This document shows positions 1 to 58,036 of a stretch of DNA of 58,036 nucleotides, piece by piece. The stretch lies in the NCBI GenBank assembly GCA_023138875.1, contig JAGLOO010000047.1, positions 90,056-148,091 of the forward strand. Direction: 5' to 3'. The stretch is from Bacteroidales bacterium. GTDB taxonomy: Bacteria; Bacteroidota; Bacteroidia; Bacteroidales; GCA-2748055. Position 1 is the stretch's first letter, and each line of letters starts with the position of its first letter. The notes beneath the pieces were generated by a model. The model was given only the letters and a program-made list of their open reading frames with translations, made no database searches and was not told the DNA's origin. The translations under genes were made by a program, and so were the position numbers.

Positions 1-891
1 GCGGGTTCAGATACACTCTCTGAACAGCAACTCATTATTCTGAAAAAATTCAGGCTTCCAAGACTGGCGGCAGCATTGCTGGTCGGAGCTGCATTGCCTG
101 TATGCGGGCTACAGATGCAAACCCTGTTCCGAAATCCCCTTGCAGGTCCATATGTGCTGGGGATCAGTTCAGGTGCCAGTTTTGGAGCTGCGATCGTTGT
201 ACTTGGAGCTGGCGCTACCGGTCTTGTAGCTACGTGGAGTCTGGCCGTTGCAGCCTGGTTAGGTGCAGGTATGGTGATGATCCTGCTTCTTTTTGTCTCG
301 TTCAGGATAAAAGATGTGATGACCATCCTCATCCTTGGCATCATGTTTTCCAGCGGTTTAACCGCTATAATTAGCATCATGCAGTATTTCAGTCAGGCCA
401 CAGCACTGAAGTCTTTTGTGATCTGGAGCATGGGAAGCCTGGGGAATGTTACAGGTTCACAATTGCTCATTATGGCCTGTGCCATACTGCCTCTTCTCGC
501 AGGAACCCTTGGATATGCAAAAGTCCTGAATGGACTGATGCTCGGTGAAGAGTATGCAGTCACCATGGGGATAAGGATACAACGAATGAGGATTATTATT
601 TTTGCCACCACCAGCATCCTGGCCGGAACGATCACAGCGTTTTGCGGACCCATTGGATTCATCGGGATCGCAGTTCCGCATATTGCCCGGTTTCTGTTTG
701 GGAAATCTGACCACAGGATCTTACTTCCGGCTACTATATTAACCGGGATGGTGGTGCTTGTATTGAGCGATATTGTCTCACAACTTCCGGGAACGGAACG
801 CGTGCTGCCCATCAATGCGGTCACTTCACTCATTGGGATTCCGGTGGTCATCTGGCTGGTTATTATGAATCGAAAAGCACAATCGATCTGA
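1..891 (+). CDS. FecCD/BtuC-family ABC transporter permease (5' end outside window)
   Basis: This is the inner-membrane permease of an iron-siderophore, haem or cobalamin importer. The frame is open from the first base, and its residues (RLPRLAAALLVGAAL, LQMQTLFRNPLAGPYVLG) are the conserved N-terminal core of FecCD permeases, so the true start lies upstream of the window. An apparent start at position 76 falls inside this core and is not the start. Several hydrophobic helices follow, and the GPIGFIGIAVPHIAR segment is the usual loop that contacts the ATPase. The stop overlaps the start of the next gene as TGATG, so the two are translationally coupled. The substrate cannot be told from sequence alone. 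Confidence 0.93.
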   Translation, partial: AGSDTLSEQQLIILKKFRLPRLAAALLVGAALPVCGLQMQTLFRNPLAGPYVLGISSGASFGAAIVVLGAGATGLVATWSLAVAAWLGAGMVMILLLFVSFRIKDVMTILILGIMFSSGLTAIISIMQYFSQATALKSFVIWSMGSLGNVTGSQLLIMACAILPLLAGTLGYAKVLNGLMLGEEYAVTMGIRIQRMRIIIFATTSILAGTITAFCGPIGFIGIAVPHIARFLFGKSDHRILLPATILTGMVVLVLSDIVSQLPGTERVLPINAVTSLIGIPVVIWLVIMNRKAQSI

Positions 892-1898
892 TGCCTGAAG
901 ACCTCTCGGACCATATGATCACCCTGAAGCACCTTGCGATCGGTTACGGTAAGGAACAAGCATTACTCAGAGACGTGAACCTCTCGGCCAGACCGGGGGA
1001 GATGGTTGCCCTGATCGGAAGGAACGGAACAGGCAAAAGTACCCTGTTGAAATCGATAATCGGTCTTATACCCATACTGGATGGAACCTGTTTTCTGGAA
1101 GGAATTCCCCTTGAAACTTATGACCTGCGACAGCGGGCACGGATAGTGAGTTATGTATCATCGCAGGTATCTCATTTGCCTGCTATTTCAGTTCGTGAAC
1201 TGGTTTCGCTGGGGAGAATGCCCCATACCGGTTGGATGGGGCGGCACGGAGAACAGGACAGACAATTGGTGGAACTGGCCCTCGAAGAGGTACAAATGAA
1301 GCCCCTTATGGATCGCAAACTGGATAAGCTGAGCGACGGTGAACGGCAACGGACCATGATTGCCCGTGCCTTGGTGCAGGATACACCATTGATGGTTCTG
1401 GATGAGCCCACGGCTTTCCTTGACATACCCAATAAATATGAATTGATTCGTATTCTGACCGGATTCAGGGAGACAGGAAAAACCATTATTTACTCCACCC
1501 ATGATCTGGAAACTGCACTGATGTGTGCCGATAAACTGTGGGTGATCCACCAGGGGAGGGTACTTGAAGGTGCACCTGAAGACCTGGGGATTTCAGGGGT
1601 ATTTGATGCGCTTTTTGCAGAATCAGGGATCATGTTTGATGCTGAAGACCACAGGTTTAAATATGGAGTAACTTCAAAAGGGACCATCCGTCTGTCAGGT
1701 GAGGGAGATCTGGCGCTGAAATGGACAGGGAGCGCTCTTGAAAGGCTTGGATTCGATACAGGTAGTCATTCCGGTGAGATCTCTATTGTCGTACAATCAT
1801 CAGAAACCGGAAATCGCTGGATTGTTACCGGGAAAGGAGGGGAGTATTCCTTTGAAAACATCTACAGGATGGCCCAATATTTGATTCGGGATGATTAA
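891..1898 (+). CDS. ABC transporter ATP-binding protein, FecE/BtuD type
   Basis: This is the ATPase partner of the preceding permease. Walker A is GRNGTGKST (about residues 43-51), the signature is LSDGERQ (about 147), Walker B is LMVLDEPT (about 170) and the switch histidine is in STHDLE (about 204). At 335 residues it is longer than the usual 250-260. The extra C-terminal stretch after about residue 245 is not part of the ATPase fold and may be regulatory. The start overlaps the permease stop. An in-frame ATG eight codons later (HMITLKHL) is an alternative start. Confidence 0.93.
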   Translation: MPEDLSDHMITLKHLAIGYGKEQALLRDVNLSARPGEMVALIGRNGTGKSTLLKSIIGLIPILDGTCFLEGIPLETYDLRQRARIVSYVSSQVSHLPAISVRELVSLGRMPHTGWMGRHGEQDRQLVELALEEVQMKPLMDRKLDKLSDGERQRTMIARALVQDTPLMVLDEPTAFLDIPNKYELIRILTGFRETGKTIIYSTHDLETALMCADKLWVIHQGRVLEGAPEDLGISGVFDALFAESGIMFDAEDHRFKYGVTSKGTIRLSGEGDLALKWTGSALERLGFDTGSHSGEISIVVQSSETGNRWIVTGKGGEYSFENIYRMAQYLIRDD

Positions 1899-1932
1899 TT
1901 CAGTAATTTGAACCAGTTAATTAAACTTTTGT

Positions 1933-2151
1933 ATGATGAAAGTAAAAAAGATTATTGCCTATACATTGTCCATTCTTGTATTGCTTTTTTCAATCATAGC
2001 CATTCTGGGAATCTGGGAGATTGTGGATATCGAATACCTCATTGCACGTATGTTCAAATCATTGATGGTTGTACTTGCAGCTGCTGCGGTTGTCGTTCTG
2101 ATCTTCTCCATCCTTGACAGACCCGATCGAAAAGAAGAAGGAGAGGGCTAA
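1933..2151 (+). CDS. Small two-helix membrane protein
   Basis: A 72-residue protein with a short basic N-terminus (MMKVKK), two hydrophobic helices (about residues 8-30 and 42-61) and a charged tail (DRPDRKEEGEG). It lies 34 bases after the ABC ATPase on the same strand and may be co-transcribed with it. The start could be either of two consecutive ATG codons. Its last four bases overlap the 3' end of the opposite-strand glycosyltransferase. I recognise no family. Confidence 0.6.
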   Translation: MMKVKKIIAYTLSILVLLFSIIAILGIWEIVDIEYLIARMFKSLMVVLAAAAVVVLIFSILDRPDRKEEGEG

Positions 2152-3263
2152 CCGATTAATCTCAGGATTTTTTCCGCACCGGCCCTGTTGGAGTAATCCT
2201 GCAGTGCTTTTTTTCTTTCCCTGATCCGGTCTTCACCGAAGGGCAAACTCATCATTTCGTCCAGGTTCCGGATTATATCATCGTTTGTATCAGCCACGCA
2301 ACACAGAGATTCCAGACCGGTGCCTTCGATCATTTTATTGTTTACAAGGCAGTGCCTGCCAGCAAAAAGGGCATGCAACAGTTTTAATTTAATGCCGGTA
2401 GATTGTGATGTGTAAAGAATATTTATCTGGGCATTCTGAATGAGAACATCCAGTTCATCATCGGTCGGATCAGCGATTATTTTGATATGGCTGTAACGTG
2501 AAACCTTCCGTCGAAACCTTTCTGAGGGATTTTTCCCGGCTACAATAACAGGATAGGTGGTTTTTGCAAGTACCTTCCTGGCCAGCTGCAGAAAAACATC
2601 AAAATTCTCAGGAACACCCAGGTTTCCATGAAAAAGGATGTACCCACCGGTTCCGGGTAAAGAGGTCACTTCATCCAATCTGTGAAAAGCAGGTATAAAA
2701 ACCGCATTTTTGTATGTGTTGTTGAAGTACTCTGTTTCATGTTTTGCGATCCCGAGTATATGATTTGCCTGGATTAATAACTGTTCATAACGCTTCAGCT
2801 TCTTAGATTCAAATCTGAGGAATAGTTTCCTGAAAAGGTTGCTTTCACTTTTTGAAAGAAACTGATAATAGCGATGCTCAATATTGTGAGCCCGGACCAG
2901 CACCTTTTTTTTTGATTCCACGCACCTGCTGAGCATTGCCGTAGTGTGGAGGCCCTCAAATAAAACCGGAAAAGGGTCCATAAGAAGGTTTTCTGGCATG
3001 GATTTTGCATTTCTAGTTAATACGATGTACGGATCGCGTTTAAGGAAATATCTCAATCCCGATTTACGGGGATAGTAATGCACCTTAAAGCAGAGATTCT
3101 CAAGTTCTTTGGACGGTTGGCGCCCATAAGCGAAACAGTGCAGAATGATTTGAACTCCAGCATGTTTCAGGGCTGATAATTTATAGTACACATCGATTAT
3201 TCCACCATAATTAGCGGGATAAGGGATGTTGAATGAGACAATATGAAGAAATTTTGAAGGCAT
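2148..3263 (-). CDS. Glycosyltransferase, GT-B fold (family 4-like)
   Basis: A 371-residue cytoplasmic glycosyltransferase. The N-terminus (HIVSFNIPYPANYGGIIDVYY) is the glycine-rich acceptor loop of GT4-like enzymes. The second half has a GYILFHGNLGVPEN segment followed by the typical sugar-nucleotide binding half, including a TGIKLKLLHALFAG stretch where family members carry the E/K-rich C-terminal motif. It probably acts in cell-surface polysaccharide or lipid glycosylation. It stands alone between two plus-strand units, so its pathway is not clear. Donor and acceptor are unknown. Confidence 0.82.
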   Translation of the reverse strand: MPSKFLHIVSFNIPYPANYGGIIDVYYKLSALKHAGVQIILHCFAYGRQPSKELENLCFKVHYYPRKSGLRYFLKRDPYIVLTRNAKSMPENLLMDPFPVLFEGLHTTAMLSRCVESKKKVLVRAHNIEHRYYQFLSKSESNLFRKLFLRFESKKLKRYEQLLIQANHILGIAKHETEYFNNTYKNAVFIPAFHRLDEVTSLPGTGGYILFHGNLGVPENFDVFLQLARKVLAKTTYPVIVAGKNPSERFRRKVSRYSHIKIIADPTDDELDVLIQNAQINILYTSQSTGIKLKLLHALFAGRHCLVNNKMIEGTGLESLCCVADTNDDIIRNLDEMMSLPFGEDRIRERKKALQDYSNRAGAEKILRLIG

Positions 3264-3477
3264 ATTAAACCTTTGAGCAGAAACGAAGTCTCATAGTTAA
3301 AGATAAGCTAAAAATTATTAACATTTTTTAATACTTTTTAAGAAAAAAAGCGCAACATTTTTTGAAGTTGCAACGTTTAATAAGTGTAGAAAGTTTATTG
3401 ATTATCAAATAGATAATTTCGTTCTTTAATCGACTTTTTTTTTCATAGTTTTAGTTTTAGGGTTAGTTTAGTTTTAA

Positions 3478-3512
3478 GGTCTCCCGGCGCCAGTCGGGGG
3501 ATCTTTTTTTTT
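3478..3512 (+). terminator. Intrinsic terminator just ahead of argS
   Basis: An imperfect nine-pair stem (3478-3486 with 3495-3503, GC rich with two G-U pairs) is followed by a run of T from 3503 to 3512. It faces the plus strand, but no plus-strand gene lies upstream between 3264 and 3478. It may end a short untranslated transcript. The T run runs directly into the argS -7 box. Confidence 0.6.
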
Positions 3513-3519
3513 ATCTTTG
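3512..3519 (+). promoter_or_regulatory. Bacteroidota -7 promoter element of argS
   Basis: TATCTTTG matches the Bacteroidota -7 consensus TAnnTTTG exactly and lies 19 bases before the argS start codon. No convincing -33 TTTG is visible, because that region is occupied by the terminator stem. Confidence 0.55.
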
Positions 3520-3538
3520 CACGTCAACATAATTTAAA

Positions 3539-5320
3539 ATGCAACGAATCGATCAGTTCATAAGATCCCTGGCAGTTGAAGCCATCAGGGATTCCTGGAG
3601 TGCAACTTTACCGGAGGATCAGATCCAGGTCCAGAAAACACGCAGAGAATTTATAGGTGATTTTACAATTGTCGTATTTCCGCTTCTGAGGTTTTCAAGA
3701 CTGTCTCCGGAGGAAACAGCAAATGCGCTGGGCAGTTACATGGTGGATCAATCAGAGATGCTTTCTGGCTTTAATGTGATCAAAGGATTCCTGAACCTGC
3801 TTGTTTCTCAAAAATACTGGATCGAATTTCTGAATGGTGATCTGCGGTCTGCGGTATATGGCTTTACACCTGTTCATGAAGGATCTCAGAAGGTGATGAT
3901 CGAGTTTTCATCTCCGAATACAAACAAGCCGCTGCACCTGGGACACATCAGGAACAACCTGCTGGGCTACTCTATTTCCAGGATACTGAAGGCCAGCGGC
4001 AAACAGGTGAGAAAAGTTAATCTGGTCAATGATCGTGGCATCCATATTTGTAAGTCAATGCTGGCATGGCAGAAGTTTGGTGATGACGAAACTCCGGAAT
4101 CGTCCGGAATGAAAGGGGACCACCTGGTGGGTAAGTACTATATTAAATTTGACCAGGTCTATAAATCACAGATTGAATCACTGGTTGAAGAAGGTAAAAC
4201 CAGGAAGGAGGCTGAAACAGCTGCACCCGTGATTGAAGAAGCCAGGGAGATGCTGCGAAAATGGGAAGCAGAAGATCCTGAAGTGAGGGCACTGTGGGAG
4301 ATGATGAACAACTGGGTGTATGAAGGATTTGAGCGGACTTACAGCCGGCTGGGAGTGAGTTTTGATCAAACTTATTACGAGTCGCAAACTTTCAAGCTTG
4401 GAAAGGAAATTGTGCAGAAAGGAGTTGAAGCAGGAGTGCTTTATAAGAAGGAGGATGGCTCGGTCTGGGCAGACCTGACAGACGAGGGACTTGACCAGAA
4501 ATTGTTGCTGAGATCAGATGGAACTTCTGTTTATATGACCCAGGATGTGGGCACTGCACATCAGCGTTATAATGAATATGGATTTGATTCACACATCTAC
4601 GTTGTTGGGAATGAGCAAAATTACCATTTCCAGGTACTATCCATCGTATTGAAAAAACTTGGATTCGAATGGGCCGATAAGTTGTACCATCTCTCCTATG
4701 GAATGGTTGAATTGCCTGAAGGGAAAATGAAATCACGTGAAGGAAAGGTTGTGGATGCAGATGACCTGATGGATGAGATGGAAACAACTGCCAGGCAGAT
4801 GTCCGAGGAACTGGGCAAGCTGGAAGACTATAATGGCGAGGAACGGAACAGTATCTACCGGCAGGTAGGGATGGGAGCACTGAAGTACTTTATCCTTAAG
4901 GTTGATCCAAAGAAGAATATGACATTTGATCCCAGGGAATCGGTTGATTTTAACGGGAATACCGGCCCGTTTATACAGTATACGTATGCCCGTATCCGGA
5001 GTGTGATAAGAAAAGGGAAGGGGCATGATAAATTCGCTGGAGAGGTGCACCTGAATGATAAAGAGATCTCATTGATCCGGATGATGTATGAGTATCCCGA
5101 CATTATTGGAGAGTCATCCCGGACCCTCAATCCTTCACTTATTGCCAATTTCCTTTATGAACTGGCCAAAGAGTTCAACCAGTTCTATCACGATTACAGC
5201 ATCCTGAGTGCCGAAAAAAAGGAGGAGATGGCCATGCGGTTGCTGCTGGTGGAAGTTATCGGCCAAATCATCGATTCAGGAATGGATATGCTTGGGATTG
5301 AGGTCCCGGAGCGAATGTAA
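3539..5320 (+). CDS. argS: Arginyl-tRNA synthetase
   Basis: This class I aminoacyl-tRNA synthetase charges tRNA-Arg in the cytoplasm. The N-terminal additional domain is followed by the adenylate-binding HIGH-type motif HLGH at residues 133-136, inside the ArgRS hallmark SSPNTNKPLHLGHIRNN. The KMSKS equivalent is GKMKSREG at about residue 395. The C-terminal third is the DALR anticodon-binding domain and ends in PERM. The length of 593 is typical. It starts 19 bases after a good promoter box and is followed 11 bases later by a TPR protein gene, so the two are probably co-transcribed. Confidence 0.97.
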   Translation: MQRIDQFIRSLAVEAIRDSWSATLPEDQIQVQKTRREFIGDFTIVVFPLLRFSRLSPEETANALGSYMVDQSEMLSGFNVIKGFLNLLVSQKYWIEFLNGDLRSAVYGFTPVHEGSQKVMIEFSSPNTNKPLHLGHIRNNLLGYSISRILKASGKQVRKVNLVNDRGIHICKSMLAWQKFGDDETPESSGMKGDHLVGKYYIKFDQVYKSQIESLVEEGKTRKEAETAAPVIEEAREMLRKWEAEDPEVRALWEMMNNWVYEGFERTYSRLGVSFDQTYYESQTFKLGKEIVQKGVEAGVLYKKEDGSVWADLTDEGLDQKLLLRSDGTSVYMTQDVGTAHQRYNEYGFDSHIYVVGNEQNYHFQVLSIVLKKLGFEWADKLYHLSYGMVELPEGKMKSREGKVVDADDLMDEMETTARQMSEELGKLEDYNGEERNSIYRQVGMGALKYFILKVDPKKNMTFDPRESVDFNGNTGPFIQYTYARIRSVIRKGKGHDKFAGEVHLNDKEISLIRMMYEYPDIIGESSRTLNPSLIANFLYELAKEFNQFYHDYSILSAEKKEEMAMRLLLVEVIGQIIDSGMDMLGIEVPERM

Positions 5321-5330
5321 CCATCACACC

Positions 5331-6482
5331 ATGATCAGACAATTATTTTTCATATGGATATTGTTCGGACTGTCACTGGCAGCCAGTGGTCAGAAGAGCA
5401 GGGTATTGTCCATATTCCAGATGATCGAATCGGGGAAATATAAAGAGGCCAAGGAGGCCATAGATTTGGCCGTCTGGAACGACAAAACTTCCAATTGGCA
5501 CCGTACCTATTATGCAAAAGGACTGCTTTGTCAGACAGCCTATGAAGCGGGATTTGAAAAAAATGACACGAAAAAGACCAATCTATATCCCGATCAGCTT
5601 TTTGTGGCGTATAATGCCTATGAAAAGGCATTGAAACTCGATTCAAGGAAAAAGATACATTCCAATGTAACGAAGCAGTATTATACCCTTTCCAACGATT
5701 TCCAGAAACTGGGTGAAAGGCTTTATCTGCAGAAGAACTATACTGGCGCTTTGAAGGCCCTTGAACACGCCCTGCTGGTGAGCAAGAGTCCGTTACTCTC
5801 GGTACAAACTGATACAAACCTGGTCTCTAATATCGCTATGGCTGCCTACGAAAGCAAAGACTGGGAAAAGGCAATCAGTTACCTGACCGGACTGGATCAG
5901 GATGGGTTTTCACCCAATACGGCCCTTTTACTGTATCGGGCGCATGTGGAAAACGGCGATTCATTGCTGGCGGAGGAGGTGTTGTTTGAGGGAGTGGAGC
6001 GATATGACAGTGATGAAAACATCGTTTTACAGCTGGTTGATCTTATGGTAACGACTGGCAGGATGGAGAGGGCCATTTCAATCCTGGACAGCGCGGTGGT
6101 TCGCATGCCGGAGAATTTTCTTTTTCCCTGGACACGTGGACTTGTATACCAGCGCATGGACATGAATGAGGTGGCCATTGAGAACTTCTTTAAGGCCAGT
6201 GAATTGGCGCCGGATGAAGTTCGGATCTATTATAACCTGGGAATTTGTTATTATAACATTGGCGTAGAGATCAGCGAGTCTGCCCGGCATATCAGAAACA
6301 ACGTGGAATACCAGGCGGCCCGGTCACAGGCAAAGGCACGGTTCCAGGATGCGGTCAAATGGTTGGAAAAAGCATATGAAATGGATCCCGGTGACCAGCA
6401 AACCATTTCGAAGCTCTACCAGCTCTATTACCGCCTTCAGATGACCAAGAAGCAAAAAACCATGGAACTGCTGATCCGTTAG
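5331..6482 (+). CDS. Secreted or periplasmic TPR-repeat protein
   Basis: A 383-residue protein that starts with a signal peptide (MIRQLFFIWILFGLSLAASG, cleavage near residue 20). I chose the ATG at 5331 over an open upstream stretch inside argS because it gives a clean signal peptide directly after the argS stop. The mature part is made of tetratricopeptide repeats, clearest at about residues 145-170, 260-300 and 330-360 (for example NEVAIENFFKASELAPDEVR). TPR proteins of this kind act as scaffolds in the Bacteroidota envelope. The exact partner is unknown. The 3' end overlaps the next, convergent gene by four bases. Confidence 0.8.
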   Translation: MIRQLFFIWILFGLSLAASGQKSRVLSIFQMIESGKYKEAKEAIDLAVWNDKTSNWHRTYYAKGLLCQTAYEAGFEKNDTKKTNLYPDQLFVAYNAYEKALKLDSRKKIHSNVTKQYYTLSNDFQKLGERLYLQKNYTGALKALEHALLVSKSPLLSVQTDTNLVSNIAMAAYESKDWEKAISYLTGLDQDGFSPNTALLLYRAHVENGDSLLAEEVLFEGVERYDSDENIVLQLVDLMVTTGRMERAISILDSAVVRMPENFLFPWTRGLVYQRMDMNEVAIENFFKASELAPDEVRIYYNLGICYYNIGVEISESARHIRNNVEYQAARSQAKARFQDAVKWLEKAYEMDPGDQQTISKLYQLYYRLQMTKKQKTMELLIR

Positions 6483-8371
6483 AATTTAAACAGCAGTGAC
6501 AAACCAATAAACTCCTTGAACTGGACTTTTGGCACCTTTTTTTCACTACCGTCAGGAAGAAAAACGGGTTGTCCGTCGGCATCCAGAACAGGGAACCGGA
6601 TATCATCATCATAGATCAGGTGCAGGTTTAAGCGGATGGTGAAAAACCAGCTTATCTTTTTATCGATTAGCATCTCCCAGTCTATATCAATGTTTTCCGG
6701 ATGGTTGAGGTAATTGGAAAAAAGTCTGAGCTGATTTGTAATGGTCAGGTCTTCCATGGGAGAGAGCTTATTTTTTATCAGCAGCTGGGTTCCCATTTCC
6801 TGGCGGGCACGTTTATCTTTCTTGATCCCGTGTTTGGTCTGGTCGATGTTAGCTGTATCCAGAACAAATGTATTTTTATAAGAAAGCGGGGCCATGTTGA
6901 TAGAGGTGTTCTTAAAAGGTTTGTAGTCAATACCCAGACCTATGGTGAGTGATCCCGGATTAAGGAATTTGGATACGACCACAGAATCATTGGGATAGCT
7001 ATACCCTTTTGCAAGCTGATTTTTCATATAAAAAGAGGCACTCAAATCTACCTTACCCCATTTGTTTTTGTTGTACTGAGAGTTGATCTCCAGCAGGTCA
7101 TTGTTTTTTCTGAGTCCATGTTCCTCTGTAATCAAGGTTCCAAACTTAAGCCTCGCGGAGTTGATCCACTGGATTTTGGTTTTTGTATTGTTGTAAGTTG
7201 CTGCACCAGTCATATCCAGCATGGTGGTAAGCGAATTCTCTCCCCCTTTTGCCCAGTTAGAAAGGTAGGTCTGGTTAAAAGAGTAAGCGGCGGAGATTTC
7301 ATAATCCCAGAATACCGGAACTGATTCCAGCATTTGCGTTTTTACAAAGCTCCTTTCCGGTTCCGGTATGACCCTTGGCAGGTGATCCATTTCCTGTTTC
7401 ACCAAACGGTTAAAATCAATATCATCTTCAAGGAGAAGGCTGATTTCATCCTTAGCCGGATTACCGATCCAAAGGGTGATGGAGTCATTCTTGTAATTCT
7501 TCACCCAGAATCGTTGGGATTCATTGTTTCCTGTCGTGATCCAAAAGGGAGTTTTCCTCCCATACATATCATTGATCAACAACCTTGAGGAATCTCTGCG
7601 TGCATTGAAGGCAAGAAGTGTTTCCAATGCATACTGCAGTGAGTCAAGCTGGTTTTCCCCCGCGAGAAACAGAAAAGGAGAATTGTTATCAGCGATCCAT
7701 GATGCAATTGTATCGGTGAAAACCAAAGCTGTTGAATCTGGTGAAATCCGGGCTGATCTTCGGTGCTCAGGATCATCAAGTGGGGGAGTGATCTGCTCGC
7801 TGGTATACAGATACATAGGTACCTGCAGGGTTTCCAGGGCTGCAGTGTCAATGATCATGATCAGGAGGGTGTCAGGGATGAAAAGGTTTGTATCCGGAAT
7901 CCCGTTCTCATCGAGAATGAAATCGGAAAAGGCGAGGGATGAGAAGTCAACAGGATTCCTGGTTTCAAACTTCTCCTTCATAAATAACTCCATATTCCAT
8001 CCCAGGGAGTCAACAATGAAAGTAGAATCATTCAACCACCGGATTCTCATAGAATCTCTGACCAAAAAATCAATAATGAATACTTCGATGGCATGAAAGT
8101 CCATCCCCGACAGGTGTTGTTGGACACTGTCAAAGGGTTCTGTGGTGTGATCAAGCAACCTCTCCAGTGCATGTTTAACAGAATCCTCCTTTGATTTCCA
8201 GATGGTTCTGCTTTCGGTGATATCATGAATATATTTCCACGCTGAGGCGGTACTGAATTGTGGAGTTGCACTTACCGAATCAACAGCAGGTGTTTCTGTA
8301 CTTGAATTCGACTGTGCATATGTATTGGTCACCATTATGATGGCCAATAGAAAAAATGGCAGACGTATCAT
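6479..8371 (-). CDS. DUF3078-type outer-membrane-associated protein
   Basis: A 630-residue protein with a signal peptide (MIRLPFFLLAIIMVTNTYAQ). The second half carries the DUF3078 hallmark NQTYLSNWAKGGENSL at about residue 375, followed by alternating beta strands ending in an aromatic residue (GLSLLFKF), as expected for an outer-membrane beta barrel. The N-terminal half of about 350 residues is acidic and unrecognised. DUF3078 proteins are common in Bacteroidota, but their role is not known. It lies 34 bases downstream of folD on the same strand. Confidence 0.8.
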   Translation of the reverse strand: MIRLPFFLLAIIMVTNTYAQSNSSTETPAVDSVSATPQFSTASAWKYIHDITESRTIWKSKEDSVKHALERLLDHTTEPFDSVQQHLSGMDFHAIEVFIIDFLVRDSMRIRWLNDSTFIVDSLGWNMELFMKEKFETRNPVDFSSLAFSDFILDENGIPDTNLFIPDTLLIMIIDTAALETLQVPMYLYTSEQITPPLDDPEHRRSARISPDSTALVFTDTIASWIADNNSPFLFLAGENQLDSLQYALETLLAFNARRDSSRLLINDMYGRKTPFWITTGNNESQRFWVKNYKNDSITLWIGNPAKDEISLLLEDDIDFNRLVKQEMDHLPRVIPEPERSFVKTQMLESVPVFWDYEISAAYSFNQTYLSNWAKGGENSLTTMLDMTGAATYNNTKTKIQWINSARLKFGTLITEEHGLRKNNDLLEINSQYNKNKWGKVDLSASFYMKNQLAKGYSYPNDSVVVSKFLNPGSLTIGLGIDYKPFKNTSINMAPLSYKNTFVLDTANIDQTKHGIKKDKRARQEMGTQLLIKNKLSPMEDLTITNQLRLFSNYLNHPENIDIDWEMLIDKKISWFFTIRLNLHLIYDDDIRFPVLDADGQPVFLPDGSEKKVPKVQFKEFIGLSLLFKF

Positions 8372-8405
8372 ATATAATAGGGTATTTCTTCAGAAAAACG
8401 GAGAA

Positions 8406-9281
8406 TCAGGTATAGATATTTCCTTTAGCGGCCATAAGTGTATTGCTGAGCAAGGAGACCCTGGTCATGGGACCAACACCTCCGGGAACCGGCGTAATAA
8501 AAGCGCATTTCGGCGCCACCTCTTCGTACACCACATCTCCCTTGAGACGGAATCCTGACTTTGTTTCAGTGGAGGGAATCCTGGTAGTTCCCACATCGAT
8601 CACAACCGCTCCTTCTTTCACCATATGGGATTTGATAAATCCCGGAGCTCCAAGGGCTGCAATCAGAATATCGGCTGAAGCACAGAGGCTCTCAAGATCC
8701 TTAGTACGGCTATGGGCCACTGTAACGGTTGCATTTATTGATTTCTGTGACATGAGTATACTCATAGGCCTGCCTACAATGTTGCTTCGGCCGACCACTA
8801 CGCAATGCTTCCCGGATGTTTCTATGTGATACCGTTTTAAAAGTTCGATGATCCCATTGGGTGTGGCAGAAACAAAAGAGGGAAGCCCGATCACTGTTCT
8901 GCCCACATTTACGGGGTGGAATCCATCCACATCTTTAGTCGGATCGATGGTTTCAATAACATTTTGTTCGTTAATATGCGAGGGGAGGGGCAGTTGAACA
9001 ATAAAGCCGTCCAGTTCATCGTCATTGTTAAGTTCCCGGATCTTCTCAAGAAGGACTTCTTCTGCTACATCATCTTCAAAACGGACCAGGGATGACTTAA
9101 AACCTACATCCTTGCAATCTTTGATTTTGTAAGCCACATAAGTTTCGCTACCTCCATCATGACCCACCAGGATGGCAGCTAGGTGAGGGTTCCGGTGTCC
9201 GGCTGAAATCATTATATCTACTTCCGCCTTTATTTCTTCTTTGATTGCCCTGGCTGTGGCCTTACCATCAATGATCTTCAT
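8406..9281 (-). CDS. folD: Bifunctional methylenetetrahydrofolate dehydrogenase/cyclohydrolase
   Basis: FolD interconverts 5,10-methylene-THF, 5,10-methenyl-THF and 10-formyl-THF in one-carbon metabolism. The sequence shows [13 protein letters not shown] with the catalytic lysine (about residue 55), the QLPLPSHI substrate loop, [12 protein letters not shown], the nucleotide-binding [14 protein letters not shown] (about 160) and the C-terminal [11 protein letters not shown] signature. The length of 291 is typical. It lies about 50 bases downstream of ffh on the same strand, so ffh-folD-DUF3078 may form one transcript. Confidence 0.97.
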
Positions 9282-9330
9282 ATTTCCTAATATTTTAACA
9301 ATCTAACTTACTTTCTAAAATTTTAACTCC

Positions 9331-10650
9331 CTACCGCATGTTTGGCATCCGCATTTTACCTTTCCCGGTTGTCATCACTTTCATCATTTTCCGGGTTTCT
9401 TCAAACTGTTTCACCAGCTTGTTCACTTCGGGGACTGTTGTCCCACTACCATCTGCAATCCGTTTTCTCCTGCTACCATTCAGAATGGCAGGATTTGAAC
9501 GTTCATCAGGAGTCATTGAGCTGATGATGGCCTCAATGCCATTGAATGCATCATCATCCACATCCAGGTTTTTTATGGCTTTGCCCATTCTCGGAATCAT
9601 GGAGGCAAGGTCTTTGATATTACCCATCTTCTTGATCTGTTGAATCTGGGCCATGAAATCGGTGAAATCAAACTGATTCTTTGCAATCTTTTTCTGTAGC
9701 TTTCTGGCTTCCTCCTGGTCATACTGTTCCTGGGCTTTCTCCACGAGAGACACGATATCTCCCATACCCAGTATACGGTCGGCCATCCTGCTGGGGTGGA
9801 ACGCATCCAGGGCATCCATTTTTTCCCCGGTTCCTACGAACTTGATGGGTTTATCAACCACAGAGCGGATGGAGAGCGCTGCACCACCCCGGGTATCACC
9901 GTCTAGCTTGGTAAGCACAACACCATCGTAATCCAATCTTTCATTAAACTCCTTTGCAGTGTTTACCGCATCCTGACCCGTCATAGAGTCAACCACAAAC
10001 AGGATTTCATGGGGAGTAACAGCATCTTTGATGGCAGCGATCTCCTTCATCATCATCTCATCTATGGCAAGGCGTCCTGCTGTGTCAATAATAACCGTGT
10101 TGAAGCCCTTCATTTTTGCTTCCTTCACCGCAGCTTTGGCGATCTTAACAGGATTCATGTTCCCCTCTTCGGCATGGACAGGAATACTGACCTGTTCTCC
10201 AATCACTTTCAGCTGATCTATGGCTGCAGGTCTGTAGACGTCGCCTGCCACCAACAGGGGTTGTTTTCCCTGCTTGCTCTTCATGTATAAAGCCAGCTTT
10301 CCTGCGAATGTGGTTTTACCAGATCCCTGGAGGCCGGCAATAAGAATAACGGTTGGATTTCCTTTCAGATTGATGGCCACATTTTCACCGCCCATTAACT
10401 TTGTCAGGTGATCGTGTACGATCTTCACCATCATTTCAGAGGGTTTTACAGCAGAGAGGATTTTTTGTCCCAGTGCTTCCTCCTTAATCTCTTCGGTAAA
10501 CTGTTTGGCGATTTTAAAGTTGACATCAGCATCCAGCAAGGCGCGCCTCACATCCTTCAGGGTTTCAGCCACGTTGATTTCGGTGATCCTTCCCTGTCCC
10601 TTGAGCATTTTAAAAGATCGCTCAAGTTTTTCTGATAGATTTTCAAACAT
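9331..10650 (-). CDS. ffh: Signal recognition particle GTPase Ffh
   Basis: Ffh binds 4.5S RNA and signal sequences and delivers ribosomes to the membrane through FtsY. The N domain is followed by the G domain with P-loop AGLQGSGKTT (residues 105-114), DTAGR (about 188) and TKLDGD (about 247). The C-terminal methionine-rich M domain ends in GKGKMRMPNMR. The length of 439 is normal. A TAnnTTTG -7 box lies 27 bases upstream of the start. Confidence 0.97.
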   Translation of the reverse strand: MFENLSEKLERSFKMLKGQGRITEINVAETLKDVRRALLDADVNFKIAKQFTEEIKEEALGQKILSAVKPSEMMVKIVHDHLTKLMGGENVAINLKGNPTVILIAGLQGSGKTTFAGKLALYMKSKQGKQPLLVAGDVYRPAAIDQLKVIGEQVSIPVHAEEGNMNPVKIAKAAVKEAKMKGFNTVIIDTAGRLAIDEMMMKEIAAIKDAVTPHEILFVVDSMTGQDAVNTAKEFNERLDYDGVVLTKLDGDTRGGAALSIRSVVDKPIKFVGTGEKMDALDAFHPSRMADRILGMGDIVSLVEKAQEQYDQEEARKLQKKIAKNQFDFTDFMAQIQQIKKMGNIKDLASMIPRMGKAIKNLDVDDDAFNGIEAIISSMTPDERSNPAILNGSRRKRIADGSGTTVPEVNKLVKQFEETRKMMKVMTTGKGKMRMPNMR

Positions 10651-10676
10651 CTGCAGTCTATTCGATTTTCAAGCTG

Positions 10677-10684
10677 CAAAAATA
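10677..10684 (-). promoter_or_regulatory. Bacteroidota -7 promoter element of ffh
   Basis: On the minus strand the sequence reads TATTTTTG, an exact TAnnTTTG match, 27 bases ahead of the ffh start. A TTTG lies about 16 bases further upstream, somewhat closer than the usual -33 spacing. Confidence 0.5.
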
Positions 10685-10726
10685 GCTAAAATCGCGCAGA
10701 CAAAAAAGGAGGGTCAGAAAGTTGGA

Positions 10727-12010
10727 TCACTCTTCTGAAGGCACAACAGGGAGGGTCCCCAGCAGTGAAATGTCATTCAGGTCGGAATAATCATAAATAT
10801 AGAATCCATCGTCCCCGATCATAAACAGGAAAGTAGAAAGCGGGATAACATCATGGGCATGTATATTGCTGAATTCGGCAATTTTATTGGAAGTGATCGC
10901 ATGTGGATCGGTAGCATCATATACTTTGAGCCCGTGCTCGCCTTCACAGACAAACAATGTGCTGTTGTCAATACCCAGTCCGTAAGGTTCTGTCATCGCA
11001 TAGGATACTATTCTTTTTGGTTCGTATTTATCTGCGATATCGATTACCTCCAGCAGGTTCTGGGTTCCTCCACAAAAATTACCGGCCCTCAGTGTAACAT
11101 ATGCGAGGTTTCCATCCACCACCACAGGATCACATGCGGTGATATGCTGATAGGTGGACATCAGGATTGGCACGGAGGGTTCCTTAAGGCTCAGGATATG
11201 CATTCCATTGGATGAGCCTACAAACATATATTCACCTGAAATAAAGATCGTTTCAATATTACCCCACAGGTACTGCTCATTTTTAACCAGCGGTTGATCT
11301 GTATTGCTGATATCAATACTTTTCAGCTTGTAGGTGCTTTCAAGGGTGTAGAGATAATCATCGTATGTGATGAACCGGGCCATAGAGCCACCCACACCGT
11401 ATGTATTGCCACTTCCTCCGGCAGATCCGCTATATCTCGCGCTGCTGACTTCAGCAAATGAACCGTAATCATAATAAATGGGCCATGGATAGGGTGGAGT
11501 ATGTATCTCGCGTGTGATCTTCTTGATTTCAAAATCGATAATTACCCCCTTTTCTTCATCAATTTCATCTAATGGGTAATCATAATCATAGGGTGGGATC
11601 ACATATTCAAACAATTTTTCAATCCTGTTTATCTCAGCAGGTTGTAAAGGATTTGATATATCTATTAATAACAGGTCAATGAAGCTATCCGCATAGAGTA
11701 TGTTATTCCTGATGGCCATGTCCACATTTCCTGGAATGTTGATAAATGCTTTTTTGACAGGATCAGAAGGATCGGAAAGGTTCACCACATGTATGCCTTT
11801 CTGGTATTCATTGATGTACATGTACTGATCCTTGAAATAGATTTTCCCGGGTTTCACAAGTATCTCATCCGTGGTTACTTCAAAGGAGTTTCGTAGCTCT
11901 TCGTAGGAGATATATATCGGGACATTGGCTGTGAATGTCTGGAACCGTTTGTCCTCACAGGATGTGATGATCAGGGTAAATATAGAGATCAGGAATATGG
12001 ACCGCTTCAT
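10727..12010 (-). CDS. LVIVD-repeat beta-propeller lipoprotein
   Basis: A 427-residue lipoprotein. The ATG at 12010 gives MKRSIFLISIFTLIITSCED with a lipobox ending at Cys19, so I prefer it to the open frame extending upstream to 12256. The mature part has repeated blade motifs of the LVIVD type: GIHVVNLSDPSDPV, LLLIDISNPLQPA, LKSIDISNTDQP, LLEVIDIADKYEP, GLKVYDATDP and GFYIYDYSDL. Such proteins form surface or periplasmic propellers of unknown partner. It is divergent from the barrel gene at 12219. Confidence 0.82.
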   Translation of the reverse strand: MKRSIFLISIFTLIITSCEDKRFQTFTANVPIYISYEELRNSFEVTTDEILVKPGKIYFKDQYMYINEYQKGIHVVNLSDPSDPVKKAFINIPGNVDMAIRNNILYADSFIDLLLIDISNPLQPAEINRIEKLFEYVIPPYDYDYPLDEIDEEKGVIIDFEIKKITREIHTPPYPWPIYYDYGSFAEVSSARYSGSAGGSGNTYGVGGSMARFITYDDYLYTLESTYKLKSIDISNTDQPLVKNEQYLWGNIETIFISGEYMFVGSSNGMHILSLKEPSVPILMSTYQHITACDPVVVDGNLAYVTLRAGNFCGGTQNLLEVIDIADKYEPKRIVSYAMTEPYGLGIDNSTLFVCEGEHGLKVYDATDPHAITSNKIAEFSNIHAHDVIPLSTFLFMIGDDGFYIYDYSDLNDISLLGTLPVVPSEE

Positions 12011-12218
12011 CGTATTGTTTTTTTGGTTTAAGGCTGCTTTGCTCATAAGATGCATGAACTTACGGACAGGTTGCGTGGACGACGCAACCATTTCTGAGGA
12101 ACCTTCATCCTGACAGAAAGTGAATCTTGCGAGCGCAAAAAAATATACAAATAAAACGATAGATGAATCCTCGCTGCTTGCAGCGAGGTGAATCAATCCT
12201 GAACCTAATAGGGAAACC
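12011..12218. promoter_or_regulatory. Divergent intergenic region with two perfect hairpins
   Basis: This 208-base gap separates the divergent lipoprotein and barrel genes. It holds an 8-bp perfect stem with a 5-base loop at 12069-12089 (GGTTGCGT / ACGCAACC) and a 9-bp perfect stem with a 2-base loop at 12169-12188 (CCTCGCTGC / GCAGCGAGG). The second ends 30 bases before the 12219 start and has no T run, so it looks more like a leader structure or operator than a terminator. Confidence 0.5.
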
Positions 12219-12971
12219 ATGAACAGAAAAACCAGGTCCGGTCCATTGTTGATCATTGCGCTTGTTATCTCGGTAGTGTCATTGAACGCGCAGGAGGTGG
12301 ACCATGTATATCTGAAGACCGGGAGTGTAATCAGGGGGAATATCCTGGAAATTGACCCGGTTGATCATGTGAAGATCCAGGATCTGTGTGGGAATATCTG
12401 GAATTACAAAATTACACAGGTGGAGAAAATCACCTCTGAACCATATACACATAAGAATGGTATAACAAGGGAGCATTTTGAGTTTGAAAGCGGTTTTGTC
12501 AATATGACTTCCATTGGATTCCTGGCCGGATCTTCTTATAATACCCAGGTGGCACCTTTCAGCCTGTTGATGGTGAACGGGTGGCGCAATTCTATGGGAC
12601 TCTTTACCGGTGCAGGTATTGGTATAGAGTTCTTTTCCACCAACTACATGCCATTGTTTGTGGATCTCAGGTATGACCTGCTGGGTAAGGATGTGGTTCC
12701 TTACATCATGGCCAAAGGTGGGTATTCCCTTCCCCTGGCTTCAGACCGGCAGGAATACAATATGGAATATGAATATTCAGGGGGGCCACTGGTTGGAGTC
12801 GGAGTTGGACTGAAAATCAAATCCCGGACCCATTTTGCATGGGATATCGGACTTATGTACAGGTACCAGCAAACCTCCTACATGGAAAAACACGATTGGA
12901 GCGGTCAGGAATACGACTATACCGATGTTTATAACCGGATTGAGATACGTTTGGGGTTTTATATTGACTAA
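12219..12971 (+). CDS. Predicted outer-membrane beta-barrel protein
   Basis: A 250-residue protein with a signal peptide (about residues 1-24, ending SLNAQE). The first mature stretch (VYLKTGSVIRGNILEIDP) resembles the small SH3-like fold often found ahead of Bacteroidota barrels. The rest alternates short aromatic or glycine-rich strands and ends in RIEIRLGFYID, suggesting an eight-stranded barrel. No specific family is recognised. A strong terminator follows at 13005. Confidence 0.65.
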   Translation: MNRKTRSGPLLIIALVISVVSLNAQEVDHVYLKTGSVIRGNILEIDPVDHVKIQDLCGNIWNYKITQVEKITSEPYTHKNGITREHFEFESGFVNMTSIGFLAGSSYNTQVAPFSLLMVNGWRNSMGLFTGAGIGIEFFSTNYMPLFVDLRYDLLGKDVVPYIMAKGGYSLPLASDRQEYNMEYEYSGGPLVGVGVGLKIKSRTHFAWDIGLMYRYQQTSYMEKHDWSGQEYDYTDVYNRIEIRLGFYID

Positions 12972-13004
12972 TCTATCTGGCAATTTAGATTAGGTTTTCC
13001 TCCC

Positions 13005-13039
13005 GGCCCACTTTTGCATCGTCAGGAGTGGGCCTTTTT
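13005..13039 (+). terminator. Intrinsic terminator after the barrel gene
   Basis: An 8-bp perfect stem (GGCCCACT at 13005-13012 with AGTGGGCC at 13027-13034) is followed by five T. It overlaps the last codons of the convergent gene that ends at 13022. Confidence 0.8.
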
Positions 13040-13600
13040 CTTAGGACGTCCTGGCCTGCCGGGTTTTGCTTTTATTTTGGATTTTGGATTTGCAATTTTT
13101 GCTGCATACTCCTTTTTAATCTCACCGGGATTCTCGAACCATCTTCTTAATGCTATGTACTTTTCTCTGGTCCCGATGGAAAAGGTATCGAGTTTTTTAT
13201 CTCGATTTCGCAACCGGAAAATTACATTAACAACGGCCTGTTTTGTGCTAATTCTTTTATTCTCAGGAATTTTCGAGAAAGTCATAATCTCTTCGGTCAA
13301 TTCATCATAGGTGACCGGCTTATCCAGCTGACGGAGCCGCTTCATGATCAGCAATTCCCATTTGGATTTTCTGCCGGTTTTCTTTTTAGTTTTTGAAACA
13401 GAGGGCTCAGCAGGAGTCACTTCCCCGGCTGGTATTTCCGGCATCTGAATTGTCTCAGGTTCAAATGACTGTATGTTAACGCCCAGGCGTTGGAGCATGG
13501 TTTTTATGTGCTGGAGGCGCCTTACTGCCTTGTCATGCTCTTCCTGGTAAAACTGTTTCATTTCGGTGAGTTCCGTTTCCGGTAGTTTAATTGTCTCCAT
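13022..13600 (-). CDS. Hypothetical protein with winged-helix-like core and AT-hook tail
   Basis: A 192-residue protein. The N-terminal 35 residues are an acidic/basic helix likely to form a coiled coil (LTEMKQFYQEEHDKAVRRLQ). A basic linker (KTKKKTGRKSKWE) leads into about 70 residues with a helix-turn-helix or winged-helix look (LDKPVTYDELTEEIMTFSKI, then STKQAVVNVIFRLRNRDKKL). The C-terminus, KAKPGRPGRPKKK, has the GRP core of AT-hooks. I infer DNA binding, perhaps at AT-rich sites. No named family is recognised. Confidence 0.65.
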   Translation of the reverse strand: METIKLPETELTEMKQFYQEEHDKAVRRLQHIKTMLQRLGVNIQSFEPETIQMPEIPAGEVTPAEPSVSKTKKKTGRKSKWELLIMKRLRQLDKPVTYDELTEEIMTFSKIPENKRISTKQAVVNVIFRLRNRDKKLDTFSIGTREKYIALRRWFENPGEIKKEYAAKIANPKSKIKAKPGRPGRPKKKAHS

Positions 13601-13793
13601 TGCTATTATTTATTTGAAATTATGTTAAAAGAGAAGTTCAGCTTCATGATCAAGCAACCCGGAAAATGGGTTAAAGCATTGATTGTGTTGTTGTTAGATT
13701 TATAATAGATTTTTTACGTTATAAATATAATCCTTTACATCAATGGTGCAAAATATAAAACTAAAATTAAAATTATAAGTTAAGAAAGACTAC

Positions 13794-15101
13794 TTAGTCT
13801 GTCTCATCGGCTTTGCTGCTTAACCTCAAAACAACATAACCTGAAATACCTGCGATAGCTGATCCAATCAGTATCCCGACCTTCGCAGAATCCAGAAGGA
13901 GACGATTATCGAAGAAAGCCAGGTTTGCAATGAAAAGTGACATGGTAAATCCGACACCTGCAAGCAAGGATATACCAATGATCTGCCAATAGTTAATACC
14001 TTTTGGGAACTCGGCCAGTCCTGATTTTGCACCCAACCAGGAGAATAGGGTTATTCCAGCGAGCTTTCCAAATATAAGACAAATTATGATGGTGCTGCTT
14101 ACTGAGAAATCGAGACTAACACCGGTGTTAAATGCAACACCTGAATTGGACAAGGCAAAAACCGGCATGATGAAAAAGGCAACCCAGTTATGCAGTTTAT
14201 GTTCCAGGAGCTGAAGGGGGGATTGAACCTTTTCTGTCCAGTCTTCCAGGTCGTCGATCTGTTCTATCTGCTCACTCGAAAGAAGTGGGGTTTTGTTGTC
14301 AGCTGAGTCCTTTATCCTGTCAACAATATTACAGAGGTTTTCAGAGTAGGTATGAACATCAATTTCCTGCCTGATCGGTATCGTAAAAGCTAATAATATA
14401 CCAGCAATGGTTGGATGTATGCCAGCCTTCAGAAACAGGTACCAGATGACTATACCAAATATTAATATGAGGTATTTGGCATAGATCCTCCGATAGGCGA
14501 GAAAAAATAGTATGGCAAGTAATAGCAATGCGACAAGAATTAATGTCCAATTAATACTTGAACTGTAAAACACTGCAATAACCAGAATAGCTCCCAGGTC
14601 ATCCACAATTGCAAATGCAGTAAGAAAAACTTTCAGGCCAAGGGGGATTCTATTGCCCAGCAGTCTTAAGATGGCCAGGGAAAATGCAATATCAGTAGCC
14701 ATGGGGACTCCCCAGGCGTTTGATGTTTCAGGATTCTTGTTCAGGACAAGGAATAAAGCAATAGGAACCAGCATTCCTCCCAGTGCAGCAAAAAGTGGAA
14801 ACGATGCCTTTTTTACGGAATTGAGCTCTCCAATAAGCAGTTCTCGTTTGATCTCTAATCCTATAAGGAAAAAGAAGATCGCCATCAGTCCGTCATTGAT
14901 CCACAGGATAAGTGGTTTGATAAGTTCGAAACCGGTTGTACTGATTCCTATTTTATATTGCCACAGGGATTGGAATTGATCACCTATTGAGGAATTTGCC
15001 AGGATCAGTGCAATCAGGGTGGCCCCAAACAGAAGTATTCCACTGAAACTCTCAATCTGGATGAATTTCTGAAATGGGGTAGTTAGAAATTTTTTAACCA
15101 T
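13794..15101 (-). CDS. nhaA: Na+/H+ antiporter NhaA
   Basis: NhaA exchanges external protons for internal sodium. The sequence has the family core VPMATDIAFSLAILRLLG with the ion-binding region aspartate, and the following AIVDDLGAILVIAVFY with the paired Asp-Asp. About twelve hydrophobic helices are visible, and the length of 435 is normal. It is on the same strand as the VOC gene and follows it by 89 bases. Confidence 0.95.
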   Translation of the reverse strand: MVKKFLTTPFQKFIQIESFSGILLFGATLIALILANSSIGDQFQSLWQYKIGISTTGFELIKPLILWINDGLMAIFFFLIGLEIKRELLIGELNSVKKASFPLFAALGGMLVPIALFLVLNKNPETSNAWGVPMATDIAFSLAILRLLGNRIPLGLKVFLTAFAIVDDLGAILVIAVFYSSSINWTLILVALLLLAILFFLAYRRIYAKYLILIFGIVIWYLFLKAGIHPTIAGILLAFTIPIRQEIDVHTYSENLCNIVDRIKDSADNKTPLLSSEQIEQIDDLEDWTEKVQSPLQLLEHKLHNWVAFFIMPVFALSNSGVAFNTGVSLDFSVSSTIIICLIFGKLAGITLFSWLGAKSGLAEFPKGINYWQIIGISLLAGVGFTMSLFIANLAFFDNRLLLDSAKVGILIGSAIAGISGYVVLRLSSKADETD

Positions 15102-15190
15102 GTGCTAGTTTAATTCTAAGTTTTGACAATGCTTTTTGCAATTCCATGGGAAAGTTCACCAGGCATACAGTTTCGTATTTCAGGAACAGA

Positions 15191-15595
15191 TTACATTGAT
15201 TGACTGGTTGTAACCTCTAACCTGTTGTTGTCTGGGTCAATGGTTGCGAATTCATAATAGCCATCGCCCGTAATGCGCGGGCCACTTAAGATTTGGTAAC
15301 CATCATTGCTTAATTGCTTTGCCTTATCATCAACCGCCTTAACCGTGTCGACTTCAAATGCAATATGAATAATGCCCAGGTGTTGATTATCGATGGTATC
15401 ATTCATATTTTCCGGAACATAGGGAGCAGTCATTAGTTCAATTCTGGAACCTGATTCAAATGACAGAAAGTAACTCTGAAATTGCTTTTCTTCATTATGG
15501 TATTTTTCACCTGGTATTCCACCAAAGTATTTCGAATAGAACTCTTTTAACTCTTCCAGTTTGTTCGACCAGATTGCAATATGTTCTATTTTCAT
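15191..15595 (-). CDS. VOC-superfamily (glyoxalase-like) protein
   Basis: A 134-residue vicinal oxygen chelate protein. MKIEHIAIWSNKLEELKEFY opens the first beta-alpha-beta-beta-beta module with a metal-ligand histidine (His5). IELMTAP supplies the first-module glutamate, HIAFEVD opens the second module, and NNRLEVTTS ends it with a second glutamate. Members include glyoxalase I and dioxygenases. The substrate cannot be assigned. It lies 68 bases after the AbgT transporter. Confidence 0.85.
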   Translation of the reverse strand: MKIEHIAIWSNKLEELKEFYSKYFGGIPGEKYHNEEKQFQSYFLSFESGSRIELMTAPYVPENMNDTIDNQHLGIIHIAFEVDTVKAVDDKAKQLSNDGYQILSGPRITGDGYYEFATIDPDNNRLEVTTSQSM

Positions 15596-15663
15596 GGGTC
15601 GTCTATATTCGATAGCGATTAAGCATGATTGATTCTATTAAGTTAGCCTTTTTTTCCAGATCC

Positions 15664-17199
15664 TCAAGAAGGAAGGGTATAGTGGATCCCGGCATCGGGA
15701 CCAAGGGGTAATCCCAGCAACAACCAGCCAATCAACAGCAGGATCCAAACCAGTAGGAAAGCAATAGAGTAGGGGACCATGGTGGCAATGATGGTACCAA
15801 TACCTGCTTTTGGATCGTATTTATGAATGAATGCAATGATCAGGGCAAAGAAACTCATCATGGGTGAAATCACGTTTGTCACACTGTCACCAATTCGGTA
15901 TACCACCTGAGACAATTCCGGAGAGTATCCCATAATCATAAACATAGGAATAAAAACCGGTGCAAGGATAGCCCATTTGGCTGATGCACTTCCCATAAGC
16001 ATATTAATAGTGGCAGCAAGCAAGATGAACAGGATCATCAGGGGAATAAGTCCGATGTCGGCAGACATCAGGAGATTGGCACCCTTAACAGCCAGAATTA
16101 TACCAAGATTACTCCACTTAAAATAAGCCACGAACTGTGCTGCAAAAAATACCAGGACCAGGTATGTGGCCATTGTCTTCATTGACAATGCCATGCCATT
16201 AATAACATCCGTATCATTTTTGAAGGAACCTGTTGTGAAACCATAGGCAAGGCCCATTCCACCTGCGGTGACAAACAACATGGCAACCACACCACGAATC
16301 AGCGGTGAACTCAGCAATCCGCCGTCACTGCCCCTGAAGAATCCATTTTCAGGAATGACACCTATGAGGGTAACAATGATAATTGCTACCAAGGTTAGTA
16401 AGGACATAAGAAGTCCTTTCTTCTCCTTTTTCGAAAGACTATCAAAAGAATTGTCCTTCTCCCGTATTTCGCCTGAATATTTCCCCAGTCTCGGTTCTAC
16501 GATCCTCTCGCTAATAAATGTGCCGGTAATCGCTATCACAAAGGTGGATGCTACCATGAAGAAATAATTGGCCGTGGGATTTACATCGTACGAGGGATCA
16601 AGGATATGGGCTGCCTCCTGCGAGAGGCCGGCCAGCAGTGGATCAACAGTTCCCAATATAAGATTGGCACTGAAACCACCTGAAACTCCGGCAAATGCAG
16701 CTGCCATTCCAGCTACCGGGTGTCTTCCCACAGCAAGAAAAATCACGCCAGCCAATGGTATCAGTAATACATATCCTACATCTGAAGCAACGTTGGATAT
16801 TATTCCTGTAAAAACAATGATGAAAGTAAGGAGCTTTCCAGGCGAATTCAGTACCAGCAACCTGATGATCGAATGGATCAGTCCACTCTGCTCAGCAATC
16901 CCAATACCTAGCATAGCAACAAGTACAATACCCAAGGGAGCGAAGCCGGTGAAATTATCCACCATTTCAAGCAGGATCCGATGAATACCATCATGTGAGA
17001 GAAGATTAACCGGTCTAACTATCTCCTTCGTTCCTGGATGAATAACCTCCCATCCCAGTAAGTGTCCAAGGGCCGATAAGAGCAGGACGGTTAAGGCAAA
17101 AATTGCGAAAAGCGTTGCAGGATGCGGCAATGCATTACCGAAACGTTCAGTCCAGTTTAACATCCTTTTCAGGATCCCTGCGCCTCTCTTCGACATCAA
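15664..17199 (-). CDS. AbgT-family transporter (aminobenzoyl-glutamate/antimetabolite type)
   Basis: A 511-residue inner-membrane transporter of the AbgT family, which moves p-aminobenzoyl-glutamate or effluxes antifolates such as sulfonamides. The N-terminus (MLNWTERFGNALPHPATLF) and later segments (LLSHDGIHRILLEMVDNFTG, GLIHSIIRLLV, GGFSANLILGTVDPLLAG, YRIGDSVTNVISPMM) are characteristic. About thirteen helices are visible. Its start overlaps the MaoC stop by four bases, so the two are coupled. A fragment of a second, diverged AbgT gene lies at 22930. Confidence 0.92.
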   Translation of the reverse strand: MMSKRGAGILKRMLNWTERFGNALPHPATLFAIFALTVLLLSALGHLLGWEVIHPGTKEIVRPVNLLSHDGIHRILLEMVDNFTGFAPLGIVLVAMLGIGIAEQSGLIHSIIRLLVLNSPGKLLTFIIVFTGIISNVASDVGYVLLIPLAGVIFLAVGRHPVAGMAAAFAGVSGGFSANLILGTVDPLLAGLSQEAAHILDPSYDVNPTANYFFMVASTFVIAITGTFISERIVEPRLGKYSGEIREKDNSFDSLSKKEKKGLLMSLLTLVAIIIVTLIGVIPENGFFRGSDGGLLSSPLIRGVVAMLFVTAGGMGLAYGFTTGSFKNDTDVINGMALSMKTMATYLVLVFFAAQFVAYFKWSNLGIILAVKGANLLMSADIGLIPLMILFILLAATINMLMGSASAKWAILAPVFIPMFMIMGYSPELSQVVYRIGDSVTNVISPMMSFFALIIAFIHKYDPKAGIGTIIATMVPYSIAFLLVWILLLIGWLLLGLPLGPDAGIHYTLPS

Positions 17200-17660
17200 T
17201 TGAACTGATATAGGAAAACAAGCACCCCTTTAAGGGCAGGCTTTTTGCTGTCCTTTATTTCAAGGACTACTTCAACTTCTGCCTTGGCGGTTCCTCTCAA
17301 ATCTATTAATGACTTTAACCCGGCCCTGACCCTTATTTCACTATTGACCAGAACAGGCTGATTGAATTTCAGGTTTTCAATCCCATAGTTCACCTGCATT
17401 TTGATGTTGTTGACTTCAATGATCTGTGCCCATAAGTATGGCAGTATCGAAACACTGAGATATCCGTGAGCAATGGTAGTCCCGTAAGGGCTTTCATTCT
17501 TAGCCCGGTCAGAATCCAGGTGGATCCATTGATGATCCAGTGTTGCATCGGCAAACAGACTAATCTGTTCCTGCGTTACTTTATGATAATCTGAGACACC
17601 GAGTTCCTGCCCGATATACTTTTCAAATTCTGAATAACTATTGACAATCAAATTTCCCAT
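17196..17660 (-). CDS. MaoC-like (R)-specific enoyl-CoA hydratase
   Basis: A 154-residue hot-dog-fold protein. The catalytic Asp and His of (R)-hydratases are present with the usual five-residue spacing in DATLDHQWIHLD (Asp42, His47), followed by the GTTIAHGYLS motif. The family hydrates trans-2-enoyl-CoA to (R)-3-hydroxyacyl-CoA. It is translationally coupled to the AbgT transporter gene. The reason for the pairing is not clear from sequence. Confidence 0.9.
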   Translation of the reverse strand: MGNLIVNSYSEFEKYIGQELGVSDYHKVTQEQISLFADATLDHQWIHLDSDRAKNESPYGTTIAHGYLSVSILPYLWAQIIEVNNIKMQVNYGIENLKFNQPVLVNSEIRVRAGLKSLIDLRGTAKAEVEVVLEIKDSKKPALKGVLVFLYQFN

Positions 17661-17783
17661 AATCCAGACTAATTTTAGAGGTTAATTCTGGCCGGATACT
17701 GAACCGTTACGAAATCGGCATCGAATTTACCAAAAATTGCCAGAATACAGGTAGCGTTCAAATAGTTCTTTACAGCTGTTACT

Positions 17784-19025
17784 TTAAAAACTATATTTTA
17801 TTTTTAGATACGCCATCGAATTGTCGCCGTATTGTCCAAAACGCCCTTTCTCATCGCCTGCAAAAATATTTGAACCAAACAGGATTGAAAAACTATCATC
17901 AAAATCATAAGTAATTTTGGGCCTGATCAGTGCATCTTCGTTGGTTAATCCGATGTATGAGAACAATTCAAGGTGGAGGGTTTCACGCAACATGTCGTAT
18001 CGGGCCAGAAAAGTCATCGTGTTTTCTGTTTTTTCATTCAGGATATTGCTATCGTAATTCAGAATTGTTTGTTGAATAAATTGCGAACTTAACTTTACGG
18101 GTCCAAGATTAAAATCCAATCCAACCAGGTAATGCAAATAGTCTTTCTGAATATTGCCATCTGGCTGTAAGGGGTCTTCGGTCAGGAAATATTTGCCATT
18201 ATAATAGGCTGCTTCTCCCCGCAATATCACACCTTTGATTTCAGAACTTAACGACCCGCCACCTATGGCCAGACGGTGATGTTCCGGGGTGATATTTAAT
18301 CCCTCGAGGATAGGTTGCATGGTATTGGGATCAACACTAAATTCTTTTTGAACATGCAATGTCGGGTTATCATCCCAGGTGTAAGCCCCCATTAGCTCAA
18401 AATCAATGGCAGAGGTAAGTGCGGTATATTTTAAAAATATCTCACTGGTTTCAAGACCAGGTGTTATTGTTTCCAGGGAGAAGTCCCAGGCAGGAGGTGC
18501 CGGAAAATCAGGCTGAATATACCAGATCGAACCCGGTGGAGGCTTTTCTGTCGGAGTGAACACCGGAATCCAGATTGCTTCAAGGGTACTGTTGCCAACG
18601 TAATAATTTAATTTTGTAGCTACCACACCTTTTCTTATTTCATCAAAATCGGGCAAAAGGAATTCTGATAAATTCAAGGGAGAAACCACATCAGTAATGA
18701 AAACCCCATCGGCTTTGCCCCACACCACCTGTTGTTTTCCTATTCGAATATCAAAATTATCAAAATACAAATCAAGGTAAAGCTCTCTCATCCTGAAATC
18801 AAGACTGTCAGCATTGTATAAATAAACCATTGGATTTGCCTTGAATGCAACCTTATCGCCCATCTGTTCAAAGTTCAGATTAAGCGTTTGCTGCATAATT
18901 CCAAAATTGCCATTATCGAATAGAATGCCTTCATAGGTTCTGGCAAAACCTGAAATGTCAGGATTTTGTGCCTTAGTATAATGACTTGCTATTAATAGCA
19001 AAAGTATTAGACCTTTTGTTCTCAT
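17784..19025 (-). CDS. DUF1302-like outer-membrane barrel of an MMPL export unit
   Basis: A 413-residue protein with a signal peptide (about residues 1-19, ending HYTKAQ). The mature part (DISGFARTYEGILFDNG, LYLDLYFDNFDIRIGKQQVVWGKADG, MAYLKIKYSF at the end) resembles DUF1302-type barrels and long porins. It is the last gene of the unit MMPL/RND pump, LolA-like protein, barrel, with a gap of only 14 bases to the gene before. In related units the pump, a periplasmic LolA-fold carrier and this barrel are thought to move a lipid or hydrophobic substrate towards the outer membrane. Confidence 0.78.
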   Translation of the reverse strand: MRTKGLILLLLIASHYTKAQNPDISGFARTYEGILFDNGNFGIMQQTLNLNFEQMGDKVAFKANPMVYLYNADSLDFRMRELYLDLYFDNFDIRIGKQQVVWGKADGVFITDVVSPLNLSEFLLPDFDEIRKGVVATKLNYYVGNSTLEAIWIPVFTPTEKPPPGSIWYIQPDFPAPPAWDFSLETITPGLETSEIFLKYTALTSAIDFELMGAYTWDDNPTLHVQKEFSVDPNTMQPILEGLNITPEHHRLAIGGGSLSSEIKGVILRGEAAYYNGKYFLTEDPLQPDGNIQKDYLHYLVGLDFNLGPVKLSSQFIQQTILNYDSNILNEKTENTMTFLARYDMLRETLHLELFSYIGLTNEDALIRPKITYDFDDSFSILFGSNIFAGDEKGRFGQYGDNSMAYLKIKYSF

Positions 19026-19039
19026 TTTATTTATCAGAT

Positions 19040-19825
19040 TTACATTCCTCTCATCATCATTCTTTCGGTGAATTTTGATGCAGCAAAACCGGTGTTGATT
19101 TGGATATTGCTTAATATAATGGTTGTTTTATGATTTTTTTGCACGTTTTTCATTTCAGAATTTATAATCACCCAAATACCTGATATTTTCTCGACTTCTT
19201 TTATGGTTAAAATTTTCAAAAGATCTTCATCTTCGTCGTAAAACTCTTTTTGCACACCAAGAAAGTTTGATTTATCAACCCAGACCAAAGTTTTGAAATA
19301 CATGTAATCTTCGTCTTTTGATACACTTTCAATAACATAGCACTCTTTGCCATCCATGGTCTCTTCGCGTAATAATTTATGAGTATCAGCTTCAAGCTTA
19401 CGATCACCCAGGTCATCGTAAGTGAAATCAGAACCCATAAAATAGTCGTTTTTGCTGTGGCTTGAAATTCGTTTGGTCTTTTTCAAAGCAGGCAGGTATA
19501 TCCATTGGTCATCACTCTGGTCTGAATCATACGACCAGCTCATGAATGATGTGTTTTTCACATCGGCGGGCGAAAGAAAAAACATGATGCTTTTTTCTAC
19601 GTCTCCAAGATCTTTTGTGAACTGTTTGATTTTTCTTACTCTTTGTGCTCCGCTTTTGTTAATAAGCGTCATGGTTAAGTCAGAAGTCTGATCATCTCCG
19701 GCTGGGCGATTATATACCTTCTCAATAATTTGCTTTCCGGTTAAAATTTGTCCTGTAACCTCAGGGCTGAATCCGATGGCAATGATCATTGCAATGATGG
19801 CTGTTGTGATTTGTAAATTTTTCAT
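19040..19825 (-). CDS. Outer-membrane lipoprotein-sorting (LolA-like) protein
   Basis: A 261-residue periplasmic protein with a signal peptide (about 1-25). The mature sequence matches the LolA-like family found beside MMPL pumps: TGKQIIEKVYNRP, SDLTMTLINKSG, SPADVKNTSFMSW, WIYLPALKKTKRISS, and FMGSDFTYDDLGDR. It probably carries a hydrophobic substrate in its half-barrel between pump and outer membrane. It lies 20 bases after the pump and 14 before the barrel, so the three form an operon. Confidence 0.88.
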   Translation of the reverse strand: MKNLQITTAIIAMIIAIGFSPEVTGQILTGKQIIEKVYNRPAGDDQTSDLTMTLINKSGAQRVRKIKQFTKDLGDVEKSIMFFLSPADVKNTSFMSWSYDSDQSDDQWIYLPALKKTKRISSHSKNDYFMGSDFTYDDLGDRKLEADTHKLLREETMDGKECYVIESVSKDEDYMYFKTLVWVDKSNFLGVQKEFYDEDEDLLKILTIKEVEKISGIWVIINSEMKNVQKNHKTTIILSNIQINTGFAASKFTERMMMRGM

Positions 19826-19845
19826 GATTATTTCTCCTGTTTGTT

Positions 19846-22146
19846 TTACTTTTCCGATTTCTTAAAATAGACATTTGACATTGTTAATAGAACAAGCATG
19901 ATGCTCACGGTTCCTACAAAGCTTGTAAACATATTAAGTGATACCAGGGCACCGAGTTCTCTGTTCGGCGGGAATACGGAGAAAAGCAAAACCATAAAGC
20001 CTGCAATCACCACAATCGCATTGTAGCTGATGGCTCTTCCAGAATGAGCCATTGTTTTTTGTGCCACAAGGTTCTTGTTATCTGTTTTTGAAGCATTGAT
20101 ACGGTATTGCTCAATAAAATGCACAGCATAATCGATCCCAATCCCAATTGCAATACTGGAAAGCAGTGCGGTTGTGGTGTTGAGCGGAATATCCAGGAAA
20201 CCCATTATTCCAAAACTTATTAGTGCTGTAATGGTAATGGGAATCGCTCCTATTAATCCTATTTTAAAGTTTTTAAACATTAAAGAGAGAAGAATAATGA
20301 CAATTATTAGCGATAAGATCAAGCTCAATATTTGTCCTTCTAATATCAAGTCTGTAAATATCAATCCCTTATAGCCGCTTCCTGCATAATTCATTGTAAT
20401 TCCGTGTTTATCAAAATCCTCTTCATAGGTTTCAATGATGGCAATGGCTGAGTTCAGGGCTTGAGAATTATCGCTTTTTAGCTGGAAGGTGACATTCAGT
20501 TTAGCATAATCGTAATCGACTACTTTATTCAGGTTTTCAGGATCGCCTGACATTTCGTATAGTAACAGATACTGAGCTATCATATCCTGCTTATCGGGAA
20601 TGGTGTTGAATTCTTCTTTATCAGCATTCATCACTTTGTTCATCCGCTTCGTATAATCGGTAAGTGAAAAGGAGTTTCCAACAACTTCAAGATCATTTTC
20701 CAGTTTGCTTTGCATCTGGTCTGTCAGTTTCAATACTTCCGGTTTTTTGAAAACATCTTTTTTGCCTTTAGCATCTAATATCAGGTTAAGGGTTGTTGTT
20801 CCTCCAAAATGTTCATTAATAAACTTATCGGTAAGTACAATGTCACTCTCTTTTTCAAATTTGTCCAGGAAGCTGGAATTGATCCATAATTTTTGCATTC
20901 CAACAATTGATAGAATGATAACAGCAGCTGTTACAAATACGGAAACAGATTTTCGCTTAAGTACCTTTGTTGCTAAACCATATGCCAGGTCAGACTCTTT
21001 ATTAGATTTATTTTTAACAGTTTTTTTCACCTTAGGCAAGCCAAAAATCATAATACCTGCAGGAATTAGTGCCAGAGAGAAGACCATAGCCATCAATACT
21101 CCAAAAGCTGTAAAAATGCCAAAGTACTTTATGGGATATACCTGGGATGTAAGAAGAGCAACAAATCCAATCGCAGTTGTAACGGATGTCATAGCTACGG
21201 GTTTCCACATTTGTTGAAGCATGTCTGTGATTGCTTCTTTTTTGGATGCATCCGGATTTTCTCGAAGATGTAGTTGCAGGTGACTATATAAGTGTATTCC
21301 ATCGGCAACACCTATGGCAATGAGCATTACCGGGATCATTGTGGATACTGCATATATGGGAATGTTTAGAGCAGCCATAAGTCCAAATGACCACAACACA
21401 CTGAAGAATACAACGGCCATTGTCAGCATTGTACTTTTTACACTCCGGAGCATTATGAACAAGACTAAAGTAATGACCAACAATACAATTGGAACCATTT
21501 TCTTCATGTCCGCAGGACCAAGAAGTGCCATTGTGCCTTCAACGATAGGGCGGCCTGCCACATGAATTATAATATCCTTTGTTTCGTAAGAAGCAGCCAA
21601 ACTGAGTATCTCTTCATAAAATTCCTGAGTAAATACATCGTCTTTAATTTCCGCTATTATCACGGTTACCGTTTCATCAAATGATACCAAGCGACCAAAA
21701 GTCATTTCATTATTTTTAACATTGTGCTTTAGTTCATTTAAGCTTTCTACAGATGCAGGCACCCGTTTATAAAAAGCTTTAACATCCATTCCGTCTTCAG
21801 TACCAATAATATTATCGGCAGTGTATAATGATGTTACATCAGCTTTTTCAATTTCTTCCATTTTTTGCAATCTTCGGGTAAGCTGCTTTAGGGTATCTAA
21901 TGTTGCAGCATTGAAAATCCCGTTCTTATTTTCAATGGCTACGATTATTCCATCATTGATACCAAACCACTCTTCGGCCTGATCGCTGTAAGCAAATGCA
22001 GGATGGTTCTGTGGCATATACTTATCAAGATCTGTTTCCATTCTTGATTTTTGTTTCATTTGCATGAAAAACAGCGCACTGATAAATACTGTTAACCCAA
22101 CTACAATCCAGGGCTGGTTTAATAGCTTCTTTAAGAATTTCTCCAT
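19846..22146 (-). CDS. MMPL/RND-superfamily exporter
   Basis: A 766-residue inner-membrane pump with two repeats, each a large periplasmic loop followed by a helix bundle. The helix-4 motifs with a proton-relay aspartate are visible twice: IAIGVADGIHLYSHL at about residue 275 and IAIGIGIDYAVHFIEQY at about 685. The N-terminus is a single helix with a basic cytoplasmic start (MEKFLKKLLNQPW). It is the first gene of the operon below the TetR regulator and is separated from it by a terminator. Confidence 0.92.
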   Translation of the reverse strand: MEKFLKKLLNQPWIVVGLTVFISALFFMQMKQKSRMETDLDKYMPQNHPAFAYSDQAEEWFGINDGIIVAIENKNGIFNAATLDTLKQLTRRLQKMEEIEKADVTSLYTADNIIGTEDGMDVKAFYKRVPASVESLNELKHNVKNNEMTFGRLVSFDETVTVIIAEIKDDVFTQEFYEEILSLAASYETKDIIIHVAGRPIVEGTMALLGPADMKKMVPIVLLVITLVLFIMLRSVKSTMLTMAVVFFSVLWSFGLMAALNIPIYAVSTMIPVMLIAIGVADGIHLYSHLQLHLRENPDASKKEAITDMLQQMWKPVAMTSVTTAIGFVALLTSQVYPIKYFGIFTAFGVLMAMVFSLALIPAGIMIFGLPKVKKTVKNKSNKESDLAYGLATKVLKRKSVSVFVTAAVIILSIVGMQKLWINSSFLDKFEKESDIVLTDKFINEHFGGTTTLNLILDAKGKKDVFKKPEVLKLTDQMQSKLENDLEVVGNSFSLTDYTKRMNKVMNADKEEFNTIPDKQDMIAQYLLLYEMSGDPENLNKVVDYDYAKLNVTFQLKSDNSQALNSAIAIIETYEEDFDKHGITMNYAGSGYKGLIFTDLILEGQILSLILSLIIVIILLSLMFKNFKIGLIGAIPITITALISFGIMGFLDIPLNTTTALLSSIAIGIGIDYAVHFIEQYRINASKTDNKNLVAQKTMAHSGRAISYNAIVVIAGFMVLLFSVFPPNRELGALVSLNMFTSFVGTVSIMLVLLTMSNVYFKKSEK

Positions 22147-22155
22147 TTTATTGAT

Positions 22156-22171
22156 GTTAATTAATATTAAC
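22156..22171. promoter_or_regulatory. Candidate operator for the exporter operon
   Basis: GTTAAT and ATTAAC form an inverted repeat with a 4-base spacer, 10 bases upstream of the exporter start. The adjoining TAACTAACTTA also occurs, in the opposite orientation, directly upstream of the tetR start near 22810-22822. A shared motif at both promoters fits binding by the TetR regulator, but this is inference. Confidence 0.35.
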
Positions 22172-22186
22172 TAACTTAGGTTCTGT

Positions 22187-22214
22187 AAAAAAACTCACTT
22201 CGTAGGAAGCGAGT
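22187..22214 (-). terminator. Intrinsic terminator after the TetR regulator gene
   Basis: Read on the minus strand, a stem of nine positions with one mismatch (22206-22214 with 22193-22201, loop of 4) is followed by seven T (22187-22193). It lies 12 bases beyond the tetR stop and ahead of the exporter gene, so tetR and the exporter operon are separate or attenuated transcripts. Confidence 0.75.
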
Positions 22215-22225
22215 ACTTTGTTATG

Positions 22226-22807
22226 TTACTGTTTAATGATTAAAAATTTTATTGATTCAATAAGCTTCTTTCCTTCTTTGGGTAAATTGTAAGAATATGC
22301 CGAGAACTGCCATTTCTTTACAAAAAGGCGCAGGGTCCCGATTATAATTGTTGAGAGATATTTTGCCTCAATATCGGTGCGTATTTCACCGGTTTTTTGT
22401 CCATTGCTTATTATTGTGGTCAGGATCTTATCATTTTTATCGATAACCTCAGAAATTTTATCAATAAGTACTGGTTCGCTTCTGAATATTTCTTCAGAAA
22501 AAATTACAGATACCAGTGATGGCGTTGCTGAAAAAGTGATAAAGTGCTTTGTGAACAGATGTTCAATTTTGTCTATCGCTTTGCCATCATTGTTTAGTTC
22601 TTTTTCAAATAATTGTTCTGTATTTTGTTTAAAAAGGTCGAGGACGGCAATCAAAATGTCAATTTTGCTATCGTAGTGCCTGTAAATGGCCGGCTCAGTA
22701 ATACCGATTTTTATTGCAAGGTTTTTAATAGTCAGTCCCTGTATCCCTTTTTCGCTTATTAGCTCCAGGGCTACTTCAATGATTTCTTTTTGTCTTGATG
22801 TCTTCAA
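22226..22807 (-). CDS. TetR-family transcriptional regulator
   Basis: A 193-residue regulator. The N-terminal helix-turn-helix is clear: RQKEIIEVALELISEKGIQG, then TIKNLAIKIGITEPAIYRHYDSK. The C-terminal part is all-helical and divergent, as expected for ligand binding. Its position directly upstream of the MMPL exporter operon on the same strand suggests it represses that operon and responds to the exported compound. Confidence 0.93.
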   Translation of the reverse strand: MKTSRQKEIIEVALELISEKGIQGLTIKNLAIKIGITEPAIYRHYDSKIDILIAVLDLFKQNTEQLFEKELNNDGKAIDKIEHLFTKHFITFSATPSLVSVIFSEEIFRSEPVLIDKISEVIDKNDKILTTIISNGQKTGEIRTDIEAKYLSTIIIGTLRLFVKKWQFSAYSYNLPKEGKKLIESIKFLIIKQ

Positions 22808-22929
22808 TTCGATAAGTTAGTTAGCATTCACTCACAAAGCAACAACAAATATTTTTAATAGCCAAATATTTCTACATTTTTCACTACCTGCCTGGTATGG
22901 TCGACAGTATGGCATGTCAAATTCCCCGG

Positions 22930-23043
22930 CACAATTCCCAGGGGAGCAACCCCCGTAAAATTATCCACCATTTCAAGAAGAGCACGATGAATACCATCAT
23001 GGGATAGAAGATTAACCGGTCTCACTATTTCATTGGTCCCCAT
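22930..23043 (-). pseudogene. Fragment of an AbgT-family transporter gene
   Basis: Read on the minus strand, about 37 codons (EIVRPVNLLSHDGIH, then LLEMVDNFTG and APLGIV) match residues about 45-85 of the intact AbgT transporter at 15664-17199, differing at a few residues. The reading frame then leaves the family on both sides. It is a diverged second copy or a recombination scar left beside the 3' end of the DUF438 gene. Confidence 0.75.
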
Positions 23044-23057
23044 TTGATTAGATATTT

Positions 23058-24287
23058 CTAAATCCAATCCAGTAATCTCTGTTCACCTTCAAGTGCCCTA
23101 ATACCTGTAACATCTTGACTTACTTCTATAACGCCTTTATATTCATTTTCGTCATTTCTAAGAGCGAAATATTGTATTAGAATAAATTTACCTTTTAATT
23201 CTAACCAGAATTTTGCATTATCCTTTTCTCCATTTTTAAATGCAGTTACAATTTTCTCAACAATATGTACACTTTCGGGTGGATGACAATTTTGAACAGC
23301 CCGTCCGATTATTGCAGGTGACCGTGGGAAAAAACGTTCTTTAGGTCTTGAAAAGAATCTCACTTTGTCATTTTCATCAACAAAGGTAATATCCACAGGT
23401 AAGTTATTTAATAATAGCAGGATTTGTTCAAGATTGAGTTCTCCTGTTTCGGATTTTAACTTTATATCACCGTCAATCTGTGAGATTTCTGTTTGCTTTT
23501 CTAAAACAGGTTCCTTTCTACTTTTAGGCTTAACAGGTGTTTCTATAAAAGGGAAAGGATATTCGAAGCTTTGATTGTGCATTTCTCCCCATTCATCATC
23601 TGAGATTGTTTCAGAAGCAACAGGATAAATTATTAAACTCTCTTTTTGTATCATTCCAAATACCAGGAAATAGTATGCCCCAATTTGCTTATTAAGGTCC
23701 GCCCAGGATGAAGCATCAGATTTAAGAATCTGAATTATTTGTATTAATTTTTTACGAATATCATCATGTAAAGACCACATAACAGTTATTGGACGATAAC
23801 TATCCCATTTTTTTTCAAGGAAAGGAAATAGAATATTCTCTTTTTTAACATAGTGAGATTCAAACTTCGAAAATTCTTCAAAATGACTAAGTAAATCATT
23901 TTTAAACTGATCGAAATCTGATACTTCACGACCTTTATAGCTCTTTATTATTTTCTTAACTACATTCAATTTAAACTCATAAGCCCTGTTTTCCAGCATT
24001 AAGTAATAGAGAAACGTACCTTCTTGAGGTTTTTCCCAGCTATATTCTTTCAGTTTTTCAAAAAAGATATTTATTACCTTATTTACATCTTTTTTAATTG
24101 TTATGGGTGTAATGCCCATTTGCATTTGTTTGTCTTCGAGATTTAACATGTCATGTGGGGTAACATGCTCTATTGCTTCCTTATATTTTTCAAGAAGCAT
24201 TCTTCCATCTTCTCCGCTCATTATTCCAAGAGAAAATGCGAGTAAATCTTCTAGTCGTTTTTCATTGTTGTTGATAAATTCTGACAT
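23058..24287 (-). CDS. DUF438/hemerythrin/PAS-domain protein
   Basis: A 409-residue cytoplasmic protein in three parts. Residues about 10-90 are DUF438 (LLAFSLGIMSGEDGRMLLEKYK, ITPITIKKDVNKVINIFF). About 95-245 form a hemerythrin-like helical domain with histidines and acidic residues in FEEFSKFESHYVKKENILFP and SLHDDIRKKL. About 285-400 form a PAS domain (LNNLPVDITFVDENDKVRFF, RAVQNCHPPESV, YKGVIEVSQDVTGIR). Relatives are thought to sense oxygen, nitric oxide or redox state through a di-iron or haem site. Confidence 0.88.
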   Translation of the reverse strand: MSEFINNNEKRLEDLLAFSLGIMSGEDGRMLLEKYKEAIEHVTPHDMLNLEDKQMQMGITPITIKKDVNKVINIFFEKLKEYSWEKPQEGTFLYYLMLENRAYEFKLNVVKKIIKSYKGREVSDFDQFKNDLLSHFEEFSKFESHYVKKENILFPFLEKKWDSYRPITVMWSLHDDIRKKLIQIIQILKSDASSWADLNKQIGAYYFLVFGMIQKESLIIYPVASETISDDEWGEMHNQSFEYPFPFIETPVKPKSRKEPVLEKQTEISQIDGDIKLKSETGELNLEQILLLLNNLPVDITFVDENDKVRFFSRPKERFFPRSPAIIGRAVQNCHPPESVHIVEKIVTAFKNGEKDNAKFWLELKGKFILIQYFALRNDENEYKGVIEVSQDVTGIRALEGEQRLLDWI

Positions 24288-24441
24288 ATCTCATTTTTGT
24301 TTATGCCCGCTAATGGTTCATCGTATACGGCGTAACCACATCCTGGAACTTGATATTACAAAATAACCTGAATTTTAACTTGAAGTTCGGTAATAATGAA
24401 ATTTGAAATACATTATTCGCGTGTGCAGGTGTCTGTTCATC

Positions 24442-25533
24442 CTATTTCGAAAACGCTACACCAACATACGAATCTGCTGTTCCATAATATAGAAACCATT
24501 TCGATTTATAATATACGAGACCTTCAGCAAATGTCGTTCCTGATTTATACTGACCGGATATCTCATGCGGAAGGGTTGGTTTTAATAAATATGTATCGGA
24601 TCGGGAAATGACTTTTTCGGGATCGTTAATATCAAACACTAATTTCCCAACTGAATAAGTTCCTTTTGGCAAGTCAGGGTCAGAGTCTTCTGTTTCAGAG
24701 TTTTTACCATTGTAGAACAGGACAATACCCTCATCCGTAATAACTGCAGGTGGTCCGCATTCCGTAAGGTGGCTATCAAACATTTTGCTTCGTGGCTCAA
24801 CTATTGCCTTAAGTTCTCCTTTTTCATTTAATAATGGATACCAATCTATCAAATTATCAGACCATGCAAGATTGATAAAGCTTTCACCCCAGTACATCCA
24901 GTATTTTCCATCAATTTTTGCCACAATCTGCCGGTCTCCTTCCATCTTAGTGATAATAGATCCTGATTTAGACCAATAATCTAAGAATTGACCATCATAA
25001 GCCTTTACAAATGCAAGTCCTTTCTTTTCCCAGTGTAACAGGTCCTTTGAGAATGCAATGGTTAATCTGGCAACATCCTGATTCCATGAAGTGTAGGCCA
25101 TCACATATAAACCATCCTGTGTTTCAACAACCCTTGGGTCCTCACAGCCACCAGGATAATCGTATTGTAAAAAGTTCCCGCTGTCGGGGTACAAAACTGG
25201 AGTAGGATGCTTGGTGAAATGGATGCCATCTTCGCTGTACGCCAAACCAATCCTGGAAGTTCGTCCACTTAGAACAGCTTCTGGATTATCTTCACAGCGA
25301 AGTAGTAAATATACCTTGTTGTCTTTTATAATGGCAGCCGGGTTAAAGACATCTGCTTTCTGCCACTGTACCAACTCATTTTTTACCGGACAAACAAAGG
25401 TTAAAGTTGAATCAGCTTTAATAATCGGATTTTCGTTCGGTTTATAGAAACTTTGGAAATCCCAATCAGATGAATGATTTGTATTGCATCCAAGATTAAC
25501 CAATAGTACTAAATAAAGAATTCTCCTTTTCAT
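24442..25533 (-). CDS. GH130-type mannoside phosphorylase-like lipoprotein
   Basis: A 363-residue protein with a lipoprotein signal (LYLVLLVNLGC, Cys16). The mature part is a five-bladed propeller glycosidase fold. GGCEDPRVVETQDGLYVMAYTSW is the family 130 hallmark with the substrate-binding GCEDPR. Further blades are visible at FNPAAIIKDNKVYLLLRCED and TECGPPAVITDEGIVLFYNG. Family members phosphorolyse or hydrolyse beta-1,2- or beta-1,4-mannosides. It is the outermost gene of the damaged glycan locus. Substrate is inferred only from family and neighbours. Confidence 0.82.
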   Translation of the reverse strand: MKRRILYLVLLVNLGCNTNHSSDWDFQSFYKPNENPIIKADSTLTFVCPVKNELVQWQKADVFNPAAIIKDNKVYLLLRCEDNPEAVLSGRTSRIGLAYSEDGIHFTKHPTPVLYPDSGNFLQYDYPGGCEDPRVVETQDGLYVMAYTSWNQDVARLTIAFSKDLLHWEKKGLAFVKAYDGQFLDYWSKSGSIITKMEGDRQIVAKIDGKYWMYWGESFINLAWSDNLIDWYPLLNEKGELKAIVEPRSKMFDSHLTECGPPAVITDEGIVLFYNGKNSETEDSDPDLPKGTYSVGKLVFDINDPEKVISRSDTYLLKPTLPHEISGQYKSGTTFAEGLVYYKSKWFLYYGTADSYVGVAFSK

Positions 25534-25562
25534 TTATTTCTTTTTACGTAACTGTTTAGCTG

Positions 25563-25745
25563 CTACTCAAAAATAAGAGAAATTCGGTGATTATCAACAA
25601 ATAGTGAACTGGTTTTACTTTCTGTTTTACCAGGATCTCCAGAATCAAGTGGTATCAACATTTTCACGGTATTATTCTTTAAAAAACGGGCTTCAAATAT
25701 TTGATATTTAGGATATTTCTGGTGTGGCTTTGAAAGAAAAAAGGT
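25563..25745 (-). pseudogene. 3' remnant of a gene cut by an IS66 fragment
   Basis: About 60 codons on the minus strand (LSKPHQKYPKYQIFEARFL and then VKMLIPLDSGDPGKT) run to a stop at 25563, 29 bases ahead of the GH130 gene. The frame continues beyond 25745 only through the antisense of an IS66 transposase, so the junction is near 25745. It is probably the tail of another enzyme gene of the glycan locus. The family is not recognised. Confidence 0.55.
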
Positions 25746-26448
25746 TTGCCTTCCGATCAAGTCATATCCGAGCTTACCAGGCAAGTTGAGTTTCTGATAA
25801 ATCGCCAAGCTCAAATGGAGCGAGAAAGCCAGGAATTGACCTCACGCGTTCAACGGTTAGAATTATTTGAAGAGGACACAGCTTTAAAATCAAGGGTAGC
25901 TGAATTGGAAGCTCGCTTAAACAGCAATAGCCGTAACAGCAGCAAGCCACCATCAAGTGATGGTTACAAGAAGAAGCCCTTTCCGAGGAAGAAGAAGGGG
26001 AAACAGGGAGGCCAGCAGGGTCATAAAGGCCGGACCCTGCAACAAGTTGCTCATCCGGACAAGAAAGTACAGCATACGCCTGGTCCATGTAGCTGTGGTC
26101 ATGTGTTCAATGATGATGAACTACGTGTAGCAGAAACCCGCCAGGTTTTCGATTTGCCCCAACCCAGACTGGAAGTTACCGAACACCAGTTGCTCGTGGG
26201 ACAATGCCCTGATTGCGGACAGTGGCACAGAGGCATCGCCCCTGAGGGGGTCAATGCCCCTGTTCAATACGGCCCCGGGGTGAAAACTCTTTCAGTATTG
26301 CTAAAATGTAGACTATAGAATCCCTTTCAAAAAGATACAGACACTGTTTGGTGACCTGTTCGGGTATGCCATCAATGAATCCACGGTATATTCAGCGTCT
26401 CAGCAATGCTACAAAAGGTTTAAAGAGACAATAGAGATTATCACTTAA
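25746..26448 (+). pseudogene. Truncated and frameshifted IS66-family transposase
   Basis: The IS66 transposase N-terminus is clear: a leucine-zipper-like coiled coil, then SRNSSKPPSSDGYKKK, QGGQQGHKGRTL, and the zinc-finger cysteines of CSCGHVF and CPDCGQWHRG. At about 26310 the frame breaks (ends KTLSVLLKCRL), and the family sequence resumes in another frame (IPFKKIQTLFGDLFGYAINE) up to a stop at 26446-26448. The catalytic DDE part is absent. The first codon is not ATG, so the 5' end is also lost. Confidence 0.88.
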
Positions 26449-26458
26449 ATCGTAATAA

Positions 26459-26911
26459 ATGAATACACAAATCACGATGGACCACCTAACACAATTAAAG
26501 CTGGATGGTATGTTGCAGGCTTATCAGGGCGTGCTTGCCATGCCTGTACAAAACCAACCATCCATAAACCAATTTATGGCACGCCTTGCAGAAGCTGAGT
26601 TGCAGAGTCGGGCAAGAAAAAAAACGGAGCTCTACCTGCGTCAAAGCAAGCTCCGCTACAATGCCATCTTGGAACAGGTGTATTGCAATGCAGAACGTAA
26701 TCTCTCCAAGGAAAAACTCATGATGATTGCAGACTGCAGCTTTATTGATCGTGCTGAATATCTGCTAATTACAGGAAAAACCGGCGTGGGAAAATCCTAC
26801 CTGGCATGCGCTATTGGTTATGCTAACAAAATGATTATGCAAAGAGAAGTTTCCATTTTCATTATTAATCAGTACAGTATTATCAATTGGAAGGCATATC
26901 TCTTTGCATAA
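26459..26911 (+). pseudogene. istB: IS21 istB, 5' half (interrupted)
   Basis: IstB is the AAA+ helper of IS21 transposition. The N-terminus (DHLTQLKLDGMLQAYQ, QSRARKKTELYLRQSKL) and Walker A (ITGKTGVGKSYLACAIGY, about residues 103-120) are intact. The family sequence stops at about base 26835, where a mobile element begins, and a foreign tail runs to a stop at 26911. The matching 3' half lies 5 kb away at 31833-32166 on the same strand. Confidence 0.85.
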
Positions 26912-26912
26912 T
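26834..26912. repeat. Inverted repeat at left end of the recombinase element
   Basis: Perfect 14-bp arms (ATTATGCAAAGAGA at 26834-26847 and its complement at 26899-26912) flank about 50 bases, just downstream of the 3' end of the minus-strand recombinase. A structure of the same design lies after the plus-strand recombinase. This suggests paired recombinase-binding sites at an element end. Confidence 0.5.
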
Positions 26913-26925
26913 ATTTTGGAGTAAA

Positions 26926-27939
26926 TTATAAACTCTTCAACCAACCAAGAAGGTTTTCATTGTTTTCCCAGAACGGTTCTTCTTTAGGAGCGACATCAAC
27001 GTAAGCCTTTTCAATTGCTTCTCGTTTCAATTTAGAGTCAGCTCTGGCATAAATTTCGGTCGTTTGGACAGATACATGCCCAAGAATATCCCTTATATAT
27101 ACCAAGTTCACTCCAGCCTGTAGCAGATGCATTGCTTTAGAGCTGCGTAAGGAATGGCAACTTAATTTCTCAGGTATAAGCTTTGGATCCATTTTTCTGG
27201 CTTTCTCTGCATGTTTCAACAAAATATGTGTGACCCCTGCACGCGTCAATTTTTCGTGACGACTATTGAAAAACAAAGGATATGATCTTGTCTGTAGCTT
27301 GAGCAAATCAAATTCGATCAAGTAATTCCGTAAAATTTTGACCTGCTCTTCCAATAGAGGGACAATTCGGGTTTTATTACCCTTACCAGTAATTTGTATT
27401 GTATATGGTTTGTCAAGGTGGATTGCCGAAGAAGTCAGGTCTATCAGTTCCTGAACCCGTGCTCCGGTATCGTACATAAGCGATAATAGTGCCAGATCCC
27501 GGCGCCCTCTTTTTTTAGTTACATCTGGTTGTTCAAGAAGCAACTTAATGCCGTCTACCGTAAGATAATTAAACGCTTTTTTCCTGACTTTTTTTACTTT
27601 GATAGACATGATATCCTGATATCCGTACAAGTTATCAGGGTACTGGTACTGAACGTATTTGAAGAAGGAATGTAATGCTGCAAGTCGCAGGTTTCTTGTT
27701 GTATCACTACATTTTCGTTCCGATTGCAGCCAATCCAGGAATTCAACAACAGAAGCTTTGGTTATTGATTTTATAAACAGCTTCTCAGCCTTTATATTCC
27801 TGACTTGATGCATAAAGTTTATAAAAAGGACAAAGGTATCCCGGTAAGCTATAATTGTATTAGAACTGTAGCCTCTTTCATGATACAAGTATCTCGTGAG
27901 GTAGTCTGTCAGATATTTTGAAAAATCAGTCGGTTTCAT
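26926..27939 (-). CDS. Tyrosine recombinase (RIT-like, last gene of the set)
   Basis: A 337-residue tyrosine recombinase. The N-terminal SAM-like core-binding domain (residues about 1-110, YSSNTIIAYRDTFVLFI, TTRNLRLAALHSFFKYVQ) is followed by the catalytic domain with Arg in TGARVQEL, His-x-x-Arg in CHSLRSSKA, LGHVSVQTT and the nucleophile Tyr in EIYAR. It overlaps by 14 bases the end of a further recombinase gene. That layout fits recombinase-in-trio elements, which carry three overlapping recombinases. Confidence 0.85.
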   Translation of the reverse strand: MKPTDFSKYLTDYLTRYLYHERGYSSNTIIAYRDTFVLFINFMHQVRNIKAEKLFIKSITKASVVEFLDWLQSERKCSDTTRNLRLAALHSFFKYVQYQYPDNLYGYQDIMSIKVKKVRKKAFNYLTVDGIKLLLEQPDVTKKRGRRDLALLSLMYDTGARVQELIDLTSSAIHLDKPYTIQITGKGNKTRIVPLLEEQVKILRNYLIEFDLLKLQTRSYPLFFNSRHEKLTRAGVTHILLKHAEKARKMDPKLIPEKLSCHSLRSSKAMHLLQAGVNLVYIRDILGHVSVQTTEIYARADSKLKREAIEKAYVDVAPKEEPFWENNENLLGWLKSL

Positions 27940-28161
27940 AGTTTTTTACATTAGGAAATACATTCAAACAAATCATATCAACGTCTTTAAGAAGACCTGG
28001 ATACATTGCAGCAGTCAGCCTTACATATCTATTTGTTGAGCTTAAAGATAGATGGCCGAGATACGTGGACAGGACTGGCAATGAAGTATACAGATCGACA
28101 CCAGATTCAGCCATATTTGCTAATGAATGACAGGAAAAAGTATGGCGAACAAAATCCAAAC
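27926..28161 (-). pseudogene. 3' fragment of a second tyrosine recombinase (minus copy)
   Basis: Read on the minus strand from the palindrome at 28161, the frame gives LDFVRHTFSCHSLANMAESG, LPVLSTYLGHLSLSST and the nucleophile region NRYVRL, the C-terminal third of a tyrosine recombinase. The 5' part is missing. It overlaps the downstream recombinase start, so the two belonged to one operon. It begins at the same codon as the opposite-strand fragment at 28164. Confidence 0.8.
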
Positions 28162-28172
28162 GTTTGGATTTT
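28151..28172. repeat. 22-bp perfect palindrome joining two recombinase modules
   Basis: AAAATCCAAAC is followed immediately by its complement, centred between 28161 and 28162. It is the exact junction of the head-to-head recombinase fragments. The same 22 bases recur inside a 30-bp palindrome at 55779-55808, again at the broken edge of a mobile-element gene. Confidence 0.9.
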
Positions 28173-28385
28173 ATTCGGCACACTTTCGCAGTTAACGCCT
28201 TTAAACAGATGATAGACAATGGAATGGATATGTACGTAGCCCTTCCAATCTTGTCTACATACCTTGGTCATAAAACTATAATGGCAACAGAACGTTATCT
28301 GAGACTTACAGTGAGTATGTTTCCGTATCTCGAAAAGAAGTTCGGTAAAACTCTTAACGAAGTCTTTGGGGAGGATCAGAAATGA
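28162..28385 (+). pseudogene. 3' fragment of a second tyrosine recombinase (plus copy)
   Basis: From the palindrome the plus strand reads LDFIRHTFAVNAFKQMIDNG, LPILSTYLGHKTIMAT and ERYLRL, the same C-terminal third as the minus-strand fragment but clearly a different gene. The stop overlaps the start of the next recombinase as ATGA. The 5' two thirds are missing. Confidence 0.8.
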
Positions 28386-29413
28386 AAGTTACCGACTTTG
28401 CCAGGGCGCTCAACCGCTACTTTAACGACTACCTTGTTAATGACAGAGGCAGTTCACCAAGGACGATAGAGACATATAGATATGCCTTTATACAGTTGGT
28501 AGAGTACCTTGAAGAGCGAAAAAGAATCAGGCCAGAGAGAATCCGGATAAATGACATAAACAGAGATAACATAATGTCGTTCTTGTTATGGTTAGAAGAG
28601 TCCCAGAAGGTGTCTCCGGCAACCAGAAATCAACGTCTTGCCGCCTTCCGTTGCTTCGCAGCGTTCTTGAAATACGAAAGACCAGAATACATTGAGGCTG
28701 CAACTCAGATCCAGGGGATAAAGCCCAAGAAATCTGGGCAGAAAGACATCTCTTACCTTAAACCAGAGGGCATGAAGCTTCTTCTAAGCCAAATAGATAG
28801 GTCCACTATCAGTGGAAGGCGGGACTACGCGATGATCTACGTTATGTATACTACCGGTGTGAGGGTGAGTGAACTTATATCAATACGAGGATGTGACATC
28901 TCCTTAAGCAATCCCAAAACGATAATCATCCATGGGAAGGGTCGAAAAATACGTCATGTACCTATTGTCAAACAAACCGCACCAATTTTGGAACGATACC
29001 TAAAAGTGAATAAATGCTTACTCCCACAGAGCCTGGATGAGTATATCTTCCTAAACCACTCTGGCGAAATGTTCACAAGGCAAGGAGTAAACTATATAAT
29101 CTCAAAATATGCTCGAATGGCAAGAACTATAGATCCATCCCTAATACCACAAGACTGTAGCCCTCATAAGATCAGGCACTCATCTGCTATGGCTTTGGTT
29201 GAAGAAGGAGTAGACTTGATAATCATACGAGACCTGCTGGGACACTCTAGTGTACAAACTACTGAAATATATGCAAAGGTATCTTCTGCAAGACAAAGGC
29301 GAGCAATAGAGGCCGCCAGCAAAGAAATCGTATCGGAAGAGGATGCCTTGTGGGAAAACAGCACTAGTATAAAAGACTGGCTTACGGGACTATCTGCTCA
29401 CAAAGTTATGTAA
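28382..29413 (+). CDS. Tyrosine recombinase (RIT-like, last gene of the set)
   Basis: A 343-residue tyrosine recombinase related to, but clearly different from, the one at 26926 (by eye roughly 40% identical). The core-binding domain has SSPRTIETYRYAFIQLVEYL and SPATRNQRLAAFRCFAAFL. The catalytic residues are Arg in TGVRVSEL, His-x-x-Arg in PHKIRHSSA, LGHSSVQTT and Tyr in EIYAK. It is coupled to the preceding fragment by an ATGA overlap. Its stop lies inside an inverted-repeat arm at 29405-29415. Confidence 0.88.
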   Translation: MKVTDFARALNRYFNDYLVNDRGSSPRTIETYRYAFIQLVEYLEERKRIRPERIRINDINRDNIMSFLLWLEESQKVSPATRNQRLAAFRCFAAFLKYERPEYIEAATQIQGIKPKKSGQKDISYLKPEGMKLLLSQIDRSTISGRRDYAMIYVMYTTGVRVSELISIRGCDISLSNPKTIIIHGKGRKIRHVPIVKQTAPILERYLKVNKCLLPQSLDEYIFLNHSGEMFTRQGVNYIISKYARMARTIDPSLIPQDCSPHKIRHSSAMALVEEGVDLIIIRDLLGHSSVQTTEIYAKVSSARQRRAIEAASKEIVSEEDALWENSTSIKDWLTGLSAHKVM

Positions 29414-29437
29414 AGTAATAGGAAGTAAGCCTTTGGA

Positions 29438-30788
29438 GGGTGACTAGATAAGATTGTGTAAACGCTAACTGAGAGGGGATTATCTCAAACTCCAACATTG
29501 AGATAATTATCCTCGATGGATTATAAATTGTAATTTTAATCAGTTAGCATGAAAAAGAAACTTAACATTCCAAAAGACTTCTGGAAGGATTTTAAGGACC
29601 GAAAGGACTTTGATGAGTTCTTCGGTGAGTTATTCCAAGAAGGGATCAACCAGATGCTTAAAGGCGAGATGACCGATCATCTGGGCTATGAAAAGAACTC
29701 AAAAGACGGTGACAACAGTGGCAACTCCCGCAACGGTGATTACCCAAAAACCTTAAAAACAAATCTGGGTGAGATCACTGTAAATGTCCCTAGAGATCGT
29801 AATGGTGAGTTTGATCCTAAGGCAGTTCCCAAGCACGAGACCCACCTTTCTGATGAGATAGCTGAAGTTATCATTGGTCTTTATTCACGTGGTATGAGCA
29901 CCACCGACATCCAGGAGCAGATAGATCAGATCTATGGGGTTCAGGTCGACTCCAGCAGTGTGTCCAACATTACCAATACCTTGCTAGAGTCTATCAAGGA
30001 GTGGCAGAGCCGCCCCCTTGAAGAAGTCTACTTCGTGGTCTGGATGGACGGCATATCGATCAAAATTCGGCACAACGGTAAGGTGGTCAATAAAACCATC
30101 TACCTGGTTATTGGGCTCACCCAGGAGGGCCTGAAGCAGGTCCTGGGTATGTGGATCTCCGAGAACGAGAGTGCATCATTCTGGATGAACGTTTTAACGG
30201 ATCTAAAAGCCCGTGGAGTAAAAGATATATTAATAGCCAGTACGGATAACCTGAACGGCTTTACAGACGCTATCAAGGGAGTCTTCCCTGATACTGTTAC
30301 CCAGATCTGCGTGGTCCACCAGGTCCGTAACTCGCTCAGATACGTAGTCTGGAAGGAGAAGAAGGAGTTTGCAGCAGATATGAAGGAAATTTATCATGCT
30401 GCCACCCTTGAGGCCGCTGAGCTGGCTCTGGATAACTTCGAGAAGACGTGGAACCATAAATATGCATATGCAGTCAGATCCTGGCGTAATAACTGGGAGG
30501 AACTTACCCAGTTCTTTGACTATCCACTGGAAATCAGGAAAATCGTCTATACAACCAATACTATCGAAAGCCTGAACCGGGGAATCCGAAAGTATACCAA
30601 AACCAAATCCGTGTTCCCGCATGATCAGGCTGCCATGAAATCGGTCTACCTGGCTATATCAAATATCGAGAGAAAATGGACCATGCCGATCCGGGATTGG
30701 GGCATGATACTGCAACAGTTTTTGATTAAATTTGAAGACAGATGCAGAATCTAAATAAGGGCGTTTACACAAACTATTCTACAGACCC
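29438..30788 (+). mobile_element. Intact IS256-family insertion sequence
   Basis: The element is 1351 bp. Its ends are imperfect inverted repeats of 28 bp (about 22 matches; outermost GGGT, innermost TTGTGTAAACGC). It is bounded by a perfect 8-bp target duplication CCTTTGGA at 29430-29437 and 30789-30796, the size expected for IS256. The transposase is full length, so it may be active. It interrupts the right end of the recombinase element. Confidence 0.9.
29549..30754 (+). CDS. IS256-family (Mutator-like) transposase
   Basis: A full-length 401-residue DDE transposase. The N-terminal region (INQMLKGEMTDHLGYEKN, NSRNGDYPKTLKTNLGEI, VPRDRNGEFDP) is diagnostic of the family. Catalytic residues are Asp in VWMDGISIKI, Asp in ASTDNLNGF and Glu in TNTIESLNRG, with the C-x2-H motif in ICVVHQVRNS. 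It lies inside an element with intact ends and a target duplication. Confidence 0.96.
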   Translation: MKKKLNIPKDFWKDFKDRKDFDEFFGELFQEGINQMLKGEMTDHLGYEKNSKDGDNSGNSRNGDYPKTLKTNLGEITVNVPRDRNGEFDPKAVPKHETHLSDEIAEVIIGLYSRGMSTTDIQEQIDQIYGVQVDSSSVSNITNTLLESIKEWQSRPLEEVYFVVWMDGISIKIRHNGKVVNKTIYLVIGLTQEGLKQVLGMWISENESASFWMNVLTDLKARGVKDILIASTDNLNGFTDAIKGVFPDTVTQICVVHQVRNSLRYVVWKEKKEFAADMKEIYHAATLEAAELALDNFEKTWNHKYAYAVRSWRNNWEELTQFFDYPLEIRKIVYTTNTIESLNRGIRKYTKTKSVFPHDQAAMKSVYLAISNIERKWTMPIRDWGMILQQFLIKFEDRCRI

Positions 30789-30820
30789 CCTTTGGATGAC
30801 AATGACTTCAAAAGGCTTCT

Positions 30821-31583
30821 TTACATAACTATATACTTGTCATAACCTTTACTCTCGGGATCAGATTTGCGGCAAAAATGAAGCTTGAAGCCTCTGTACG
30901 CTACATAACTCCTGAAAGCATCCGTTAAGATCAGTTCACCCTTATTCTCATTCACCAACATCAAAGTATCCTGATCATAGACCATTACCTCCGGGATCCC
31001 ACCAAAGTGTTGAAAAGCCTTCTCGTGTGCAATAATGGTCATCAGAGTGGTAAATGGCTTTTCTGAAAGAAATAGAAACTTAAAGCGTGAACGGCAAAGA
31101 GACATGCAAAAAAAGTAAACCTTCTTGCGCTTGTTTTCCTCGGTGGTCATGTTGTACTCACCAAAGTCCACCTGGGCCTGCTTGCCATAGGGAAGCTCAT
31201 CAACCTTTTCATAATCACGCTGATTACAAAATGGTTTTGGGATGCCATGCTTGCCCCTGACATGCAACACAAAATTGAAAACTGTCTTCTCTGTCACATT
31301 TGGCAGATCAGTAAAATGCTCCTTTAGCCAGTCATGAACCTGGGCAGCTGAAGCCTCAGGACAGGCTTCCAGCCTGCTTTTTATAAAAACCTCATATGGG
31401 TCAAGCACCTTGTTCTGGATTGTCAGGCTCTCCTGATAATCCAGGTATTCCTGTTCACTCTGGGTAAGGATCTTTTTTACTGTCCGTGGGTCCAATACCA
31501 AGTATCTGGCTGGGCCTATTGCCCTCTCTGTAAAGTCGGTGTATTTCGTGATACATAATCAGTTTATCCATTAATCGTTTCAT
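30821..31583 (-). pseudogene. istA: IS21 istA, frameshifted and 3' truncated
   Basis: IstA is the IS21 transposase. The N-terminal helix-turn-helix region (MDKLIMYHEIHRLYREG) is readable from 31571, or from 31583 if the earlier ATG is used. It is then out of frame with RYLVLDPRTVKKILTQSEQEY, so there is a frameshift near 31515. The core contains QAQVDFGEY (first Asp) and PEVMVYDQDTLM (second Asp). It breaks off at PESKG, just before the third catalytic region, where the recombinase-element end begins. It faces away from both istB halves, so it belongs to another IS21 copy. Confidence 0.85.
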
Positions 31584-31725
31584 GAGAGTTGATTGTTGAT
31601 GAGTATCAGTAAAATACGCCTTACAATCAAAATCTCATTTGACCTCAAAGGCAAAGTCGACTTTGCCTTTGAGGTCACTACTAAAAAACTATCATGGAAA
31701 AAGGAGAAATTGGAATGAAAACTTA

Positions 31726-31832
31726 CATTCCTATTTTCTGAAAATTCGCATTTCTATTTTCTGAAATCCTGCATTCCTGCTTTCTGAAAATCTGCATTTC
31801 TATTTTCCAAAAACTCGCATTGTTATTTACCG
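31726..31832. repeat. 23-bp tandem repeats, IS21-type left end
   Basis: Four full units of exactly 23 bp (starting 31726, 31749, 31772 and 31795, consensus CATTYCTATTTTCTGAAAAT plus three bases) and a partial fifth to 31832. They lie upstream of istA on its strand and end where the istB 3' half resumes. IS21 elements carry such multiple end repeats as transposase sites. About 140 bases between 31584 and 31725 show no gene. Confidence 0.8.
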
Positions 31833-32166
31833 ATTACAGCTGTTTGATGAACTGAAAATGGCCAAGGCGGATGGTAGTTATATCAAAGAAATCAACAAAA
31901 TAGAAAAACTGGATCTTTTGATCCTGGATGACTTTGGACTTAAACCCCTGGACAATAGCCAGCGATTAATGATGCTGGAACTCCTCGAGGACAGGCATGG
32001 AAAAAGATCTACAATCATTGCTTCTCAACTACCTGTAAGTAAATGGCATGAGGTCATATCAGATCCAACTATCGCCGATGCCATCCTTGATCGGCTGGTG
32101 CATAGTTCACATAGGATCGAACTTGATGGTGAAGAATTAATTAGAAAGAAATATAAAAATAACTAA
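31833..32166 (+). pseudogene. istB: IS21 istB, 3' half (interrupted)
   Basis: The frame opens as LFDELKMAKADGSYIKEINK and continues with Walker B (LDLLILDDFGLKPLD), the ATLLEDRHGKRSTI-like sensor region and the C-terminal HSSHRIELDGEELIRKKY. It completes the istB begun at 26459, with only about 10-20 residues missing between the halves. Right-end repeats follow directly. Confidence 0.85.
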
Positions 32167-32201
32167 ATTTAGGCATGAAAATGACTGCGAAAATGTGTGC
32201 T

Positions 32202-32329
32202 GAACAGGTGTCCGTTTTGACCAGGAACAACTGTCCGGATAACTCAGGAATGAGTGTCCGCTTTCAGCAGGAACAGGTGTCCGAATAACTCAGGACCGGC
32301 TGTCCGCTTTCAGCGGGAACGAGTGTCCG
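32202..32329 (+). repeat. 23-bp tandem repeats, IS21-type right end
   Basis: Five 23-bp units starting at 32202, 32225, 32248, 32271 and 32294 and a partial sixth, each with a GNNNNNNTGTCCG core. Alternate units end in ATAACTCAG or CTTTCAGCAG, giving a 46-bp super-period. They directly follow istB and mark the right end of that IS21 copy. The same repeat type occurs near 55385-55430. Confidence 0.85.
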
Positions 32330-32589
32330 AAATCGCAGGAATATGCAACTACTTGGATAATCTTGCTTGGACTCATCGTTGGAATACTTTGTATCAAAAA
32401 GTGAACATGGTCTTTGTCCGTTCCAATTTCAATGAACTCAATCTCATACCGATTCGATATCTCAAGGCATATGTCTTTCAAGCTCTGGTCAACTGCAGCG
32501 CTGAACACAACACGGCGATATTTGGCAGGGCAAACAAAGTGGTACAGAAGTACTGATACATTATGGCTCTTATGAACATACTCACTCAC
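32290..32589 (-). pseudogene. tnpA: IS200/IS605-family tnpA, 3' truncated
   Basis: The N-terminal 80 or so residues of a Y1 HUH transposase are clear: YVHKSHNVSVLLYHFVCPAK, KDICLEISNRYEIEFIEIG and the metal-binding HUH motif DHVHFLIQSIP. The family sequence ends near 32335, where the IS21 right end begins. The catalytic tyrosine in the C-terminal helix is therefore lost. The last 15 codons of the frame are IS21 end sequence. Confidence 0.88.
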
Positions 32590-32764
32590 ATAACAAAAGT
32601 AAACAACTTCTCGAAGCAGAGCTTCGGGGAACTAACCCCTAATAAGATTAGAACCCAGGTTATACAATGGTTACTTCAAAGCGCTATTGTTGAAATTTCA
32701 ATCTCTTACGATAAATGTTTGCTATATATTACTTTGTATTGGCTCGTATGTGCTATTAATCAAA

Positions 32765-33628
32765 TTAATATTGATGGAAAGAATTTGAAACAAACTCGAG
32801 GACTTTAGGTAATGCTGTTCGCCAATAAGTCCAGTTGTGCCCACCATCCCTTATCCTGAATTCGTGGGGGATTTCTTTTTTCCGCATGGCGATATGAATA
32901 AGGCTATTCCCTTCATAAAGAAAATCATCATCGCCACAATCAATATACCACCTAATTGATTTTAATTCATCGACCGGCAAATTCTCAATCAAATTTAAAG
33001 CACTGTATTCCTGATAATATTTTTCAATTTGTTCATCGGTGTTATTCTTAGTGAAGTAGCGTTCCAGAAACCTTTCTGTATCGTCTATTGAAATAGGACC
33101 GGTAGCAGCACTCAATGGGCATGCTGAAGAAAAAAATTCAGGGTGATGCAAAGCATACATGAAAGTACCTCCGCCTCCCATCGACAATCCTGCTACAGCA
33201 CGATATTGCTTTTCACCTTTTATCCGGTATTCCTTTTCAATATATGGCATAAATTCTTCGAAAAAAAAGTCTTCATATTGCCAATCCCCTTTTACAGAAT
33301 TGAAGTAACCTTTCTGCCCAGTATTAGCATCGGGCATTACAATAATCATTGGTGTTACAGAAACATCACTAATGGCTTTATCAGCAATGTGTAAAACTTC
33401 GCCAAATTGTACCCATCCGGTTTGATCGTCGCCTCCGCCATGTAGCAAATATAAAACGGGATAGCTACGTTGAGAAGTTTCGTAGTCTGGAGGAAGGTAA
33501 ATGGCATATTTCCTATCCATATTTAAAATTGTACTTTTCAGTGAAAGATCATCCATGACTTTCCCTCCCTGAGCCCAAAGAGATAGGGACAGGATTAACA
33601 GACTTAATAGACTTATTAATGTTTTCAT
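32765..33628 (-). CDS. Secreted CE1-type esterase
   Basis: A 287-residue alpha/beta-hydrolase with a signal peptide (1-19, SLSLWAQ). YPVLYLLHGGGDDQTGW is the oxyanion region. The nucleophile is Ser149 in GLSMGG, an acidic residue is likely in YIDCGDDDFL, and the His is in RDGGHNWTYW near residue 266. This pattern is that of feruloyl/acetylxylan esterases and esterase-D relatives. It sits in the glycan locus on the same strand as GH42 and GH5 and probably deacylates hemicellulose outside the cytoplasm. Confidence 0.85.
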   Translation of the reverse strand: MKTLISLLSLLILSLSLWAQGGKVMDDLSLKSTILNMDRKYAIYLPPDYETSQRSYPVLYLLHGGGDDQTGWVQFGEVLHIADKAISDVSVTPMIIVMPDANTGQKGYFNSVKGDWQYEDFFFEEFMPYIEKEYRIKGEKQYRAVAGLSMGGGGTFMYALHHPEFFSSACPLSAATGPISIDDTERFLERYFTKNNTDEQIEKYYQEYSALNLIENLPVDELKSIRWYIDCGDDDFLYEGNSLIHIAMRKKEIPHEFRIRDGGHNWTYWRTALPKVLEFVSNSFHQY

Positions 33629-33694
33629 TGTTTAGATTTTAATTTTTACTAATAATTTATTTAAATATCTCATTACCATATCCATAAAAAAACG

Positions 33695-34573
33695 TTAGGT
33701 TATGTTCTTCATTGATTTACCAGGTTTATATAAAAAGAGGATTAACAAAACCATTGAGCTTCCAACTCCACCCCAATAAGAAATATTTTTGCTCAAATGA
33801 AATCCTTCGGGGGCGATAAGAATATAACTTACAACAACTGCTGTCATAAAAACTGCAGGGATCAAAACAAACCAAAAGCGCCCTGATGTTCTTTGCATAT
33901 ATACAGCAGCTGTCCATAGCACAAAAACAGACAATGTTTGATTCGCCCACCCAAAATAACGCCAAATGATGCTAAAATCAATTTGTGTCAAAAGCAGTCC
34001 TATGGCAAACAATGGTAGGGTAATATAAAATCGTTGTATAAGCTTATCCTGTTTGATGTTAAATGAATCAGCTATAGTTAATCTGGCACTTCTAAATGCT
34101 GTATCGCCAGATGTAATGGGAGCTGCCACTACACCAACTATTGCTAAAATTCCACCTATTTTTCCAAGCAAACCATTGCAAATTTCATTTACCACCCATG
34201 CTACGTTTTGTCCAGGGATAGCCAGTGTTTCGCCAAGTTCGCGAACTCCACCAAAAAATGACATACCAACTGCTGCCCATATTAATGCAACTATTCCTTC
34301 AGCAATCATTGCCCCAAAAAAGATTTTTTTACCATCTTTCTCATTTGGTAAACAACGAGCCATTAAGGGTGATTGGGTAGAGTGAAATCCCGATATTGCT
34401 CCACAAGCAATGGTAATAAATAATAATGGAAAGGTTGGGAATTTTGAAGGATTATCATGCATGTTAATGATGTTTGAAGGTACTAATTCAGGTATTTCAA
34501 GACCTCCAATTACCATAGTTACCCCTATTCCAACAGCCATTATTAAAAGACTTAATCCAAAAATAGGATAAAT
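33695..34573 (-). pseudogene. cstA: CstA-family peptide/pyruvate transporter, C-terminal part only
   Basis: About 292 residues of a CstA carbon-starvation transporter: ACGAISGFHSTQSPLMARCL, VAAPITSGDTAFRSARLTIA and FGWANQTLSVFVLWTAAVYM are family segments, with about eight helices. The N-terminal 170-180 residues are missing. The frame continues upstream without a stop into the N-terminus of an IS5 transposase, giving a single 432-codon chimera starting at 34993. A truncated product, if made, is unlikely to be a working transporter. Confidence 0.85.
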
Positions 34574-34993
34574 TTTCTCTTGGACCTCCTTCTTCTCAAA
34601 CAGATTGATGGAGATTTTAAGGATCCGCCCCATTCCTATTTCTCCCAGACGGTGCCTGAACTTGATCAGTTCTGTGGGATCAAAGGGCCAGTTGTGTTGG
34701 AAATTAACCTCACCACATAAATGCTGCCAGTAAGGGTTCTCCTTCCACCGGTCAACTACACTTTCATCGCTCTCATTGAACATCCTTTTTAGCAATATAA
34801 CTCCAACTATCTTCCTGATAGGTATCGATGGTCGACCATTGTCAACGCAGTAATATTCAGTTAGATCATGCTCAATCTCATCCCAATTGATCCGCTCGGA
34901 TAACTGATAGAGTTCATGCTCCTTATTGATAAACTGTATGATGTGAACCTGGTACATATGCAACTGCGGTGACTTGTCTGTTTTTCCAATCAT
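34574..34993 (-). pseudogene. IS5-family transposase N-terminus fused in frame to cstA
   Basis: Residues 1-138 of the chimera are the N-terminal (DUF772-type) region of an IS5-family transposase: MYQVHIIQFINKEHELYQLS, YYCVDNGRPSIPIRKIVGVI, ENPYWQHLCGEVNFQ and PTELIKFRHRLGEIG. At about residue 138-141 (KKEVQEK) it passes directly into CstA. The C-terminal half of a matching transposase lies upstream at 35139-35861 in the same orientation, so these are two truncated copies or a permuted one. Confidence 0.85.
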
Positions 34994-35138
34994 TTTGCAA
35001 GGTTTTAACCCAATTTCGGAAGATCCTTGCAGATAATACTCCTATAAATCAACCAATTATCAACATTAAATGACTAGTTGTCAATACATTAAAATCTTTA
35101 TCAGGTTGGACTAATTAGGGTTTGCTGATAAAGTCAGT

Positions 35139-35861
35139 TTATCCATATTGTAATCTTCCCGATTTCTCATCGGATTGAGATTTCAGTTCAATTAATGCCA
35201 TTGATAACTCGAAAACAGCATATAATGCTCTTCTTATACCGTTGAACCACCTAAAAACTGAGCCAAAAGGATAGGTTTTTTCGTAATGTATCAAATTCAT
35301 TACAAAGAAGATACAGGCGATCCAACTTTCAGAAGTTTCTTTTAGCATGGCCCGGATTTCATCAAGATTATACCCATTCTTCCCTTGCCCGAACTTGCCC
35401 TCAATGTGATTTCTTTCGGCGGCTTCTTTCCTGGCCTTCCTTTTCAGATAATAGGTCTGGTTTGTCTTCGCTTTCGGGCGTCCCAGTGGTGGTGCCGTTA
35501 TCCGGATCCCCCTTTCTTTAAGCCAACGCCGATTTTTCCGGGTAGCATATATTTGATCCACCAGGACCAGCTCAGGATAATGTCCATGTAATTCTTTATA
35601 GTCTTCAACTTGTGGTATCAGATCGCCAGCCTCATGATATGCATCCCAGCTAAAGGTGTTGATACGGGCAAAACCCTGATCCAGACTTGCTCCCAATTTT
35701 GGACCAAACTCAATCTGTGCTTTGGTTTTTCCTCTGGGTATTGGTCGTACGTGAGGCTGATAAATACTCACAATCCGATCCTGGCAACTGTGTGTATTGC
35801 TATCATACATGTACTTCTGTTGCGCATAAGCCGTGCGGATAATCCAAACCGTCCTCTCCAT
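35139..35861 (-). pseudogene. IS5-family transposase, C-terminal half
   Basis: 240 residues beginning inside the family: QQKYMYDSNTHSCQDRIVSI, then QPHVRPIPRGKTKAQIEFG, ELVLVDQIYATRKNRRWL with a catalytic Asp, and RNHIEGKFGQGKNGYNLDEI with the catalytic Glu. The N-terminal half is missing, but its counterpart is found just downstream at 34574-34993. About 145 bases between the two probably contain the abutted element ends. Confidence 0.85.
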
Positions 35862-35977
35862 AATATTTTCTCTATTTCATCTTGTTATTTTATTCCTTTC
35901 TATTGCAATATTATCTGATTGATTCTGCCTTTGCGGGCAATGGATCATTTTCAGCTTTCACAAATACTCACCTTAAA

Positions 35978-38203
35978 TTATTTTAACCATAATACAGCTG
36001 ATCTTTTAGCCATCAACTTTATATCAATATTCAAAACATTTCCATTATTCTTAAATTCAATTTTCTCTTCATTCAGCAAATTAACTGCTGATTCAAATAC
36101 AGGGTATACACCGTTAAGGGAAATGCTTCCATTGTAATCATTATCTGATGTGTTTATTAAATAAACTACTATGCCCTTATTTTCGGTTGAATGTACTTTC
36201 ACCGTTACTCCAGTAGCCTCATTGTCCAAAACAGCCGTAGGAGAAACTCCCGCATTTAATGCCAGGTTACTTATTATTTTGCCAACCGCATTTTCTCCGT
36301 TATAATAAGTTCCCCCCAGAGGAACAGCGCTTAAATAAGCATTACCCTGTCCATAATGATTAACAACCAAAGCTGGATCGCGATTCTCTGAAAATAAAGC
36401 CAACACCTCTCCACCATTTTCAATTTTCAATTTTTCCCTATAATTAATACCTGAATAAGTAAATCCAGGCTGAATATTTTTAAAAACTTTTTCATCTGTT
36501 AATTCGATATTGAAATATTTTTGATGAGCATACATATCCAGCCTGCTTGCTGCAAATAATTCGTTAAGTCCAGCTCCGGGTGATATTTCATAGCCAAAAT
36601 CAAATTCATCCATAATACCGGTATGCGCGTCTGCGACAACAGACCCTCCCTGGGCTACATACTCTTTTAAAAGGTTCGCAACAGGCTTTCGGATAACCAA
36701 TTGAAAGGGGAGATAAACAATTTTATATTTTTTAAGCATCTCTATTGTGACGGGCATATCTGTCCTTATTACATCAACCGGGATATTATTCATCCATAAT
36801 GATTTGTATGTCCCTTCAAAACTTTGGGTTATAAAATTAGCGGCCTGAGAAGAGCCTGGATCTCTAACTGCTTCAAATGATTTAAGCAGGGCTGTAATGT
36901 CAAACATAATGGCTGTTTCAGCAGGCTTTATTTTCGCATCATGTAAAAGTTTCCCATATTTTTTTAATACAGAACCAACATCTTTTGCTGCCTGCCCCCT
37001 TGGAGCTAATTCTCCTCTTACCGTTGTCAAACCACGCCCAAATGCCTGTTGCCCCCTGTAAAATGGTTTCCATTTCCAGAAAATAATCCCTTTGCAATTA
37101 CTGGCAAATGCCAACCACGACATGAGATGGATATCATCGTAACTCAGAAACTGGAATAAACCGAATCCATTTTGTTGATTGGTTTGAGCTTCAACTAAAA
37201 AATATGGCTTGTCTCCGGCATCACAACGGGTAACGTCATAAATACAGTTATATAGCCATGAAGGCATGGGTTTCCGGTGAGTATTATAATACTTGTCGGG
37301 GTAAAATGAAATGCCAAAAACATCGGTATGAGGTGCTATTTGGCGGCCATCGACACTCCAGTTATTCTGAAAGGGATTGGTTATAACAGAACCAACCGGA
37401 TTAATTGTCATAAAATGCTGATCGTCATATTTTCTCATCGTGTTATAACACCACTTGGCAATATCTCCGTTGTTATCGAAGCGGAATAAATCCCAGTCAA
37501 TAGCAGCCATTGATGATTCCCAGTTCCTTCGTAATAAGGGAGTAATTTGATCCCAACTGCTGTAATCCTCAGCCCATACACGATTTAATTCAGTAAGGGT
37601 AAAATATTTTTCTTTTAACCATTTTCTGAACTTTGGAATTGTTATCTCATCAATTGACTCATAATGTGGTTCATTCCAAATGTTATATCCAACCAATGCA
37701 GGGCTATTGCCATATCTTTGCACAACAGTTTCAAAATAATTACCAATAGCTTTCTTTATCTCAGGATGCATATATTTAACATCTTCAGTTGAGGTACTTA
37801 CTTGCGGGAATTCCCTGATACCATCTTCAATTTCAAGCCACTTCCAGGTAGGCAAATACGCCCTATGGGTTGATTTTAACATAATCGGGAATAACATCAG
37901 TTTATTTTTTTCAATCCTATCGACTAAATAATCAGTCCGCTTCCAATCCTGTTTTTTGGTTTCAACATCCCATTGCCCAAACGGGAAAGGCATAATTATA
38001 TTCATATTTGCATCTTTGATTGCCCTGATATCTTTATCGACAACGCTCTTGTAAATGTCGTCGCTTGCATAGCGATCATGAAAAACGTTATATACTGTCC
38101 CATAAATTATAGTTTCCGGCATTTTCGTTTGCGCACTGGTACAGATATTAATTAGGAACAAGTGCAGTATTGTAAGACCATTAATTAGAATTATCTTTTT
38201 CAT
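35978..38203 (-). CDS. GH42-type beta-galactosidase, secreted
   Basis: A 741-residue glycosidase with a signal peptide (about 1-24, NICTSAQ). The TIM-barrel domain has the acid/base Glu in VGYNIWNEPHYES (about residue 175) and the nucleophile Glu in YFLVEAQTNQQN (about 330), followed by WLAFASNCKGIIFWKWKPF. A trimerisation-like domain starts at about 410 (GQAAKDVGSVLKKYGKLLHD) and a beta-rich C-terminal domain ends in RSAVLWLK. Family members remove beta-galactose from galactans or galactomannan side chains. It fits a galactomannan locus, although the substrate is inferred. Confidence 0.85.
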   Translation of the reverse strand: MKKIILINGLTILHLFLINICTSAQTKMPETIIYGTVYNVFHDRYASDDIYKSVVDKDIRAIKDANMNIIMPFPFGQWDVETKKQDWKRTDYLVDRIEKNKLMLFPIMLKSTHRAYLPTWKWLEIEDGIREFPQVSTSTEDVKYMHPEIKKAIGNYFETVVQRYGNSPALVGYNIWNEPHYESIDEITIPKFRKWLKEKYFTLTELNRVWAEDYSSWDQITPLLRRNWESSMAAIDWDLFRFDNNGDIAKWCYNTMRKYDDQHFMTINPVGSVITNPFQNNWSVDGRQIAPHTDVFGISFYPDKYYNTHRKPMPSWLYNCIYDVTRCDAGDKPYFLVEAQTNQQNGFGLFQFLSYDDIHLMSWLAFASNCKGIIFWKWKPFYRGQQAFGRGLTTVRGELAPRGQAAKDVGSVLKKYGKLLHDAKIKPAETAIMFDITALLKSFEAVRDPGSSQAANFITQSFEGTYKSLWMNNIPVDVIRTDMPVTIEMLKKYKIVYLPFQLVIRKPVANLLKEYVAQGGSVVADAHTGIMDEFDFGYEISPGAGLNELFAASRLDMYAHQKYFNIELTDEKVFKNIQPGFTYSGINYREKLKIENGGEVLALFSENRDPALVVNHYGQGNAYLSAVPLGGTYYNGENAVGKIISNLALNAGVSPTAVLDNEATGVTVKVHSTENKGIVVYLINTSDNDYNGSISLNGVYPVFESAVNLLNEEKIEFKNNGNVLNIDIKLMAKRSAVLWLK

Positions 38204-38267
38204 TTTAATTAATTGCTTTTGTTTTAAATAAGGATCATCAAATTTATTTTATTATAATATGTATTAT

Positions 38268-38640
38268 TTATTTCAGATTCTGCTTCATCCAGTTAATCAT
38301 ATATTTTTTCATGCCATCTGAAAAATGGCTGTAATCTTCAGGCGCGTATACTGCTATTTTATCTTTTTGATGGAAAAGATCATATACTTCTTTTACTTCA
38401 TCTATGCATTTCTTTACATCAAGGAATGATGAATATTGATCCCGTGTAGGTGGGAATATTCATATATCACTTCTGCCGTCTTCCCCGGCGTATTGAACCG
38501 CATCGGCGTAAAACCGCACACCGAAATTGCCCCGGAAATTCGTTCATCGTAGGCAGCGGCCCACAAAGCCATTTGCCAGTCCTGCAAAAAATATAAAACA
38601 GGCCAGTATTTTTAGCCTTACCAAAAAAAATCATTTTCAT
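38268..38640 (-). pseudogene. Degraded alpha/beta-hydrolase (esterase) gene
   Basis: Three pieces in different frames make up a collapsed esterase gene. There is a start with signal-like residues (MKMIFFGKAKNTGLFYIF, start at 38640), a middle piece (LQDWQMALWAAAYDERISGA, ISVCGFTPMR, IYEYSHLHG), and a C-terminal piece (DEVKEVYDLFHQKDKIAVYA, EDYSHFSDGMKKYMINW) ending at a stop at 38268. The C-terminal His lies where the catalytic His of such esterases is found. The nucleophile elbow is deleted. Confidence 0.65.
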
Positions 38641-38650
38641 CACTATACTT

Positions 38651-39706
38651 TCATTTTGCTCCGTTTTTTTCTCTGGCTTTAACTTGGGCCATTTCGGCAT
38701 CATGAGTGTGTTGTTCGTGGGTCTTAAGGCCGAATTCTATTAAAATATCCTTAATTTGTACATCAGGCGATAAACTTTCAAGGATTGACCATTCTTCTTC
38801 ATGGAAATTGGTGATTTTGATCTTTTTGCCATATTTATTCCTGATTTCATCAAACCGTTCTACATAAGGCCATGTATGCAGGAAGGCTTTCTCAAGATTT
38901 ACAGATGCGCATACCAGGTTTTTATCCCAAAAACCGGTTTTCGTAATAACTTGTCCGGTAATATCGCATATTTTTGAGGTGTTTTTACGGGTACTCGAAA
39001 CAACGACACACTTGTGTTGCCATGCTTTGGCATTGACCATCTGTCCGCCCGGGAATGCTGAGGGAAAGAAAATAATCTCAGCGCCTTGGTCGCGGTACAT
39101 TCCCCATCCATCATCCCATAAAATATCAAAACATATCTGGATACCAACCTTTCCAAAATCAGTTTGGATGACTGGCTGTAGCAATGAACCAGGTGTAAGC
39201 CCTTTTGCTATTTCGCCTTCGGTTAAATGAATCTTTTTATATGATCCAATGGAGTTCCCCTGCCTGTCTATTACAACTACAGAATTAAATATATTCCCTT
39301 TTTCATCTGATGTATAAACCGGGCAAATCGTGTAACAACTATTCTTTAATGAATACTCAGCAAATTGTTCTATTATTTTTTTTGAAATAATCAGCCTATC
39401 ATTCGTCGAATATATTTTTTTTACATTGGAAAATGCAAAAATTTCCGGCAAGCATACAAAATCAGGATAATAGGGTTCTAATTTCTTAAGTTCGTCCAAT
39501 ACTTTTCGTACCATTAACTCTGCTGTGTCTGCATAAATGCCTTCCTGGGAGAAACTTGCTATCCAAACATCCCTTGACAATTTTCTTTGATCTGGGATTG
39601 ACCCTGATAGACGATTCGCAAATGTAAAAGAGCCAGTAGTGACTATACCAGTAGTCACTGCTGTTTTTTGAATGAAATGACGACGTGAAATTGAATTTTT
39701 ACTCAT
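38651..39706 (-). CDS. Tat-exported carbon-nitrogen hydrolase (nitrilase family)
   Basis: A 351-residue protein with a twin-arginine signal (SRRHFIQKT, residues 8-16). The nitrilase-family catalytic Glu-Lys-Cys triad is visible: Glu88 in FVCLPEIF, Lys in SYKKIHL (157/158) and Cys192 in GIQICFDILWDDG. Members hydrolyse amides, nitriles or carbamoyl groups. In this setting it may act on an amide-containing glycan substituent, which is speculative. It lies 10 bases upstream of the degraded esterase. Confidence 0.85.
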   Translation of the reverse strand: MSKNSISRRHFIQKTAVTTGIVTTGSFTFANRLSGSIPDQRKLSRDVWIASFSQEGIYADTAELMVRKVLDELKKLEPYYPDFVCLPEIFAFSNVKKIYSTNDRLIISKKIIEQFAEYSLKNSCYTICPVYTSDEKGNIFNSVVVIDRQGNSIGSYKKIHLTEGEIAKGLTPGSLLQPVIQTDFGKVGIQICFDILWDDGWGMYRDQGAEIIFFPSAFPGGQMVNAKAWQHKCVVVSSTRKNTSKICDITGQVITKTGFWDKNLVCASVNLEKAFLHTWPYVERFDEIRNKYGKKIKITNFHEEEWSILESLSPDVQIKDILIEFGLKTHEQHTHDAEMAQVKAREKNGAK

Positions 39707-39794
39707 ATTAACATTTTTTCTATTGAATCACATTTTTTCTGATACAATATAGGTTATTCTTTAAAATTATAATATGATAACCAAGTCATTACCT

Positions 39795-40033
39795 TTATGA
39801 ATAAATGGTACATCCTCTATTTAATCCAGACATTTTATAATCCCAGCCTTGCTCTTTACAAAGTACTTTTACATGTGATTCCCATGTGGGCTCATCTTCA
39901 TTTCGTATCGAACCAAAACAATCAATTGCCAGGTATTTTAAAACCGCATCAGAATCAGTTGTTGAAAAAACATAATTTGCTATTGTTAATTTGTCGTCTT
40001 GAGCTTTTATTTGAATATTATAAATAGAAATGT
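39795..40033 (-). pseudogene. Shrunken copy of the cupin gene
   Basis: Bases 39839-39958 repeat 42203-42322 of the cupin gene without a visible difference (120 bases). The copy then jumps to the sequence at 42587 onward, so 264 bases (88 codons) are missing. Both edges of the missing part carry AATCAG. The frame is kept (IANYVFSTTDSDAVLKYLAI). Upstream there is signal-like diverged sequence without a start codon, and downstream an unrelated 12-codon tail. Confidence 0.85.
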
Positions 40034-40079
40034 AACAGTTATAATACCTGTATAAATATTCTTATTTTGTACATCTGGT

Positions 40080-40922
40080 TTATTTTTTCATATCGGCATA
40101 ACTTGTTAACCTGATGCCTTTATCTTTTATTATTTTTTTAACCTTTTCGCTTGTGAAAATTTGGGTTACCGTTTCTCTTTCATTTGCAATATTGCCACTT
40201 CCAATATGACTAATAGGTTTCATTTCAGGGTAATCTTTTGCCGGATGCTCTAAAAATAAATAGGTTCCCGGAACAAGTTTTTCAAGATTTTCACAAAATT
40301 GATCATGCCAGGTATGTACTTCCATACTCCTGTTAATTCCGGAAAAATATTTGACACATTCCATATTTACTGCAAGATCATACTCGATTGCAAGTTTATT
40401 AACAAGATCTGTAATTTCAGGATCCAGACTTGCAAAGCCCATATGTCCTGTGATGTGACTAATATGTGGTACATATTTAAGGGAAACCTCAATTTGCGCC
40501 CTCAATTCCCGCTCAATTTCTTCAATTGTCCAGTCTGATTCCTGTATAGATGTATTGGGAGGGAAATTTTTATTCTTCCAAACCATAGGATAAAAATCTC
40601 CCAATTCATTTGTCAACCCCGGGCAATGAGTCAAAGATTTCCATTTATATTTACTCCATTCGCTAGTTAAAGTAAGGTGTATGCCGACATCAAGATCGGG
40701 ATATTGATTCAACATTTCTGTTGCTTCCAGGAACCATGGACAAGGGGGCATTAGTTCAACGGAGGTCATTATACCGTTTTTATACGATTCAATGCAGCCT
40801 ATATTAGCTGCATGCGATGAACCAATATCATCGCCTCGGATAATCAGTCTGATTTCATTTTCCTGAGCAGTAAGCAAGAATGTTGTTAAGATTAAAACTA
40901 TTGAGAAAGTTGTGGTTTTCAT
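40080..40922 (-). CDS. ChbG/HpnK (YdjC)-type carbohydrate deacetylase, secreted
   Basis: A 280-residue protein with a signal peptide (about 1-19, TFLLTAQ). RLIIRGDDIGSSHAANIGCI holds the metal-binding Asp pair of the family, DVGIHLTLTSEW the His-containing motif, and HITGHMGF the second His motif. The family deacetylates chito-oligosaccharides or other N-acetyl sugars. It probably serves the same glycan locus. A gap of 394 bases separates it from the upstream lipoprotein gene. Confidence 0.82.
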   Translation of the reverse strand: MKTTTFSIVLILTTFLLTAQENEIRLIIRGDDIGSSHAANIGCIESYKNGIMTSVELMPPCPWFLEATEMLNQYPDLDVGIHLTLTSEWSKYKWKSLTHCPGLTNELGDFYPMVWKNKNFPPNTSIQESDWTIEEIERELRAQIEVSLKYVPHISHITGHMGFASLDPEITDLVNKLAIEYDLAVNMECVKYFSGINRSMEVHTWHDQFCENLEKLVPGTYLFLEHPAKDYPEMKPISHIGSGNIANERETVTQIFTSEKVKKIIKDKGIRLTSYADMKK

Positions 40923-41316
40923 ATATTTAATTTAAATATCCAAATTGATTTTTTTGCTGGATTTTTATCCGGCTGATGAACAAAGACTATTCAATTATAG
41001 CCTATTTGATTTAACTCCACCATTAAATATTTTGTACACTTTGTCCCTAGGGCATAAAACGCCTCTTAATTTTCCTTTTTTGAGTTATAAGAACGTACCT
41101 CGGCCATACACTCTTGGGGTAGGTTCCATAGTTTCCTCCTTTCTTTGTTTTTTATGCCGCTTCGACGAGCCTGTCAAAATTTTTCCAATTGGCTTCGTAA
41201 AAATGGGTTTCATACATTTTCATTTCAATTTGGTGTCCGCTTCTGATTATTTTACAGCGTACTTTTAAGATTATATTTTCTCCTATCCATGGATAACTCT
41301 TTTAGAGGATGAGTGT
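40923..41316. other. 394-base gap with no supported gene
   Basis: No homologous reading frame was found. On the minus strand a perfect AAAGGAGG (41134-41142 region) stands 5 bases ahead of an ATG at 41129, but that frame has only 14 codons (MEPTPRVYGRGTFL). Directly upstream, the codons for MYETHFYEANWKNFDRL run to a stop. This may be what is left of a deleted gene pair. Confidence 0.35.
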
Positions 41317-42156
41317 TTAGTAATCTTTAATTCCTACGAGGTTTGTTTTATTGCCATTATTTTCAATGACATCAACAATCCGTTGTCCGAATAGAGGAAT
41401 CATTTTTTCAGCGAATCCAACTGTTGGATGCGAATCATTTGGCCCTGCCTGATATTCTGGCTTCAAGTATAATCCACCTTCTGTTTCCAATTCATAAAAA
41501 TCCCATAGGAAGATATTGTCACCCTCTTCGTCCCAACTATCTTTCACCCAATTAAAAAATTTCTTCGCCCTTAGAGCTGTTTCTCTGGAAGTTTTTTCTT
41601 TAACAAGAGCCGCTCCTGTCCACACCAAAAACTTCGTCTCGGGGAATCGATGCATTTTCTTTTTTAAAGCCTCGTATTGAAGTTCATAGTTTTCAAAACT
41701 TCTTACTTCGGAATTAATATCAGCTTGACCAGAATCTTCAACCACGTAGCTTACCGGAAAGCAATGCTTGAAAATTATCATATTAAATTCTTTTGTAAGA
41801 ATCTCAAGGGTAGGTTCTTCTTTATATGGTTCTTCCCCTCCGTTCTTAACCCATATATTGTAATAATCATACGGATAATTATTCCATCCATATGGTTTAG
41901 ATTTTGGGAACGCATTTTCTGTTATGGAATAGGAAGTACCGTGTTTAGTGTTATAATCCTGAATCCACGTTGGAATATCAATTTTTAAACCTGTTTCGGC
42001 ATTACTGTTCCCATTAAAGATAATTCCTCCTGTGCTGTGGTGAAGAAATGCAATATTCATTTTTTTATTTTTTTGTGTTTCAGTATTTTCACATGCGTTT
42101 AGAATTGAACTGGTTATCACCATTACAATAAGAAATAATCTATATTTTATTATCAT
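41317..42156 (-). CDS. SGNH-hydrolase-like lipoprotein
   Basis: A 279-residue lipoprotein (signal ending SSILNAC, Cys22). IAFLHHSTGGIIFNG places a serine in a block-I-like position after a beta strand, FMIIFKHCFP-like residues form a central strand, and NDSHPTVGFAEKMI near the C-terminus supplies a Asp-x-x-His-like pair as in SGNH/GDSL esterases. It lies 23 bases after the cupin gene and is probably co-transcribed with it and the GH5 enzyme. An esterase role in glycan use is inferred. Confidence 0.55.
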   Translation of the reverse strand: MIIKYRLFLIVMVITSSILNACENTETQKNKKMNIAFLHHSTGGIIFNGNSNAETGLKIDIPTWIQDYNTKHGTSYSITENAFPKSKPYGWNNYPYDYYNIWVKNGGEEPYKEEPTLEILTKEFNMIIFKHCFPVSYVVEDSGQADINSEVRSFENYELQYEALKKKMHRFPETKFLVWTGAALVKEKTSRETALRAKKFFNWVKDSWDEEGDNIFLWDFYELETEGGLYLKPEYQAGPNDSHPTVGFAEKMIPLFGQRIVDVIENNGNKTNLVGIKDY

Positions 42157-42179
42157 AATATAATTTTTTGGTTGTTAAA

Positions 42180-42704
42180 CTATTTTACCCTGACTTTGCT
42201 AAAATCCCAGCCTTGCTCTTTACAAAGTACTTTTACATGTGATTCCCATGTGGGCTCATCTTCATTTCGTATCGAACCAAAACAATCAATTGCCAGGTAT
42301 TTTAAAACCGCATCAGAATCAGCTTTGATGCTGTGCCAGGCACCAACCGGGATTCTGATTATATCGCCAGGGGCTACACGTTGATTAATCTGCTTGTCTT
42401 TCCCGATAGTAAGCGTCCCTTTTCCTTCAAGAACATAAAAAATCTGTTCGGTGTCGTTGTGTACGTGTAGAGGAGGTGCTTTTTCAGGTTCAATAATAAC
42501 TATAAATACTTCTGAAAAAGTTGCTTCTGAACGATCCATAACCAAATCGTTGATGTGTGTCGGAAACTTGTATCTTACTAAATCAGTTGTTGAAAAAACA
42601 TAATTTTCGTTCTTTACTTTTTTTTCCTGAGCTTCTAATTTTAATGTAACCAGAAGTAGTGCTACAATTAAAATACTTGTGTTAAATACATTTAGTTGTG
42701 ACAT
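42180..42704 (-). CDS. Secreted cupin-domain protein
   Basis: A 174-residue protein with a signal peptide (about 1-25, LKLEAQE). The cupin barrel is clear: PPLHVHNDTEQIFYVLEGKG (metal-binding His-x-His and Glu of motif 1) and PGDIIRIPVGAWHSI (motif 2, His). It could be a sugar isomerase or dioxygenase-like enzyme, or a binding protein. It is 24 bases from the GH5 gene. Part of this gene is repeated at 39839. Confidence 0.85.
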   Translation of the reverse strand: MSQLNVFNTSILIVALLLVTLKLEAQEKKVKNENYVFSTTDLVRYKFPTHINDLVMDRSEATFSEVFIVIIEPEKAPPLHVHNDTEQIFYVLEGKGTLTIGKDKQINQRVAPGDIIRIPVGAWHSIKADSDAVLKYLAIDCFGSIRNEDEPTWESHVKVLCKEQGWDFSKVRVK

Positions 42705-42728
42705 TTGAATTAATTTAAATTATTGAAT

Positions 42729-44084
42729 TTAATTTAGAATTAGTTTACATGTTTCCAAGAGTCCATTTTTCCTTGCAGAAAGGAAATAGATCCCACTGTC
42801 CAGATTTTTAGGTGAAAGCACAATTTTATTTGACCCTGCTTTTTTCTGAAATACTGTCCGTCCTGAATTATCAGCTAATTCCAACAAAACACCAACATAA
42901 TCTGAAAGTATTACGGTGAACTGATCTTTACCGGGATTGGGATAGACTTTCTGCAAAATTGAATTATCGTTTTTGTCGAACAACTGGTTTAATCCGCTGG
43001 AAAGAGGGGGATCAATCAATTCAGGGTGTAAGTTTTTAAATGCCTGTAACCCACTTTTAAAATCATTCAAATCCCCGTTTGTATCTACTCCGTTCGAAGT
43101 CCAGGGCATCAGCCCTTTCCAGCCGTTTTCGTATGCACCGATAAACATTTCTGAAGCAGGCACAACCAGTTTCGGATTAGCTGCATTATTGAAGACCCCT
43201 TTTGCCGAATTTTCGCCAATTATACAGGGGCGATCATCAATTCCATAATCTGCAGGGCTTTTATCGACAGCAAAATTACCAAACCATTGTACTACCCAGC
43301 CATAAAAATGAGGGGAATAAAAATCTAGGCGTGCGTTGTCCTTGTTAAATTGGTCTTTTAATGCAGCGTCGCTCCAGAAATTGCCTTCAAATTCTGGGCT
43401 GTTCCATTTAACAGCCGCGCTGCCGAGTGTTACCAGCACCTCGCTGCTGTCGTGAACTGCCGATGCAACGCGTGCAACAAGGTACTGCAATCGTTGCCAC
43501 GAAATTTTACCGCATTCTTCATTCTGATTTACCCATTCAATTTCGTTACAAACATCAATAGCCCACAAATACGGGTTGTTTTTATAGCGCGAGACTAATG
43601 GTAAAACATAATTGTCGATAAACGAAGCAATGGTTTCGTCGTTTAACACCATATTGCGCCAGCGCTGATATTTAATATAAGAATTTCTAAAGTGGTCAAA
43701 TGAGATCAATGTGGCTTTGATGTAAATTTTATTTTTCTCTGCCAGATGGAACAGATCATCCAAATCAGACCAAAATGCACTGGAAGCCCCTGTAACAGAG
43801 CCGTCTTCCGAAATAATAAGTCCAACATCGCCATTACAGCTAATCCAGATACGTGTTGAATTGCCGCCGGCATTTTTAATTCGCTGGAACTCCGAATCCC
43901 ACCACGTGCTGACATAATTCCCCCCAAAATCGTTCCAATGGTTCCATGGTGTATTTGCACCGTTCATAAAAATTTCATTTTCCCCAACCAAAAATTTGGT
44001 TCCGTCAACGGTTATTCGTTGTGCTTTTAAATTTAAAACCGAAATAAATAAAGTCATGATTATCAAAAAGTTACTGATTTTCAT
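42729..44084 (-). CDS. GH5-type beta-mannanase with type IX secretion tail
   Basis: A 451-residue secreted glycosidase. The signal peptide ends near residue 21 (LNLKAQ). The TIM barrel has the acid/base Glu181 in AIDVCNEIEW and the nucleophile Glu291 in PCIIGENSAKG, a layout seen in GH5 mannanases (GANTPWNHWNDFGG at the N-terminus supports this). Residues about 378-451 are a C-terminal sorting domain (VYPNPGKDQFTVIL, LDSGIYFLSARKNG), so it is exported by the type IX system. An IS1595-family element sits 18 bases upstream of the start and may have cut it off from its promoter. Confidence 0.82.
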   Translation of the reverse strand: MKISNFLIIMTLFISVLNLKAQRITVDGTKFLVGENEIFMNGANTPWNHWNDFGGNYVSTWWDSEFQRIKNAGGNSTRIWISCNGDVGLIISEDGSVTGASSAFWSDLDDLFHLAEKNKIYIKATLISFDHFRNSYIKYQRWRNMVLNDETIASFIDNYVLPLVSRYKNNPYLWAIDVCNEIEWVNQNEECGKISWQRLQYLVARVASAVHDSSEVLVTLGSAAVKWNSPEFEGNFWSDAALKDQFNKDNARLDFYSPHFYGWVVQWFGNFAVDKSPADYGIDDRPCIIGENSAKGVFNNAANPKLVVPASEMFIGAYENGWKGLMPWTSNGVDTNGDLNDFKSGLQAFKNLHPELIDPPLSSGLNQLFDKNDNSILQKVYPNPGKDQFTVILSDYVGVLLELADNSGRTVFQKKAGSNKIVLSPKNLDSGIYFLSARKNGLLETCKLILN

Positions 44085-44102
44085 AGTTTTATATTTTTTT
44101 AA

Positions 44103-45136
44103 TTAACTGCTTATCTGCTTCGTTCATCCAGTTCCAACTAATTCCCTGTTATTGTTTTAAGTGGGTTTGGGGATGAATCTAAAGCTTGTTGCACAAGACG
44201 ATAGAACAACTTCCCTCTATGGTTTGATAGCTTTCTGTTAAAGCGAAAAGCAAACTCGTCAAGATAAAATCCTAAGTGTTTTGATGATATTCTACCTTGA
44301 TGAGTGCCAATCATCCATCGCTTCAAGAGTGAATCAACCATATGTACATGGGGTAATAGCTCATGGGCTTCTAGTCCACTTCCAGAGATTGACTTTTTTA
44401 CATGGTTATAATTCTCAGAATCTGATAATGAAGCGTAGCCACTCCATCCATCAGTTATAACAATACTTCCATGCTCGATATTGTTTTCTATGAAGTTCAT
44501 TAAGTTCTCGCTTGTTGCACTTTCAATACATTCAAAACGAACTCGTCCGATTTGCTTTCCATGACATTCTGTAGCTACAACTACAATAGTCTTTTCCAAG
44601 CTACCTCTACCTGTTTTACCTTTTCCATCCTCTTTTGCTCCAGATTCCTTACCTCCAATAAATGTTTCATCTACTTCCACATTACCTGTTAGTTTTTCAC
44701 GACCAGAACGAACCATGGCGCTTCTCAACTTGTGCAACCATGCCCAAGCCGTTTCATAACTTCCAAAACCCATAAAGTCTTTGAAGTTACTAGCACTAAC
44801 TCCAGTCTTTTGAGCAGCAACCCACCACATTACATGAAACCATAGCAAAAGAGGTTTTCTTGTTCCATGAAAGATTGTTCCTGCCGTAACTGATATTTGA
44901 TACCTACAATTATTGCATACAACTAACTTTCTATTGTTAAGGAAATATTTGGAACAATCACATTTTGGGCAATGAAACCCATTTGTCCAACGCATAGTAA
45001 ACAGATAATCCCAGCAATCATCATCAGTCTGGAACATGGTTAAAAATTCCTGAAAATGTTTAGGGTAATTTTCAGTGAGCATTTTATTTCTAAATTACAA
45101 TTTATTCATGGATGAGCGAAGCAGATAAGCAGTTAA
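44103..45136. mobile_element. IS1595-family (ISXO2-like) insertion sequence
   Basis: The ends are 28-bp inverted repeats with one mismatch (44103-44130 beginning TTAACTGCTTATCTGCTTCG, and 45109-45136). The element is 1034 bp with one intact transposase gene. I could not find a matching target duplication next to these ends. It lies directly ahead of the GH5 gene. Confidence 0.88.
44138..45082 (-). CDS. IS1595-family transposase
   Basis: 314 residues. An N-terminal zinc ribbon (FHCPKCDCSKYF, VVCNNCRYQISV) is followed by the DDE domain of the ISXO2 type: NVEVDETFIGGK (first Asp), VITDGWSGYASL (second Asp) and a C-terminal region with VDSLLKRWMIGTHQG and YLDEFAFRFNRK, as in the family. It appears complete. 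Confidence 0.95.
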   Translation of the reverse strand: MLTENYPKHFQEFLTMFQTDDDCWDYLFTMRWTNGFHCPKCDCSKYFLNNRKLVVCNNCRYQISVTAGTIFHGTRKPLLLWFHVMWWVAAQKTGVSASNFKDFMGFGSYETAWAWLHKLRSAMVRSGREKLTGNVEVDETFIGGKESGAKEDGKGKTGRGSLEKTIVVVATECHGKQIGRVRFECIESATSENLMNFIENNIEHGSIVITDGWSGYASLSDSENYNHVKKSISGSGLEAHELLPHVHMVDSLLKRWMIGTHQGRISSKHLGFYLDEFAFRFNRKLSNHRGKLFYRLVQQALDSSPNPLKTITGN

Positions 45137-45469
45137 ACTTTTTCATTGTCAATGTCTCCTTTATTTTAGTAACAATGATTCATTTGTAATATTTGGATCA
45201 CAGCAAGGGATGACCGAAGCCTCCCTGCGGAGATGTATATCTGCCACCTGACGACAGGTGCTGATGTGTCCATAAGAAGATACTCATTTCCCGCTAGATG
45301 CGGATATCAAATTTCTGGAAGCCTCTCACCGCTTATTGTTCAATCTTTAAAGAAAGCGCCCTATACATCCAACGTCGTTGGGTGTTGTGAAAGGGAGCTA
45401 AGGTTGGGGAATCCCGTCCTTAGCTCCCCACTTGATTATTCCTATTGCAAGGGAATTTACGGCTGACAG
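45137..45469. other. 333-base intergenic region with a strong hairpin
   Basis: No gene is supported. A perfect 11-bp stem (GGGAGCTAAGG at 45393-45403 with its complement at 45418-45428) encloses a small inner GGGA/TCCC pairing. Just upstream CCAACG and CGTTGG pair at 45369-45381. The region is more GC rich than its surroundings. It lies downstream of the beta-helix gene (minus strand), but no T run follows on either strand. An open frame at 45233-45466 looks accidental. Confidence 0.45.
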
Positions 45470-47158
45470 TTAGCGGACCACTAACTTTTGCACATAAGTT
45501 TTTCCCAAGTGATCGATCTGCATCAGATAAAAACCGGATTCCAGGCCGGAAATATCAACGACACCATTATTAGTCCTGCACTGGTATACGCTCTGGCCCA
45601 TAATATTAAACAGAGTAAGATTAACTGGCCCGTCTACATCAATCATCACTGAACCGCTGGCAGGGTTCGGATAGATCCTAATTTGATTGAGTGCAGCAGG
45701 ATCATCAAATCCTGTAGGACTATAGCTGAAGAAAGTACCATCCAGGATGGCCTGTTTCCTGTTTTCAAAGGTTTCTCTTTCAGGGTCTGCTTCCCAGATT
45801 GCTTTTTTCGCAGGCCACCAGTTCAGATCCCCCACGGGATATCCTAAATAGGCAACCTTTTCTTTCAGATTATCATTGGTGTATGAGAAATTGTAATAAT
45901 CGGCCGGGAGATCAGCACCGGAATGCGGAAGAAACGGATCGTCCGTTATGGGCCATTGCGACCAGACTCCTGCATCGGGTACGTCTTTCAGGGCAGTCGT
46001 ATCTCCGTTAACGCTGCGGGCATAGAGTACCTGGTATTGCGTATCAATCGTATAATTCGTGAATCCGGGTGCTTCGTCAGAGACTACGCTCAGCGTATCG
46101 TCCCACGCAAGGTAAGGATAGGTGAGGTCGTCATTGAACATGCTTTCGGTGCGTGAATTGAGGAATTCAGCAACCTGAAAGGTATCTTCCTCGGAGAGAC
46201 CCGGATAGGTAACGTAATTATCCCAGAAGAAACGAGTTTCAGGAGTGACATGATTGGCATTGTACCCGATCCCGAGAATTCTTTCATCGGCATCCGGAAA
46301 ACCTTCAGGTTTCAAAGTATCGCCTGCTTCATAATCAGCGAAATTAATGATGCCGTAAGGAAGTCCGTCAACATCCTGTCCCCTGCTGTCAACAGCACGC
46401 TCTCCAGTAAATTGTGCATCCACAAACAGGTTATTCATTATAATATCTTCATGCGCGTAGTCCATAAGAAACGGGAATTGTGCATGGCTGACAAAGGTAT
46501 TGTGGTTTATCCATACATCTCTAAGGTTCCCGAATTGGAAAATGAAAATGGGGGCCACACCTTCGAAAAAGGTATTGTTCTCTAGATATACCATCTCTAC
46601 ATCGGCATTCTTAACATTAATCAACTGAGAATGAAAGCGGCCGCTGGTGATGATACCATTCTTCCTGAACTGATTATTGGTAAAGATCAACGTGGGATTT
46701 GCAGCTTGATCAGTATGAAAACCCCAGCCATCGCAAAAATCAAGAATGCAATTGTCTACCGAAAGGGTGGTGTTATCGCCTGAAAAGCCAATCCCCCCCT
46801 GGTGCCATCCCCCTCTTCCGCCATCATAGGTGGAGAAATTCAGATGGATGTTTTCAAACGTAACGTTCCCTCCCAGGGTCATCATCTCCCAACCGCCTTC
46901 GTACGAATTCACGATAAGCGGCTTTGAGCCTTCTCCGTCAGCGGCCTTGAAGGTAATGTCATAGGTAACGTTGATTCCGCTCCACATCACATAGTAACTC
47001 CCTCTTGGCAGGACATATATACTTCCTGCCGGGTCTGAATTGTTGGCTACGAATACATTTAATGTATCCGTAAGACCAACATCATAGGTTGTCTGTGCGT
47101 TCGAAATTATGGCAAAAGCCATGCACAGAAATACAAGTGTAAAAATTCTCTTTTTCAT
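45470..47158 (-). CDS. Right-handed beta-helix protein with type IX sorting tail
   Basis: A 562-residue secreted protein. The signal peptide ends near residue 21 (AIISNAQ). Residues about 60-260 repeat the short strands of a parallel beta-helix (NVTFENIHLNFSTYDG, LSVDNCILDFCDGWGF, VEMVYLENNTFFEG, DVWINHNTFV, DIIMNNLFVDAQFTG), as in polysaccharide lyases and related enzymes. The last 75 residues are a sorting domain (IRIYPNPASGSVMIDVDG, LESGFYLMQIDHLGK). It follows the TonB receptor gene by 34 bases and is probably its co-expressed surface partner. No lyase active site can be named. Confidence 0.8.
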   Translation of the reverse strand: MKKRIFTLVFLCMAFAIISNAQTTYDVGLTDTLNVFVANNSDPAGSIYVLPRGSYYVMWSGINVTYDITFKAADGEGSKPLIVNSYEGGWEMMTLGGNVTFENIHLNFSTYDGGRGGWHQGGIGFSGDNTTLSVDNCILDFCDGWGFHTDQAANPTLIFTNNQFRKNGIITSGRFHSQLINVKNADVEMVYLENNTFFEGVAPIFIFQFGNLRDVWINHNTFVSHAQFPFLMDYAHEDIIMNNLFVDAQFTGERAVDSRGQDVDGLPYGIINFADYEAGDTLKPEGFPDADERILGIGYNANHVTPETRFFWDNYVTYPGLSEEDTFQVAEFLNSRTESMFNDDLTYPYLAWDDTLSVVSDEAPGFTNYTIDTQYQVLYARSVNGDTTALKDVPDAGVWSQWPITDDPFLPHSGADLPADYYNFSYTNDNLKEKVAYLGYPVGDLNWWPAKKAIWEADPERETFENRKQAILDGTFFSYSPTGFDDPAALNQIRIYPNPASGSVMIDVDGPVNLTLFNIMGQSVYQCRTNNGVVDISGLESGFYLMQIDHLGKTYVQKLVVR

Positions 47159-47192
47159 AGCGTAAGATTAGGATTAATAAATAGAATGAATA

Positions 47193-50100
47193 CTAAAGGT
47201 TATAGCGTAGGCCGACTATGGTAAGCCTGCCATAATACTCTTCCTGAAGTGGCAATGTATCGCCTTTTTCATATGAATCAGCACCTGGAGTGCGCTTGAT
47301 AAAGAACTTGTTATCATAGGTCTCGAAAATATTAGAGATATTTAGAAACAGTTGAAGTCCTTTCACCCACGGTACTTTTTGAGTCAGCGATATATCAAAC
47401 ATGTTCAGCTCAGCTCTCATTTTGGTGGCCTCCGGTGTTGTGATATCCGACGTTGACCCGATATACGAATTGAATGATTCGCTATTATGCTTATAGCTAC
47501 AACGCATAGAGAAACCTTTAAAATCGTATCCTAGTGTCACATTCACGGTATACCGGGGGGCATCGAACATAGAGGTTACTTTTAACGTATCCCGTACCTC
47601 AATGGGCCATAAGTAGGGAGGTTGACCCGGAATTGGCGTAACTTTCTTATACTCATCTACCTGACCGAATTCCGATTCGGTAAGTGTAAAATTTGCACTG
47701 ATCACTATTCCATTAAACGGTTTGGGAAGGGACCAGAAAGATGATTGCCAGTCGAGCTCGATTCCTTTAGTGTAGGTAGGAATAGTATTGTTGATATAGA
47801 CATTGAAATCCATACGGGTATCGGTAATACCCAATAATTCATAATAGGGCTGAAATCTATTTGACGACTCATCTAATAAGATGAACAGTTTATTCCATTC
47901 CAGCCCGATTATTTTTTTGTGAAAAGCCCCTGCCGTGAATACTCCCATCCAGTTCGGCAACTTGCTGTTATTGGCATTCAGGGTTACGTATGCATCAAAG
48001 TTATGAGATAATCCCGGTTTGACATCCGGATTTCCAATATTAGTTACATCACCCAAGCTTACACTATAATTGAATCTCGGCATGTAAGCATAGTACTGTG
48101 GACGTGAGATCGTCTGGCTATATGCCAGCAGGAAACTAAGCCATTTAGTTGGTTTAATTTTAGCATTCACACTGGGCAATATATTGGTGTTTTTACGTTG
48201 TCTTAATTCTTTATACTTGTCTGTGCCAAAATCATATAATGTATAATCGGATGTACTGACCTGTGAAACCCCGAATGCGGAATAATCGGCGAACAGGTGT
48301 TCCAAACGTGCACCCCCTGTGATTGTGAGGTATTTTGTGGCATTTAATTCGGCCATAACATAAGTCGCATGTAATACTTCAGAACCGCTGTAATCATTCC
48401 CTTTGAGATTGGGTTCAACAATTAAGGTCGAGGTAGCCGGTGCCCAATCTGTAGCATCACAAAATCCAATGATTTGTTCTAATGCATTCCTGGTTATAAA
48501 TCGACCAAACTGACTGCTGCTAATCTGACCGTTCAGAATACTTTCTGAATAATCATCAATAATGCTGGATACAATAAATCTTCCGTCAGAGGAGGCTATT
48601 GCTCCAAGATCGGGTAAGCCTTCAACGATTCTTCCCGGAATAAACCTGTTTGTTCCATTCCGGAAATCTGCCCCTATATCTTGGGCATCGAGCGACCGAT
48701 TCTTCCGTCGGTGCTTATAACCTATTTTAAATATTCCGTTTATCTCATCGGTTATACTTAAGGGCAGTTCCCAATCGAATTTTACGGTTAACTCATTTTC
48801 ATCAAGATAATCCCTAGCGGAGCTAACCGAGAATAAAGTTGGGTTATCCTGGTCGAAATACTTCATAGCCCCCAAGATTTCATATGGGTAAGTTACCAAT
48901 CCATTCGTTGTGGACCCTTGCAATAAAGGCCTCCACTTGCTGTAATAATCCTCATAATCGGTAGGTGATGAAAGATCTCCCAGTGAGTTTCTCATTTCGG
49001 AATCGTAATCTTTTTCTACTCTTTTTCTTCCCATGGTATATGCCACTCCGGCATTAATGGTTGAACCGAATATGAATCTGTGTTTGAAATTCAATTGATT
49101 CACCAAACTCAAATTGTCAGATTCGTATACCCGCTCCCCCTTAAGCAGAACGTCCAGTTGTTGTTTATATAACCGCTGTGATCTTTCAAATTCATCGTTC
49201 TTCATGGTCGTTACGAAACTAAAAGCTTCGATCTTTCCTTTTGGCAAACAATAATCTATGAAGATCCGGCCTCCAAATCTTTCACGGTTGTACTGGTTGG
49301 TCTTATACTCTGCCGACATAAATTGCGGATGTGTGTAGCCTAAAGAAACATCCAGTACATTCATTGCAATATCGTAGTCACCGTAATACCTGTGGCTGGC
49401 CCGGTTTATATTTTCGTAGTTCACCACAGCCATCACCCCCAGCTTATTCTCGAGAAAGCGGTTGCTGATTGTCACATTCGCTCTGGGATTAAAGGCGGAT
49501 TTTGAAAGTGAATTTATGTTATTCTGGAACACTATATTGGTGTGAAGCCCCTCTATGGGAGCTGCAAGTTTCAGGTCGACAATACCCCCGATAACATCCC
49601 CGTCTTTATCCGGAGTCATCGACTTCTGGACTTCGATACCGGAAATCATATTGGGAGAGATTCCTGCTAGCCCGACGCTGTTGTCTTCGTTCTCCAGCGA
49701 GGGAGACCTTATGCCATTCACGGTCACCAGGCTGTACCTTGGATTCATGCCTCTTATGATAACTTTGTTCCCCTCGCCTGCATCGGTTGTGACTGAAACA
49801 CCTGGTAATCTGGCAAGTGACTCAGCTACTGTTGCATCAGGAACTTCCTGCAATCTCTCGGATGAGATGTGATTGGAAACATATCCGGCATTGAGCTGCC
49901 TGTTCAGAGCGCTCAATTGGCCCCGTGCCTGTACGGTTATAGCCACTTCCGCCAACTCCATTGATTCGGAGGTAAGGGAAAAATCCAGTGCCAATAAACC
50001 GCTTTCCGTGATATCGACGGCCAATTTCTGGTCTTCGTACCCTAGGTAAGAGGCAATGAATACATTTTCTCCGAGATTGATCCCTGACAGGGTGTAATAT

Positions 50101-50789
50101 CCGTTTAGATCGGTAATGGTACCCTTGGTGGTACCTTCGATGTAAACAGTTGCACCGATAAGCGGTTCTCCTGTTGATGCATCCCTGACGTATCCCTCCA
50201 TAGATCTGCTAAATGCCCTCAATGCAAATGGATGGGAGATGCCAGTCCTAGAAGTTGTCTTTAACTCATCATTGCTATTGGGATCGGCAATCGTACCAAT
50301 TGTTGTTCCTTTGTTACTTATATTCGCTCCAGGTAAAGAATTTCCTTCGGGATCTGTAACCTGATCGGTAATAGTATACTCCTCATCCTGTGCAATCTCA
50401 TGGGCCTGTGCAATCACATGGGAAGGAATCAAGACTATAAAATTATCATTAATCACTAGGTATGTCATATCGGCCTGATTCAGAGCATCTTCTAAAACTT
50501 TCTTGACAGGTGTTTGATTGTATGAAATACTTACAAGTCGGTTCAACTCATTAAGATCATCATTATACATAAAGCTCATTCCACTCTGTTCCTCAATTAC
50601 TTGGATCACATCCCTGACAGTAACATTCTGCATGTCAATGGTAATATTTTCAACCTGCGAAAAGACATTGCTAGCTGTTACTTTTAATACAGTTAGACAA
50701 AGCAGAAATATTGTTAGTTTCATGATTAGTAAGACTTTTTGACTTCTTTTTTTAAAAAAAAGAGTGCTATACTTAAGCTTAATTTTCAT
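47193..50789 (-). CDS. TonB-dependent receptor with STN domain
   Basis: A 1198-residue outer-membrane receptor. After the signal peptide (to about residue 45), residues 47-120 form an STN domain (ITIDMQNVTVRDVIQVIEEQ), which contacts FecR. A broken carboxypeptidase-like repeat (GNSLPGANISNKGTTIGTIA, about 148-172) is followed by a complete one (MEGYVRDASTGEPLIGATVY, about 197-280). The plug domain is of the TIGR01782 type used for glycans (VAESLARLPGVSVTTDAGEG, IRGMNPRYSLVTVNGIRSPS), and the barrel ends in TIVGLRYNL. It is governed by the FecR/sigma pair upstream. Confidence 0.92.
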   Translation of the reverse strand: MKIKLKYSTLFFKKRSQKVLLIMKLTIFLLCLTVLKVTASNVFSQVENITIDMQNVTVRDVIQVIEEQSGMSFMYNDDLNELNRLVSISYNQTPVKKVLEDALNQADMTYLVINDNFIVLIPSHVIAQAHEIAQDEEYTITDQVTDPEGNSLPGANISNKGTTIGTIADPNSNDELKTTSRTGISHPFALRAFSRSMEGYVRDASTGEPLIGATVYIEGTTKGTITDLNGYYTLSGINLGENVFIASYLGYEDQKLAVDITESGLLALDFSLTSESMELAEVAITVQARGQLSALNRQLNAGYVSNHISSERLQEVPDATVAESLARLPGVSVTTDAGEGNKVIIRGMNPRYSLVTVNGIRSPSLENEDNSVGLAGISPNMISGIEVQKSMTPDKDGDVIGGIVDLKLAAPIEGLHTNIVFQNNINSLSKSAFNPRANVTISNRFLENKLGVMAVVNYENINRASHRYYGDYDIAMNVLDVSLGYTHPQFMSAEYKTNQYNRERFGGRIFIDYCLPKGKIEAFSFVTTMKNDEFERSQRLYKQQLDVLLKGERVYESDNLSLVNQLNFKHRFIFGSTINAGVAYTMGRKRVEKDYDSEMRNSLGDLSSPTDYEDYYSKWRPLLQGSTTNGLVTYPYEILGAMKYFDQDNPTLFSVSSARDYLDENELTVKFDWELPLSITDEINGIFKIGYKHRRKNRSLDAQDIGADFRNGTNRFIPGRIVEGLPDLGAIASSDGRFIVSSIIDDYSESILNGQISSSQFGRFITRNALEQIIGFCDATDWAPATSTLIVEPNLKGNDYSGSEVLHATYVMAELNATKYLTITGGARLEHLFADYSAFGVSQVSTSDYTLYDFGTDKYKELRQRKNTNILPSVNAKIKPTKWLSFLLAYSQTISRPQYYAYMPRFNYSVSLGDVTNIGNPDVKPGLSHNFDAYVTLNANNSKLPNWMGVFTAGAFHKKIIGLEWNKLFILLDESSNRFQPYYELLGITDTRMDFNVYINNTIPTYTKGIELDWQSSFWSLPKPFNGIVISANFTLTESEFGQVDEYKKVTPIPGQPPYLWPIEVRDTLKVTSMFDAPRYTVNVTLGYDFKGFSMRCSYKHNSESFNSYIGSTSDITTPEATKMRAELNMFDISLTQKVPWVKGLQLFLNISNIFETYDNKFFIKRTPGADSYEKGDTLPLQEEYYGRLTIVGLRYNL

Positions 50790-50870
50790 AAATTTGAATG
50801 GGTTTAGGATTAAACAAGAATCTCGTGATTATAATTAGCATTGGTTGCGAATTTGGTTTAATCTGATCTA

Positions 50871-50896
50871 CCGGAAAATGTTGCTGCATTTTCCGG
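50871..50896. promoter_or_regulatory. Perfect hairpin between fecR and the receptor gene
   Basis: A 10-bp perfect stem (CCGGAAAATG / CATTTTCCGG) with a 6-base loop, followed on the plus strand by TTTTT. On the minus strand, where all the genes lie, the T run is replaced by A upstream of the stem. So it would terminate transcription coming from the opposite side, or act as a structured leader of the receptor mRNA. Confidence 0.6.
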
Positions 50897-50906
50897 TTTT
50901 TCATTA

Positions 50907-52025
50907 TTAATTATTTGATTCATTCATAACTCTTTTTAATGTGAGAATTACCTTATTATTACTTATCTCATAGTGAATCGGTGATGTACTTGCTATTGCA
51001 CCCATAACCTCTTCGATAGTAACCTCATTCAGGGTTCCAGAATATTTAAAATTTTTAATAGAATCATTCAGAAAGGATATATCAACATTATAATATCTTT
51101 CCAATTCAACCGCCAAATCCTTTAAGTACTCTGATTTTATAATGAGTTTACCATCTTTCCAAGATGAGTATTCTTCAGTATCCACATTATGAATTAATTG
51201 CATATTCTTTGGAATTATCTTTTGCATGTCATCTAATTTATCATCAGCAAGCGGTTCGTTTTGAATCTGATCTGAGGTAGTTGCAGCAGGTATCGTATAA
51301 ATAAGTCTCTGTTGTGGGGCCAGTAAGATATTGCCTCCAGCCCCTTGATCCTTAATGGATTCAATCTCAATCAGACCTTTTACAAGTGTAGTCTCAATAA
51401 TTTGTTCTTCCGGATAAGATTTGATATTAAACGCTGTTCCGTGAACCTTAATCCTCAGGTCACTAGTATTGACAATAAATTGTCTTTTATTCAACTTCTT
51501 AACGTCAAAAAATGCTTCTCCGGACAGTGATACTTCTCTCCTACGATTAAAGCTAGAGTTATAGATTAATTTAGTTCCAGAGTTTAGCCATACGCTTGAT
51601 CCATCCGGTAATGTGACATTCGATCTAGAACCATAAGGGACAACTATTTCACTTTCATTTGAAACAAATTGGCCGATTCTATAGTATTGAATAATAAAAT
51701 ATGTTGAAAAGACACATAAGATAGCAATGCTAGCTGCTAATGCTAACCTCCTGATAGTTAATTTTATATTCTTATTTTCAGTGCCATGCGTCTCATTTTC
51801 TAATCCATCGATCCTCATTCTTAGCCGTTTCCAAGAATTATTGACAATTTCACTATCCTTTGATTCAATAGCACTTTCGAGCCATATTCTCTTTATATGA
51901 AAATAGTTCAATTGATTTTCCTTACTTTCATTGAGGTAATTAATGACACTGTCTGCCTCTTGTTCACTTGCTGACCCATTAAAAAATCTAATGAGCAGTA
52001 AATCATTTATTCTGTATTTCTCCAA
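50907..52025 (-). CDS. FecR-family anti-sigma factor
   Basis: A 372-residue inner-membrane regulator. The cytoplasmic N-terminal part (about 1-85) binds the sigma factor. A single helix follows (LALAASIAILCVFSTYFIIQ, about 92-112). The periplasmic FecR domain has VPYGSRSNVTLPDGSSVWLN and VSLSGEAFFDVKK. The C-terminal DUF4974-type domain (LKDLAVELERYYNVDISFLN) contacts the STN domain of the receptor. It transmits substrate binding to the sigma factor. Confidence 0.94.
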   Translation of the reverse strand: MEKYRINDLLLIRFFNGSASEQEADSVINYLNESKENQLNYFHIKRIWLESAIESKDSEIVNNSWKRLRMRIDGLENETHGTENKNIKLTIRRLALAASIAILCVFSTYFIIQYYRIGQFVSNESEIVVPYGSRSNVTLPDGSSVWLNSGTKLIYNSSFNRRREVSLSGEAFFDVKKLNKRQFIVNTSDLRIKVHGTAFNIKSYPEEQIIETTLVKGLIEIESIKDQGAGGNILLAPQQRLIYTIPAATTSDQIQNEPLADDKLDDMQKIIPKNMQLIHNVDTEEYSSWKDGKLIIKSEYLKDLAVELERYYNVDISFLNDSIKNFKYSGTLNEVTIEEVMGAIASTSPIHYEISNNKVILTLKRVMNESNN

Positions 52026-52090
52026 AATTATTTGAATTATTTTAATAAAGACGCGTAACTATAGACTAACCCTAAATTTTGTCCCTATTG

Positions 52091-52684
52091 TTAGGTAAGA
52101 ATATTCATAAATGAAATGATAAGAATGGGAAGGAATTCCTTAAGGCATTTTCTCAAAGATTCCAAAGCTTTGGAGATATGATATTCAACTGACTTCTCAG
52201 TGAGATTGATTTTTTTGGCTATCTCTTTATTTGTCAAATACTGTCTACGGCTAAACTCATATATTTCACGGGTTTTCTTAGGTAAATCATTAAGTGCATT
52301 TTGAACAAGTGCTTCAATCTCACTTTCAAATAATCTGGATAGGCCACTTTCAAAAAATACCCGATTCATTATAGTGGCCTCTTCAAGTTTTGCCTGTTGC
52401 AAGACCTGATGTTGTTGTTCAATTTTATTATGACGTAAATATTGAATACATCTGTTGTGAACGCTCCGAAAAAGATATCCTTTCAATGTTGATTTTATGC
52501 TTATCTCCTTCCTGGAATGCCATAGCTTAACAAAAACATCCTGGACAATGTCTTCAGCCATTTGTAAACTATCAATATAGAATTTTGCATATTCATGTAA
52601 GAGTGGGAAATACATCCGGTAGATGTCCTCAAACGCTTTCTTATCGTTATTTTTAATATGCGTTAGTAGTTGGTCTTCTTTCAA
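52091..52684 (-). CDS. ECF RNA polymerase sigma factor (Bacteroidota FecI-like)
   Basis: A 197-residue sigma-70 family factor. Region 2 is FEDIYRMYFPLLHEYAKFYI with MAEDIVQDVFVKLWH, and region 4 is LPKKTREIYEFSRRQYLTNK with the helix-turn-helix EIAKKINLTEKSVEYHISKA. It is encoded 65 bases upstream of fecR and should drive the receptor and beta-helix genes. Confidence 0.95.
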   Translation of the reverse strand: MKEDQLLTHIKNNDKKAFEDIYRMYFPLLHEYAKFYIDSLQMAEDIVQDVFVKLWHSRKEISIKSTLKGYLFRSVHNRCIQYLRHNKIEQQHQVLQQAKLEEATIMNRVFFESGLSRLFESEIEALVQNALNDLPKKTREIYEFSRRQYLTNKEIAKKINLTEKSVEYHISKALESLRKCLKEFLPILIISFMNILT

Positions 52685-52855
52685 ACTGTATATGGTTTAA
52701 CTAAAGTTTCCTCGTTTCTAAAATATTATATACCAGTAAGTTAAGATTTTGATTTTCACCACAAAACATACACTAATAGTTTGTTATACAGCGTATTGCT
52801 AAGGTATTGACATGTCAAGCAGCTGGCTTTTTCTCAAAAGCCGGTGAAAACAGCC

Positions 52856-53213
52856 TCAAAATTTCTTCGGCTCTTGATTGTCCCGGATCATCTCTTCGAA
52901 CAGTTCCATGCAGTCAACCTTCAGTATTTCACCGATCCCGTAAACAATCTCCCAGAATATCTCCAGTAAATAGCGGGTGATGTTTTCTTCCTCAGCCTGC
53001 GAACTTAACAGGTCAAAGATGCTTCCGAGGCTGTGTCCGTAATGGTGTGGTCATAATCAAAGTAACCCTTACGCCACTTTGTTTGACTGATTCAAACTGC
53101 CCGAATATGGGCTGTATATCAAAGAACATTATCGTGTCTTCCAGGCACAGGTCTGTTTTGTCGTCGTTGTCAATGAATTTTTGAAATTCTTCCAGATTCT
53201 ACGTAATTTTCAT
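52856..53213 (-). pseudogene. Degenerate unknown gene
   Basis: On the minus strand a weak start (MKIT) runs into a stop. The same frame continues as NLEEFQKFIDNDDKTDLCLE and DTIMFFDIQPIFGQFESVKQ, and after at least one frameshift near 53040 the sequence reads SIFDLLSSQAEEENITRYLL and EIFWEIVYGIGEILKVDCME up to a stop at 52856. The protein-like composition in two frames shows a dead gene. I do not recognise the family. The rest of 52685-53505 holds nothing else that I can support. Confidence 0.5.
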
Positions 53214-53505
53214 GTGTTGTATGTCGTGTTTGTTGTCTAAACAACTCAAATATAGCCAATTAGGTGAAGGCATGCAACACTTTTTTATTATATATTCCTC
53301 TCATTATCAAGAGCTTATCAACAAGGGAACTTCATTAGTTTAATATATGTAAAATGACAAACATATAATAATTATTCTTCAAATTCAATGAATGGGCAAT
53401 AATAATAGTATGATAAGCCGTTCGTTGTGCTTTAATAAATTGTTTAAAACTTGTATACTAAAGATTATGCATTTTACTGTGTATCAGTAAAATAAAAGTA
53501 GTTAG

Positions 53506-53876
53506 TTAAGCCTGAAAAACCCTTTGGTTTTCCCGGCTACAGATTTTAATATTCGTATAGTGTACTACGGTTCCATTAAAATATCGGCACAAAACAACAG
53601 TTGCTACCTTGATCCTCCTTAACATCTTCATCATATTGAACCCTGTAGCAGCCAGTAAGGTATTAATTGCATCACCTTGGGTACCGCTGAGGTAATTTCT
53701 GATCATTCTATGGTCATGTTTTATATGCCCGATCACAGGTTCAATACCTGCTCTGGCTCTGAAGTACTTGCGTGCCTTCTGTTTCTCATAATTGGTAGCC
53801 TTTGCCGGCAGCTTGCCTGGTATGCGGATTTCAACACCCAACACTTTCTTCTTCCCCCTGTATCCCCCTTATTGCC
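53506..53876 (-). pseudogene. IS5-family transposase, C-terminal fragment
   Basis: The frame reads RGYRGKKKVLGVEIRIPGKL, then ARKYFRARAGIEPVIGHIKH with the catalytic Glu, DHRMIRNYLSGTQGDAINTL and LLAATGFNMMKMLRRIK, the usual C-terminus of IS5-family enzymes. It is cut at about 53876, where phage sequence begins. It is a different IS5 group from the one at 34.6-35.9 kb. Confidence 0.85.
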
Positions 53877-55241
53877 TTTACCAAGAAAACCAGGGAAGCC
53901 AGGCTGGAATTCAAGACCTTCATGGAGGATAAGGGTCAAGCTATAACAGAGATGGATATCCTATTTGGTGCCCTTCAAAACGCAACAAAAGGCACTGAAT
54001 CCTATAAGTCAGCTTTAGCCGCGGTGAATGATAAATATGGAGAGTATCTTCCGAACCTGCTTGAGGAGGCGGCCACATTGGAGGAGATACGGAAAGCCCA
54101 TAATGGTGCAAAAGAAGCGATGGTTGATCGCCTTACGGAAACAGCTAAGCACAATGCTCTCTTGGAAGAGAATAATAAGTTCGTAACTGCCCAAGCGGAC
54201 CTGCAGACCAAGCTTTATAAAAAGGTTCAAAAAGAAAACGGCCTTGAGGTTGCTGCAGTGGCCACAACAAATTTCAAGGAGATGGCTGAGCAATATGTCA
54301 CACTTTGGGAGAATGTTAAGCGGGCCAGTGGCCATGGTATGGACGATGTAACTAAGCAGCTGAAAGAACAAATGCTTGGCCTTAAAACAGAATTTGCAGA
54401 TTCATTCCTTGGAGGTAATGAGAAACTGGTTACCGACCTTCTCATTGACTTCAGAGTCAGCAAAGAGCAGCTAAACCGCAACATAGCAGAGATTGAGGCA
54501 GTGTACAAAGGATTCCAGGAAAAGGCCAATTTTGCTGTTGAGGACGATCCAGCAAAAACAGTTTTTGATTCAAGCAAACTGTCCCAAGAGCTCAAGGTAG
54601 CTGAGAAGGCATATAAAGAATGGGAGGCCTTTAAAATTACTTCCCGGGCAAATGAACTCAGAGGGGAATACCAGCATTATTTGGATCTGGGCGAATCCTA
54701 TCAGGACTATCTTGAGACAAAACTGGATGAACACAAAGCCAACCATGCTGCGGTGATGATTCTTTCCAAAGAATTGGCCGGTATTGAAGCAAAAGGAATC
54801 CAGATAGCTAAAAAAGAAGCGCAGGAGCTCCAAGAACAAATGCAGCAGGTATGGGATAAGGTGCTCGCTGAGCTTGACCAGGGAATGAGTCAGCAGATTC
54901 AATCTATGGAAAAGAAGAATACAGATTCTCTCAAAAGGTACCAGAAAGAAATGGAGGCTGGGGTCCGGGGTATTGCCCAGATTGCCTCCAGGTATGCCAG
55001 TCAGGATGAATTACTCCACGCTCAGTTAAAAGCACTCAAAAACCACTACAAAAAGGCTCGTTTACCTCTCGACAAGCAATACTATGAGCTTAGGGATAAA
55101 ATAATTGAGGAGCACCTGGCCAGGGAGGTAACTTACATTTCTGATACCGCCAGTATTATATTCAACGAAATGGGTGCATTATTAGGGCAATTTGATGATC
55201 GGCTTGGCCAAGCTATGAATTCAATGTCCAATCTTTTATAA
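53857..55241 (+). pseudogene. Phage tail tape-measure protein fragment
   Basis: About 460 codons of highly charged helical, coiled-coil-rich sequence. The opening MDILFGALQNATKGTESYKS, then ALAAVNDKYGEYLPNLLEEA is the repeated motif of Bacteroidota phage tape-measure proteins, and the end (ISDTASIIFNEMGALLGQFD) is also phage-like. Genuine phage coding begins near 53857. The upstream part of the open frame is antisense to the IS5 fragment. No other phage gene is visible, so this is a stray piece. Family assignment is by pattern recognition only. Confidence 0.6.
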
Positions 55242-55384
55242 CGAGGCTTAAGAACGCCACCACCAAACAGAACATTTTGATACCACCCCTTTCTATAGCT
55301 TGACATGTGCAGGATCCGGGTCGTGTTTTTTCCTACTATTCCCTCGACGATTTTCGATTTCAATTCGCGTTTTAAAACAGTGCA

Positions 55385-55430
55385 TTCCATTGATTCCGGA
55401 CAGTGATTCCTGCTCAAAGCGGACAGCTTG
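55385..55430 (-). repeat. IS21-type right-end repeats (23-bp family)
   Basis: On the minus strand, CTGTCCGCTTTGAGCAG is followed by GAATCACTGTCCGGAAT. The TGTCCG cores are 23 bases apart and match the repeat type at 32202-32329. They follow the istB fragment on its strand and mark the right end of another IS21 copy. The rest of 55242-55500 shows no gene. Confidence 0.7.
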
Positions 55431-55500
55431 TTGGGGGTAACAAAAAAGGCACCAACAATCGTTGGTACCTTTACTTTGTTGGGAGTTAAGCGGGTATACT

Positions 55501-55793
55501 CTACCCGGCTTCTTTTTTCTTATCGACGGTGTTTTCTGCATATTTTTTCTGTAACAGGTCACTTTGGTATTTGCGGTAGCTGGGGCCGTAGATTTTCACG
55601 ATTACTGAGTGATGGAAGATGCGGTCCAGGATCGCACTTGTAGAGATTGGATCCCCCAGGAACTCCGGCCAGTCTTCCTCCTCGATGTTGGAGGTAAAGA
55701 TTAAGGACTTGTTCTCCTTGTAGCGCTGATCGATCACCTTGAACAGTAAATGAGCCTCCTTCACCACCTGTAATTCCAGACGAAAATCCAAAC
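55501..55793 (-). pseudogene. istB: IS21 istB, C-terminal fragment
   Basis: The frame reads LQVVKEAHLLFKVIDQRYKE, KSLIFTSNIEEEDWPEFLGD (sensor-1 region) and AILDRIFHHSVIVKIYGPSY, the C-terminal third of an IstB ATPase. The Walker A and Walker B parts are missing. It begins at the centre of the 30-bp palindrome, so the break and the palindrome coincide. Confidence 0.82.
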
Positions 55794-55808
55794 GTTTGGA
55801 TTTTCGTC
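55779..55808. repeat. 30-bp perfect palindrome at the broken end of istB
   Basis: GACGAAAATCCAAAC is followed directly by its complement, centred between 55793 and 55794. Its inner 22 bases are identical to the palindrome at 28151-28172. Confidence 0.9.
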
Positions 55809-56021
55809 AGCGATTCCGCTTCGCTCCATTTTCTGATGTCTATTATTTTTGATTCAAGAATAGAGCATAACTATCCAGTCCGATAGCCCTGTTCGCCTGT
55901 CGGTTAGTTGTTTTTGCGATGGGTTTTTTTAAGTTTTTCTCCTTTCTGTTTTTCGGTTGTTGTTCCCAATGATGGAGTGGGATATCTCCTGCCACTTAGT
56001 GTTGTGGCGCAGTACACCGGG

Positions 56022-57335
56022 CTAATATCTGAACTGCCCAATTGACGCGATCAGCCTGAGTATCTTGGATTTCCCCAACTTCATTGTCATCATTGTAGCA
56101 AGTCCGAACTCCCCGAGGGAAGCCATGGTCTCTTTTTTGTCTCTGAAGAATGCTTCCCTGACATGTTTTGCCAGGTAGGCCAACTGATCTATCATGTGAG
56201 CTATTTGCAGGCACTGGTAGTAATTGCATGTGGCCACAGGCGACACCCTTGAGTATTTGTGTGATAACCCGTAGCCCTCATTTTTCTGAGCATTGAACCC
56301 TTCGTTTTCTATGGTCCAGCGCAACCTGCCGCACCTGCTGATATCTTTGCAGTTATCCCTGTTTAACAAGATGTCGGTAATGTGCACGAACCTCTCCTTT
56401 TCAGCAGTGTTTGCTCTCTCTTTGTCGGATGTATGCTGCTCCCTTGTAATATCCAAGTCCACCAGGTGAAGCGTATGGGTTTTGTATGGGACATTGTTTA
56501 AGAACCGGTAATTGTGTATCTCCCACCAGTTACCCTTCTTGCATTGCCAACTGACTGTGTTATCCCTGGTTATGCGCCAGAGAAAATCAACTTCCTCCCA
56601 TACGCTTTTCAGGTTACCATCTTTGAACGTAAAGATGAAGCGGTAATCATATTTCAGGCAAGTATTAAAAACCGTGTTGTTCGGGTACAGACCATCGGCC
56701 AGGAGCAGGATCGGCAGGCGGGGATACAGCTTCTTGAGTTTTTTGGCCAACCTTATAAAAGCGTTCATCTCACAGTCTTGTTTGTCGTAGTTGCCGTGTT
56801 CGGGGTTGCGTATCCATTCGGTGGCAATGGATATACTAAAGCCGTTGGGACACACGATCTTGGCCTCAAGTACGTAGACCGTATAGGTTGTCTTCCCACT
56901 CTTGGATGTCTTTTTCGGGCATCCGGGATATGGCTCGTAGTCATAACTGTGAAGTCCTGTGCCATCCACTGCCACGCTGTGATAAAGTCCATCGAAACGG
57001 AACTTGTCGAACACTTTCCTACGCACCAAAATCCTGACCATCTCCTGTTTGAGCCTCTCAAGGCCTTCTTGCGGTAATTTCCGCAACAATTTGTCACAGG
57101 TGTCTGTGTCGGGGAGCCGACAACCAAATACCCTCTCGTAGTTGGCTGCAAAGCGACCCTTCCGGGAAAGGTTGTCCATGCCGTTACGCGAGCCGCGCTT
57201 GAACAGGAATATGGCTATAGCGGCCATCAGCACCTCCTCGGTCTTGTAATCGGGAGACTTCCGGTTATCGGGAAGTGAGGAAAGCATCACAAGGAATTGG
57301 GGGAAGTGTCTGTTCAGGGCAATAGCTGTTTGCAT
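56022..57335 (-). CDS. DDE transposase, IS4-like/ISNCY-like
   Basis: A 437-residue transposase. The N-terminal helical region (SLPDNRKSPDYKTEEVLMAA, RLPDTDTCDKLLRKLP) is followed by the catalytic core with Asp in HSVAVDGTGLHSYDY, Asp in LPILLLADGLYPNN and Glu in RLRWTIENEGFNAQKNEGYG. The frame is complete. I could not find convincing inverted repeats, so the element limits are open. Exact family is uncertain. Confidence 0.82.
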   Translation of the reverse strand: MQTAIALNRHFPQFLVMLSSLPDNRKSPDYKTEEVLMAAIAIFLFKRGSRNGMDNLSRKGRFAANYERVFGCRLPDTDTCDKLLRKLPQEGLERLKQEMVRILVRRKVFDKFRFDGLYHSVAVDGTGLHSYDYEPYPGCPKKTSKSGKTTYTVYVLEAKIVCPNGFSISIATEWIRNPEHGNYDKQDCEMNAFIRLAKKLKKLYPRLPILLLADGLYPNNTVFNTCLKYDYRFIFTFKDGNLKSVWEEVDFLWRITRDNTVSWQCKKGNWWEIHNYRFLNNVPYKTHTLHLVDLDITREQHTSDKERANTAEKERFVHITDILLNRDNCKDISRCGRLRWTIENEGFNAQKNEGYGLSHKYSRVSPVATCNYYQCLQIAHMIDQLAYLAKHVREAFFRDKKETMASLGEFGLATMMTMKLGKSKILRLIASIGQFRY

Positions 57336-57766
57336 CGCGAAGCAGAACCCCTGGTAACAGCTTAGTTTTTCCCTGCATCCATTGCGCTTTTGTTCTTTGT
57401 TCTTCTTTTTGTTTCTCTTCTAAAAAAGGTGGAAAAAAATATCGAAAATTACAAAACAAAATACCCGAAAAACTTGCGCATTACGTTTATTGTCAGTACT
57501 TTAAAGGTGTAATAAAAAAACGCCAGTGAAATAGGTGGACCCCTCCTGGCGTTTTAAAAAATAAAAAATGAAACCACAACATTATTTGTCTGGCGGTAGC
57601 GCCGCCTTTGTACGAGCCTGATAATGAAGCGGCTACAAAGGCAATATAAATAATGGTGTCACAGTAAAGTTAGTGCGAAAATTATTTCTCTCAAAATTTT
57701 TCTATAGCTTAATTTTCAGACTATTACGGAAATGCTAATTTACAAGCGGAATTGCTGATTTTCGTC
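57336..57766. other. Structured non-coding region between transposase and intron fragment
   Basis: No gene is supported. A perfect 10-bp stem (AAAACGCCAG at 57517-57526 with its complement at 57546-57555, flanked by A and T runs) looks like a bidirectional terminator. A second perfect 9-bp stem (GCCTTTGTA at 57604-57612, TACAAAGGC at 57634-57642) with nearby GGCGG/CCGCC pairing suggests a structured RNA or an element end. Confidence 0.5.
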
Positions 57767-58011
57767 TAATTAAAGCAGTGAGAAAGCATACTGACTGCAA
57801 ATGGGTATTGCTGTATATCAAAAGGTGGATTATAGCCCCTTATCAGCACGCAGATGGAAGTCTTACAGAAAGGAAGAAAGGCATTCCGCAGGGTGCGGTA
57901 ATAAGCCCTCTGCTGGCAAATCTATTTCTACACTACTGTATGGACGAATGGCTTCGGATGTACTATCCTGAGAACTACTCCCCACCTTTAGACAACGAAA
58001 TTCAAATATAA
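57767..58011 (+). pseudogene. Group II intron reverse transcriptase/maturase fragment
   Basis: About 80 codons: AVRKHTDCKWVLLYIKRWI, then LTERKKGIPQGAVISPLLAN and LFLHYCMDEWLRMYYPEN, the reverse-transcriptase blocks just before the catalytic YADD. The family sequence ends at MYYPEN, and a stop follows eight codons later, so YADD is missing. The 5' part is missing too, cut near 57767. Confidence 0.88.
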
Positions 58012-58036
58012 GTTTGTTTTTCCTTTCCCGGCCATG

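Follow-up and report, generated by a model that had tools for sequence, protein, structure and literature searches.

A 22-bp end palindrome of recombinases-in-trio elements probably joined pairs of target genes head to head in a Bacteroidales genome

The window, a stretch of 58,036 nucleotides from a Bacteroidales bacterium, carries two copies of the 22-bp palindrome AAAATCCAAACGTTTGGATTTT (hereafter PAL), at 28151-28172 and 55783-55804. Judged by its surroundings in other genomes, PAL is the end palindrome of RIT (recombinases-in-trio) elements. At both window sites two different genes meet head to head through PAL, and the element itself is absent. As the likely explanation, we propose that the RIT end palindrome has two crossover cores, and that each window site is a scar of the form target C half-PAL-target C half (C-PAL-C), left when an element recombined with two targets. 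Probably one PAL joined the two targets and the intervening DNA was deleted.

Site 1 is a perfect 22-bp palindrome. The original prediction placed it exactly where two recombinase fragments meet head to head, and both the coordinates and the fragments were borne out. The features of site 1 are:

26926-27939, reverse strand: complete tyrosine recombinase that comes after the left C half and is the third gene of a broken trio
27926-28150, reverse strand: tyrosine recombinase, the second in another recombinase trio; C-terminal (RHTF-side) half only
28147-28150, reverse strand: 4-bp core on the left side, GTTC read outward
28151-28172, no strand: PAL, RIT end palindrome of two back-to-back GTTTGGATTTT arms
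28173-28176, forward strand: 4-bp core on the right side, ATTC read outward
28173-28385, forward strand: another, different tyrosine recombinase; C-terminal (RHTF-side) half only
28382-29413, forward strand: complete tyrosine recombinase that comes after the right C half and is the third gene of a second broken trio

The left fragment matches Pfam Phage_integrase weakly (E 0.0013, below the curated cut-off) and shares 48% identity with an intact recombinase. The right fragment gave no match in the Pfam search and is 43-53% identical to intact recombinases of 340-416 aa. Site 1 has PAL in the middle, a C half on each side of it and a third recombinase beyond each C half; the N halves and the first genes of two divergent trios are absent. 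When the same genome was searched for the recombinase N half, no orphan turned up; the only match was a third paralogue, itself intact, on contig C47.

Site 2 lies ~2.2 kb from the end of contig C42, as the window terminates that contig. It is a 30-bp palindrome (55779-55808), the inner 22 bp of which are PAL. The longer palindrome, the shared 22-bp core and the cut in istB all stand as originally described, except that base 55808 belongs to an IS. The features of site 2 are:

55501-55782, reverse strand: istB (encoding the IS21 helper ATPase), C-terminal part, cut at HD|RL|ELQ
55779-55782, reverse strand: 4-bp core on the left side, CGTC read outward; the right side was identical before the IS
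55783-55804, no strand: PAL, RIT end palindrome
55800-55807, forward strand: 8-bp IS duplication ATTTTCGT, left copy, lying in PAL and the core
55808-57757, reverse strand: IS, a later insertion into the palindrome's right half; it encodes a 437-aa transposase (56022-57335)
57758-57765, forward strand: right copy of the 8-bp IS duplication ATTTTCGT
57766-58011, forward strand: fragment of a group II intron reverse transcriptase, the right arm

The left arm, at 55783, is the end of istB (Pfam IstB_IS21, profile positions 170-235 of 238). Three istB relatives of 65-78% identity (loci L048, L049 and L050) are uninterrupted at the cut HD|RL|ELQ, and their alignments to the window istB start exactly past the palindrome. 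The missing N half of istB was not found in the same genome, where the best match has 25% identity. The reverse-transcriptase fragment matches NCBIfam TIGR04416 with an E of 6e-18, which is, for a fragment, below the family cut-off; we take intact group II reverse transcriptases to read DHD at the position of its cut. The left end of the IS, from 55808, recurs at three further places in the genome. The order was istB C part, PAL, reverse-transcriptase fragment, subsequently split by the IS. Because the palindrome abutted the fragment now beyond the IS, site 2 also joins two genes head to head.

PAL is rare in and around this genome. The 22-mer search of its own and related genomes advised at the outset found only the two window copies in its own genome (4,787,027 bases in 87 contigs, up to 2 mismatches), and none in any of 27 other genomes of the family at up to 1 mismatch. 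None of 100 dinucleotide shuffles of the window gave a match to PAL at up to 3 mismatches. Both window strands at PAL fold as hairpins, with z scores of -3.8 and -4.9.

An exact scan of genome contigs (about 85,000 genomes, 257 Gb) revealed 28 further copies, spread over Bacillota, Bacteroidota, Desulfocapsaceae, Synergistaceae and others, compared to about 0.015 expected by chance for a given 22-mer (by arithmetic, with equal base frequencies). Viral contigs gave no match to the 22-mer and seven to an 18-mer, the flanks of which, inspected by eye, are unlike RIT ends. RIT ends, RIT remnants or junctions of two target halves account for 26 of the 28 copies. PAL lies 4 bp from a RIT end repeat in 18 of the 28 by script, or in 19 with L024, judged by eye. 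In L020 it accompanies a truncated RIT, and in the mini-elements L010 (797-835) and L021 (4673-4711) it is followed at once by the other RIT end repeat, and no gene lies between them. The outer cores of these mini-elements are both TCAT in L010 and mismatched in L021. In L004, L006, L007 and L016, target halves flank PAL on both sides and the element is absent. Only L009 (position 6876) and L022 (6945), both from Alistipes MAGs, carry exact PAL beside neither element nor target half, and are perhaps terminators; the 22-mer is thus not common at unbroken places, whereas its wide occurrence there had been named as the result that would refute a specific signal. A chance palindrome such as a transcription terminator, placed at two unrelated breaks, could draw on these Alistipes copies and on the hairpin folding, but is scarcely credible given the 26 copies tied to RITs or lying between two target halves, the tiny chance expectation and the target halves that flank both window sites.

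The source of PAL was identified from a second repeat, GGTTTGGATTTT-N6-GTTTGGATAAC, which lies four bases from many PAL copies. Three overlapping recombinase genes sit between two such repeats, an arrangement that fits the published RIT elements. An integrated copy reads target C half, 4 bp, PAL, 4 bp, RIT, 4 bp, target N half. All 15 loci examined contain the recombinase trio; in L026, for example, the three proteins have 420, 316 and 349 aa, their genes overlap by 4 bp, and all match Pfam Phage_integrase. Seven of eight measured elements are 3430-3461 bp long, and the eighth (L111, 3195-7722), with a slightly different palindrome, spans 4528 bp, about 1.1 kb longer, and may carry extra genes. 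The outside RIT loci have terminal inverted repeats and an overlapping palindrome, and the catalytic Arg-His...Tyr residues form invariant columns in four-member alignments of RitA, RitB and RitC. RitA is described with two core-binding domains and RitC with an extra C-terminal helix (PMC8138268). Our RitA model has two successive helical bundles ahead of the catalytic part, but at a mean pLDDT of 57; the RitC alignment has a conserved C-terminal extension, but the structure model is too poor to use (mean pLDDT 41). The presence of copies in different targets of one chromosome suggests that RITs are mobile, a property that the RIT literature covered here does not demonstrate.

By contrast, the window sites lack a recombinase trio between end repeats. 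No RIT end repeat was found beside either window PAL, and no close relative of RitB in the genome (best 24% identity), so the two sites appear to be scars rather than RIT members. The original prediction had offered a scar or target of an unknown element. The scar fits best, as PAL is a RIT end palindrome with no element end adjacent, but the element is not unknown, RITs having been published. A pre-existing target was rejected, as the intact relatives examined of both the istB and the recombinase genes carry no PAL at the junction.

Further analysis revealed where RITs insert and on which side PAL comes to lie. In most copies, the far side of PAL is a tyrosine-recombinase gene opened at its RH codons, and the opposite element end, where seen, adjoins HD codons from a gene of this type. 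The uninterrupted relatives L060, L061 and L062 have HD|LR|HTF, HD|LR|HSF and HD|IR|HSY. Other target halves belong to PDDEXK_2 nuclease-transposase genes (L006 and L018) and a DUF2785 gene (L006), and that of L016 gives a weak resolvase match (E 0.025). Each distinct flank was counted a single time. The HD-half motif RTCRTG, with 1 mismatch allowed, comes directly after the core at 14 of the 16 PAL-free ends versus 1 of 19 with PAL, and the RH-half motif GNCAY at 15 of 19 ends with PAL versus 4 of 16 without; further out in the same flanks, both motifs have a background of 0.2-1.6%. The recombinases of RITs have RH motifs of their own (FHIFRHH, AYELRHH and HAHQLRHAK) with no HD before LRH, which is possibly a form of self-avoidance. 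Absence of the target motif from 8 elements is itself uninformative, since only about 0.05 per element is expected by chance.

The side of PAL is set by the target, not by the element. Across the 15 trio loci, PAL lies at the ritC end in eight, at the ritA end in four, at both in two (L020 and L112) and at neither in one (L106). PAL faces the same (C) target half whichever direction the element points. One Salegentibacter chromosome (a MAG) has PAL at ritC in three copies (L107, L109 and L110) and at ritA in one (L108), and the order ritA end, TAAG, PAL, ACCT, ritC end is constant among them, as expected from one circle inserted through either core. Here the broken recombinase N halves of L106, L107, L109 and L110 contain a second insertion, that of a 352-aa gene which by eye looks like an IS110-type transposase; L108 does not. 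Elements with different palindromes, of which TTATGCGCAGCTGCGCATAA is an example, behave alike. On Sagittula/Paracoccus plasmids the palindrome faces the same target half in 6 of 6 copies, three at each element end (6 of 7 records examined, among the 40 matches listed of 2498), and in Salipiger in 3 of 3 (3 of 5 records examined, among the 40 matches listed of 2498), where the asymmetric centre of the palindrome keeps a fixed orientation relative to the element. In two Priestia plasmids that encode the same three proteins, the palindrome is at one element end in the first plasmid and at the other end in the second. Since the same target half is met at either element end, the palindrome should have an equivalent crossover core on each side, either of which can be used.

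Three further architectures accompany the simple insertions. C-PAL-C is found at six sites, namely the two window sites, L004, L006, L007 and L016. The converse, N-RIT-N without PAL, occurs in L106 on the Salegentibacter chromosome with two different target genes; there the RIT is flanked on each side by an N half and then a first gene, the mirror image of site 1. L112 and L020 have a double PAL with C halves on both sides. In addition, Aromatoleum plasmid 2, named for complex RIT combinations in the part of PMC3414803 covered, holds a trio between two inward-facing recombinase genes with matching ends, in which no palindrome of at least 18 bp was found.

The identity of PAL, its 4-bp spacing, the side rule and these three architectures can be read directly from the sequences; the circle, the order of steps and the choice of deletion over inversion we infer. 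In this model PAL is built from two arms set back to back, and a 4-bp crossover core lies on either side of it. A palindrome of this kind implies a circular RIT with two equivalent attachment cores, arranged as end repeat, core, PAL, core, end repeat. Crossing over at one of the two cores would insert the circle into a target at HD|4 bp|, most often at HD|LR|HTF of a tyrosine recombinase, always with PAL toward the target C half. The remaining core, which sits between PAL and the end of the element, would survive intact, and its recombination with a second target would produce C-PAL-C and N-RIT-N in one further step. If the two targets face each other, the intervening DNA would be lost as a circle; if they point in the same direction, it would be inverted. 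Deletion is favoured, as each genome examined retains only one of the two products.

Searches for the partner product bear on this choice. No relic of it was found beside any C-PAL-C site, and we can therefore only infer that each arose in a single event. The RIT end pattern gave no match in the genomes of L004 and L007, one match in L018, beside L006, with the other end off the contig, and one match with 2 mismatches in the L016 genome, where the flank is unlike an element end. On the Salegentibacter chromosome, a search that used the C half from a single one of the two L106 genes did not find C halves matching the N-RIT-N; it found four C halves, all adjoining PAL. At up to 3 mismatches, that chromosome has no PAL beyond the four with elements, besides three diverged matches.

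The same two-target recombination might instead have inverted the intervening DNA or exchanged sequence between replicons, leaving the N-RIT-N partner elsewhere. The geometry would equal that of deletion, and both assemblies of interest could miss replicons. Nevertheless, this outcome seems rather unlikely, as the window genome lacks the istB N half, an orphan recombinase N half and a close RIT relative, and the one-query search in Salegentibacter gave no matching C halves.

A second alternative, which we regard as improbable, is a route in two steps. Two RIT copies that carry PAL at opposite ends would first recombine homologously to yield C-PAL-RIT-PAL-C and N-RIT-N, and the recombinases would then excise the RIT with one PAL to leave C-PAL-C. 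Both intermediates exist (double PAL in L112 and L020, N-RIT-N in L106), copies of opposite polarity do occur together in one chromosome, and the N-RIT-N and double-PAL forms could indeed stem from homologous recombination. For the element-free C-PAL-C, however, homologous recombination alone is insufficient; the route requires two inserted copies and two events, and Salegentibacter has no double-PAL partner.

An assembly or amplification artefact at the palindrome, raised in the original prediction, is very unlikely. All six C-PAL-C sites come from draft assemblies, but they belong to five separate genomes, in which the same architecture is repeated with different gene pairs, and the arms obey the 4-bp spacing and the side rule. 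Moreover, the palindrome itself occurs in complete plasmids and complete chromosome records (L011 and L025-L030). A fold-back replication product, also raised there, would in the simple case give an arm and its own mirror image, whereas the arms here are different genes.

One feature is unexplained by the model of a circle with two cores. The two cores beside PAL, read outward, are identical at 8 of 23 junctions, compared to 1.14 expected by permutation, and none of 20,000 permutations reached eight; this count covers the window and L003-L029 after dropping L028 and L030 (same as L026), L009, L010, L020, L021 and L022. Hopping among similar targets may explain identical TTAA or TTTA, and less obviously identical CACG, CTGG, ATCG or CGTC. 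A more speculative idea, to which we give a low probability, is that RIT recombinases act on the palindrome folded as a hairpin and join two targets at once. The two 4-bp cores would then pair in an extended stem, and one would be copied onto the other. The excess of identical cores and the hairpin folding of both window strands support this reading. Folded hairpins serve as substrates in integron attC sites and telomere-resolvase sites. If true, RITs would be a class of tyrosine-recombinase element that moves and rearranges genomes via a palindromic attachment site with two sides.

Publications on RIT elements go back to about 2009-2010. The covered text of two papers describes them as three recombinases in about 3.5 kb whose ends carry an inverted repeat overlapped by a palindrome (PMC3414803), and reports them also in the C. 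metallidurans CH34 genome (PMC2864759). Our elements resemble these in the three adjacent overlapping genes, the size, the end repeat and palindrome, the several copies per genome and the insertion into genes of other mobile elements, whereas the window sites carry no RIT; the published ends are given there as variable, with no convincing binding sites (PMC3414803, PMC2864759). A 2023 comparison table, in the part covered, lists target specificity, empty site and movement of RITs as not tested (PMC10214605). The HD target, the 4-bp core, the side rule and the element-free scar are undescribed in the RIT literature covered, which does not include a 2013 paper; relative to the literature covered, the side rule and the scar appear to be new. 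Strand-biased circularizing integrative elements (SE) and GInt likewise have several tyrosine recombinases, imperfect inverted ends (PMC10214605, PMC5385486) and a short core carried as fingerprint and footprint, 6 bp in SE (PMC10214605). They differ in gene sets and sizes, and the covered text describes no two-core palindrome for them (PMC10214605).

The rule derived from the window, a palindrome with equivalent 4-bp cores, a side determined by the target and a 22-bp scar joining two genes, would explain the published variability of RIT ends and predicts deletions or inversions driven by RITs. Tn916-type elements carry along non-identical short coupling sequences, and IS-mediated adjacent deletions start at an integrated copy. 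Compared to both, the RIT palindrome would join two targets and leave a 22-bp scar free of the element. Such a scar could serve as a sequence tag of past RIT activity after the element is lost. Many of the genes seen as targets belong to other mobile elements, which makes RITs look like parasites of parasites.

The window contains a third perfect palindrome, of 38 bp (31640-31677), which is unrelated in sequence to PAL and lies upstream of an istA fragment (30821-31501). In addition, two clusters of 23-bp tandem repeats (31716-31830 and 32208-32322) lie on both sides of an istB fragment and are perhaps IS21-type end repeats.
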